Shown here one piece after another: positions 1 through 64,000 of a stretch of 64,000 bases of DNA. Numbering within the stretch: the first letter of the stretch is position 1; each line of letters begins with the position of its first letter. This stretch comes from Sphagnum magellanicum. Lineage: Eukaryota > Streptophyta > Sphagnopsida > Sphagnales > Sphagnaceae. The DNA is taken from positions 24,187,223 through 24,251,222 of the forward strand of contig CM038907.1 of the NCBI GenBank assembly GCA_021904315.1, written 5' to 3'. Both the position numbers and the translations under genes were made by a program. The notes below the pieces were generated by a model. The model saw only the letters and a list, made by a program, of their open reading frames with translations. It was not told the DNA's origin and ran no database searches.

Positions 1-1759
1 ATTTTTTCATTAGTTTTTGTTCCAACTTATCTTTCTTCTCAATTATGCATGTGTTTTTGGATTTTTTGTATTAATAATTTTATTTGTGACTTTTTTGGGT
101 GCATTCAATTGTGGTTTTGGTGTGTTGTGTATCTAGGTAGAATACGATTGATAAACATTTGAAACATAGACTAGTGATGTGGTGGATAATTAGTGGCAAT
201 ATGAAGGGTGATTGTATCTGGCAATATGATTTAATGAGGAAAGAAATGTATACAATAAGACCAAAGTAATTTATGTTTATCAGTTTTACATATGTAGAAC
301 TCAATATTTGTGCAATGTTTTTTGTTGTTGGTTTGTAATGATTTTGTGTAAGAGGTTTATTTTGGAGAAAATGAAGTTCTTGATTTGGGTTTTTTGTTTG
401 TTGTTGTTTCTATTAACCAGAAAGTTGTTAATCTTGTTCATGGGAGACTTGTTAATGGTGTTCTTGTTTGAGAACAAGTTAGTGGTGTAGAGGATTGTCA
501 ATTTTCCTACTTTTCAAAAGAAGTCCATGGTAAATATACCACAAATGAGGAGATTTTTTCTTGAGTTCAATGAAAGTTTGTATAATAATTTTTCTCAAAA
601 TGAGCTTCTTAAATATAACAACGTATTAACATAATTCACCACTTCAGACTATGAATGTTCATACAACTTTTAATCACATCTCCAACAACTTGTAAAATTG
701 TCCCATAATCACTAAGATGTTGTTGATATGAAATGTGTTCCTATTTTGACACCACTAAAAGTAATTGAAAAAATAAAAAAATTGTTGTTGACCTTCATAT
801 TTTCAATTGTCTAAGAACTTCAAGTTTAATATTTCCAATTTTTCCATGCCATTTGTGTTAAACATTTGATTTGAACTTCATTGATTTAGTTGATTAAACA
901 TGCATTTCCACAATGGAGGTTGAATTCCAATTTTGTCATACCATTTGTGTTGGAAATTTTATTTTAATTTCTTTGATTTAATTTTAAAGATGCAATTTTC
1001 TTAATTGAGGTTAATTCTACTATGCCATTTTTGTTGGACTTTGTATTTGAATTCAATTTGGACATCGTGTTCTCACATTTTTTGTTAATAAAATGAAAGG
1101 TTTTTGAAATTTCCATTTTGAACTATCATGCATTTAATCAAAAAAGAAAAAAACATAGGGAAAAAAATAGTTTGTAAAGAAATTTTGATAAGGGAACATA
1201 AGATACATGATAAGAAAATGAAAAGTAGAAATAGGAAAATGATGATGATAATTTCCATAACTTGGAATGTACTTTTCCAACTTGTCAAACAACTTGTGCA
1301 CGTTGTAAGTTGCCATGCATATTTTGACAAGTAATAATCTTAGAAGTACAAAAAGAAAAAAATTCATGGTTCCTATTAGTTGGTCAAAGTTTGAGTTGTA
1401 AACAAAACTGACTTCCATTATCATCTTTAGGAGTGAAAAAACATTTTGTTACAAAGATATAGATAAGATGACCAATGGATCATTGACCTTTGAATTTGAA
1501 GGACTTTTAAACATTAGCCATGCAAAGAATTAGACCACCTTTGAAGGACAATTTAAGAATTCAATTTTAGGCCATGTCCAATAATTTTGAAGTATTTTTT
1601 CAAATGATGAATTATATTTATATGTTATTATGATCACTAATTTAGATTTTAGGAATATTTTAAACCAATGTAAAACAATTGTGTTGAAGTTGATGCATTA
1701 ATTTTTCATTTTTGGTGCTTGTGTGAGATCATGAGATCAAAATTGGGTAATCTTATATA
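1..1759. other. AT-rich intergenic DNA, no gene seen
   Basis: The sequence is strongly AT-rich with many short poly-A and poly-T runs. Open frames here are short, low in complexity and overlap on both strands, so none is a credible gene. No splice-consistent coding blocks, RNA gene or recognisable transposon protein were seen. Confidence 0.6.
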
Positions 1760-2275
1760 TTAATTCACTATGTCCGTTAGTCTGTTTGACGGGGGTTTTG
1801 GGGGGTGGGGGAGGGAGAGGCCGGTGAAGCAGCGGACAACCGGTGTCAGTCTGTGACGGGGTTGGACCACCACGATTTCTGTGTACAAACCGTCTCCACA
1901 AAACATTGCAGCCGTCCGAAGGGTAGGAATGACGGTCGGATTGCATCCTTCTCCCACCGCACCAGAGGCGGATATAAAAACCTTCCCCTCTCCCCCCCAC
2001 TACCAAAAGAACCGACGTTTATATAGAGGAGCGTGTTTTCGAAAATTTCCAAAACTTTTGGAAACCAAGGTTCAAAATGTCAGAACTAGGGTTTTGGGTT
2101 TTCTCACATCGGGTAAGGGAGTAAATACTCGGACTAATAACCTGAGGGTACACACGGCTGGTTCTGATACCCACACAACGTTGGTCGGGACCACTACGCA
2201 TTCGGGGTGGCTGGAGTGGCGTAGCCATGGGTGTCTGAAGGTCACGGGTACCACTAATCTATTATGAAGTCATGA
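1760..2275. other. GC-rich island in AT-rich DNA, possible solo LTR or promoter-like repeat
   Basis: Base composition changes abruptly: this block is clearly GC-richer than the DNA on either side and begins with a G-rich stretch near 1790-1820. A TATA-like GATATAAAA lies near 1970 and TTTATATAGAGG near 2018. Several overlapping open frames exist on both strands but none resembles a known family, so I do not call a CDS. An LTR remnant or an isolated promoter or exon are possible readings. I did not find a second LTR or retrotransposon proteins nearby, so this remains unassigned. Confidence 0.3.
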
Positions 2276-2342
2276 AATTTTATATCATAAAATGACACAT
2301 TATGACACGCATCCACATTGTGCACAATGGCTTATGTGTTGG

Positions 2343-3048
2343 GTAATGCTTTGGTAGCAAAGCATTACACCTTGTGAACTTAAGGTGAAGTTTGAAGGGT
2401 CATGGCATATTAAGGTGGCTCAAAAATGGTGGACATGGATTCCATATTTTGTCATTTTCACAATGTAAAATAAGTAGCCATAATTTCAAAATGACAACCA
2501 TTCCTTTAGAAACTAACAATTTGCAATTAAAAGAAAATCTCCATTAAAAATCCTATATATTACCAATGTTCTAAAAAATAAATTAATTTGTGATTTTCAA
2601 GAACTTTTAAAACAATTTAGGTCACATGTTTCCAAAACCTTGTAGAATATATATTCTTTTATGAAATTAATTTGAATATTGTGTCCTATTCATTAATCCA
2701 TATCACATATACAAAATTGCGTTCATTTGCATAAGTCATGTGTGTTTTATGAGCTCATTCCACGATTATGGACAATGACCGAGTTTGTAATTTAACTTAA
2801 TAAGTCTATTTTAAGTACATAATTTGGTATCTCGTCATTTCCTTTCTAGAGTGTCATAAATATATCTCATGCTATTTAAAAAAAAAATCTTAACATTTTT
2901 TGATTGTACCAAAAATACATAAATCTATATAAAATCATATCCCCATTATAAAATTACAATGTGATTAAAATAATAGACACCTTAATATGCCAAGACCTTC
3001 AAGGTATGCGATGTAATGCCTTATTGCCAAGATATTATATGACATAAT
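2343..3048. repeat. Foldback / long terminal inverted repeat element
   Basis: Sequence around 2352-2422 recurs inverted around 2977-3045. The shared core is CATATTAAGGTG at the left and ACCTTAATATG at the right, with GGTC/GACC and the GCATTAC/GTAATGC blocks in the matching order. A separate perfect hairpin (11-bp stem, GTAG loop) sits at 2343-2368 inside the left arm. The interior is AT-rich with no coding capacity, which fits a non-autonomous DNA transposon. Exact ends and target-site duplication were not determined. Confidence 0.5.
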
Positions 3049-3848
3049 GATTAAAGCATGCTAATATGGAGGGCCTTTTTACTTGTGTTGTAGGAAATTA
3101 TGAAATATAATTTCCCATTGTACAAATGAGAAGATTCATCATATAATTTCTTGTCATACAAATGAAACAACCCACATATTGATTTGCAATACGGTAGGGC
3201 ATTTTCAAAATGCAAGATCCAATTTTGAGATTATTATGTTTTAAATATGATACAATGATGTATTTTGTCTCCATTGCTTATGTATGGAACTTTCAAATTA
3301 TCATGAACATTAAGCATTGAAAGAAAAATTTAGAAAAAATTAATGAATACACATGGAAGGTTTTTAATGATGAAAATTTCTAATTAACAAAGTTTTGATA
3401 GAAGTTTTTAAGTAGAAGATGTAATTGATGAATTAAAATAAAATAAAAATGTAATAGAAGGTTATGAAAGGGCTTTTAAAAATGTTGATGAACTTCTAAG
3501 AGGTTTCATATGAATACCTAAATTAACCATATTACCCTTTTGTTAATGCTTGTGCCTTAAAATCCAAAAAAAGATCAAAGTCTTTTCACCTTGGCCACAA
3601 TTGTATACCACTTTACAACTTTCAACTTTGTTAACCCTTTTTTAATACAAACAAGGCTTACAATAGTATTAGTGTAGAAAATATACAATAATATACAAGG
3701 TGTTTAGAATAAGCTTGTGCTTAGGTACAAAGAAAATAATTGTGACCAATGAAATTATTCAAGTAGGTGCCTAGAATTGCTTTAAAGAGTTGCCTTAAAA
3801 ATGAACTAGCAAATTGCAAGGAGCTTTTAACATAATCACTTACTCAAG
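3049..3848. other. AT-rich intergenic DNA, nothing recognised
   Basis: AT-rich sequence with no convincing open frame, RNA gene or repeat boundary. Confidence 0.5.
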
Positions 3849-4079
3849 CCTAGGGTCAGTTAGCTTCCACATTGACAAAACAAATATTTTGAAAATTTAT
3901 TTATTTTTTCCAAAAATCAATTAAATTAAAAAATAATTTAATATAAATTTCATGATCTACAATAATCTACCATGATATTTGCCATATGAATAATGGAAAT
4001 TATTCAGATCATAGCCTGCAATAGTAAATAATAATTTCAATATTTAAAAGATTATTTAATGATGAAACTGACCCTAGGG
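3849..4079. mobile_element. Small MITE with CCTAGGGTCAGTT terminal inverted repeats
   Basis: The left end CCTAGGGTCAGTT at 3849-3861 is mirrored exactly by AACTGACCCTAGG at 4066-4078. The 230-bp element is very AT-rich inside and has no coding capacity, as expected for a non-autonomous DNA transposon. A related copy sharing CTAGGGTCAGTTTTCACATT starts at 14022. The superfamily is not assigned because I could not fix a target-site duplication. Confidence 0.6.
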
Positions 4080-5008
4080 TAAGGTATCATTTTACTCAAG
4101 TCCACCAACCCTAACCCTAATTTCCAGCTTGCAATCTGCTCCTAGAACTAAGCAACCAACAGGGTTCTGGCACATGTTACTGTGTTGTTTGTTTTCCAAG
4201 TGGGGGGGAGGGCTTTCTAAACACTTCCAAGTAAGAAGGGCAATTTCCTTCCTTCCTTGACTTGAATTGGGAAATGCAATTTGATGCACTCTTGGGTGCT
4301 TTTTTCTGGAGATCCTTGTTCTGGGTGTGTGTTTTTGATGAAGAATTTTGGAGTGGGTTTAGGGTTCTGGTGAAGAGACAACCCTAATTCACATCAAGTG
4401 GGTGTCATGGTTCAGTATGTGTATGTGTGTGCACGTTTGTGTGTTTTGCAGAGGCTGGTGAGGTTATCGACAAAGCACTGCAGCATTTGGATCCAAGTTT
4501 AGGGTCATGGTGAAGAGAGCCGAATTGGGTTCCTTGAGAGCTTTTGGTATCAGTGAAAGTGTCCATGATGTGTTTGAGTGATATGTTATATCCATTTTAC
4601 ACAGCAGACTGGTGAACCTTTGGTAAAGAAACTGTGGATTTTGTTGGATTTTGTCACTGTCTGAATTTCAGGGTTTTGTTGGGAACCGTATGAGCTTTAT
4701 GGATTGAGAGGGATAGATGTGATTGAAATTGGGAACTGCATTTTGATGCATCAACAAGGTCATTGATGTGGTCATTTCTGAATGAAGAGCTTGAAGAGCA
4801 ATGGAGCTTTGAATCTCTCTGGAGCTCTACTTCATCCTAATTTTCAGAAACCTGAATGTGCATGGAGCTCCAAGGAGCATAGTAATTTGAATGCTAAAAG
4901 CTATGAGGATTTTGAATTCTAGCACTGAGGGACAAACTGAGAATTTGGCTCATTTGGTGGATTGATAACATCAGAGTTCGCCTGCTAAGAGTCACAGAGA
5001 GGAGAAAG
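4080..5008. other. Flank upstream of the Harbinger remnant
   Basis: Non-coding sequence of more balanced composition than the DNA to its left, with several GTGTGT stretches. It may be the 5' part of the Harbinger element, but I see no transposase homology and no terminal repeat that fixes the boundary. Confidence 0.35.
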
Positions 5009-6423
5009 ATGGATGCAAGAGAATTTATGATTCTGTTTGGGAGCACAGAGATGTGCCTAGCAGCTGACAGCAGCATAAATGACCCCATGCCAATTGACAA
5101 CCCCATAGCAGGTGCAACCTCTGACATGCCATGGACCTCTATCTTCCTTGTCATATGCACTGCAATGTTTGCAGCTCTTTCAGGGCAGCCAACTGTGCAG
5201 GAATGGGCTGTCCCTTGCCACAGCTCACTGTGGCAAAAGATGAACAGGAGAATTGGAGCCCTAAGCCCATCTCAAGAGAAGTTATGGATTAAGAATTGCA
5301 GGATGACATACCCTGCTTTTGTGTACCTTGTTGAAGAGCTCAGGCCTTTTATTGCTCAGAGTACACAGACTGTTCGTGACCCTGTGGAGGTTGAGCTGGC
5401 GGTGGCTATGGTGTTGAACAGGTTGGCCACAGGGTAATCACCATTAGCAGTTGGGGAGATTTGGGGAGTTGGAGCTTCAACTGTTGTCAAATATACAAAG
5501 CTCGTCACCTCCATTCTTGCAAACAAGAACAAGCTCTACTCCAAATATGCGGTCATCCCAACCACTGAACGACAGCAACGGATCACAAGTAATTTCATGG
5601 AGCTAACAGGGATTCCAAACATGTGTGGTGCCATTGATGGAACCCACATTGTGCTGCAGAAGAAGCCAGAGCAGCTGCATGGACCTGCTGTTTACAGAAC
5701 AGGATCAGGTGACCAATCTCACTATTCAATTCTTCTCCAAGGAGTGTGCGATGGGGACAAAATTTTCTGGGATGTGTGTTGCAATGCAGCAGGAGGTTTG
5801 GATGATAGGGCACACTTCAAGGCCAGCAGCCTTTGGACAAAGCTGAGGAACAAGGAAGTGCTGAGCCAACCTACCATCAATGTGCAAGGTACAAATTCAC
5901 ACTTGGAAATTTTGATGCAAGCTTCATATAGTCTTCAAAATTCTGGATCTCCCAACAACCAACCATAATTTTCACTTCCTTTGGTCAATTATTGTGCCAG
6001 GTAAAGCTGTGCAACCCTACTTGGTCGGGGATGAGACTATCCACTCTCCCCCTTCCTGATCAAACCATTCAACAAGGTGCAAGCCATTGACAGTCCAGAA
6101 AACTCTTTTGATCTCCAAATTCAGAAGGGCCATGCAAGCATCTGCACAGCATTTGGGCTACTGAAAAGTTGATGGAGGATTCTTAGGCACCTGGATGTTG
6201 ACCTCAAATTTGCAGCACAGACAGTGGTGGCATGTTGTGTGTTGCACAATTTCTGTCAAATATCAGGGCAGAAGGAGCCAGTGGCTCAAGTGGATTTGAA
6301 CCCCAACAACAATTTCAGTATCTCGAGCACAGACATTGACAGAGAAGTTGAGATTGCTGGCAATGACATTCGTCATGCTTTGTTTCTTGACTGGTTTTAT
6401 CACCATCAAAACTCTTTCTAATA
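5009..6423 (+). pseudogene. Decayed PIF/Harbinger (HARBI1-like) transposase
   Basis: This is a remnant of a PIF/Harbinger DDE transposase, the nuclease that moves this class of DNA transposon. The N-terminal helical block is intact from 5009, followed by a GVGASTVVKYT helix-turn-helix-like segment and the diagnostic GAIDGTHIVL motif (first catalytic Asp) near 5630. The second-Asp region reads LVGDET near 6024, and the FGLLKS-WRIL and CCVLHNF blocks appear near 6152 and 6230. The gene is broken in three ways. A TAA interrupts the frame at 5435-5437. The frame shifts and returns between about 5890 and 6053. A TGA at 6170-6172 stands where this family usually has Arg (a CGA-to-TGA change). The residue before FGLLK is not the usual catalytic Glu. 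It ends with TAA at 6421-6423. The element is almost certainly inactive. Confidence 0.85.
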
Positions 6424-8501
6424 TTCTTGTCACTTCTTCTTCACAAGGCTGCCTTCACTTCTCAACTTTGCAGTCAGGTTTTCATTAGGGTTTCTCACTG
6501 CACAGGGCATAAGTATATAGCAGGGTTTGGTTTCCAGAGATTTCTCCAAAAAATGCAGCAGGTTCTGTGTGCCTGTGCTATCTAAGATTCTGAGCATGCA
6601 TAGTTCCGACCTTTTTGCAGCATCATAAGGGGTAGCAGTAGCAAGAGATTTTTCTGATGACAATTTCTGCAACACAGCTTCATATCTTTGCACATTGCAA
6701 ATCCACTGTTCAGATTGGATGAAACCAATGTTGGAAGGGGTGTCAGCCTTCAGGTTTGTTTCATAACCTTAGATCTGGATTGCCTGTGGGGTATGGCAGA
6801 TTGGGTCAACAACCGGCAGTTGCATCTATGAAAGTCTAAGGGAGGGAAGCTCTCTTTGCCTGGCTATTTGCCAGTGCTGTTACTTTGCACAATGCACAAA
6901 TGGTCAGGAAGCTTGTGACATCTTTTTAGGCCATAAGGATAAGTGATGAACCTTACACAAATGGACACATCTTGAACACTTATGATTCATATACTTCAGC
7001 TGCTTAATCATGGCAGCAGTCTAATGGCATGCAAACTATAATTTGGATGAAGTTCAGGTTTTAAGTAGCGTGAAATTGAGTCTGGACCCTTAATGTATTG
7101 CACAGACACTGCTGTCCAAAAGGGAATTTTGTGTTCTTTCTGGAGGAAAATGCGGATTTTCAGATTCCCTAATATCACACAGCATGCTGGATTACTGCAA
7201 TTAAAGTACAAGATTTTGTTGTTGGGTGTTGACTTTCTCAGTTTCTGTGAGACCAAAGCACCTTAGAATCACACACCTAGAAAAATGTGAAAATGTTGGT
7301 TGGCAATCCATAGGTTGGATTGCCGCACTAATCATTTGTTAAAATATAGTTGTCATCCTTGCATTCTAAGCTTTAATATGCAACAATGTGTCATCCCTGA
7401 TATTGACTAAGTGACAATTCCAAAATCCTAGATAAACATACCACCAACCACTTAAATGCAACCCACTGTACAACACACAGTAGCCAATCATGAATAAACT
7501 TTGAGTGAATAGATTTCTTGCATTGTGTTTGCTTAATACTAAGTTATTGATGATTCAAGGTTTACCACCACTTTAATATCTTACGCAATGAAATTTGTGT
7601 TTCCCCAATTCAATTTATTTTTCCTTTGGCCTTAACTTCAATTGAACAAATTTCCTAGTGTATTTGGAGGGCATGTTATAATGCATCAATTATGCGTCTT
7701 CAAAAAACAAGGGGCACCTTACACCTGAAAGAGGCTTCTTACACCTACCAAGCACAAGGTGCCTCCCACTCCTGCCACCTCATGATCTACATTTGTTCAG
7801 GCTTATGACAACATTCACCTCATGATTCACAATGGGTAAGGCAGTTTTTTGAGGATGAGCATTTGATAGGTGTAACAATTAGATCTGCTTGTTAAATCTC
7901 AACTTTCATTTGCAAATTGCTGTGGATAGTAGGAATTTTCCATGACTAGGATCGTTCTTGCTCCATAAGTGTTGGAGTAAGACTCACATGATGTGCTCTG
8001 AGTTGCTGGAGTAGATTTGAGCCTCGAATCAAGAAGCAGAAAAAAACTTGAGGCAAAAAACCACTAACAAAACAACTCACAAGCCAGAAGCTGGTGCATG
8101 GGCACTCTGTAGGTTTCAAATATCTTTGATGCAAACCTGCTGATACTGAAGATCCACTTACAACTTTAACATGTTGGCAGATAGCATAAATGGCAAAGAC
8201 AGTATTCCAAAACAGGACTCTCTGCAGATCATCTGCTATTTCAAGTTAGCTGAGGAAACTGGAGCACCTGAATGCTAGGTGCACTCCTGAAGCCATTGCC
8301 ATTGAATACTACAAAAATACTCTGAATTAAGATGGAAATTTGGCAATAACAACTCTTGCAGAGTGTACACATGAAAATGCATTAAATCAAGTAATGTACA
8401 TGTTTTTCCTGGAAGATCTTGGCAGAAGATGACCAAGAAAAATGACACTTTAATGTAATACACACTTTGAGCAGGAAAAATAAATAAAATAAAAGTGATA
8501 A
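6424..8501. other. Non-coding stretch, probable 3' flank and 3' UTR of the M50B-like gene
   Basis: No coding block with family resemblance was found. The part next to 8502 probably holds the 3' untranslated region and polyadenylation region of the minus-strand M50B-like gene. The part next to 6424 may still belong to the Harbinger element. Confidence 0.4.
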
Positions 8502-11464
8502 TCATGACAAGATTACTAGTCCTAAGTACACAGATGCAAGCAGGAAGATGAAAGAGATGAATCCCCTGTCACACAGCACAAGCCAATGGATTATTGGGTG
8601 TACTTTAATATGTTATGAACACAAGGTGTGTGCGTGCAGTGCAGTACAAATCTTCAACAGGTTGGGTCATAAAGTGAAATGTTTTCACTTACCAGATTAC
8701 ACCCCAGCCAACACCGTTGCATGGGCAAGGACAAATGTTGGAAAACTTCTCTGCATCACTTGAGTTCACTCGTCTTGAAATGAGATCATCATAAATATCT
8801 GAAAAAAAGAGCAATAGTATCCATCAGATTGAAACATATCCAGCAATTCAAAAATTACTTACCTCTTGCGGCCCCTAACTATGCAGTTCAGTTCAAATGG
8901 CTGGATGAAGCAGAAAATGGTTTGCATTACATTTTACAAACAGATTTATACATATTGGGTGAAAGTGTAATTCTTTGGGATTTTGAAATCCACCCAAGAA
9001 TCATGGGTCTCCATCATTGGGTGGAGTGAACATACCGTACACAGAAAATAGACAATTCATTACACCTGCAGTAACCAGTACAACCAATCAGATCCCAAAT
9101 GACAGTGCATCTCACACTGTTCAGTGCACCTCCATTTTCCTTTCCACCTTGCAAAGGACTTACTTCCAGGTTAGTTTAGAAAAAGGGCAATGTAGTTAGC
9201 AAAGAGAATAACACATGTACCTTTCCTTCTGATAAGAAACCCTTGTCAAGGGGTGTCCATCTCTTATCATAGTAGGTCACTAGGGAAGGAAAGAGTACCC
9301 ATGAATAAGATGGTGTAGCGGAGTGGCCTCACAACTTTCAGAACTGTTTCTTGTAAGATCCAGATCACAATCAAGAAGGTGATAAACCCTGAAATAAGAG
9401 AAACACACATGACATTAAACATGCAGGACCGACTCAGAGCTCCTTCAAAATCCTGTATTATCTGTAAGTACTGATATGTAACTTCAACTATGGAAAACAG
9501 TCAAAGCACACTCCCAGACTGGAAATCCACAAATCCCACATGATGAGACCTTGTGCTAAGAGCTGCATAATGTTGCTCTTCAGTACAGTTTTCTGCAGGT
9601 TGGTGGATATGAGTAGGAGCAGCCACCTCAAGTAATTGTCTCCAATAGAGCTTCTACCTAGAATTTGTTTACTATTACCATCTATGTACTGGCACACAAC
9701 AAAGGCAGGAACAGAAAGACAAGGAATGAAGACTTGGAACTCACCAAGACAAAGAAATCGGAGAAACCACTGTTTTTAGGAATGCACAAACATCATCCCA
9801 CAAGAAGAGGAAAGTCAGACAAGTTCTGGCAAGAACTGTGCACTCAGGTTGGAAAATAGGTTTGGCTACTGAGAGTTCAGCAAAGAGTGGTTCAAAACCC
9901 ATCTACAATGTGAAGGGGGGAGCAACTTGTGGATTTCCTGCCATCACCAATTTTGACATGTTTTAACACAGGCAATTCAGAATGACCTTTTGCTGCAAAT
10001 TTCTGTTGCAAATGAAGTCAAGGTTTTGGGAATCAGAATAGAGAAACTGCAAGTTCCTTACATTCTTGGCAATGATGAGGACCACAACCAGGGAAACAAT
10101 TAGAAGTGCAGCAGCAATTCGGAGTGTAATGGAATTTGTTGATGAAATCACCAACACCATACCCCAGAAAGATGATCCAAGATCTGCAGTTGACAGGAAT
10201 CAGAGCCTGGATTATTCCGTTTGATAAAGGGACAATGTACTCCAGGGCCTTCTGAAAAATATTTCCAAGTGGAACTGACATATCATGTAAACAGAATCTC
10301 ACACATTTAGGTCCCAAACAGTCAGGTTCTGAGAGAAAGTCGGAGGTGGAAAGGTTATGGATTTGATCACTCTGATTCTTACATCCTGCTGGCAAGATGA
10401 ACCACTGATAACCTCCCCGTGTGTGCGTCACCCCACCTTCATCTGCTGTGACTTCCATGCCTTCGACCTTATCACCCCCACGATCCAACAAAGCCCCATC
10501 TACTGAACACCAGAAACTTGAGTGTTGGTTGTGGAGTTCACACTCAACTGCAAGCTTGAAGGGACTGGTACTTTCATTTTCATACATTGCAGATCTATAG
10601 TACCCTAAAGGAAGTAGGAATGTGTGTGCAAAGAGCTTGAAACAAGAAATTTGACATGAGCTTTCCCTGACTCTTACAAACCCATGAACTCATTTTCAAG
10701 AAGAAATGACATGAGAATTCCCTGACTCTCTACAAGCCCATGAACTCATTTTCATCTGTGGTCTTCCCCTGAATCCCTTTTGCTTGAATTCTCTCCAGAT
10801 TGTAAGCTTCTTACTCCTCCTTCTCCCATATGTTCATTTTTCTTCAAGCATATGTGTCCATCATACCACCATTTCTACCAAAAGTTGTCCTAGCTCATCC
10901 CCAAATCTCAAATGGGAATTGCAGCCACAGGGCATATATATGGAAATTAGAATTGCTGGGAATTTTGAGAATTGCTGGAGAAAATCCCTTCACACTTCAA
11001 CAACTGAATTTCCCACATGGATTTTTCTGCAGTAGTTTTACAGAGCTTGAGAACTTGAGGCCCATTCAAAGTGTCGATGTGATTATAGCAGCACTCACCT
11101 TACCACATGTGAGCTTGCAAGCAGTGGCATGACTGGCCTCATGGAGAAAAACTGTGATAAGCTTAAATGGAGCAAGTATGGGCGTTCTCCACAACTGCGT
11201 TACAACAAAAGAAAAAAAGAACAAAAGAGAAAGATCCATAACCCCATCAACACACACAGCTTCCAAAAAAAAACTGCTCTCCCGCTGAACAACAACATCA
11301 AAATGTCGCCTGCTGTCCCCTAATTTCCATCCCTAACATTTGCAAAATACTTCAGCGGACACCCACAAACTTACAGCGAGTATGACGAAGATGAAGGCGC
11401 CGACTGTAGCAATAAACGCAATTTGTTGGTGGCCACAGCAGCTTGTCAGCCGCCAGTCGGCCAT
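8502..11464 (-). CDS. Peptidase M50B-like membrane protein (nine exons)
   Basis: Exons by phase-consistent splicing are 11464-11375, 11194-11099, 10467-10383, 10183-10062, 9769-9745, 9388-9299, 9065-9036, 8798-8693 and 8565-8502, giving 235 residues. The protein is a polytopic membrane protein of the plant peptidase M50B-like family, related to site-2-type zinc metalloproteases. HEASH at residues 48-52 fits the HExxH zinc motif. A GGVTHTRGGYQW block (about 74-85) and PAGYLGSSFWG (88-98) follow, then hydrophobic segments near 15-31, 100-129, 137-151, 161-179 and 216-234. DIYDDL (180-185) and a cysteine motif CPCPC (202-206) are also conserved in my recollection of the family. Exon 5 is only 25 bp and exon 7 only 30 bp. 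The acceptor before exon 3 (GATAAG) has a weak pyrimidine tract, but the frame and family match support it. Proteolytic activity and substrate are unknown; start is the first ATG, at a plausible N-terminus. Confidence 0.88.
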
Positions 11465-12002
11465 CCTCTCTGCTTTATACTACTCTTCTTCTCCACTGTC
11501 CGTCCCCGAGGACTTAACAAAAAAAAATTTCCACCCAGCTTCCCGCAGAGTCTGATCTGGTTTGCTTTTCCCGCAGCTTAGTAGGTACTCGTCGATCACG
11601 ACAAAAAAAACTTGCAATCGAAAACTCACTCACAGACTCGCCTCCAGCAGCAGCTTGTTCACACTTAAAGTCTGTGCACGAAACTTCCTCCTGCAATTCC
11701 TCCAACAAAAGAAGCCTTCACCTTTCGGCTCGCCTACAAGCTCTAGTGCGTCCTCCCTACACAAGCAATCTGCACAGTTCTGATCCGAAGAGGCGATGCA
11801 GAGAGAGAATTCGCACTTTCCACAACAAAAAAAATTCAACGCCGACGACGACGACGTCCGATGCGCATGCGCCCCGTCCCACCAACCCCGCGCACGCAAC
11901 GAAGAAGACGAAGACTCGGTCTTCCATATTCCTAGATAACACAAAATCTACGACTGCAGTAGATTTCAGAAACAGAATGAATCTCCGGGTGACCCAGCCC
12001 CC
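11465..12002 (-). promoter_or_regulatory. Upstream region of the M50B-like gene
   Basis: A relatively GC-rich stretch lies directly upstream of the start codon at 11464 and contains CpG-rich pieces (GACGACGACGACG near 11840). This composition fits a 5' UTR and promoter. Overlapping open frames on both strands show no family resemblance and are not called. No TATA box or start site could be fixed. Confidence 0.4.
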
Positions 12003-12705
12003 CCTTTTTTTTTCGCTGGCTACAGAAAGAACCAAAAAAGCGAAATTCAAAATTAAATGTGCTAAAATCAAGTGTTTTTAAAGATTTCCAATAGCCAGAA
12101 TCAGACTAATATTTAAGAAAAGGTCGCCATATGTCTTTTGCATGGTTCAAGTAAAGGGGTAGCCTTTTTATGAATTAACAAAAAACCATTTACTTTCATA
12201 ATTAGGTTGTAGCCAAATTTGGCTAAAGCTTCCTATGGATTATTGCCACTTTAGGCTACATCACAACCTAGCCTTTTTTTTTTTTCCGCCCGCTATGAAT
12301 AGCCAAAAAGTGAAATTAAAATATAGAAATGCTAAATTCAAGTTTTTTTAAAGATTTCCAATAGCCGTAATTCGACAAATATTTTTAAAAATCATCAGAT
12401 GTCTTTCACATGGTTCAAGTAAGGGGTAGCCTTTTTACAGAAATATGTTTTAAAAAATTTTACTTTCATATTTAGCTTGTAGCCAAATCTGGCTAAATTT
12501 TCCTAGGGATGATTGCCACTTTGGCTATGTCATAACCTAGCCTTTTTTTTTTGGCTGGCTATAGATAGCCAAAAGAGAAATTTAAATTTAAAAGTGCTAA
12601 AATCAAGTGCTTTTGAGATTTTCAATAGCCAGAGTTTGACCAAAATTTAAGAAAATCGCCAGATGTCTTTTTCATGGTTCAAGTATGGTAGCCAAAAATA
12701 TAGAA

Positions 12706-12740
<35 letters not shown>

Positions 12741-13110
12741 TTCCTTTAGTATCTAGCTTGTATCCAAATTTGGCTAAATCTTCCTATGGATGATGGCCAC
12801 TTTGGCTATGTCACAAAATTGATAGAAAAATAAAATTGCAAGCCTTTTATCAGCTGGCTAAGTATAGCCATAAAAACGAATTTATAAAATTTTAAATGCT
12901 GAAATCAAGTGCCTTTTGAGATTTTCAATAGCCAGACGTCGACCTTTTTGTAAGAAATTTCGCCAGATTTTTTGACATGGTCCAAGTTGGTAGCCAAAAA
13001 TGTTTAAATATTTTTACTTTCATAATTAAGTTGTAATCAAATTTAGTTAAATCTTCCTATGGATGATCACCATTTTGGCTATCTCACAAAATTGACAAGG
13101 AAAATTAAAA
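12003..13110. repeat. Tandem array of about four 265-300 bp units with TTTGGCTA motifs
   Basis: The marker GCTGGCTA (or a close variant) recurs at about 12015, 12289, 12553 and 12853. Within each unit the same blocks follow in order: a T-rich run, TAGCCAAAA, AATCAAGTG, TTTTCAATAGCCAGA, CATGGTTCAAGT, TTTGGCTAAATCTTCCTATG and GGATGAT-GCCACTTTGGCTA. An AT dinucleotide run sits at about 12708-12736 in the third unit. The palindrome TAGCCAAATTTGGCTA or near variants occur in several units. Related single pieces appear near 13508, 42360, 52990 and 61650-62250. No protein is encoded. Confidence 0.75.
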
Positions 13111-13370
13111 AATAAAAATTCCGGGCCCGGCCGGTTAGTTTTACTCGGGTAACTCTAACTTTTTCTACTTTTACCCTCATCACATCTAAAAAGGTAAGAA
13201 AGTCTTGTACCAAATGGCCCATTTTTTAATAATTTTTTTTTGGTCTGGTGAAGGTACCGGTGTAGGTGCTAAGTTCGCCCTGGCCTTTCCTGGGGCATTG
13301 ATTTTCCAAATCTTTTCCTTACCAAAAATATTATTATTGTGTCCGAACAAATTTTCTTCCTTTTCGTACT

Positions 13371-13405
<35 letters not shown>

Positions 13406-14021
13406 CACTTTATGTGCACATCACTAGAGTTTCTTTTCACATATTTGTAATGTAGTAGATAAGGGTGGCAAATCATCCGTAGTAAATAAATTATTTTTAA
13501 AAAAAATTAGCCAAATTTGGCTATGAAAGAATTATGAAAAATAAAAATTCTAAGCATTTTTCTATATTGTTGGCTACTATTGATACTGGATCATGATACA
13601 AAAACTTTGGTGACTTTTTTTTTGTTTTTTTGTTTTTTTTTTCCCTTTCATTTTTGGAATCCTTTTTGGTAATCGGCAACAGAATTTAACCGTGAAAGAC
13701 AAATTTATTAGGCTACTCAAAATTATTTAAAAGAAAATCTCATTAGGTTAAGTGGCGAAATTTCACGAATAAAAGAAATATTGTACATTATGGTACCCCC
13801 CTTGAACTTAAACGTGAATGTGTATTGTGTGACCCGTCCTGGAAAATGCCAGGTACAATATGGTATAAAGCATGTGGACAAATTCCCAAGTGTATTTAGA
13901 AAGCAACACATATTCGTGAATATCCCTCCGTAAGTAGATGAAATTTTTTTTAGCACTCCGATAAATAATTTCCTAAGTTTATTTGCCCTATTTTGTTTGA
14001 GCATCTTATATATAATATAGA
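13111..14021. other. Intergenic DNA with a 32-base G run
   Basis: Contains an uninterrupted run of G at 13373-13404 and a solitary palindrome piece TAGCCAAATTTGGCTA at about 13508. No gene is recognised. The G run could form a quadruplex and its length is likely to vary or be mis-assembled. Confidence 0.5.
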
Positions 14022-14180
14022 CTAGGGTCAGTTTTCACATTGAGAAAAAAAAAAAAAATCAAAAAGAAAAAAATTCAATAATTTTTTTAAAAAATTACTG
14101 AATTTTCCATTGTCATATGAGTAGTGAAATTATTCAGAGTGTAATTATCATGAATTATCATAGGTTACAATATGATAACA
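14022..14180. mobile_element. Second copy (partial) of the CTAGGGTCAGTT MITE
   Basis: The left end CTAGGGTCAGTTTTCACATT and following A-rich interior match the element at 3849-4079, including the shared ATGAGTAGTGAAATTATTCAGA-type segment. A matching right inverted repeat was not found, so the copy is diverged or truncated and its right limit is approximate. Confidence 0.45.
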
Positions 14181-17100
14181 TATTAGTAGAAATGCCCATA
14201 ATATAAATTTGTATGTAGGAGAAAGCGCTTAACAATAATAGGGCATTACACCCAAATAAAAATTATCATGATTATTTGGACTTTGTATTGTTTCATGATA
14301 TTAGAAACATGAGTGAGAAAAAAACATGTTAATATTAATTACACAAACATTTTTCAACCAAAAAAATCTAAATGTGATAAGCTAATAAACAAATGTTCCA
14401 CACCTTTGAAAAAAAAAATTATAATTTGATGAAAATCCTTAATGTTCTAAAGATTTAGAATTGATAAAACTTGACACCAAAGTTTTGATAAACCCTTCAC
14501 ATTTTATTTATTGGTCCTCTCTTTAGAAGCTTGGATGAAATGGATGAATGATTCATTTTATTCTCTAATTATTTAAATGTTAATCAATCAACCCTTAGTC
14601 CAAACTTCCTCCAAATCATTAGTCTTGTTTATTCATCAACCTATCTTTTATAACTTACATTATGATCACATTATCTTTTCATTTGAAAATTGTTACAAAT
14701 TGCAAGATTTTCATGCAATGGAACATTCGATGTTTGATGGAATCAAATAATTCAATCAATGCTATTGATAAACCAACCATTGGACTTCACCAATGATGAT
14801 CTTGACAAAACATAAACCATCTTCAAAATGAAGAAAACAAATTGTATGGTAGTTGCCACACATTCATAAATTCTTAAAAATGCAAAAAAAAAAAGGTATA
14901 TGTTAATCATTTCAATTTAAACAATGGCTAGTCTTTCGATACGGTGACATAAATGTCACATGTCTTAAATCTTTCATGGGTATAGATTATTTTTCAATTC
15001 CACATGAATTTCAAAAGAACTCCAAATGGATTGTCTAATAAAACATTGGAGATTTCTTTTCAAAGGTTGTGACTTTTTAGTTGAATATTTTTCAATTGTA
15101 AGTTTATATTTGGGCATTATGAGTCCAGACAATTATAAGACTCATAAAATAAATAAAAAATTAATATTCCCATTTGGAGTCTTGAGAACTTTTGTTATTT
15201 CAATGTAGTCATCGTCATCAATCACAAAATATAATATAGGGAGAAAATTGATTAGTCCTTTTAAGTTTGGGTCATAATGTGTTTTGTGACTATAGGTCAT
15301 TTGTGTTTCATTCATGCATCATTTTTGGTTTTAATTTGCATTAATCGCTTTTTTTTTGTGGTTTATGGATATTGATTTCACATTAAATTCAAGTTTGTGA
15401 ATTCTTTTTAGTTTTATTCTTAAGCTTTCATCCTCACTCTTTTATTTGGGAGTTAAGAAGCACACCTTAGGTTCATATTTTGGTGCAAACAAGAATTGCC
15501 ACATTTTTCTTCGTTGGCACCACTAAAGGCATCTAAAGGCACTACTACAAAATGTGGGTGTAGTTCATTAGTCCTTGTTCACTAAACTTCATTGGTCCCC
15601 ATTCACTACAACCATTAAAGTCTCTCAAAATCCACTAAAATCATTTGGAGTACAAAGGACACCTTTTGTTGTAATGAGGTGAATTAAAATCATTATAAAA
15701 AGTGCATGCAATGATTTTTTTTCCATTTTAATAAAACATTCTTAAGTTGCTTAATAAAGGACATGATTTAGGTTTGGTTTCAAGTAAATCAAAGCCTTGT
15801 AAAACCACTAGATCATATGAGTTACAAATTCCAAAGATAGTAACCTAAGTTTGTATGATCAACCTTATTCATTTTTAGTGTTGTATACTATTTTAAGCTT
15901 GCAAATTGAATGAAAGTGTCAAAAACACCAAATGCAACTTTAGAACATAACCATAATCATTCAACAAAATATCACACTATAAAACTACGTCCATCACAAT
16001 TAGGACAATGATTACCATTAGAAATCTCAATTTCAATTTGAAACTTCTTTGAACATACAAATAATAAATGACATCAAAGTTTTAAAAATTTTATAAAATA
16101 AATTCCCTTTGAAAGGGAAACATGAAATCGTATACCTAGAGGCACAATAAGTTTTGAACCAAAACATCGTGACCTAAATCCCTTTAAGGTCATATAAGAA
16201 TTGGAAAAACATGTTAAAACAAAAATGAATTATGTGATTCTAAATTAGATAAAATAAGAGAAAGTGCTATTGTTTTCCCAACAAAAAAAACATTTTATTT
16301 CCTATCAATCATGTTTATATGACATACCTTTGTTTAAACTAAAACCTACTTTCATTCAAACAAACACATATTTTCAAAATAAAAAAAAAATACAATTATA
16401 AATGATTATTAAAATCCATTAACTCTTCTCAACCATTCATTGAAACTTCATAATTTGCATTGAGAAATTTAGACTTATAAAGACTTGAATAGAAGGAACA
16501 TGGCAAGCAAATATATTTTTTAACACCTCAAACATTAAACACTCAAAAAAAATTATTTTTAATTTTTTAATTTTTACAATTTCTTAATGTTAAGTTAAGT
16601 GAAAATGAAAAATGATTTTGTTAATGAACATAGGTGATTTTCAAAATTTAGACCTATCACATTGTAATGTCCATTCTTGAAACAAGGATTATTTCTTACA
16701 AGATACTACCAAAAAATAACCATATGTTAATCAAATCAACTATTAGCTATTCAACTCATTCAACAACAACATTGAATTTTGTTTCAAGGTGTTGTTTCCC
16801 ATGCTTTCAAAACAAATTCCACTTGTACATGGGCCACCATAATAAAATTTTAGTCACCCAAAACAATAAACAAACTTAGTTCATGGTTTTTTTTTTGGTT
16901 TGATAATATAAATTATTATCACACAAGTAGGTTTCGGTGTGGCAAAAAACAACCCATAATACTAAACTTGAACCTATCACATGCAATTGAAAGGAAAATA
17001 CCTTGCAAAATCTCATGCATATATAAAAAATAGTCAATGTCTAGAAAGCTCACAATCCAAAAACTAGAATGAAATTGTAAAATTTCATTGTACATAATTC

Positions 17101-19010
17101 TTGTAACCTTACCTCTTCCACCAATTTTTTTGCAAAGCATTGCTTTTGAAATGATAAAATGTAAAGTCCAATTTAATGACAAAACAATTATTAGAGACAA
17201 TTCTTTGTATATGTTGTTAACCCTTAATCTTCTCTCCCATTTACCAAATTGAAGAAAGATTTTGCATGTATAGATATGAAAGACTTAAATGAATTCCAAG
17301 TGAAAGCTTGATAAAACCAAATCGTCGTTTATAGGAATAATATTAAAACTTAGGATCCTTGACAATATCATGAGCACCATGCCCTATGACTTGCAACCTT
17401 CTAACCTTAATGAATATATTTTTTATGATGAAATAAGTTAGAAATAATGGCACACACCAATTTAATGAGTGTTCATGAATAAGAATTGTAAATGTTTTGT
17501 TATAGAAAAAAATGGTGTTTTTTTTTAAGAACTCAAGCAATTTGCATTAAAATAACATCACTTAAACAAAATTTCACATTTGAATTATTTCCTTGATTGT
17601 AGCATAAACTATTGTTTCAAAGAGTTGATTATGAAATGAAGAAAGGTTACACCATGAATTTAAGGGCTTGGTCCATAGCACCTAAAGGATTCTTGATGCC
17701 TTGTTTTTTTGAATCATTCATAAATTGTTCATCATTAATTTTTTTCACCCATTTTGAACATAAAGCTTGTGTATTACAAATTTAAGTACTCCAAGAAAAA
17801 AATGCAACTGAACATAAAAAAAACATAGGTTCATTTGAGACAAACATGACATATATTTACATTAAGCATCCAATATGAAATTCATAGGTTAGTTCTTCCA
17901 TACTAGACCATTATGTTTTATTGCAACCTCCATCACCATATTGTCTACAAATGCCATTTTCATCAAACTTGTAGTTGTATTTCCTTTGGTATAACCATTC
18001 CTTCCAAAGCAAAATAAAAAACCTTCTTTAGTTTAATTCTTATTACTTGTTCTAAGCTCAACATTTTCAAATAACCTTTTTATCACTACTTGAAATCTTT
18101 CAAGCAATTTTGGTCCTCTCTCTCTCTCCCTTCATTATAAACAAAACATATGCATTTTCATGCAAACAATCACAAATTCCATTTTGAAATTGAACAAAAA
18201 ACTAAAAAGAAAATATAGTTCTTCCTTTTGCCAATTGTTCCTTTTTTTATACACCTTACTTGGCAATGGATTGAATTATTTTCAAATACAATTTTTGGTG
18301 TGACTATTGGAGGAATGATGGTGCAAAATGGATTTTATACTTGCCTTAACTACATTAGGTTTAATTATCATTATCATTGAAATTATATTTATTAATATTG
18401 TGATTATTATTATTTGAACACTAGGATGGGATCAAGAAGAACTAGGGTTAGTCAATTGGGAATATTGTCAATATTGGCATATTTATATTATTATTGTTAA
18501 ATCACTATTATGATGGGATGAGAAATGAGGATAAATTTGGAAAAGGGACCCTAACTCTATTATTATTATTATGATGCAATACAATTATTTATTTATTTAT
18601 TTATTTTTGTGATGTTAATCTTCAAACATGAAAAGTTTGATTTCAACCTATACAAAGGATTGTTTTAATGAAAAAGACCCAAATTTGCTAGACTTTGGGA
18701 ATAAAACAATAAATTCCAAAAGGTAACCAAAATTATAAAAGGATGCTTAATTTTTAAAATTTTCATATTTAATTTATAGCCATCACAAAATTGGGAGGAA
18801 AAGAGAAAACATTGATTAGAATGGATGAGGAACTAGGAATCTCAGTGAATTTTTTTTTGGGAAATTTTTTGTCGGTTTCCCAACCAAAAAATCCTCCAAA
18901 GTTTTGGTATCACAAAAAAAAAAACCCTAGGATTGGCCAAATTGGGAAAAGAATCCAAACTTGATTGGTGTGAAAAGTTATATTATGTACATGCAGTTTT
19001 TCTTTCTTTT
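14181..19010. other. AT-rich intergenic DNA, no gene seen
   Basis: Almost 5 kb of AT-rich sequence with abundant A and T runs. Open frames are short and compositionally biased. No transposon protein, RNA gene or tandem array was identified. A TTAT-type simple repeat lies near 18585-18606. Confidence 0.55.
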
Positions 19011-21447
19011 TAATGTACCTATCGTGTTGGCCCACTGCTTTGACGTTATTGGAGAGGTCTGAGGTTCGAATCCTGACTGACATCTGTCCAAAAGTGGGCT
19101 GCACGGAGACAGAGAGGGGTCTTGCAGGGAGGTTGCGCCATCGCTGTTTCTCTGAAGCTCTTCTTCCTCTTCTTCTTTCGGCTAACGACGCCCATCGATG
19201 CGTGGTGTTTCTCATGTCTCGTTTGGCTCTTCGGCGAGACGATCTCTGGTTTGCGATTTCTAGGATTCTGGTTTTTGGTGGACTTTGATTCAATTATTTT
19301 TGGTGCTGGGCGGTTGTGGTTTTATTTTCAGGATCAGAAGACAGTGGAAAGAAAAAGAAGAAGAGTCGGGGGTTGGTGTGGTTGCGGAGACGAAGGTAAT
19401 GGCCTTGCTCGGCCAACAGGAAATGAGATCCCGGCAGTATCCAGAGGCGCTCGTGTCGAGTTCTGGTCTGTTCGGACGTCTCTTGAACACAGGTTTGTGA
19501 GATTTTTTTTTTTGCCCTGATTTTCGGGATTATTGCGGGTTTGCTTCCCGAGAAGCTGTACAGTTGAAGAGAGACGAAGAAGGGGGAGTTTCGCGCTGGA
19601 TCTGGGAGCCAGTAGTAGCTGGGAGACTGTCTTCCAGCGGCTTGCATTTCAAGGTCCTGCAGTGGTCACGAGCTGTGCTTGACTGGGACTTGGGAGCATG
19701 AGGTATTAGCTTTAGAGAGTTTCTCTTACAGGACTGCATTTGGAGACACGGCGCCGGCTGGAGAAAAGTCTTCTTCTTCACGGCCCTCGAGTTTGAAAGC
19801 TCCTGCTTTGAGCTCTCTTACATTTCAGGCTTACTGGAGGAGATCACCATGGTGTACCGATTAGGGATTATGATGCGACTGCCGTTCACACAAGGGAGCT
19901 TATGAGCTTCTTAGACCACTAGCGGGTTTTCATCATGTGCCACGAGAGTTCTGCTTTTTGGAGATGATTCTATCAGTCCTGACAAAACTGGAATTTGCTT
20001 CATGCTTCTTGTCATTTCTGTACACTGCCTATTTGCAGCTGTAAGTCCAGTTCCCTCGGCTTGGTGCAAACCGTCTCTTGGCATGCAACGAAGCAGAGAC
20101 TGATGGATGCTGCATCTCAGAAGCTCTTCAGCACGTTGTTCAGTATATTGTTTGTGGAATATGAGCACTAGGTTAGCTCAGGCGTCTGATTAGTCTGGCT
20201 CTGCAAATTGACTGTCCCTGCCCTGGGATGGGAGGTATAGCTTGAGGGGATGTGCCACCAGGAGACCAGACACAACAACAATCTTATCTACTTCAACAGC
20301 TTTTGGATGAATATGTGACACATGTGGTTGCAAATGAGTGCTGTAAAGGAGTGGAAGCAGGTACTACAACTCCTTCGCTGTCAGAATCACTGGATCCAGG
20401 CAACAACTGCTGCACCTTGACATATTTTGGGGAGAAAGCTAGCTCTGGTTTGAGAGGCTGTCTGAAGCAGATTATAGATGAGAAGCTTGTGAGCTCCTGA
20501 GAAAACTCTGCATGTCCTGACTATCTAATGCACACATGACACCTTGCACATGGTCATCTGGAGCTGTCATGTGCAAGAGATTCCAGAAAGGATGTGCTCT
20601 TTGACTTTTGTTAACTATCACCCAAGCAGAGGTCATTATTGTTCAGCTGAAGCAGAGTTTGCTTCCATGTTAGCTTGTGGGCTGGTTTGTGCAAGTAAGG
20701 GAATTCAAAAGTGGAGCTTGCTGTGGTAGTTGTGGCAGATGCTGTGTATGATTTTTAATGGAAGGCTGGACAAGGAGCTGAAGTCTTTCTATTGTTTGAG
20801 ACTTGGGGACTAGGAAGGGGTTCTCAATTGCTCTTCTCAGAGCTACCATTATTCACTTCCTTTATAGCTTTACTGGTCTCTGGTGTTGTTGTCTACAGAC
20901 CACCAGGCAACCTGGGAGTCTGTGGGCAGACAGCTGACTATAATGGAGAGGGAAATGGCTCACATAGGAGTGGACAGCCTCACTCGTACTGGTCCTCTTT
21001 TATATCAGCATCAGTTCTTTCCAGGAGGTCAGTGTACTTCTCTGGCTCACCTTCTACTTTCAGTTTTGCATTTGCAAGTGACTGTCTTGATATATGCTTG
21101 CAAGTATCATCTCCATGGTATCCTACCTTGCATATCCATTTGTTGCTGAGCAGATTGAATAATCATATTGGCCTTCATATCTAGGCTACTTTTGGGTACA
21201 CTGTTTGTACAAACTGCTCCTCCAGCACACTCTTGGTATAGTTTGTAGGGTGACAGGAAATGAGGCAAATTCTAGCCTGAAGTAGGGGTGACAGGACAGT
21301 TGAAGTGGTGATTCCATCCCATACCATTGTCTCATGTGTTCATGTGCCAGTGTTGCTCTGACCTCCAATGTATCTATAACAGCAACTGTTGGTTGATCTG
21401 TTGTTATCACTGCAGGTAATGAAAAACAGCCCACACTTGCAAACTGC
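19011..21447 (+). promoter_or_regulatory. Leader/promoter region upstream of the SPL gene
   Basis: From about 19000 the DNA becomes GC-richer and stays so up to the SPL start codon, as expected for transcribed sequence. No block resembles a known protein family on either strand. A good splice acceptor (CACTGCAG) ends at 21415, directly before the exon that carries the SPL start, so an upstream non-coding exon and a long leader with upstream ATGs are likely. An ATG at 21419, out of frame with the main start at 21448, would be one upstream open reading frame. Transcription start is not determined. Confidence 0.4.
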
Positions 21448-24400
21448 ATGTTTCGACCTATGGACCATGAGCATGGACCTTGGTCTTCACCTTCAAACAG
21501 GGACCATACTATGGCTCAAGGAGGGGAGACTCCCTCCCACCGAAAGGAATGGGATATGACAGCATGGAACTGGGACAGTGTAGCATTTGTTGCACAGTCT
21601 GCCTCTGGGATGGCCACTGATACAGCAAGTGGGGGGACACAAATTTACAGTGTTGATGGAAATGAAGAGTATCGCAGAGTTCCTGAGCTCACCTTACAGC
21701 TTGACAGGTTATCAGGTGATCATGTACAACCACTCCTGGGTGAGGGTTCAAGTGAATCAGAACTCCAGTGCAGATCCTTCTGTAGGAGCCAGAGCCCATC
21801 CTTGGCACTGAATGGTGCAAAACGCCTGACAAGAGATGACACAGCTCCTGAGGAACTTGAATCACTCAGCCTCAAGCTAGGAGGAAGCTCTTACCCAATC
21901 TTGGAGGAGGATGGCATTAGCTCCCATGGTGCAAAAAGGTTCTGCACTTCTTCTCCCCAGTCCCAGTTTCCTATGTGCCAAGTTGACAACTGCAAAGCAG
22001 ACCTAAGTGAAGCTAAGGACTATCACCGGCGACACAAAGTCTGTGAAATGCACTCCAAAGCAGTGGAGGCAACAGTTACAGGAGTTATGCAGCGCTTCTG
22101 CCAGCAGTGTAGCAGGTCCATTCACTTGTTCATCCTTTGTAGCAGATGCTTAGTCATCAGAGTGAGATTTGTGCTGCTGGCAGAGAACAGGCAAAGAATG
22201 TGGTTCTTCAAAATTTTGTCAAGGTCCATGTAACGGGTCTCACTTCTCTTTGTTGAGATACACCTGGAAGACCACCTTGATTTTCTAACTATGTTCAAGT
22301 GAGAAGTATTTGGTTGCCTTTGCCAATCTTGTGCGAGTTGCAACCCAGTTTGGATCATGTTTCTCATGTTGTCACCAGATCTGTGATGCCTTGTTGGAGA
22401 TTTATAGTGCCACATTCCTATCAGGACTAGAATCTTTGGAATTCCTATTACAGGCAAGCCTTCTGTCATCTGTCATGAATGAGCTTTCCTCTTACCTGGT
22501 TTTGTGAGGATGCCTGCTGATAAATTCTTTCATGTGTGCAGATTTCATCCACTACCAGAGTTTGATGAGGGAAAACGCAGCTGTCGCAGGCGGCTTGAGG
22601 GCCATAATAGGCGACGAAGGAAGACACAGCCTGATTCAGCAGCTAGAGGTTACTTGATGGGCGAGGAAGATCTTATGGGCAAAGATGGAGCAGGGTTAGT
22701 TGGAGGACTTCTTCATATCTTGGCACGATTGCAAGGTAGAACTTAAAAATGCCTATTAGGGCCTCTCTTTTTCTTGATTGTAGAGCCCAGTTTTGTGTAT
22801 TTTCTTCACTCTGTGAGTGCAGGCTGCCATCCTGTTCGTATAGTTTTGAAAGAGTTTGGGAGGCTCAGTGAGTAGCCATCCCTTTTCATTGAAGGTACAT
22901 ACTCTTATTACTGCCGCTCATCTTTGGTGCAGTAGGATATCTGTGAGCCAAAGGAGGAAATACAATTACCAGTCTATTCATTCTGAGGATCTCATCCAAT
23001 TGATGGAGATTTTGGGTTCTCAACATGACCTGTCTCAGTACTTTTTCTCTTTGATGAGACCTCACTGTGTGGATGCAGCATCAACATCCCTCGACCGTGG
23101 CAATATACCAATCGTTGACAGGGAGGCACTATTCAAGAAAGCAGTCTTGGCCGCTTTGGAGAACAGAATAACACCGTCGTGGAATCAGTTGATTCCAAAT
23201 CTTGACCACATAGCAGCTGGATTAGTGAGTAGGCAAGAGCAAGTTGCACAATCAAATGGTCATGCTACTGATCTGTCACTTGAAACACAATATCTTCTTT
23301 CCAGATTGGCTGCAGCTGCATTGCCGGAAGCTTTAGCATTGCTGCTTCAAAGTGGTGGGCGATTGTCTACCACACCAGGGCATGCTCTAGGATCTCATCC
23401 TCTTGTACATGAGCGGGCAGGTCCAGTGCCATTGACACATGCCTCCCCTTCCAGCCCTGACCCAGTGAGGATGCAAGCATGCCCTTCACAAAGACAATTC
23501 GGCCACTCATCTTCTTTACATGCTCCTTCAGTATCAACTCCCATCCGTGACAAGCCAGCTGTGCCCTTGGAACTCGTTCCAAAGTCTACTGATAGCTCCT
23601 TGGCAAGGCCAGTTGCTGAGCAACCAATGCGGAATTCTGAACTTTCAGCTGTGCAGGAAAACCAGGTCCCTCCAGCACCATTGATGCAGAGACTGTTCCC
23701 ACAGCAGTCAACTGTTCACCATTTAACTGCAGCCATTGGGACGGATGCTAGAGTGATTGGGTCATCTTTTAGGCCTATTCCAGCTGATCTTCAGCCAGCA
23801 ATGCAACCTCCAATTGTGCAACTCAGTGACAGTTCACAGTCGGGGTCAGATGAGCAATTACCAGCTCACCTGCTCGCAAATATGGAGGTAAAGCTTCTGC
23901 TGGCAGTAGTTTTATTTGTCTGTAGGTGTTGCATAAGAGTTTGATGTATTCCTTAGATATTGTTAGGAAATGTACCTTCACACATTTCTTAATGTGCCAT
24001 TTTGATTTGAATGTGATTTTGGATTGGTGTATGGCAGAAGTGGAAGAATCCTACACGTCGCATCTCACTCAAGCTATTTGGTCGGACACCTGAAGACCTG
24101 CCTGATAATCTACGAACGCAGGTGCTGAATTCATGACAGCCTTTGTGCTGCTGTCTAGTATGTCTTAGGTGGATTTAGGTGGAGTTGATTACAAAAACCA
24201 GAATTGTTTCTTTCCTTACTTCATGTGAGTGAAATTTTGAAGTGGCTAGCATGTTGGTATATCATGTCAAGTTAGAAGTCTTGCAAAGATTCTGTCCATA
24301 GTACTGATGATTTGTCTGTTTGTTATGCAGATTGATACATGGCTAGCACATGTGCCTTCAGACATGGAGAGTTACATAAAACCTGGTTGTGTTGTATTGA

Positions 24401-27400
24401 CTATATATGTTGCCATGCCACATTCTGCATGGGTGGAGGTGCGTAGTGAAATCTCTTCAACATAGTTTTCTCTCTGACCCAAAAGGCTTTGTGATTGCAC
24501 ACTCTTGTGTGAACTCCAAGGGAATGGCATTCCAGAGGCTGTATAGACCTGCCCTAAGAACAGTTGGTTCAACTCTCTTACATGCACTGTTCAAATAGTG
24601 TCAGAAGAACAGAGCACAATTGCACACTATTTTGTGAACCTTCCTGCAGGATTACATTGCATTTGAAGTCCTTGTTTGTCCTCGTGCTGATGTGGTTACT
24701 GATCCTTGCCAGATGAAATGTTCAATATATGCACTGTTGCTGATGTTAATTATCATGTTCATGCAGTTAGATAGGGACTTGCAAGGAAGCTTGGAGAAAT
24801 TATTCAGTGTATGCACTGATAAATTTTGGCACAAAGGCCGCATCTTGGTGCAAGTGGAACACCAAATGGTTTTGATTGTTGATGGTCAGTTTCATGTCAC
24901 ATTCTGTAGCTATATAAGAGCTGGATGAATACATGAATGGCTATTCTTAATGCCTCACAACAAATGATAGAATGAAGACTTTTAGGACTTTCTGGATCAA
25001 ATTTATATTCAGTTGGTGTCGAGACCTCTGATGACCAGCATTTGGTGTTGATACAACCAGGAAAATTAGATTCTGTTTTTAGATGGTGGAGTCGGCTTGG
25101 TAACAGCTGCATATGTCTGACTTGGGTCTGCAGGCAATATTGTTGAAAGGAAAGTGATGGATCCATTGAGTCAACCCTACATTCAATCAGTGCGCCCCCT
25201 TGCAATTGTAGCTGGTGAAGAAACGAAAATCAGTTTAAAGGGGTTCAACCTTGCCCATTCTGGGACCAGGCAAGTGTGATTGCTTTTAGATAATTTCATG
25301 GGTGGGTATGTGAAGATTGCAATTCAATGTATGACATGTGCCTTGACATAAATTGCCATCAATGGGATACATTGATTTTTGGTTCTCTTTGGTTCAGGTT
25401 ACTTTGTGTGTACCGTGGAAAGCATTTGTCACAAGGAGTTTTGAGTGTGGAGGACGAAGACACAGACAATACTGATGTTGAAAGTGATATTGAAAGTGAT
25501 GAAGTCCACAGCTATGATGTGGAGGGTGTAGAGAACAACAGTGTTGTGCCCACAATTGATCAAGCTGTATTTAAAGTTGATCACACTTTCACTGTCTGTG
25601 GAGCACGTTCTGATGCTGTGGGTCGATGCTTTGTGGAGGTATGAATGTCCCAGTTGTAGATTACAAAGAAAATCTCTACTCAAGTTTGGAGCTTGACATT
25701 GATTGTTTATACATCTATTAGCATACTTGTGGGGTCTTTTTCTAGGGGAGAATGATGTCTGTGGGGCCTAATGGTTTAATGTTTCATTTAAGGCCTGGGA
25801 CTTGGGAATAGTTGTACTGCTTTTGATCCAAGGGAGGTCTTAACTTGTAAAATCTTGGGATATGCTGAGAATTCATGATTTTGTGATGGATGCAGGTGGA
25901 ACGAAATCTCAATGGAGGAAATTCAAAGCCAGTCATAATTTCAAACGCATTAGTATGCAAGGAGCTCTGCAACCTAGAAGAAGAGATTGAGGCAGCAAGT
26001 TTACGTGCAGCTGAGGCAGCTGAAAGAGATGGCCTTGCACCCTGTGACATTCTGTTCTGTAGAGAGGTGGGACGTGCTGTAGCAGAAGAGAATGTTGCAT
26101 GCATCTTACATGAACTGGGATGGTACTTCCAGAGCAGCAGCTGTTGGCAATTGAATAGCTCTGGTTCTCTTGACATGGTAAGTGATTTCATGTCTTGGTT
26201 CATGTCCTTGATTTCATGGGCAAGTAGGTTAGTTGTGCTTGCACTCATGTGCTATTGCCCAATCTGGATTGAGATTTGTGGTTATAGTCTGCCGATGCTG
26301 GCAAATAAGCAGATCAACAGATGAGGATAGTGTAGTCAATGATAAATGAGCTCATATGATAAATTGCTGCATGCGCTGCTAGAAAGTTAGCAGGCAAACT
26401 TTCAAATTACCTTGAATTCTGGTTCAGGGATATCATGGTGGGGCTAAGGGGTTAGAAAGGCACCCCCAAAGGTCACTTTTGCCCACACACCCTGCCTGAC
26501 TATTGAAAACATTACACAAGGTCTGAGTGTAGAAGGAGCACCTTTATGTAGCTGTTTTGCCATGGGTAACATGGAGGGTATCTATTACATACCATGTACA
26601 AATTTTACATTGTTGTGTGCTTGTGGTTGTGCTTTGGAAAATTATGTCTTTTCTCCAATTGAATTATGATCCATTTTTTGCAGGTTCATGCTCTCCGTAT
26701 GAAGCAACTGTTGGTCTTCTCAGTTGAACGTGATTGGTGCTCTGTGGTGCAAAATCTTCTGGACATGCCATTTGAAAAAGCAGAGGCTGACTCTTTTTTC
26801 AGCAAACTGTCCTATGTCATGAAAGACAAGATGAGTTTGTTGCATCATGCAGTTCGCAGGAAGTGCAGGCCCATGGTGGAGCTTCTGTTGGCTTATGTAC
26901 CTTCATCCCTAACAAAAGGGACTGATTCTGGGTTGGAGAATTTCCAGACGATCATGCAGTTCAAATTGCAGTGGGGCAACTTGATAAGGCCAGACATGGC
27001 TGGACCTGCAGGCTTGACACCCTTGCACATTGCAGCTAGCATGCAAGGTGCTGAGGATGTTGTGGATGCCCTCACAAGTGACCCCTGTCAGGTGTGTTTT
27101 CAGTTGCATCTGAATTTGGTTTAGATGATGTTTAAAAGCAGCAGTCATCACAGGTCATCACTTCTGTTTGTGATGACGGTGATTGTCTGACACTTTGTGA
27201 GCATCTCTCATAAGGTTATGACTGCACTCATTTTCATGTTGCCTTCAAATTGTTGTTGTGGAGATTCCTTTGCAGTTTCATAGATATTTAGATATTTTTG
27301 AAAGGCAACTTGCAACTTCATCAGTGACCCATATTATTCACTATCAGCTGTATTTGTGGATCCAGTGGATATTGCTAAGTTAAAACATTCACATGGTGGT

Positions 27401-27878
27401 ACCTGTACAGGTTGGGTTGCTTGCTTGGTTCAACACACAGGATGAGAGTGGGCAGACACCTCACAGCTTGGCACTCTTAGGAGGAAATGTCAGGTCTGTA
27501 CAGTTGGTGAGAGCCAAAGTTGCTCTCCTTGAGCGTGTAGGAAGAAGTGTGGCTATCAATATCCCAGGGGAATCTTTTCCACCCAGTCAGGATGGAAGAT
27601 CCAGTGAAGCTTTAAGGTCAGCATGGGGAAATTGCAGCTCTGCTTCAGGAGAGAAGCTCAATGCTGGCAAGGCAAGGTCCTCATGCAGGGTTTCTGCAAG
27701 ATGCCCTAGCAGGCAGGGTGGTATCCTATCTAGCTATATTCCTAAGTCCTTCTTTCTATCTTTGGTGTTGATTGCAACTGTCTGTGTTTGTGTGTCTCTG
27801 GTGTTTAAGGGTCCTCCACCTGTGAAGTTTGTTCAATCTCCTTTCCACTGGGATGGTTTGGGGTCTGGTACACAGTAG
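21448..27878 (+). CDS. SBP-box transcription factor, long ankyrin-containing SPL1/SPL12/SPL14 type
   Basis: This encodes a plant-specific SBP-domain transcription factor, expected to act in the nucleus at GTAC-core sites. Exons: 21448-22115, 22542-22735, probably a 26-bp exon 22869-22894, then 22973-23887, 24038-24121, 24331-24438, 24767-24884, 25134-25269, 25398-25638, 25896-26177, 26684-27091 and 27411-27878; about 1215 residues. The SBP domain starts at residue 175 with Cys177, Cys182, Cys199 and His202 as the first zinc site and Cys218, Cys221, His225 and Cys237 as the second. A bipartite basic nuclear signal lies at 234-250. The SBP domain is split by the family's usual intron. An N-terminal [10 protein letters not shown] motif, ankyrin repeats at about 975-1090 and a C-terminal hydrophobic segment at 1173-1192 ([12 protein letters not shown]) match the long SPL clade. 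The 25269/25398 junction uses a GC-AG intron. The 22735-22973 junction is uncertain; the 26-bp exon is the most frame-consistent solution I found. Confidence 0.9.
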
Positions 27879-30240
27879 AGAAGAACACTGTGCTACCAGG
27901 CCTCCAGCATGCTCAAGTCACTGGCTGATTCAGTGACAGATCAATTGAAGAGGATGTGCCAGTCTGCTTTTGTGTTTGTCATCCAAACTTTACCAAGGCT
28001 GCACCTGTTGCTATTAGTGCACTCCATGACATCTCTTCACATTAAGCCTAGTCTGCAGCCTCAAATCTCGCAATTTGTATTCTACTATAGAGATCAAATT
28101 TTTTGATTTCTTGCTATGAAATTTGATTAGAGCTGTAGTGAGCCATACCTTTTGCAAGATTCTGTTTGTCAAAGAAGATGGACATTCTCATGTGCAATTC
28201 AATTGCTCCTATCCAAGCTGCTGACCCTTACTACTATGGGCCAGCTGCAGTTGATTTGTTGTGCAGACTCCAAGCAGGGTATTGGATAGTATCTATAGCA
28301 TGGTTTGTTCTCTGGCTATATCACATGGTAGTATTACCTTTGAGGTCATTTCATGAACAGTTGGTGCATTGTGAAGAGGCCTGATTGGTCATGCATTGTG
28401 TTGTCTATGCTGGCTAATCCAATTGCATGCTAGTCTGCCTGGATGGTCCTCACCAAGGTGCTATTGCCACAAACAGCTACAGTTTCTTTCTTCATGCAGA
28501 TATATTTGTCCATGTCAGTCTCTGTTCTCATACTTTGCCTACATGAGGTTTCTTGTGAATCTTGCTGCTATGAGCTGCATCCCAATCTGTCTGTCCAATG
28601 GAGAGAATAGCATTTTGTGATTATGCTGTTGACAATGCATTGCTGGAATGATTCTTTTATGACTTGAAAACATTTTTGTGGGTAGAGTGTGAGAATCATG
28701 CTGCCATGCTGATTTTCAAAGCTCTCAACTTGCTGTCTATGTAATTCAAAACAATGTAGCTTGATTGTCAGCAATTTCCCATATTCATAGTAGGCCTGGA
28801 TTCATTGTTGAGTTCACATTGTTCCTCATTTTCCTCTACAAGGAAGGCTATGCCACAAAACATGCTCTCAAACTAACAATGACACCTTTCCTGTAGTTAG
28901 CTATTGTTTCTGTGTGAAAAAGATGAGCATGTTCCAAGACTCAATATGAATCCTATCAATGGACCAAAGAAAATTTCTATCACATTTAAGTTATTGCAAA
29001 GCATTTGAAATCAACTGGGCCCAGTGAAAATTGTGAACCAAATCCAAAGTGAGGATGGAAAAAGTACACACAAAGAAAATAGGGGACTAAACTGCTTTCC
29101 TTGCCTAATAAGTCCTGACATGAGTTCATCCTTGATTTAGATTTGCTTTACCTGCTGCATTTAGTGCAGCTTGTACTTTGCATAAAATCAAATGTTATAA
29201 GAATGAAATCCTTCAAATCTTGTGAAGTGATGCCCAGTTTCATGAAATGGCATCCAATTTTACTCACTTTCTAGTTTCCCTCCAATTGGGGATGCAACAA
29301 GGATTTGAGGGTTAAAAACTAAAGCCCAAAGATAGGGTGAGTTGGTGGATAACTTTATTGGCCCACTCATACTCCAGTACAAAATTCCAACTACCTTCAA
29401 ATGCTGATTATGTAATATCAAACCTTCATTTTATGACTGTGATATGTGGGAAGCATGTGGAGTTCATGGGCCTCATGATGGTGCTTGCTTAGATGCTAAA
29501 ATCACTAGCAATATGCTTGTTTGTCCAAATAAGATGGAACATTGCATGATAAGATATGATAAACATCACATGCATCTGTGAAAACATACATAACTTAATC
29601 TAGACCATAATGGGGAAGCTCAGAAATCCATTATCATATGCTGTTGAACTCTGAAACCATCTGTGGCTTTCTATTTACCAACATGAGTAAGTTCATCAAT
29701 TTGTTGCCATATGCACACATCTTTTACAAGAACAAGATGAAGCTCACAAATTTGCTGCTCAGCAGTAGGTCAGGTAGCAGTTATTCCAGCTAAGATATGT
29801 GTAATAGATGCAAGTCCAGTCCCACTAAGCTGATAATATTTCATGCACCTTTCACTTGGGTACTATTTCTACGGATTTGGTTCCCAGAAAAATGGAGATC
29901 AGAAATGTCTGGGACAATGTGCAGAAATGATGGGTCGATGAAACAACTTAATTCCCATCATCATTTTAAATTGAATGTAAAAAGGAAATTCATTACGAGA
30001 GCTCTGCAATAATATACATGGGCTCCTCTGCCCAGAAAATCTGTAGAAGTGGATAAAATGTCACTAAGGCCCTGATGACTACTTTGCATGAATTTGTCAT
30101 GTCCTTATAGGACAACTTCTGATGAAATCAGCTACTTTGCCTTCCCTGGTATCATTTTTTGGAGAATCCGTTGGTGATGTAATCAAGCCACAACCTGCAG
30201 TAGCTGCTCTTGTTTTGGTAGATTTGAATCTGCAATTTAT
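27879..30240. other. Convergent spacer: 3' ends of SPL and the LOTUS gene
   Basis: SPL (plus) and the LOTUS gene (minus) face each other across this 2.4-kb spacer. The first few hundred bases probably hold the SPL 3' UTR and the last few hundred the LOTUS 3' UTR. No additional coding block is recognisable; the short frames here lack family resemblance. Confidence 0.5.
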
Positions 30241-33200
30241 CTAGCTGCTTGTTGAATTGTGCCTATTTTCCCACATTTCTCCCAGGTCTGTTGACACCTC
30301 ACTACTACTTGAGTGGCAGTCATCCTCCTTGTGACACACATTTGAGGATCCCCCTGCATCCAGACCTTGATATGGCTGGATTCCGGCAGTTGCTAAATGC
30401 AGACTTAGATTTGATTTGCTGCGAGAGTTTTCATAGTCTTCCCGCAAGCAATCATATTGAATCATTTCAGGAAGGAGTCCAAGCAATGGGCTATCAGATA
30501 GCACAGGATCCTCTACCTCTTCAGCCCACATGTAGATGTGAGGATTCTTCGGATGTATTTTGAGGACATCAGCCATATCATGCAGAAACTGGAAAACAGG
30601 CAACAGGGCCGAGTGCCTTGACTTTTCATACCCATGTCTTGTAAGTGTGCTTGACAGGGTGCAGCCTGCAAAGTCAAGGTACCATCCTTCAAGAAGCTCT
30701 GCCCATATCCCACTTGGATTCTTCAGGAGCACCCAGAAAAGGACCTGTCGAAGCCCTGCTTTTGTTACGGAGAGCACCCTCAAATTCTTGGCAGATTGTA
30801 CAAGCTTGAGACAATCTGTGGCAGCAAATGCTGTTTGATCTATGACTTCAGGCATTGCTAGTACTACTGCCTTAAGATTCTCATACCCTTCCAAGGGTAA
30901 GGTGTGGCCTTTCCTTTTCTTGTAGACCTCAAAAAACTCTGCCACAGGAAGACCATGTCCAATATAGTTGTCACTACCCAGTATCAGCCTAAGTTCATGC
31001 TTGACTTTTGGAGAGGGAGAGGGATTCAAGAAATTTGAGTTTGAATTGCAAGCTTCAGTGTCACTCAACTTGTTTGCCCAACTCCCAATTTGAAGGCTCT
31101 GGCTTTGACTCTGACTGCTTGTTTTGAGTCCAGAAATGCTGAGCTTCACATCACAGGGTTTGAGTGAAGTCAAATCTTTGGACTCAACCTCATTGTCAGA
31201 GCAAGTGCCATCACCAACATTGCAATCCAATAGGTCAAGAAGTGGAAATTCACCATCCCTCAATTTCACCACTAGTGATCCATCTTCTCGACATCCAAGG
31301 CGTACAAAATCATCCATATCATGCAATAACATTTGCAGCTCTGCACAATCAGCAAGTTGAAATTCTGAACCCCTACCACCAAGCAGTCCTTGGGTGGTGG
31401 CATCTAAATCATAGAGGTATCCATTTGCTTTAAACATATCTGACAGTTTCCCAGAAAGGGTTTGTTCAAGGCATTGGACAAGTTCAAAAGGGTCTGGTCC
31501 TTCGGGGTAACGGGCCAGCAAGATAGCAAAAACTGCTGACCGCAAGCCAGTGGTGACAGTATTGACAACACGCCAATTTTCATGGGTTTCTGCAGGGAAC
31601 ACATAACCCGGTAGGTGGCTTCTTTGAAGGAAAATATCTTCCCAACAATGTACAAGTGCTTCAACTGAGGAAAATCCCATTGCATTTAGATCAAGAGTGG
31701 TGGAAAACATCTTTTCATAGATTTCTGATATCTTCAAAAGCTCTGCACCTTGGCCCTCATTGTGCAATGCTAATAGTAATCTGAGTCGCAATCTCACTTG
31801 TCGGGCAACATCTTCTCCAGACCATGGAAAGTCATCATCACAATCTTCAGACATTTGTAATTCAGAGGCTCTCAAGACTTGTAGGTCTGCAAGCTCTTCT
31901 AGGCACATACCTCCTGGCCCAATTCTTGCATCTGCTAGAACAAATACTTCCTCTTAAACCATGGCTTCCATATGTAATCAACAAACTTCAAATCTCTTAC
32001 AACAATGGCAGAAAGATAGATCTTCCTGCGAAAGGGATCGTTACTGGCAGGATAAAAACCTGTGAAAGTTCTCTCAAATCTATCATCAAAGTAAGACCCT
32101 CTTTGTGATTTTACTGATGTGATGTTCGGCTTCATGATTGCCTCCAACCCATGGCACATGACATGATCATGACAAGAGCTTACTCTTAGAGTGGAAAGAA
32201 TGCACCTGGAAGAGTTTGGAGTCATGCACCTTCAGTGACATCACTTGCCATGTCTGCTTGTGGTGGTGGTGCTGAATAGCTGCTCCATTGCTGATGATTG
32301 TATTTTGTGTCAGCTGTCTTCTCTTCCTCATTAACCACACAGTGCTTGCCTTCTCTAAGAGGCAAAAGCCTCTTGTCAGCTCTTCCAAGAAGCAACCCAT
32401 CTGTGAAAGCGGGGTCTTCGGCTCTCTTAGACAGATACACACGATTCTCCAGCCCAACCTCACTGATGTAAGCTATGTCAGGCATGTCAGTGAGCATGCA
32501 CTCCACATTGGGGGAATGATAGCCATGATCTGTAAGAATCTTGCATAGTGGTTCCATGAGTAGCCTGGAGCATTCCTCTTCCATTTCGCTGAATCCAAGG
32601 CCTCCAGGATGTTGCACTAGGACGTCATAAACAATCCTGCGCAGACCAGATCGAATGCCTGCTACAACCCTATGATTCTTGGATGAGTCCACCAGATGGA
32701 TTCTCCTTTGTTCACTCAGGATTACACGCTCCACCACATGTGGCATGGCTCGACACAACCTTGCTGCATTGCTGAACCCTGAATCCTCAATCTTCTTTCC
32801 AAATGTGTTCTCATACAAGCTCACGAAGGTGGAGACATGTCGGCCCTTCACTTCAAACAGAGGTGAAATTGCAATCACCCGCACTTCATATTGTAGCCTT
32901 GCACGGAAGTCTGGTTCTCGTGCTAAATACCTCATGCATTCATCTTCCCAGAGCTCATGAAAGTTCACATCTTCTTTGAAACTCAAGTCAGATGCTACTG
33001 CTCTTGACTCATCGCTGCCACTGTTGTTGTTTTCCTTTCGCATCATCATCATACCTTCACTTGTCTTATGACAATTCTCGTCCTCAGGTAGAGCTGGTTC
33101 AATCTCACCCATGATGCCTGAAATGATTTCCCCTTGGCTACCGTTAACAAAGGTAATCTGTACAAGATTTGTGGAACCTTGTAAGACAATACATGATGAG

Positions 33201-33627
33201 CTCGGAACTATCGACAGCAGATTTGTGTATCTCAAAGAGCCATCAGAACTCACAGATCGGATGCAAAGTGAAGACTGTAGATTATCCGGACACCAGATGC
33301 TGCATGATCCAAGCTAAAGAGCTCGAGACAAGGTTCATAGATCTAATGCATGAAGGAATCTTCATCAGCAACAAGATCTAAAGGAAGTCCTTTCCACAAG
33401 ACAATTGTTGTGTATTTTTTTGCTACATAACTGCATTGGTGGTTGTTTCGAATCTAACAACCACCAATGCAGTTATGTATGAGGAAATCTTAGAGATACC
33501 TTCCCGAGGAGCTTTCTTGCACGTCCTTATCGAGAACTTTGTTTGACCCCAAATCTCTGCCCAGTCTCTGGAGTTTCTTCACGACTTTTTTGAATTCTGA
33601 AGATTCAAATCTCATCAAAGCTAGCAT
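30241..33627 (-). CDS. Protein with six LOTUS/OST-HTH domains in three tandem pairs
   Basis: Exons 33627-33500, 33299-32230 and 31931-30241 join in frame (phases 2 and 1) to give 962 residues. The first ATG at 33627 follows an in-frame TAA. After a basic helical N-terminus the protein shows six repeats of the LOTUS (OST-HTH) pattern: a leading LR helix, G-L-x-x-x-E/F, a Y or C helix, G-x-x-L, G-F/Y, then an MP-D/E/H-V strand. Positions are about 175-246, 258-335, 443-504, 525-624, 709-777 and 789-869. Examples are SGFSNAARLCRAMPHVV, HGYHSPNVECMLTDMPDIAY and GYENLKAVVLAMPEVI. Each second member of a pair begins with the linker V-x-x-G-LR. Repeat 4 carries an insertion of about 20 residues; a Ser/Gln-rich linker separates pairs 2 and 3. 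LOTUS domains elsewhere bind DEAD-box helicases or RNA in silencing granules. No NYN nuclease, Tudor or zinc finger is visible, so the role is unknown. An alternative acceptor at 31934 would add one residue. Confidence 0.75.
33424..33479. other. Perfect 24-bp hairpin inside intron 1 of the LOTUS gene
   Basis: Bases 33424-33447 are the exact reverse complement of 33456-33479, leaving an 8-base loop (TCGAATCT). The hairpin lies wholly within the 200-base intron 33300-33499. It would form in pre-mRNA on either strand. It could be a short foldback insertion, a microinversion-type duplication or a small-RNA precursor. Confidence 0.9.
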
Positions 33628-34440
33628 CTGCTTGCCATGATCGGCGCGAGCTCGTTTCTTCACTACGTATGTCGGTTGTTATCCCCATTACCAGCAGCAA
33701 TTATGTGCAACAGTGCAGCCTGGCGTCACTAGCTGGATGCTCATAGAGGTATGGGAGCTTCTTGCATTTGAACGTTCAGATGCTTGCTCTTCTTCCTGAT
33801 TCACGCGTCATTCTTGGGTGTGCAAGAGATCCTTAAAAAATTGTATGGCTTGTGAAATGGCCCAATGCTTGAATTACATGGGCATCAAAACGCTCTGAAG
33901 TTTTGACAACAACAACACGGTGTGGAGGCGCTCCCTTTTTTCTGCTCTCTGCGATAGATCCTTGCGCTTGTAGATTGTAGACGTGTGCGTGCAAATACCT
34001 CTGTATCGATTTTCCTGCACCACAAGACAAACGTCCCATTGAGAGAGAGAGAGAAAAGGAGAAGAAGAAGATTGAGTTTGATTTTTTTTTTGGTAAAGGA
34101 TCTTCAACCTCGATTGTCTGAGCAGAAATCTTTTGGATATATTTAAGCGATGTCATCCTGGATTTCTCCCAAGAAATTGATAAGACGAGGACACAACAAT
34201 CAAGGCTGACACAAAAACGGAAAAACAATGAAAGAACAAAAATTCTCGCCAAACTCGATGCAGCAGATTCCAACAGCACACACCACCATGCTGCTGCTTC
34301 GTCTTCTTCTTCTTCTTCTTCGTCTTCTTTTTCCGACCGCAAAATTACGAATTCCCTTTCCCAAAAACAAGTGACAAAACAATAAACTCTAACGCAATTA
34401 TCTCAACAATTGCAATGGTGGAAACAAATAAATCAACCCA
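33628..34440 (-). promoter_or_regulatory. Upstream region of the LOTUS gene
   Basis: This lies directly upstream of the start at 33627 in transcription direction and probably contains the 5' UTR and promoter. A CTTCTTCTT run (GAAGAAGAA on the gene strand) at about 34297-34328 and a GAGAGAGAGA run at 34040-34053 resemble the purine- or pyrimidine-rich tracts common in plant 5' leaders. No start site could be fixed. Confidence 0.35.
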
Positions 34441-34860
34441 CAAGGTCATCGTCCAATGCAAATGTTACCTCCAACAAGAACCAATGTCACATGCACAAGG
34501 TCATCGTCCAATGCAAATGTTACCTCCAGCAAGAACCAATGTCACATGCACAAGGTCATCGTCCAATGCAAATGTTACCTCCAGCAAGAACCAATGTCAC
34601 ATGCACAAGGTCATCGTCCAATGCAAATGTTACCTCCAACAAGAACCAATATATCACATGCACAAGGTCATCGTCCAATGCAAATGTTACCTCCACCAAG
34701 AACCCATACATCACATGCACAAGGTCATCGTCCAATGCAGATGTTACCTCCAACAAGAACCAATATATCACATGCACAAGGTCATTGTCCAATGCAGATG
34801 TTACCTCCAACAAGAACCAATATGTCACATGCACGAGGTCATCGTCCCATGGAGATCTTA
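34441..34860. repeat. Minisatellite, about 7.5 copies of a 55-57 bp unit
   Basis: The marker CAAGGTCATCGTCC begins at 34441, 34496, 34551, 34606, 34663, 34720 and 34777, with a diverged copy at 34834. The first three periods are 55 bp and the rest 57 bp, the two sizes differing by an AT insertion near AATATATCAC. All three plus-strand frames and one minus-strand frame stay open across most of the array, which is why several overlapping open frames of 150-170 codons appear. These carry no domain and are best treated as by-products of the repeat. The array ends in a CTC/CAACAA simple repeat. Confidence 0.9.
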
Positions 34861-36937
34861 CCTCCTCCTCCAACAACAACAACAACAGAGGATACCCAAA
34901 ATCTGAGACAGAGGTGAGAGAGAAGCAATAGCAAATGGGAGAATGCAAAAGCTGTGATTGTTCAGACGCTGGAACGGTATCCAAATTACGCCCACCCAAA
35001 AATGGTGCATGGGCGTCCAACGGCAACATAGAAACTCTTTTCATTAACTTCCAATAGGTACTACTTTAAACTTCCAATGGGTGCCAACTTTTGGGGGAAT
35101 ATGTTTTTGATAATCCTAAATTTCTGATTTTAACCAATGAGATTTTTTTGGGAAATGGGAGAGGGAGACAGAGAGAATGAAGCCACGAAGGAAAAAGTTG
35201 GTTTTGCAAAATGGGATTTGTTTTTTCTGAAGATGGGAATGTAGTAGGTACACAAACATGTCAAAATTTTACATGAACAAACATCTTTATGTTTTGTGCC
35301 TTCCCAAAATCTTTATTGGCCTTACCTAGCAAGGCAAGGATATTGTGTTTAGATTCATTATAGAGTATATAGTAGCTTAAGGGATTTTGGCCCCTAGGTA
35401 ATAATAATAGGTCTATATTTTTAAAAGATAATGTTTTGGCTTGTGTTGAAACTTGAGACTAGTGACAAAGTTATAATATCTTGAAGGATTTTGGTTCTTT
35501 AGAGGATTCTTTGAAGATTATATTTTTGCATGGTGAGATATTTCATCATTCTTCTTTTGCCTTAAGATACTTTTTATTGTAAATGGCAAGGCCGCAGTGT
35601 GACACTCCCCTTGTTATGATTATGTCTTGTTTCTTTCATTAGATTTTTCTTGGAGGGTGAGGTGGTGGACAAGTGTGGGGGGCATTTTGAACCCATTTTG
35701 ATGAGAGAGATCACAGAACTTGTAGTTTTCATTTGGTTGCACATTTTGAAGAATGTTCACCACATCGGTTGTAAATTGAAGAATGGGAAGTTGCTCTCGC
35801 GATTTGAGGATTCTCCATTATGTGTTATTTTTATGATTGTTATTGGCCCTTTTTTGCCATGCATAAAATAGACCTGTACTGTGTTGCACCATTGTGTCAC
35901 ATGCATTGAAGACCATGTCAATTTTTGGGGTCAATTTTGTACTACCTTGATTATTATATACCTAGAGCAATTTAAGTAAATATATATGCTTTTGTTACTA
36001 TGTAGTGTTTTGTGTGATTTTCAGCAGTTTTAAAATCTCTCCCAATATGGATCAGTTGCAAATCTTTTGTCAAATTTTCTGTAGCTATTAAATCCGCTGC
36101 TGGATCCGCATTTGATTTCTGAAAACTTCATGGACAATTCTGTTATTCTAGCCGTCCTCAAACAGGTGTGCTCTGAATAGGTAGGGTGTTCTTAGGAAGG
36201 GCCATTAGTCTAGGCCAAAAATAGTGGAGCCAATTTTAGGATTAGAATTTCTATGCAACCAATGAGAAGTCAGGTCATGGAGTGAAGGGACCTCTCTTTT
36301 TTCTCCTGTGGGGGTGGGTCAAAGCAAAGAGTTCCCAAATTCCTCACATGTTCCTCAAAGCATTCTCAATAGCACCTCACTTTTACCCCATATGCTTTGG
36401 CAAATGTTGTCCTCCTTTCACCTATATAGCTGAGCCAAGGGGAAGGAACTCTATGCTTCAAAATAGAACCTTCTGTTTTGGAGAGCCTCCATAGTTTCAT
36501 TTGGTTTTGAGTGATAGGCCAATTAAATTGACTCATTGCAAGAGAAAAACAAAGAAAAAGATTAGAGGTGAACAGGGGAGGTGAATAGGATGAAAAGTTG
36601 GTCCCACATTTTGAGGGATGTTGAATAGGTGTACATACTGTGAATTGTACAGTTATTTTGTCTATGAAAACTTCAGGGAATGTTTCATATTTTTAAACTG
36701 TTATGTGATGAGTTTTTCTTTAATGTAGGACTTCATGATCAAAACCTGTAGTCTGCTGTTGTTTTGATGTTATAAGCACTACCAGGGTCATGATTTTGGA
36801 CAACTATCCATCAGAATTCAATGTTCCACATACATTTGCTATCCACTTATCCAAAAACATATTTTCAATAAGTTTTTATTATCCTAAAATAATTTTGAAG
36901 CATATTACCAATCAGTAACATTGGCCCGCATACTTTA
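34861..36937. other. Intergenic DNA with one copy of a dispersed repeat
   Basis: No gene recognised. Positions 35315-35615 match 55017-55340 in the same orientation, including GGCAAG-AT-TTGTGT, AGATTCATTATAGAG, GGATTTTGGCCCCTA, GCTTGTGTTGAAACTTGAGA and TTCTTCTTTTGCCTTAAGA blocks. The rest is unremarkable. Confidence 0.5.
35315..35615 (+). repeat. Dispersed repeat, copy 1 (partner at 55017-55340)
   Basis: About 300 bp align by eye with 55017-55340 over ordered shared blocks with small indels. Neither copy has terminal inverted repeats or a coding frame, so the class is unknown. Divergence suggests old copies. Confidence 0.7.
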
Positions 36938-37309
36938 GAGCATCTCCAGCGGTGCTCAGTATGTGACCCTGTGAAAATATTTTTCATATCCAAGTTTTTT
37001 TATGTACTCTTTTCCAACCCCACCCAAACAACTGAAACCAGGACAGCAAATAGGTGAGGGACTACTAATAGCAAACCACCTGGACCAATCATTATGATGC
37101 GCCAATCAGAAACACTGAGTTGCAGTTAGATCATATTCATTACACTTTTTTTTCAGGTGCAAAGCGCTGCTGAACCATTTACCAGCCACGGGCAACCTGC
37201 ACCATAATGCTGTAACAAAACCATTTTCCTGAGCCAAACCGCATGTGTTGGATTTTCTTCATCTAATTTACTATGCAGAGTCACATACGGGGCACTGCTG
37301 GAGATGGTC
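36938..37309 (+). mobile_element. Tourist-like MITE, GAGCATCTCCAGC termini, TTA target duplication
   Basis: The element starts GAGCATCTCCAGC and ends GCTGGAGATGGTC, flanked on both sides by TTA (36935-36937 and 37310-37312). The inverted similarity continues inward over GTGCTCAGTATGTGACCCTG versus its complement at the right. A TWA duplication and this terminal type indicate a PIF/Harbinger-derived MITE. A second, inverted copy lies at 49024-49355 within a CGLD27 intron. Confidence 0.8.
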
Positions 37310-37659
37310 TTACAAGTTTTGAGGTGTCAGAGAATTTGGTTCACCATTGTTGGTGAATGGGGCATGAATGAATTTTTTTTGATTGCAACAAATCATGGGC
37401 ACATTCCATGGTTCTATTTCACTAAATTGTCATTCATTTATGATGAGATGGTACTTCACATGATCACAATCACACATGTACATTGTCTCTGCAATGCATG
37501 TCCAATTGCATGCAATGCACATCTCACTACACAGTCTCAATGCAAAATGATTTCATTTCAAATATGTTTATGTTAAGTTTGGCTGAAATGAAAATCAAAG
37601 AAATTTAAACATGAAAATGGAACTTTTTTTTCCTTGTGTCTTGTTACCATGGTCCTTTT
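37310..37659. other. Short intergenic stretch
   Basis: No gene, RNA or repeat recognised between the MITE and the following foldback element. Confidence 0.4.
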
Positions 37660-38910
37660 GTTTTTTCAAATTCCTCAAGTAGGTCCACAGTGAGGATCCC
37701 CAACATTAATTAGCATTAAATTAAATGGCAACTGTGGCAGGTGGGTTGTAGCATTTTTACAAAATGTTTTTACAAGGTGACCTAGGAAGTGCCTAGGTCT
37801 ACATGCGGATAATTGAATTATTTTTATTTTTAAAATGGTATAAAATCCCTAAAAATTGCAATTTTTTCATTTTTCTCATTTTTCGAAAAACAAAGCCCCA
37901 AGTTGCAAAATTTTGGCCCAAAAAAAACATTGAACTTGTTACAAATTGCAACAAATGGTTATAAAGGTGATCATTTCATATTTTATCTAACCAAAACAAA
38001 CCTTCTCAAAGTTCTTAAAGTCTTGAATTCACATTGACTTGGAGGACCTTTAAAAAAATAAAAATCAATTCAAGCCAAAATAATTTAATAAGAGAATAGT
38101 AAATTTGATTCATGAAACACAGTTGACTTTCACCAATATTATTATTTTTAAAATTTAATTAATTAAATTATTTTTAAAAATTTGTCTTTTAAAAATCTTG
38201 AAGATCCTTTATTTGCTTCATTTGAGCTTCAAAGCTGGAATTCTGAATGAATTTGCAACAAATGTCTTAATTTCTTAAGGAATAAGTAGTTTGATGGCAA
38301 AAGAATTCACCTTGCTTCCATGACCTGTTTGGTTTGAGTTCAAATTGACCACGTATTTTAGGTTTTACATGTTTTACTTCATAAGCAGATTGTAAATATA
38401 TGATTCTTATGTAAGTAGCATACATGATTTTTGAAGCACATGATCGATTTCAAAATTTTCAACAATAAATAAATCACGTATTTACATATGTACAAAATCA
38501 TAAAGGAATTAAGATTTTAAATGTTTTAAAATAGATCTAGCATTTTTTGTAAATTTTTTTAAATTTTAAATTTCTCTTTCTAATTAGATATTTTACCATA
38601 TAATGAAATCAAAATTATTTTTAATTCTAAAAAGTATTATTATTAGAAATGATAAATGAAAAATAACCATGAACTTTTTTTTTGTGGTGAAATTTTGCAA
38701 CTTGGTGATTTGCTTTTCAAAAAACGAAAAAACAACAAAATGTTTGTGATTTTAGGGATTTTGGGTCATTTTTTGAAATAAAAATAATTTCATTAATTGC
38801 TTGTACCAAATTTTTTTGGAAAAATGCTACATCCCACTTAGGAGAATCACCATTTAATGCTAGGGATCCTTGCCATTGGACTTGAGGAATTTTTGAAAAA
38901 AAACCGAGTA
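37660..38910. mobile_element. Foldback element with terminal inverted repeats of about 240-270 bp
   Basis: Sequence at 37660-37935 recurs inverted at about 38668-38910. Shared ordered blocks include AAATTCCTCAAGT, AAGGATCCC, GCATTAAA, GTAGCATTTTT, AAAATCCCTAAAA and CAAGTTGCAAAATTT. The interior is AT-rich and non-coding. Long imperfect inverted ends suggest a Mutator-like or foldback non-autonomous transposon. A partial third copy of the arm occurs at about 42440-42560. Confidence 0.65.
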
Positions 38911-40086
38911 TACATGTGTACCAACCATGTTCCTCCACTTGGTCAATAACATTGGTTCTGATTCACTAATCATTTATTGGTTCATGTTTTTAATTATAAA
39001 TTCATAGTTAATTTTCATGAATTTCATTACAAAATGAGTGAAATGTTTGGTGAATTATGTTCATTCTTCTGATAGCAAGTGTATAAGTTCAACCCATCAC
39101 TTTCATATAACATTTGGTGTGATCATCATGATCTTAGGGAAAAGAAACCTTGCAACATGAATGTGTTTAGGGCAATGAACCCAATTTCTCAATTTTCCAA
39201 TGTTCCATGCACATTATTGTTATCACAAACCGAGAAATTTTGGAAATATTAACAATTCAAATATGTGTTAAACATGTGATTATAATATTACATCAAATCA
39301 TGGTACTATTTAAGACATTTAACATGTATATGTGGATAATTATTTTTGTGACTTCAAGTTACAATCATTTTATGATTTTTTTTATTATATAAAAGTAACT
39401 TGTGATGATGTGTTATCATCACAAGTTTAAAAAGGTAAAAGATTACAATAGTTTACTGAAAGTTCTAGTTCTTATTGCATGGTCAAGCACTTTCCATTAG
39501 AAAGCTGCAGTTGGGTTCAAAATATGTATATGTAATTAAAAATGTTGAGAGCAATTCATATGTAAAGACCTTCTAGGAACACACCGTCCAATAAAGGAAG
39601 ATAACATGTGTCATCCTCAATTCACACGTTGACTCATTATCAAAACAACTTTGCATTTGATCAATGTTTGATCTAGCTATGAGATGACTATGAGCACAAC
39701 TAGATTCAACAATGTAATGAAAAGCTGCTATTGAGCCAGAATACGGTAGACTCATGTAAAAAGAGACCTTTAGGTTCTCTTTTCATCAGGCAATTGTGAT
39801 TCTGTCAAACACAATGTGTTGTGATCCCAACAACCTAATGGAAAGCCATTGATATAAGGCCTTTGTTTCTTGTTGCATGGACATGGGCCTTTCGTTGGAG
39901 AACTACGAATACATTGAAAATATGTAATTAATCAATGTTAAAAACTACAATAGCTCTCCATATGTCTTAAACACCTAAAGACTTGGTATCTTTCAGAGCT
40001 CAACTCATAGTACAATGAAGTAGGCTATATTGTGATTGAAATAAAACAAATTATGACTTGATAGTAACACATCAAATAGGAATGCC
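38911..40086. other. AT-rich intergenic DNA with a perfect small hairpin
   Basis: No gene. Bases 39397-39409 are the exact reverse complement of 39415-39427 with a 5-base loop, giving a 13-bp hairpin. Confidence 0.5.
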
Positions 40087-40590
40087 ATAAGTGGAGGAGC
40101 CATAATAAGTGTTGTTCATAAACCCCCTCCCAAATATAATTTCAACCTTTGTTGATATCGTTTTTCTTTAGATTGGTTCTCTATTGCCTTCAAGCACAAA
40201 CTCTCACCCAAGTTGTTCCCAGTCTCTTGGAACGCGCCAAGCAAATCCTCTTGAAAGCAACCAAGTTTGTGAAAGGAGTTGGGGAAATGTTAGGATATCC
40301 CATAAGCACTCCTTCCAAATCCGCATCCTCCCGAGTTGGACTCAGATCCCTCGAAGTTGGACAAGATGGCACAAACTCAACATCATTCTCTTTATGTCAT
40401 TGCATGCTTTATTTTGGTGTATGCATTCCTCCCTCCCCAAATTGGCAGACGCTTCTCTAATTAACATATCATTTGGAGCCTATGACCCTACTCCACATGG
40501 CCCAAATTTTTTTTTGAACTTTTTAAACTTGTTGCATCAATTTATAATTTTAAAAAACCATTTTTCTGCTTATCATGCATTTAAGGCATC
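40087..40590 (+). repeat. Dispersed repeat, copy 1 (partner at 51121-51454)
   Basis: Ordered blocks shared with 51121-51454 in the same orientation include ATAAGTGGA, CATAATAAGTG, CCAAA-ATAATT, TTTCTTT, TTCAAGCA, CACATGGC and AGCATTTAAGG-type ends. The match is diverged and class is unknown. No coding capacity. Confidence 0.5.
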
Positions 40591-43500
40591 TAATTTTGAA
40601 ACTATAGTCATCGTAGTTATTATTAAATCAATATGAGGTCTAACATCTATGTTATAGTTTGTTGCAATCTACTCTTTTTCAAATTTTTCAGGTCTTAGTT
40701 TGGCAAACCTTTCTTTTTTCATGTTTCTTTTGGCTAGGATGTGATAATTTGCCAAAAATAAAAACACTAGCTATGATATATATTTGTAATATGAGTTAAT
40801 TATGTTCAAAAAAATTCTTCATTACACAACTTGTATGGTATGAATAATTACATATGATGAGATAATTGGTTGATTTTCTTTTTCAAATTGAGAACATAAT
40901 TTGATTGGTTACTTTGTTGTGTCTCTAAATCACATGGAAATATGGATTCATTTACTTTGCAAGTTATGGTAAGATTTGGTGTGCTTTAATAGGTTGGGGT
41001 ACTATGAAATAATTATTTTTAAAAAATTAAGGACTAAATAGGGCTTGATTACCATAGTACCTTGGCAACTTTGGCATGATTTATAAATTCTTTTTAAAGC
41101 TGAAATTTTCCAAAAAATCTTTTTCTCAAAAAAAAAATTTTGTGTAAAAATTTAAGGATCTTTGAAAATATTCAGTGATATTTTTTTGGAAATAAAATAT
41201 TCAAAATTAATTAATTATTTGGTAGACATGCATTGAAGCTGCTTGGCTACCCCTATACTGCATATCCCTACTCCATTTGTTGGATTATGGCAACCAAAAA
41301 TGTTCTGAAATTTTTTTTTCGCATTTTATTTTGTTTCAATATTGACAAGTGAATGTTGCATGTTGGGCAGAAATGGTCAGCATTGGTCAAAGAATGCTAC
41401 TTATTAGCCTACTTCTATGATATGAGGTTGATTTAATCAAAAGGGTCTTCAATAATCTTCAACAATGATTACTATGGTTAAAGTTTAAACTGTTTAGCAT
41501 GGGCAAACCAATCATAATAATTTAGCATTCCAAGAGAGATTTAGCAATAAAGGGCCAGCGAAAGACTATTCTAAAATGCTACCAATCCAAAATCTGGGTC
41601 AAAATGTGTTGAAACTTTTTCTTTTTAAAAAAATTTGGCAAATGTTTTCCCAAACAAGGAATACAAGACAAAAATATTTTTATTTCTCACATTTGTACAA
41701 AATTTCATACCTAGAAAAGGCCGATCCGTATGCATAAAGCACTGCCTGGATTTTTCTTTTGTATTTTCAGCTCCATTATCTATCTAAAGAAACCTGTTTT
41801 CAACAAGGGGGATCTTTTGCAGTGGAAGGTACCAGCCGGGCTATATTGGGATCTTCTGACTAGCGGAAGGTATCAGCCAGCCTGTCATTATTTTTAAAAA
41901 GTGAAAAAATCCCAACTCTGCTTTACTTAGAAAAAGGACCTGAGCAGTGAGTACAGGCCCTTCCATGATTTTCAACCTGTTCCCTTGGCCTTCGAGCCTC
42001 AGGCACAGATCTCAAATCACCAAAGGGTCTGTACTCAGTCGCTTCTCCTATACTAAGAATACTTGTGTGAACCCCGTGCCTAATGCACAGGTGTGTGTGT
42101 ATTTGACGGTACATATTACAAAATTACAACTACAAACTACATTTCCAAAACCTCTCTATATACCACATTGCTAGGTTCTTTTTGGGGGAATTTATTTTCA
42201 TTGTTTCAACCTGAAATTTATTTTTTCTACACATTTTAACATTTTTTGTGAAAAGGAATGGCCCTAATCGTCAAATTTAGAAAAAAATAATTTAAATTCG
42301 ACAAATACATAAAGCATAAATATTCTTAAATTTTTTATTCACTGTCATTAATATGGTCTAGAGCCTAATTTGGCTAAATCCTCTTTGTGGGATAACTAAT
42401 CACAAAAATTGAAAGAAAGCAAACCCTCTATAATAGGGATTTTTTTTTTCAAATTCCTTAGGTAGGTGCAATGGCAAGGATCCCCAGCTTTAATTTACAT
42501 TGAATGGCGACTGTCCTAAGCGGACAGTAGAGTTTTTTCTACAATCCTGCCTAAATCTAGGCGAGCCACACGGACTCACTGTCTAAATCTGGTTTGAGTA
42601 TCCGTCGCGTCTGTACTCCACTGTTTTCTCCACCTCGTCGGAGTAAACAGACCATGATGGGACGGATGACGGGATGGCCGACCGGACGAATTCAGGGGAA
42701 GCTTCATTTCATCCTGACGTCCTTTACAATATATGATGATATGGTATATTAGAGTTATGGATAAAGTCTCGCAATTAGGGGGTGAGAACAACTAGTTTCA
42801 GCATAATAGGGCATCAAACATGTAACTAGGAATGAAAATTTAACAAAGCGAAATAACTGGGACCCAAACTAGCTTTTCCCACCAATTTTTGTGGTAAACT
42901 GAGTTTCATCCTGTCTTTCATTTTTCTTGGGCGCCCCTATTGCTGCTACATATATTTTCACTACTCCTATTTGTACAACTACTATAATTACTCTCCAACC
43001 TTGTGCATTAAATGCTGAGTTTCAGCATTTCATACTGAGATTTAATAAAATTTCCCTACTTTGCGGATACCACTGAAAAGAAGGGATATGTGGTGAAACC
43101 AGGTCCAAAGATAGGGTGACTTTAGGGATAACTCTGGGACCACACACATGAACCGTGGTGGTGGCGGCGAATGCCAGCATCTTTTTTTTTTAATACGTTT
43201 CTGATGCTGGGATAGCAGTGACGATCGTGTAAGTCACGCACATGCAGTAGCCAACAGCAAACGCTGGATTGTTGCCCTCCGCCTGCCCAGGTTTTCTCCC
43301 AACATCTACCCAACCAGCATGCAATTTTTTTTCAGATTTTAAAAATATTAAATGATTTAAAAATTAACATTTCATGGGTGGTATATACAATTTTATCAAA
43401 TTAAATTTTTTTTTCAAAATTACCAAGCAACAAGAAATTTTTTTAAATATCTTGAGAATATTTTATTTTCATGGTGGAATGTTGAAAATTAATCAATAGT

Positions 43501-46500
43501 GGAATATTTGCACTATAGCTACAAAAATATTTGGAAAATATTGGAAATCTTTGTTCTTTATTTGAATAAAATTAACTCAGAAAAAAAAATTGGGAGAATT
43601 GGTTCTTTTAGTTTTAATCTGAAAAATAAATTTCAAAAAGTTTAGAAAACTTCACTACATAAAGTTTTGAAACCACCAGATTGAAAATAAAAAACACTTG
43701 ACGAAATCATCCTTCAATTTTTTTAAATGCATTTTGGTCCAATCCTTGCTTTCATCTTTTGGCCTTTTTTATTTTAGTTTTTTTTAGTCTACTAGGGTGA
43801 ATTTGAGACAAAAAAAGTCTAAGTGCCATTTTAAAAATTTAGTTAAAACGTTTTTTTTTGAAATTTTTAAGTTTTTAATTGATTTGGAAAATATTAGAAA
43901 TTTTTGTTCTTTATTTGAATAAAATTAAACCAACGTTTTTTGGGGAGAATTGATTCTTTTAGTGTTAATTTCAAAAAATAATTTTCAAATTTTCTTAAAA
44001 ACTTCACTACCTAAAGTTTTGAAACCACCAAATTGGAGAAAAAAATGCTTGTTGAAATCATCACTAAATTTTTTTAAATGTATTTTTTTTCAATCCTTGC
44101 TTTCATTTTTTGACCTTTTTTCTTTTAGTTTCCTCTGTTCTACTAGGATTATAACTTACCCCTATAAAATGGCAGCTTATTGGAAATGAGGATTGTGAAA
44201 TTAATTGAGATTTTAAAAAATTAGTGGATGATTAAAAAGTTAGTTGAGGCTAAAAAGTCTACGTGGCATTTACAAATTTAATTAAAGCGTTTTTTTTTTG
44301 AAGTTTTTTAAAAAAATTGATTTGATAATAAGCGAAGTAAAAAAGAAAAAAATGAGAAAAAAAAGGGAAAAGGGTAAGAGGGCAGGGAAAGATTGGAGGG
44401 GTGGAGGGGAGGATTTCGGGCCGGGCGGAGGAATAAGAGGAGGAGTGGCAGACACACTCTGCTGGCGAAGGCAAAGTAGAATTTTTCTCTTTCATGGTTC
44501 GCCAGCAAATAGGACTTATGGTGGTGATTTGTGTGGTGAGTCTTGGCGAAAACAAAGGTGTACGCCTTCATATGTGTGGGCCTTCTATTGTGTGAGAAAT
44601 CCAATATGTATGTGTTTGATATGTTTCCATACCATAAAAGCTTTTTAACCAATCCAACATATTGCATGTTGAAAAAGTAATGCAAATGTTTGACATTAAT
44701 ATGACCTACAACATTAAATGGAATTAGTTTTATAACTACTATTTACATTTTTTTGGTATACTATATGTTTTCATACAAAACAAGGATATGACCTTTTTAT
44801 CACATTGTGTAACAATTGAGAAAATCATTAATTTTTTTATAAAAGACATTTGAAATTAGAAATTTGTATAAATCACCTAACGTATTTTGAAATTGTCAAA
44901 AATGGTAAAACAATATTGTTGTCTTGTAGCATATGGATAAAGAGTTGCATTGAGTTTGAAGCATTTCAATTCAGAGCCATTCTAATCTTGTTGAAAGGGT
45001 AAAAGTGTAGTTAGGAGGATTATTTGGATTGTCATAGGTGAAGTTTTTTTTGAATAATAAATGACCTAAGAATCTAAAATCATATTCAAAATAGTATTAT
45101 TAAATTTGTAGTTATTCATGTTGCAATAAACTTTAATAAATGTCATGTTCAAAATATGGATGAATTTTAAGAAGAAAGAACTCATAATAGACTTTGAAAT
45201 GATAACATTACATTTGTCACATATGTAAAAAAATTTAAATGTGGACTCAAAAAATATGGCATAGTAATGTCAAATAAAATTTTAAAAATAGAAGATCATC
45301 AAATGAATAATAAAATAATATAATGCATTGAAATTTTCTCAAGATGAAATATTTTGATTTAAATTTTTTTTAAATGCCATGGTTTTCTTCATCTTTTATC
45401 ATTTATAATTTATTTCACATTAAAACTATTCAAGTTTGCACATGAAGCTTTCAACCAATCGCATGTTTGATGACATATAGAGGGTGTTCTATCAATAATA
45501 TTTTACAAGAAAACATAAAAGATAATTATAATATTTATAATTTAATAATTGTTATAACTGTAAAAATTGTAGTTAGTGTAAAATGTGAAAATTTCAAAAT
45601 GTCAAAAATATGTCACTTAAATATGCTTTTACCCTAAATGAAGATTGAAAAAACAATGGAAGTTAATGAAGATGATGGGAGTGGGCCACTGGGGACAATA
45701 GAAAACATGACAAGGACAAGAAAAAAAGGTGAAAACAAAAAATGAAAATGATAGGGATCAAAGGTTTTTTTGGGTGCAAAAGTTTGCCAAAATGTGAAAA
45801 AATAAAAATAAATAATCTATCACAATTTATTTTTCCAAAAAAAGCCAAATTTTGAAATAAAATGAAAAAAATTCACCACATTTGGACATTGATTTTAATT
45901 TGGTGGCATTTTTAACTTTTTTTTTTATACTATTTAGATAGCTTTTAAAAATGTGTTGCCATTTAATGCTAAATCACTCTTGGGATGCTAGTCAATGATG
46001 CAAAATCACAAGATTGTTTTGAGGGCCATAAGGAATGACAAACATGATGGTTGAGTCAAGCAACGTATGAATGATCTATTTTATTTTTATTTTTTTGATC
46101 AGTTGCCCAAAATATGTTGATAGATGGTCGGATGATGACAAGAGAATCCATGAGTTAGAGAGCAAAATTATGACATCATGATGGGAAGAGCATTAGGATG
46201 ATCACAACCTTTTAATTGAAAGGCATGGTAGGTTTGGAAGGGGGCAAAATGACAAGGCAACCTTTTAAAATTTGTATTACCTAGAAAACATATTTTACAA
46301 TAAAACCCTAAACACAATAAGAGAGATGCAATAGACTTGCCTTCACAAAAATGAGTCTCTCATCCCCTTAAGAAGGTAATAGTTCAAAACCAAATATCTC
46401 AAAATTATTCAAAGCCTACTAATTCATTAGGCCATGTCAATAATAATAGAGTTCTTATGCACTATCATATCGAGGTGTTTGCATCCATGGCTGTCTACAA

Positions 46501-47340
46501 CAAAACACATTACAAATTAATCTACTTTTTTAATTTAAAATTTATCAAAAATGAACAAAAGCATTGAAAGGTGATGAAGCATGGCAGTTTTCTTTTTGAA
46601 AATAGATATAGGGTCAGGAATGAGGATGCCAAACGATATCTTCACACCTTAAATATTTTTGAGAAATAATCCAGTATGAAATTAGACCATCGTCATCGCA
46701 TTACAAATAGTTGGAGCCACACTGAAAATTGACAATGAAGAAATTTAGAGTTATAGTTGGATAATCCAAACTTGGTAAATCAATATTCTTAAAAAAATAA
46801 TTACTTCATTAGACTTATATAACCCTAGAACACCCCAAAGATCATTTGAACCTCACAATTTTCAGCAGTTGTGATAGTGTCCTACGCAAAAGTAACATCC
46901 TAAATGACAACCTTAAACTAAAAGCAAAATAAAACAAAATAAAACAAGACAAAATAAAAATAAAATAAAATAAAAATAAAAGATTAGATGGACCTAAAAT
47001 CTGTAGGCTTTCATCTAATCTTATAATGAGACATTGTGCTTAGACCCACTTTTAACTAATTAGATCAATCTTTCAAGTTTCCATAATCCACCCACACCTC
47101 CTAATTGGGCCTCATAATCACATTTTTTTCTAAGCAAACTAACACACTATGATGTCTCTTTGCAAAATGTCAAGTGAGTACAAATCTTTCTATCATTTGG
47201 GGTTATTCAAATGGTTATTATTTCCACTAATGGGGATCACATTTACAAGAGGAGTTTGAGCTTTGAAGGTTCTGGATTTCAATATATGTAATAGAAAGTT
47301 ACGCATTTTCTACATCATCCAGTGCTCAATTTGAAGGCAG
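40591..47340. other. AT-rich repeat-bearing intergenic DNA, no gene seen
   Basis: No family-like coding block was found over almost 7 kb. A TTTGGCTAAATCC piece of the 12-kb repeat lies near 42370, a partial arm of the 37.7-kb foldback element at 42440-42560, and GC-richer islands at about 42540-42720 and 43130-43310. A small perfect hairpin (AAATGCTGA, loop GTT) sits at 43010-43030. Two diverged copies of one AT-rich segment occur near 43530-43790 and 43880-44140, recognisable by TTTTGAAACCACCA. Confidence 0.5.
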
Positions 47341-47720
47341 AGAATTGAATTGGGTGCTCGAATCTGGAAAAGTGGCAGTTCCATTTTTGATCTGGAAAAA
47401 GAGTTAGAAGAAAAGTGATTGGTACATTTTTTCGTCATAATTCAAATGTGCTGAATCCCTTGCTCAAATTTGTGGCAGAGAATTGAATTGGGTGTTCGAA
47501 TTCTGGAAAAACGTTGGGAAGCAAAAAGAAATGACACATTTTCATCATCATCATCATCATCATCTTGTGGTCAATCAGATGCTCAATTTGTGGGACAGAA
47601 TTGAATTGGATATTGGAATTCTGGAACAGAAGTGGCACATTTTCATCATCATCATCATCATCATCATCTTGTGGTCAATCTGATGCTCAATTTGTGGGAG
47701 AGAATTGAATTGGGTGTTTG
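47341..47720. repeat. Degenerate tandem repeat with CAT-trinucleotide runs, upstream of CGLD27
   Basis: The marker AGAATTGAATTGG recurs at 47341, 47479, 47597 and 47701 (spacings 138, 118 and 104), each followed by a TGTTCGAATTCTGGAA-like block, and between copies by ATCATCATC runs and CTCAATTTGTGG. Unit length varies mainly through the trinucleotide run. The array ends about 110 bp before the CGLD27 start codon, so it lies in the promoter or 5' UTR. Confidence 0.8.
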
Positions 47721-47827
47721 AATCTGGGACAAACACTAGCACCAACTTCTTCTTCTTCTTCTTCTTCTTCCTCAATTGGAGATCAGAATTGTGGTTTGGG
47801 TGGTATGATAGTCAATTGTTTGTGGCC

Positions 47828-50210
47828 ATGGAACGATCGATTGCACAGTTAGTAAGGCGAAATTCAGTCCTTCCAGTAGGTCTTGTAGTGGAATCTTGTG
47901 CTTGTCATATTGTGCCAGCTGCTGCTACTGCTTCTTCATCTATCGAGTTTCGAGCCTGCTTACCCAAGCTGATCTCCAGCTTCCGTGTGTGTGAGACACC
48001 ATGGTTAACAAGTAGCACAACAACTGTTTGGCAGAAAAATCGGATCCGGAGGAGAGTTTGTTTTGTACAAGCTCAAGCCAGAAAAGGCTCTGGAGATAAG
48101 CGCTCTTCAAGGTGTACACCCAAAATCTCCTCTTACCTATTCTTTGTTTGCTAGGGTTTGCAAAGTACCATTACAGCCAAGAAGATTACGGATCCCAAAA
48201 TTTCATACTAAGAAGTTCCACATATTCTCTCTCTTTTGTTGGTCTCCTGCTTCTTTGTGATTTTCCAGTCATGTTTTTCATCATCCTCTTTCCATACTGG
48301 TACAGATTTACAGCCAGGAATTCAAGAATTTCATGCAGCTTATTCTGAGTTTGGCAGTGAGACAAAAGACCTAAACCTGTGTAGTATAGTAACATCCTAA
48401 ACTAGTCCTTATGTCTCTCTGCCTCATGCTGTGTACCTATTTGTTTGATTTTCTATAGACACCCTAAAAAATTGTTTTCCAGGCATGATCCACTGTTTGC
48501 AGGAGGTGGAGGAGGCATGCTCTCTGATTGTCCAGTGCCCTGGGAGCAGCAACCAGTCAATGAGTACCAAAGCTTGGTTGAGATGGGACTGTTTTCCTGG
48601 GCAACAGATGATGATGTGTGGGCTTATATTGGAAAACTTACAGCTGTGGGGATTGCAGTTTCCCTCTTGGTTGCTTGGCCAGTTGTGGCATTGAGTATTA
48701 ATCCACAGCAAGAGCTTGTCAAATGTTGTGTAGGAGCACTGTCAGGTGGTGTTCTGGCATCAACAATGATATCATTGCGCCTTTACCTGGGTTGGGCATA
48801 CATTGGGAACCGTCTCTTCAGTGCTACAGTAGAATGTGAGTTCTCTGATCTAAAAACCAGATCAAGACATTCTGCATTGTGGTTTCATTGTTCTGGAAGG
48901 TCATTCACTCAAGCACCTCCTCCTCTTGGATTCTTAATTGGGTAGTTGCAGCAAGTGTCAGTCCTGCTTGATTAAGCTTCTTTTCAACAGTCCTTCAGTT
49001 ACTGAATCAGATGAGGTGCATTAGAGCAACTCCAGTGGTGCTCAGTATGTGACCTGCAAATTAAAATTTGATGCAAAAAAGTCAAAACAGGCCAGTTTGG
49101 CTCAACAAAATGGTTTTGGCCCAGCATTTTTGCACAATTTGCTGGGGCTGGTAAATGTCACAGCAAAGCCTAACACCTGTTGTTGATTGGCTAGATAGTT
49201 TGATTGGCCCAGGTGGGATGCTATTCTTATTTTCCCACCTATTTGCAGTCCCAGTTTTAGTTTTATGGCCGGGGTTGGAAAAAGTAAATTACTAAACTTG
49301 GATGCGAGAAATATTTTTGCAGGGTCAGATACTGAGCACATACTGTACTGAATGCATTTCTGGTTCTTTTGAGCTGAGTTCAGATATAAGAACATGCAGC
49401 TTTAAACTTGGTCATGCTTTACTCAGCAAAAAGTCCTTGGTACACTAATTTCAAAGATCTGTTTTGGTTTTGAAAATACCTCTAATGGCAAAATCTGAGA
49501 GGTTTGGGATTCTCTTGTCCACTGCAGATGAGGAGACAGGATGGTATGATGGTCAGGTCAGTTCTCTTCGACAGAAGTTTATTCCTAAAATAGATATTGT
49601 TGCACACAAAAATGGGCTTTTCTTTCGGTTGTTAGTTAAAGCTCAAGGCTATGATGGAAGAAAGTGACAACACAAACTTGAGTACAGATGTTTGAACTGT
49701 GGCTTTGATGAATCTATGGTGAATTCAGGTTTGGGTGAAATCTCCTGAGGTATTGGCTCGAGATCGGTTACTTGGCTCATTTAAGGTGGGTTCAAAAAAC
49801 CTGAGGTTGCTACTACTGTTTATACCCTTGCAAGAGTCATCCCACTTTCTTTGAATGTTGGCTTGCAAGAGTGGGGTTTTGAAACATAACAATTTTTGCT
49901 TCTGATACTACTGCTGCAGGTGAAACCTACTCTGACCAGACTGAAACTCACACTGGTTGGGCTTGGAATCTCCTTGACTGCATGCACTGCCATTCTTTGG
50001 GCAATTCATGGCCCTGAGCGTAACATGGACACTCCTCTTATTGCACAAGAACAAGAACAAGAAGAAAGCATCAGTGGAACAGCTCGACTTGCTTACAGTG
50101 AAGTATCAGCTCATCGGTTTGAACCCAATGCTTTTGCAGGGGAAGAGGATTCCAACTCTCACACCAGTCCTTCGTTGTATGATTATTGCCAACAAACCTC
50201 CTCTTTCTAG
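47828..50210 (+). CDS. CGLD27: CGLD27-like chloroplast membrane protein (DUF1230)
   Basis: Exons 47828-48111, 48483-48835, 49528-49556, 49729-49785 and 49920-50210 join in consistent phases to 337 residues. The family (conserved in the green lineage and diatoms, DUF1230) is a chloroplast membrane protein of uncertain function; a link to iron deficiency or photosynthesis is reported for relatives. The first 90 or so residues are Ser/Arg/Ala-rich with few acids, as in a chloroplast transit peptide. The diagnostic CPVPWEQQPVNEYQ lies at 111-124, followed by two hydrophobic segments, RLYLGWAYIGNRL, the junction-spanning VEYEETGWYDGQ, WVKSPEVLARDRLLGSFK and KPTLTRLKLTLVGLG with a third hydrophobic segment. 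Exon 3 is only 29 bp. A MITE copy occupies much of the intron before exon 3. The tail (RFEPNAF) also fits the family. The start is the first ATG of the frame in the exon after the repeat array. Confidence 0.9.
49024..49355 (-). mobile_element. Tourist-like MITE, inverted copy within CGLD27 intron 2
   Basis: The left end TTA-GAGCAACTCCAG matches the right end of the 36938-37309 element in reverse complement, and GCTCAGTATGTGACC, GGCTCA-AAAATGGTTTTG and the right-hand GGTTGGAAAAAGTA blocks align in inverted order. The right terminus is diverged, so the 3' limit is approximate. It lies wholly within intron 48836-49527. Confidence 0.7.
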
Positions 50211-50429
50211 TATTGGGAGATTTGGGATTTTCCCAAATCTTGATGGACAATGTAAGTTACCCATCTTTGTATGTACACCTACCTCTCATCTGCAACTCTC
50301 TTCAGGTTGGTTTCAAGTCTCTATATAGCAGCAAATGCTCAATTTCTATTCCCTGAAACAATCCTATATGTTAACCTCCTCATAGCAAGCAAGAGGTCAA
50401 CTCTAGTATCACACGCACTCCTCAATGGT

Positions 50430-50501
50430 TGGCTTGCTGCTCTTACCATTGATTCAAAGCATATACCCTCTCTTCGGATCAATGGTAAGAGCAGCAAGCC
50501 A
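50430..50501. other. Perfect 24-bp hairpin, 220 bp 3' of the CGLD27 stop
   Basis: Bases 50430-50453 are the exact reverse complement of 50478-50501 with a 24-base loop. The position is probably in the CGLD27 3' UTR. Arm length equals that of the hairpin at 33424-33479 but sequence differs. Confidence 0.9.
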
Positions 50502-50665
50502 GTTTGGTGTTGGTCATCCCTTAGCGAATACTTAGTTCCACAAGCAACTTAGGGTGATGACATTCCCTGAAAGGGGCTTCAGCAATTTTAGCCATAGCTG
50601 AAGATCACAAACATCAACCCCTCATGCAACGTTAGTGCAACCTTTAATAATGCCTAGTTGTTTAA

Positions 50666-50717
50666 TGCAACAAGCTAATTGTTGCAAAGCATCCATTGAC
50701 AGACCTTCTGTCAATGG
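50666..50717. other. Two further small perfect hairpins
   Basis: TGCAACAA at 50666-50673 pairs with TTGTTGCA at 50679-50686 (8 bp, 5-base loop). CCATTGACAGA at 50693-50703 pairs with TCTGTCAATGG at 50707-50717 (11 bp, 3-base loop). Neither has the T-run of a bacterial-type terminator and the host is eukaryotic. Confidence 0.7.
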
Positions 50718-51120
50718 TCGGTACAATAAACAACTCATAACTGCTAGAAGATGATGCCGGGATTGATGTTACCCAAACAAACCTCGCTTCTATCCCAAAA
50801 CCTAGGCACTACATGCTCTAAATTAGCACAATAAGAATATGCCATGTTGAACAGATTGAGTAGAGCAAAACTTACCTGAGCAAAACTCTTCACATCATTG
50901 TTACACAGCACTTTGTCTCACATTGCAAAGCCCACAAATAAGAGTATAATGGAACTTTAGAGACATGAAACTCTCATCACATGGGTAGGTCAATACTCAA
51001 TGTTAGCTACTAGCCACGCATCTCAAATTTTGAAGCTATAGGTTCCTTGTATGAGTAAGTGGGGATGGAGGGGCACCACCTTGCCTAGACTTTTAAGAGT
51101 TAAACAGAAATCAGCAAACC
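50718..51120. other. Spacer 3' of CGLD27
   Basis: No gene, repeat or RNA recognised. Confidence 0.4.
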
Positions 51121-51454
51121 ATAAGTGGATTAGGCATAATAAGTGCTGCCCACTTTCCCTCCCCAAAATGTAATTGCAAACTTGCTGCAACTACTGTCTT
51201 TCACTCAATCGGGTTCTTGTTTCTTTCAAGCAAAACAGAGCCCCATCGCATGTCCCCCATTGAAAGATTGTTGCATGCCTTATTTACATTGAACCACTCT
51301 CATAAATTGATGTGCGTTTACCCAGTCGACATGTCATGACAGCACTGCACATGGCATCAAAAAAATATTTTGAATAAAAAAATCAATTTTTTGTTAGGTA
51401 CATTGATTTGAATCCTTGAAAAGAGCCATTTTTGGTTTGTCAAGCATTTAAGGT
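51121..51454 (+). repeat. Dispersed repeat, copy 2 (partner at 40087-40590)
   Basis: Shares ordered blocks with 40087-40590 as described there. Shorter than its partner and without coding capacity. Confidence 0.5.
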
Positions 51455-54400
51455 TTAACAAAGAATAGTACTTGATTTCTTTTTTAATTTTTCTTTATGC
51501 AACTAGGTAGGTCTCTATGTGAACGTTTTGATGTTCAAAGATCTTGAAGCTTAGATTGTTCATTTTACAATACAGGATTTTGAAATATAATCTAAAACAT
51601 ATAACATCAAAGATAGCCACAATTTGCATGTTATATTTGTGACTTTGGATAGCAAAAAATTTATTTTGAATGCAACATCATAAAACTATGCAATTGAGAT
51701 AGGAATGGGAAGATAAATGCAATAAATGTTTGTGAGCTTTGAAGGCTTGTCTTAAAAATTAAGAGAATTTTGTTCTTATGACATTTCTCTATTGCACCTC
51801 TTGCCATTGTAGCTCCTCCATTACACTTATCACCATTGCAACTTGCCCAATTCAAGCATTGAAAACTAAATCTATCAAAAAACCAAAAAAAAAAACAAAA
51901 TCTCATCTATTATAATATTAAACCTTGAATGTCCTAAATTGATATTGATAGTGAAGCTTGTTTCTAAAATTTTGTAAATGTTAATGATGAGAGGCACACT
52001 TGGAAGAGTGGATTGGCAATGGAGACCCATTGTAAATCATATTTTTGGCATCCAATAAAAAGAGTTGCCCAATGTGTGCAATGCATGATCAAAATTGTTG
52101 GTCGACAAGATGGCTACTTCATCTATTCATATTATTGCATTACGACGAGTTTTTTAAGATCCTTAGTGGTTGCAAGATAACGTGGACCAATTTTGACAAA
52201 TGAAAAGTTCATAAAAAGTTCATTCAATAATGTTCAAATTATATTTTATTGTGATGTCATTGCTTAAATAGGAGATAAAAGTGGTTAATGAACTAATAAA
52301 AATTATGTGAATAAAATCCAACTATATGACTCTTTAACATACAAGTTAAAGCAAAAAGAACATTAAAATATATCAATAAATGATTATGATATGATTTTAA
52401 AAAATAAGGTTCATATTAAAACATTCAAAAGTCCTTAAATATTTAAGCTTAATTTTTTTTAATTTTTTATTTACAATATTTCTCTTATAATATGTCATAT
52501 ATTGGACTCTATAAAATATCTCAAAAGAAATTCATAAAAAATAATAATTTATGTAAAATCATACACAAAATTACTATCATATTTTTCAATTTCAAAAGTT
52601 CACTATTATATTTTTTAATATATTTATTATTTCATTTCATTTCATTTTTTTTTAAGTTGAGAATTTTAATTCAATAAAAAATTTGATGTAATGATGATTT
52701 TATAACATGTTAATGACATAATAATGCATGACGCTTAACAAAAACCAAAAGCTATCCATCATATCTTACAACTACCTTCATATAACTCAAAATCGTGAAG
52801 CCCATTCCCCAAGCAATGTTTCTCTCACCATGTGAGAAAAACTTGCCATGGAAAAAACATCAATACAAAGTCACCGCATTGTAGGGAAGTTTTTTTGAAA
52901 TCAAGATATTCAAACAATAGGTTTAACATGTTCTCAAAATACACCTAGTATCAATTCATAAACTTTTTTATCTCCGTCTTTGACTTCTACCAAAATTTGG
53001 CTAAGTCCTCTTGTGGATGATTGCCAACCCATCTACCTCATAAATTTGGGGAAAATTTCTCTTATCCTAATATGGGTTTTTTTCTTTTCCCATACTAGGC
53101 TTGTGCTCATATGGGGTTCCTTTGAAAAACTATAATACTAGTTCAACCTAATATTGGTCCCAAGACAAAAAATTTGCTGGTATGGGCCATGTATATAAAT
53201 ATCAAAGTTGGCACTCTCCCTAGTTTGGAGTGTCAAACTTGGGGTTCAAGTTTTTATAACCTTGACCTCAACCAAAATCTCTTTGGTGGAACTAGCACAA
53301 GATCCAAATCATGAATTAAGATTTTGTTAGATTTGAAATTGAACATAAAATTTTAAAAGAAAATAATAAACAAGTTGAACTTTTTAAATCCATGCCTAGA
53401 TAATTTAACCCAAAAAATTTAATGTCACAACCAAGACCAAAGGTTCTTTTTAAAAACAAAATTGACCAATATCGATATATACATGGTATTGAGATTGATA
53501 TAAAGAGGTACAAGGTTAGTATCACCTCAAATCCCTAGCAAGCTATTACTAGTATAAGGTTGGTGTTGCTTCAACTCATAATAGACTAGTATGGTGCTTG
53601 TTACTGATGTTAACAATTAATACCAAGTGCAAGCCTGTATATATCAACCAACATTGATACTAGAACCTTCAAAGTTTAGATTAATCCAATCCAAGTTTAA
53701 TTAATGTCAATTCAAAAAAATTATAGTTACATATAATTCATTTTTTAAATAATTTTTTTTATATTTCACTTGTATTAGCTTTTTACTTTCATTTTATACA
53801 TCTAAGATTTATATTTTTTTTTAAGAAAAAGAGGTAATTAGAAAAAAGAACTTTGAATTTGACCATGACAAGGTAAAAAAATAATTATTAATTAATGATT
53901 TGATAAATTATATTTTGGACACTTTTACGATGGAAAATAATGTAATGTAGGGAAGGAAAGTTTTCAAAAGGAATGTGAGAAAGAGATAAAATTAATGATA
54001 AAATTAATGTGTGTTCTTGTATCCATGTGGGTTGGTAGGGGAAAGGAATGAGGTTGGTAGGCCGGATAACATTCATGAATGGCGAACAGTACAATTAGTT
54101 GCACTTGTGATAGAATATATTAATTTTGGGTATGATCAGATCATATGTTGCAAAGCGGAGCACAACTTGGGAGTTGGGTTGCCAAAAGGTGATGACAAAG
54201 TCCACTCAAAAAATGTAGAAGTTTGTCATCTCAAAAAATTGTAGCATGGGATGAACTTTTAAATGCATATGAAGTCTGGTTTCTCTCCTTATTTGGTGTA
54301 GGAAAGAAACAAAGCAACTAACTCATCATGGAATGACTCTGCCCTTATGGCAAGTTCAAACCAGCAATAGGAGTGAAATTATGAAACAATCCATGAAATT

Positions 54401-55016
54401 CCGACAAAAAAACTTTCATGGTAAAACACCTTGTGAACATTCCTCAAAACAAGGGAGGGTGGGTTTAGGGGTTTAAGGTTTAGGGTTTACGAGCAAGCAC
54501 CTGCACTGGTACCAGGTACCTTCTTCATATCCTTGAGCGAGGGCTACTAGAGACCCAACTATTTCTCGACGATGGCATGAAAGAAGGTTGAGTCTTAGTC
54601 CTTTTTTATTAAAGTTCACAAGTTCCATAGATTCATTCCTTCCTTGAAATAGATTGTTGATTTAAGCGTAGAAGCTAATTTAACAAAAACATTGAGAAGA
54701 AGATCTATAAAAACTTGCTCCTAAAAACTGGCTTACCTAAGACTATTTCCCTCTTCAATGGGAATTTTGCCGTGTAGTGTGTACCATAGTTAATAGGTGG
54801 GAATTTTGACTTTGTGTGTAGCATGTAGAACCATAGTTAACACGTTTTCATATGTCCCGTGTATGAAAAAGCCTAACTTGGAGGCTGAAATATATTTGGC
54901 AAAGAAGTGTCTAATTGCTTGGCCTTGTAGGATTTGTGTGTAGCACATGACCCAATTTACTTTGACTATTGTAACCCCGTTACTACTCCAATGGGAGAGA
55001 ATCTAGGGTTTGAATT
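51455..55016. other. AT-rich intergenic DNA, no gene seen
   Basis: No family-like coding block. A piece of the 12-kb repeat family (AAATTTGGCTAAGTCCTC, GGATGATTGCCA) lies near 52990-53030. A short telomere-like TTTAGGG stretch occurs near 54465-54490. Confidence 0.5.
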
Positions 55017-55340
55017 TGTTGGCCTTGCCTACCAAGGCAAGAATGTTGTGTCTAGATTCATTATAGAGAATAGTAGCTTAAAGGATTTTGGCCCCTATGG
55101 AATAGTTCTATTTTTATATGAGGATTTTTGAAATATAATATTTTAGCTTGTGTTGAAACTTGAGATTAGTTACATTGTAATATGTTGTAGGATTTTGGTT
55201 TCTTTTAGAGGAATTTTTTGAAAGTTAGGTATATTTTTGTACGGTGATATAATTTGAGTTTCCATATTCTTCTTTTGCCTTAAGAAAATATTTTTTTCAT
55301 GTAAATGGCAATGCCACACTGCAAGACACAACCCCTTGTT
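55017..55340 (+). repeat. Dispersed repeat, copy 2 (partner at 35315-35615)
   Basis: Second member of the repeat pair described at 35315-35615, same orientation, with small indels. Confidence 0.7.
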
Positions 55341-58300
55341 CCATCTGCTTGAAATGGAGAGTATGACTCAACCCTAATTTATGTAGGTTCCTCCACTCTA
55401 GATAAAAAACATTGGGTGCTTTTAAAGTGGCAATTTGGAAGCTACATGTTCCTTGCATATGTTTATATTTGGCATGTGAATTGCCAGAGTGAACCAACAG
55501 CCACCAGCACACATATTGATGGATGGATGGATCGATCAATCGATGGATGAATGTAGGGATGGATGATGAGTGGACAAGAAACACTTTTCCATCAGGTTCC
55601 AGTTCCCTAGTTACCCAAAATGGTTTCCAGTTTCTGTTTTTATTACCTACCAACAAACAACCCACTAGCCCCAGTGTATGTAATGACTATGTGCCTTGGG
55701 TGAACCCGCACCCAAGTTGGCACCGTGGTAAAAATCCCAAAATTCATTTAAATTATTTCTAAATATTACAAATATCCCATGCATAGACTAAATCATGGTT
55801 CAAATCTAACATTTTAAATTTTTATTTATTTATTTATTTATTTATTTTGGGCTTAATATGGCCACTAAGAGGCCTCACTCAAAAAGGTGAAGATACCAAC
55901 ATAGGTGCCACTAGCATCTACAATGTACATGCATCTAGTTATGTAGTAAGTCACCTATTATCCTACTTACCAACCTATAGGATCTATCTTGTAGAGATAG
56001 GATATCAAGGAGAAACCCAACGTCAACTTAGTTGGGTCCATCCACAACCCAGAGTTATAATAACAAACTTCAGATAGTTGGAGCACTTGTGATTGCTAGT
56101 TCGCTCTTACTCACATAGACAAGTGACACATTGCATAATAGCACTTTCACAAATGCATGTGACATGATAAAATCACTTGGTCTCCGGGGCATAAGTAAAG
56201 GGCAAGGCTTTCCCTATAAAGCCCGATGGCTGGGACAATTTTGTGGCATCCATAGATCCAAGGAAAGGAATATAAAGTGTGTAATGTCTTTTGGACAACA
56301 TATTGGGACTCCTCCATGTGTCGTATATGGTAGAAAAAGTCTTTGGTCCTCTACATATCCAAGAGTAGATCATTTCTAGCATATAGATCTCTATAGTGTA
56401 CAAAATAATTAAAATTTCATACTATACAATTTCCAAAGGTAACATCTACAACAAAGGGGACATCCAAAAATAAACTATAAATCTTTTTTTTTAATTTCTA
56501 CATTGAATTTAATTCCATAACTTGCTTATAAGTGGGACCCCTCTAAAATGTTTGGGTGTTGGGAATAAGGAATTTTCTAACATTTAGACCTCTCTAATCT
56601 TCAACATATATATATGTCATAGTTCATGTCATAAAATTTTCAATTGTGACCTTTGTAGCAAGGGGAGATCCCAATTATATCATGTTTATCTTGCTTTGTA
56701 CAAACCCCAAAAATTCCCCAAAATGGTGTAAAAATTGTTATATTATTTTTTAGAACATCTCCACTAGAATACACCAAAGAAGGCTCCTTCAATAGCAATG
56801 TGGTGATGCAAGTGATGAAATTGTCAATGTACCAATCCATTGAAGCTCATGCATCACAAGGAAAAAAAAACTATCCCCAATAGTTGGAGCTCTTCATACT
56901 ACAACAATGTGTAAATAGTGTCATCACCAAAGGCCTGACATTGTGCCAAATAGAGTGACATATGTTTCCCTATTTATATGTTTGTGCATGTTTGCTTGGT
57001 GTGTTTGTGCTTGTTGCTTGTTTGTTTCTTGTGTTGTGTTTGTGCTTGTTGCTTGTTTGTTTCTTGTGTTGTGTTTGTTTGCTTGTTTTTTTGTCATTGC
57101 ACTATTCTCACTACCACCACTATAACGCCCACTAGGCCCCATTGCTTGACAAACCCCACATATTGTGCTTTCCTTAATCCTAGCTCTATTGTAGAACTCC
57201 AAATCCTATAGTTTGTACATTAGCCTTTCAAGCTAAAAGTCCTTCCTTCCTTTTGTTTTCTTTTTTTGGTCTTTGTCTCTTTTGCATATCAAATGTTATT
57301 TTAGGCATGTCAAGAAGTGAAAACACTAAGGTTTTTTTGCAATAACAAAAGACAAGTACAATGATCATATGTGTGTAATGTCACAAAAAAAACTCTTCAT
57401 GATGACATAAATAAAATTATGTTCAAAAAATCAAGTTCAAACAACTTCCAAATGAATGCAATATCAACTCTAAAGATGATGATGTTCTTACCTAAATTGA
57501 CAATGAAAAAGATGAAGAATCTTTTATTTGCTAAAAAAACTAAATGCTAAACCCTAAAACCTATTTGTGAAAATGAGGTTTTGAACTAGCAAAAATGTGT
57601 AGATTTTCACATGGGTATTTTTTTATTTGAATAAGCAAAGAAAAGGAGTTAGAAAATGAAGAGATAAATATCCTAAACTTACTCATACTAGAACTTGGAA
57701 TATGAAATTGTCTTACATTATGAATGATTCGTGACAAAATTTTAAGCGTTTTATTGTTCATGCAATTCAATTTGGTGCATTTCATGATGCTTCATTCGGT
57801 TGTAATTGAGCACAATGCTCCTACTATTTGGTTGACACCTACAAACTTCCCAGCACCTGGATTTTTATAATGTGAGTTGAAAGGTCAACAATGAAAATGT
57901 TTTTACTGTAAGTTACAATTGACACAACCAATTGGGAAACCAAAATATGGATCTCTATCCCTCTTCCTACTTGTATCTTTCATTATAATTTTACATCCAT
58001 TTATGTCATAAATAGTAATATTTGAAGGATATTTGAATCACATTTTTAAAAATCAACATTTTACATTTCTCTAACCAAAGTGAACCAACACCCATCAGCA
58101 CATCCTTCAAGTTAAATGATATAAATAAATGAAACATTTTTTTGTTGTATTCCTATCCCATAATTAATTAGGGTGATTAGATCTATACTAACCATCCACT
58201 TGTATATACCTACCTAACACTCATGCTAAGTGACTTACATAATACCGACATAATAACCACTTACATTATTATATACATACATATCTATGATACTTATCCA

Positions 58301-61057
58301 CTTAACTATGTGGTTAGTGAGACAATGCAAGGTGGAAGTACAAAGGTTTATAAGAAAGGTTACCAAGGTGGAAACCCTTGGTAATTTAATTGTGGGTCAT
58401 CCAAGTCATAATGGGTTTCCAATGGATGCTTCATCATTGGGTGTTGGGTCACACTACAAAAGCTTATGTAACCACCAAAGCTTCCAACCTAGCTTAGCTT
58501 TGTCACAAACTCAAAAACACTACATTCATACTACAAAAAATCAAATTTATTATAGTTATTTGTAAAGTACCCCAAATGAAGGCTAGTAATATCTAGTTTG
58601 AATAAAACTAAAGACAAAATCAAAAGTTAGGTTGAAAATAATAGACAAGAGAAAAAGGGACCAAACTTATTTTCTCACCTTGATTGGTCTTCACCAAAAT
58701 TTCACCCACAATTTTAGATTTGTAGCACAAATACATTCATATTAACTCATATTATTTAGTAAATCAAACCTTGTTAGAATAAAATCTTGCTTAATCTTCT
58801 ATATTGATACCTAATTTTATGAAATAGTGCCCATTTTTGTTCACTTTGCACCTACATGGGATGAAACATTAGGATTAGGTCAAACTAGGACACAAGAAAT
58901 AATTTTACTAATAATTTTATTTCATGAAGCAAAAAAATCAATATTCATAAAGCCTTAAAATTAGTAAAAAACCTATTGTTATTTTGTTTATATTATTTAA
59001 AGCAATGGAGAATATATAGTTTTGGCTTGTGATGAAGGTTATTTCTAAAGGGTCATTTAAAAGCATTATGACAGGTAACCTCACAATGTAAGGTCCCTCT
59101 TTCATGGATAACAAGCCCCATTTAATGTATTATTACAAGTCACTCAAATATAAGGAATTTCCAACCATAATGGTCTTGATGAAGACCTGAGCTTATAAAA
59201 AATCAATTTCATACATATAAAATTCAAACATGGTTTGTATTGAAGATGAATTTCAAATACTACATCCATATCACACCTAACTTATTTGGTAAACAAACTA
59301 ACATATGTCTTAATGTTCATAATAAATGTTCTTTACCATCTTCCATATTTACATTTTTCTTCTATGAATAGGTCCCACAACATAAGTCTTTGCAAATTTG
59401 ACATTTAATATTATTCTTAATTATTGATGTCATATCTAAAATAAAAGTTTTTTTTTTTCAAAAGAAGTTGGGGCAAGCAATTAAAACACTACGAGATTAG
59501 AATTTATGTTGTCAAGCTCTATGACTAGATAATTGCTAACCTTTTCCTCAAATAATATGCACTAGAATTATATTATCATCTAGGAGTGGAACCATCACAA
59601 AGTTAATTACCTTTCAACTTATGGCGTATAATTCTATGAATTCATGTGACATCCAATGTGTTTGTCATGTATAATTTAAATATTTTAGGCCATTATTTCA
59701 CATGCAAGATCTATTTTGGATTTTTTTGAAACCACCTTTCTCCTTTAAAACCAACAATTTTTAAAGCATTTGAGTTAACCTTAACATTAAGTACTTCAAA
59801 GAAAACCCTTTTTCCATTTTTCTAGGTTAATATAAGCAAGTTTCTTCCTTGTTCAAAGAGGTTTGAATTCAAAAGCTTCATAATCGAAACCCATTTGTAA
59901 GTTTCATTTCGTTATCATCTATTTTTGAACATCCAAATATTCATCCCTCCCCTCCTCCCCTGTAGCTTTGTCGTTTAAGGATTGGATTCCTTGTTTGTTT
60001 ATATGCAAAGGCCCTTCTAGTGTTGTAATATAAACTTCACTTATTCAATATTCAATAATCTTAACTCCCATCATATAGAATGTCATGTATAGTATAGTAA
60101 TTTTAAATTAAAGATTATATCTAAATGGCATTCAGATTGACATAAAATTTTACTTGCATTACCTAGCTCTAACATAAAAAGATGAAACCTAGTTAAGTTT
60201 GATATGTCATAGATTCATAAGCATATGGACTTTGGTTCTAAATTGCATCAACTTTGGCTAATGTTAAGTTTTATAAGGGGAAAAGAAGTTTACATGTACA
60301 AACTAAAAGTTTCTACATATCTTTTTTGCCATGTAGCGATTTTTGAATGATTGACCCGCAAGTGAGCATGTAGATCCTTCCTCAATGTATAATGTTCAAT
60401 ATCTATAGTTCATGGATGAGAGAGAGATAAAATGGCATGTGCTGTTGGACCAAGTGTTACCACGTCCTCAATTGATTTTTCCTTCCAAAACCTGGTTTTT
60501 TTGGAATCTATTTGAATTTTCAGTGGCAAAAAACCACTTAAAAATCAATATCTCCCACTTTCTGAATCCAAAATCTTACCAAATAAATTCCATTAAATCC
60601 TGCTCATCAAGATTTTTGCAACAACACAAAAGGCACATTTCCAATTCCTCTGAAACTTTCAGCTACAATTTAGTTTAATTTTCAGTGAAGAAATCATTCG
60701 ATATTCAAGTCCAAACACCATGAAACCAAGGCAATGCACCCCTCCTCCTTGAGAGCTTTCCGAAGAGACCAAGAACACTATCTGAAGCATCCTGGTTGGG
60801 TGGATCTCATAAGTACAAAACAAAACAAACAAACTACCTTCCTTAAAAATATGGGTGATGCCCAAATGTGTCTGGGCAGCAACAATATGTGTTGGGCTTC
60901 ACGAGACACATTTTAAATGGGCAACTGGGCAGGATTGAAAAAGAAATGCAGCAGTACTTTGCATTTAAGACCCACGCCTGGTTCAACCTCCACGTGTAGG
61001 TGCTGGTTCACGCTGGCCCGGTTGTCAGGGGGGGGGGGAGGAAACTCTGCAATGGTT
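55341..61057. other. AT-rich intergenic DNA, no gene seen
   Basis: No credible gene over 5.7 kb. A 36-bp unit (GTTTGTGCTTGTTGC... ) is tandemly duplicated at about 57003-57075, and GATG and TTTA simple repeats lie near 55518-55560 and 55822-55848. Short open frames here lack family resemblance. Confidence 0.5.
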
Positions 61058-61400
61058 ATCACCCGGTGAAAACCAGGGTGACCGGTGGATATATATGAAC
61101 GCGCTTTCAACAAGGACACGGTGGGGGGCAAGGAAACCCGGAAATATCTATCACCCGGTGAAAACCAGGGTGACCGGTGGATATATATGAACGCGCTTTC
61201 AACAAGGACACGGTGGGGGGCAAGGAAACCCGGCAATATCTATCACCCGGTGAAAACAGGGGGACCCGTGGATATACATGAACGCGCTTTCGAGAAGTAC
61301 ATAGTTGTTATCAGGGGAAAAAAAGGAAACCATTGGGCACTATTGCTTATTGCCCGGTGAATACCAGGGTGACCCGTTGATGGATATTGACGCGCTTTCG
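61058..61400. repeat. Tandem repeat, four copies of a 92-108 bp GC-rich unit
   Basis: The marker CACCCGGTGAAAACCAGGGT (or a close variant) starts at about 61058, 61150, 61242 and 61350. Each copy continues GACCGGTGGATATATATGAA, CGCGCTTTC and, in the first two units, ACAAGGACACGGTGGGG. The period is 92 bp for the first three copies, so the reading frame changes from copy to copy and the open frames are not meaningful. The unit is much GC-richer than its surroundings and holds the palindrome-like ACCGGT. Confidence 0.85.
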
Positions 61401-61649
61401 CTAATTGAGTGAGCTGCTTTTGTTCGTAGGTTATTATAGTGTGAAAACGATTATTTGGAAGCTGGTTCTGTTGACTGTGCAAAACTCGGTGTTGTCTGCG
61501 GAGGTTCCCGGGAGTCGTGGCTGCTGCGATTGAGGCTCTGCTGGGATTTTATCGACGGATTTTGTACGCTCGAGATGTAATCACAACAACAAGGATGGAC
61601 TCACACTGGTAGAAGAAATAAAAAATTTAGTGGCGAAATATCGCCAAAT

Positions 61650-62250
61650 TTAAAACTTAAAAATTTCCCAAAATTAACCGATTTTGTATAGAGGCTTGCA
61701 ATCGCCAGAAGTGAGAGTGAGCGAGCGAAAAAGAGTAAAATTCACCAGATTCATATATTTGGTTTTTATTGTGTAGTCAAAATTATAGAAAGCTGATTAA
61801 AGATTTGTATTTTATTTTTCGTTTATAGTTAGATTTGGCTAAATCTTACGAGGGATGATTGCCACATTTGTCTACATCTTCCTCCTCTTCATATGGATGA
61901 TCACCACTTTGGCTACAAACAAAAATTCCCAAAAAAAAAACGCAGACTCAGTCAGAGATAGTGGTTTTTTGGGGGTGAATTTCGGCACAGCAGCCAAAAA
62001 ATAATAATAATTAAATCCATTGCAAAGCACAAAAAAGGGGTTTTTTTTTGGAAATTGTTTTTGCAAAAGTCACGACATTTTGAGGGGAAAAAAAAAGGGT
62101 CAGAACTCGCCATATATTGACAATGAGTTCTTGGAGGTAGCCAGAAAGAACAAAGCAGCACAGTCCTTAAAACGAAAAAAAAGAAATTTTTTTTTATTAG
62201 CTGACCTGTAGCCAAATTTGGCTAATTAGGTACTTGTGATCGCCAGTCCA
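61650..62250. repeat. Diverged copy of the TTTGGCTA repeat family
   Basis: Shares with the 12-kb array the blocks TTTGGCTAAATCTT, GGGATGATTGCCAC, TATGGATGATCACCACTTTGGCTA and GTAGCCAAATTTGGCTAA (62210). Order is loosely conserved and several CGCCA motifs (CGAAATATCGCCAAATTT) occur as in the array. It lies just upstream of the GH17 gene. Confidence 0.55.
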
Positions 62251-62624
62251 CCTACTTACTTGACCACCAAAAACAAACAACAAACCAAGGGACTTGCAGC
62301 CTCGGACCTCATTTTCACACAAGTCGATCAGAGCTTTACTCGAGGACAAATTAAAATAAAAACAAAGTGGCAAATGAGCGCGTACACATAGGAATCTACC
62401 AAACAGTTTGGGCCAAATCCTAAATAAAGACTTGAAAAGAACTTACATTTGTTATTAGTATTGTGAGGTAAAGACGAAGAAGAACAAGCCAGCCCCCACC
62501 CTTTCCACACGGTTTCCTCCCATTTATTACGCTGCAAATGCGGACGGTGTATGCGGAATATGTGGTGTCTTTTGAGACTAGTCTTGTTTACGAGGTCTTT
62601 TCTTAAGACGTGTGAGGGTGGTAG

Positions 62625-62631
62625 TATAAAT
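62625..62631 (+). promoter_or_regulatory. Candidate TATA box of the GH17 gene
   Basis: TATAAAT at 62625-62631 is followed after about 30 bases by a purine-rich, CT/GA-repeat leader (GAAGAAGAAGACGACG), and lies about 600 bases upstream of the start codon. This would give a leader of roughly 580 bases. Start site inferred only. Confidence 0.4.
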
Positions 62632-63129
62632 TTCCAAAGGAACTTCAGTTTGCGAAGAAGAAGACGACGCGACGACGACGACGACAACTTTTCAGTTCTC
62701 CATTGGCACTCGTTTTGGTTTGATAGAAATTTTTGTTCGTGTTCGTGTGTTCGTGTCTGTGTCTCTCTCTAGCGTTGTTGGGTGTTTTGAGAGAATGGAA
62801 CAATGTGTTTGAGATTGTAGTGAGATCATCGTGATTGATTTTTTTTTTTGATTTTGTTTTCTCCTAAGACATCCAGGAGGATCTAGTTATTGGTTATGAG
62901 TTAGATCGATTCAAGCTGGAACCCAAAAAAATTTGGACCTTGCGAGCTGACTGGGAGCCAATTTGTTAGAGGATTAAGGACAAAAGAATTCAGGTGTGGG
63001 TGATTTTGGAGCAGGATTAATTCGAGTCCTGATCGAAGTGTCAGTAGGACATTGAGTATCTATCTATCTGGACTTTTACAAGAAAGTTTGGAAGATTTTT
63101 CTCAGCTGAAAAGAGCTGAAGGAAACCCC

Positions 63130-63148
63130 GGGGGGGGGGGGGGGGGGG
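63130..63148 (+). repeat. 19-base G run in the GH17 leader
   Basis: An uninterrupted run of G lies about 85 bases before the start codon, within the presumed 5' UTR. It could form a G-quadruplex in the transcript; copy number is likely variable. Confidence 0.6.
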
Positions 63149-63232
63149 ATTTTCGAAGGTGTAGTTAGTTGAACTGATCTGGAGTTTTGTGGTAAGAAGA
63201 ACCGAAGGAGGAGGAGACGAGGAGATTAGGTG

Positions 63233-63615
63233 ATGTCAGGACTAGGGATGAGGAGCCCGAGGACGGGAGCGTTGTTGTGGTTGCTGGTGACGGTAATGGC
63301 AATCGGTAGCGGATTGCAAAAAAACTCGGTTGTTGTGGATGGAGCACTAGGGGTGAATTGGGGGACGATTTCCAACAACCCTTTGCCTCCAGGCTACGTA
63401 GCGCAGATGTTGCGAGCCAGCAATCTCACCAAAGTCAAGATCTTCGACTCGGATTTTAGTGTTATCAGATCCATGGCAGGGGAAGATATCGAAGTCATGG
63501 TTGCAGCTCCTAATGACTTGCTAGCCGAGCTTGCCAGCGATCCCAGTGCTGCTGTAGATTGGGTGACTCAGAACATCACCCAGTTCCTATTCACTCCAGG
63601 AGGCGTCAACATCAA
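63233..63615 (+). CDS. Glucan endo-1,3-beta-glucosidase, GH17 family (first exon, cut by window end)
   Basis: This is the 5' exon of a secreted glycoside hydrolase family 17 enzyme, which cleaves beta-1,3-glucan (callose) in the cell wall or at plasmodesmata. The start is the ATG at 63233. A hydrophobic signal peptide at about residues 12-35 follows a basic N-terminus. The mature GH17 start GVNWGTI lies at 40-46, then NNPLPPG, KVKIFDSD, EVMVAAPNDLLAEL and WVTQNI, all family-typical in that order. The reading frame leaves GH17 after VNIK where a GTATGT donor begins at 63616 (phase 2), the usual place before the -AVGNEP- motif. The catalytic glutamates lie in later exons outside the window, so activity and any GPI anchor or X8 domain cannot be judged. 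Confidence 0.92.
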
Positions 63616-63623
63616 GTATGTAG

Positions 63624-63665
<42 letters not shown>

Positions 63666-64000
63666 TCTCTCTCTCATGGAGGAAGGAAGTACCTAGTGGG
63701 TTTCTTAATCCTTCCATCTTTCTCAAATTTTTTTTTAAAAAAAATCTTAGGCGATCGCTACACAGAGCTTGCCCCCACCCACCCACTTCGAGATTCCACC
63801 AAGGCAAAAAAGTTCGGTAGAGCTGTTGATTCCTGGGTACAACAGAGTCATAAGATTCTAACTTTTTCTTGAGGCTTTTGGGTGCTTGAAAGATTTGTGC
63901 CTCTTTGTGTGTGTGTGTGTGTGTGTGTTTTTCCTGGCTATAGTGGAAACAAAATCTTACAATTTGTGCCATATGTGTCATTACCTAACATCAAATTGCC
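63616..64000 (+). other. First intron of the GH17 gene (incomplete)
   Basis: Starts with the GTATGT donor and holds a CT dinucleotide run (about 63631-63660) and a GT run (about 63907-63928). No acceptor followed by the expected family sequence appears before the window ends. Confidence 0.6.

Follow-up and report, generated by a model that had tools for sequence, protein, structure and literature searches.

Long tandem arrays of LOTUS (OST-HTH) domains are found in the animal MARF1 proteins, which are described as carrying six to eight copies (PMC6168497, PMC7279887, PMC6294520). MARF1 is reported to bind mRNA 3′ UTRs via these tandem domains (PMC7279887). Drosophila MARF1 has six LOTUS domains and, according to its description, no NYN domain; it binds CCR4-NOT and shortens poly-A tails (PMC6168497). 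The human protein, in contrast, is reported to act through decapping factors and its intrinsic nuclease rather than through deadenylases, with which it does not associate; when its LOTUS fragment was assayed by itself, decapping factors were not pulled down (PMC6294520). In plants, LOTUS domains are reported from the mRNA-decay nuclease DNE1 (PMC10226599), which combines NYN with two copies, from MNU1/2 (NYN, two LOTUS, OHA and WW), and from AtC3H18, a protein of mRNP granules with a CCCH zinc finger, one LOTUS domain and an RRM, whose LOTUS domain moves to foci upon heat in Arabidopsis (PMC9335048). Plant OST-HTH domains have also been described together with ankyrin repeats and ubiquitin-network domains (Anantharaman 2010, PMC2848206).

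The window examined here, a 64,000 nt stretch of the Sphagnum magellanicum genome, carries on its minus strand, from 33627 to 30241, a gene for a predicted LOTUS protein. As stated in a preliminary description of this DNA, its three exons join in consistent phase to give 962 residues. A stop codon follows, and GT and AG bases stand at the intron borders (Table 1). The exon 1 donor is phase-compatible with the acceptor preceding 33299, while the acceptor of exon 3 is a TAG-CAG doublet, leaving one residue uncertain.

Table 1. Predicted features of the LOTUS gene (window coordinates; scores are those of the LOTUS HMM described in the text).
Feature	Position	Strand	Details
Exon 1	33500..33627	-	ATG at 33627; residues 1-42; GT donor at 33499
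Exon 2	32230..33299	-	LOTUS pair A; GT donor at 32229; within a 363-aa stop-to-stop frame
Exon 3	30241..31931	-	LOTUS pairs B and C; stop codon at end; 570-aa stop-to-stop frame
Introns	33499-33300 and 32229-31932	-	GT donors, AG acceptors
LOTUS domain 1 (odd type)	32690..32914	-	Residues 172-246; 11.8 bits; 0/1000 shuffles as good
LOTUS domain 2 (even type)	32423..32665	-	Residues 255-335; 12.5 bits; 0/1000 shuffles as good
LOTUS domain 3 (odd type)	31594..31812	-	Residues 440-512; 22.5 bits; 0/1000 shuffles as good
LOTUS domain 4 (even type, with insertion)	31258..31566	-	Residues 522-624; 2.6 bits; 17/1000 shuffles as good
LOTUS domain 5 (odd type)	30799..31011	-	Residues 707-777; 21.2 bits; 0/1000 shuffles as good
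LOTUS domain 6 (even type)	30523..30768	-	Residues 788-869; 15.8 bits; 0/1000 shuffles as good

Sequence comparisons confirmed the predicted organisation of the protein as six LOTUS domains in three pairs (A, B and C). The LOTUS HMM was built from 13 LOTUS domains of the same genome (profile A2: 11 PF12872 search matches and two chosen by eye) and three PDB stretches, the window protein being left out, and each domain was scored against 1000 shuffles. On the full-length protein it gave six matches totalling 52.4 bits, with the fourth at -2.7. The assignment of domain 4 is the weakest of the six and must be considered marginal; it rests mainly on similarity to domains 2 and 6, whose even-type invariant residues are also present in domain 4, and in a leave-one-out search it scored 4.0 bits, with 6 of 1000 shuffles as good. 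The curated Pfam model (PF12872), proposed earlier as a check, was less sensitive and passed its cut-off once, for domain 3 as the single stretch scored within exon 3 (25.0 bits versus 23.8). On exon 2 the OST-HTH cut-off was not reached and there was no match. Taken as isolated segments, the first and third gave OST-HTH scores of 12.8 and 18.4 bits, both below threshold, and segments 2, 4, 5 and 6 gave no OST-HTH match. A PF12872 search of the host genome (438,994,042 bases in 31 contigs) did not return the window at E 0.001. Segment 3 also gave a match to B_lactamase-like_C, which was rejected (15.3 bits, cut-off 27).

Comparison with 177,635 PDB sequences placed the six-segment profile closest to the LOTUS domain of TDRD5 (3s93, E 1.3e-7), followed by TDRD7 (2lh9, 0.0032; 3rco, 0.014) and FI02030p (8wxs, 0.051), the same four entries that head the list for profile A2. 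In profile-profile comparison with A2, all six segments together matched at 97.3%, the odd set (domains 1, 3 and 5) at 96.6% and the even set (2, 4 and 6) at 87.1%; for each set none of 100 column shuffles was as good, and reversed alignments reached at most 1%. When the half profiles were searched separately against the PDB, TDRD5 came second in both cases (odd, E 0.026; even, 0.015), behind the synthetic protein 6fes for the odd profile (0.013) and a putative translation initiation inhibitor, 7kgc, for the even profile (0.0063). MARF1 (5yad) was found by the odd profile at 0.2, and a UPF0076 protein, which we take to be of the same family as 7kgc, by the even profile at 0.23. Since only TDRD5 is common to both half profiles and is also the top match for all six segments, 6fes and 7kgc were rejected as relatives and regarded as chance matches. 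Single-sequence searches of the PDB were uninformative: the best matches of one were two ribosomal S13 sequences (E 0.78 and 0.79), which are not credible, and a second gave no credible match.

The three pairs are clearly repeats of one another. Alignment scores were 164 for A and C, 86 for B and C, and 72 for A and B, compared with maxima of 51, 49 and 60, respectively, in 500 shuffles. The linker between odd and even members (N-x-R-V-(V/L)...GLR) retains N, RV and GLR in all three pairs, in agreement with the shared V-x-x-G-LR linker noted previously, and a segment that follows the even domain (EDP...LLG) is common to pairs A and C, with pair B aligning there in part. Compared directly, the odd and even profiles matched at 5.7% (P 0.0067), which is not convincing, and they are linked via other LOTUS domains. 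By sequence, then, odd and even members are distinct LOTUS subtypes, and the repeat unit is the odd-even pair. The domains also vary in charge, with computed pI values of 9.86, 5.22, 5.84, 4.53, 7.35 and 8.90 for domains 1 to 6, i.e., domains 1 and 6 are basic, 5 is near neutral and 2–4 are acidic. Because the charges differ in this way, pair B may serve protein contacts. Serine-rich spacers are present between domains.

The suggestion that the protein has no other domain was borne out by Pfam: OST-HTH was the sole family matched by exons 2 and 3 at E values to 10, and no family exceeded its cut-off in the exon 1 frame. A search of NCBIfam gave no match. Upstream frames were included in the search for the partners known from other LOTUS proteins. 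Pfam detected no NYN in exons 2 and 3, and none above cut-off in the exon 1 frame or in three of the five minus-strand frames of at least 75 aa between 33400 and 40000; RRM was likewise not detected by Pfam in any of these. A tblastn search of the window with NYN sequences of the same genome (from L018, from L020 and from a raw stretch of L014) found none; since the LOTUS domains escaped it as well, it speaks for close relatives only.

The window protein resembles the mRNA-silencing MARF1 of animals in a reduced form, with no enzyme part found. Its six calls, the fourth marginal, fall within the six to eight tandem LOTUS domains of MARF1, which the preliminary description had overlooked in giving one to three copies as usual. 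Drosophila MARF1 (CG17018), compared by description only, likewise has six tandem LOTUS domains without NYN, but also an RRM, which was not found here. In MARF1 the RRM precedes the LOTUS array. Vertebrate MARF1 (limkain b1) shares the tandem LOTUS domains, but is described with eight copies that bind mRNA 3′ UTRs and, in addition, with two RRMs, an NYN and a decapping-factor-binding region at its C-terminus; neither NYN nor RRM was found in the window protein. Compared with DNE1 and MNU1/2, as described, the window protein has six LOTUS copies in three pairs, and the NYN that accompanies their two LOTUS domains was not found in the frames scanned; AtC3H18 has a single LOTUS domain with its zinc finger and RRM.

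Six tandem LOTUS domains are already known in animals, while a LOTUS-only plant array is without precedent in the literature found. The preliminary description knew of no such architecture in land plants, and no multi-LOTUS plant protein appeared in the titles and abstract openings listed, nor an example in passages of Anantharaman 2010 (PMC2848206), a statement limited to this literature. In the accounts consulted, plant LOTUS domains stand beside a nuclease or a zinc finger, and a LOTUS-only array would depart from that, would demonstrate that arrays of the MARF1 kind originated, or persisted, outside animals, and would allow the role of an array to be tested free of an attached nuclease.

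Searches of the same genome with exons 2 and 3 recovered, at E values to 1, no sequence other than these two exons, each of which also matched the other, and exon 3 against a prokaryote genome collection gave 13 pattern stretches, none confirmed, in a search that detects close relatives only. More distant relatives are provided by the 11 PF12872 matches in the genome, which fall in eight loci. Four of these (L014, L017, L018 and L020) encode NYN plus LOTUS by Pfam. L014, which we take to be MNU-like from its architecture, has NYN and three LOTUS domains, the first two (d1 and d2) adjacent. Three loci (L013, L015 and L019) have one LOTUS domain apiece; L013 and L015 are similar genes whose LOTUS parts are 85% identical, each lying in a frame some 528 aa long that has no further Pfam domain above cut-off. 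The remaining locus (L016:2979-5180, plus strand) is a single open frame encoding a protein kinase with a C-terminal LOTUS domain, preceded by a second LOTUS-like stretch recognised by eye. To our knowledge, this kinase-LOTUS architecture has not been described.

By profile comparison, the odd type matched L014 d1 (94.4%), the second LOTUS domain of L017 and L018 (84.4%; DNE1-type by architecture) and L014 d2 (56.1%), and the even type matched L014 d2 (79.6%), the L016 kinase pair (22.6%) and the first LOTUS domain of L017, L018 and L020 (12.1%). The best matches thus follow the same odd-even order as the adjacent domains of L014. A tree of 19 domains did not reproduce this pairing: L014 d1 and d2 were placed apart from both sets, the odd set joined the second LOTUS domain of L017 and L018 (85/91), and the even set lay, weakly supported (72/87), next to the kinase pair and to the first LOTUS domain of the NYN genes. 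Only 3 of the 16 inner branches were well supported. It is plausible from these sequence relationships that the array's domains are linked to those of NYN nucleases, whichever the exact source pair.

Our preferred reading, by analogy and at nearly even confidence, is a LOTUS-only adaptor that binds mRNA and brings in factors for its decay or repression. The array would have arisen through repetition of one odd-even unit akin to the LOTUS pairs of NYN nucleases. Its two basic domains (1 and 6) and the near-neutral domain 5 would touch structured or G-rich RNA, and the acidic domains 2–4 and serine-rich spacers would offer surfaces for protein contacts. Such an array could retain target mRNAs and bring decay or repression factors to them in cytoplasmic granules, comparable to Drosophila MARF1 in acting without a nuclease. 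Against this, half of the domains are acidic and the RRM of Drosophila MARF1 has no counterpart found here. The differing MARF1 mechanisms, with no deadenylase association reported for the human protein, weaken the case for an adaptor, and for the targets of DNE1 no G-quadruplexes were predicted and a short G-rich motif only was reported (PMC10226599). Somewhat unlikely, in our estimate, is the broader proposal that a plant lineage independently built a nuclease-free, LOTUS-only, multivalent mRNA-binding array from a LOTUS pair of an NYN nuclease, converging on the plan of Drosophila MARF1, with odd and even members differing in their RNA and protein roles. Confidence in both the adaptor and its independent origin is lowered because the tree gives no support for the L014 pairing.

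The acidic character of domains 2, 3 and 4 would suit a protein-protein scaffold, an array binding helicases or other granule proteins and holding no RNA, which we consider unlikely. Animal eLOTUS domains are reported to bind Vasa, and the segment following the even domains of the window protein, alike in pairs A and C as far as sequence goes, could correspond to the C-terminal helical extension that Vasa binding requires. As reported, however, this extension is missing from plant LOTUS domains, and plants lack a Vasa ortholog (PMC5458760). The alignment of the even profile also leaves the TDRD5 LOTUS domain at residue 78 of 102. The earlier suggestion of a scaffold for a DEAD-box helicase is not supported and is weakened by the reported lack of a plant Vasa ortholog, making a Vasa-type helicase role for the array less likely.

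The ties of both subtypes, by profile comparison, to LOTUS domains of the four NYN genes would also be expected if the protein had diverged as a partner of the NYN-LOTUS nucleases, either a co-factor or competitor for shared targets or a descendant after NYN loss. Modest tree support and the failure to find NYN in the window by tblastn (close relatives only), or above cut-off in the scanned upstream frames, speak against this, and we consider it about as unlikely as the scaffold.

Coding evidence is uneven along the length of the gene. The proposed frame had the top codon score of the three same-strand frames in all seven stretches tested, two of which are sub-stretches of exon 3. Exon 1 scored 0.18 in frame, and the 62 codons preceding MGEIEP, at the start of exon 2, scored 0.07 versus 0.09 for one opposite-strand frame. 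Because of this poor score, the methionine at 33112 may be the true start, with exon 1 then 5′ UTR; the LOTUS domains are unaffected by the choice between 33627 and 33112. These weak scores and the ambiguous second acceptor could also indicate a pseudogene or two neighbouring genes merged in reading, but this is very improbable given the 363- and 570-aa open frames, splice junctions that keep phase, and in-frame codon scores that are positive for exon 3 overall as well as for its last 90 codons and the B-C linker.

Several other features lie in the neighbourhood of the LOTUS gene. Nearby frames match SBP, with ankyrin repeats 4.4 kb further on (perhaps one gene), and CGLD27-like, GH17 and plant transposase sequences. 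A transposase frame at 5438-5965 (plus strand) matches PF04827 above the cut-off and PF13359 below it. Upstream of the LOTUS gene, at 34439-34865, is a minisatellite with 7.6 copies of a 57-base unit (94% matches); the unit length is divisible by three, and the region is crossed by several open frames.
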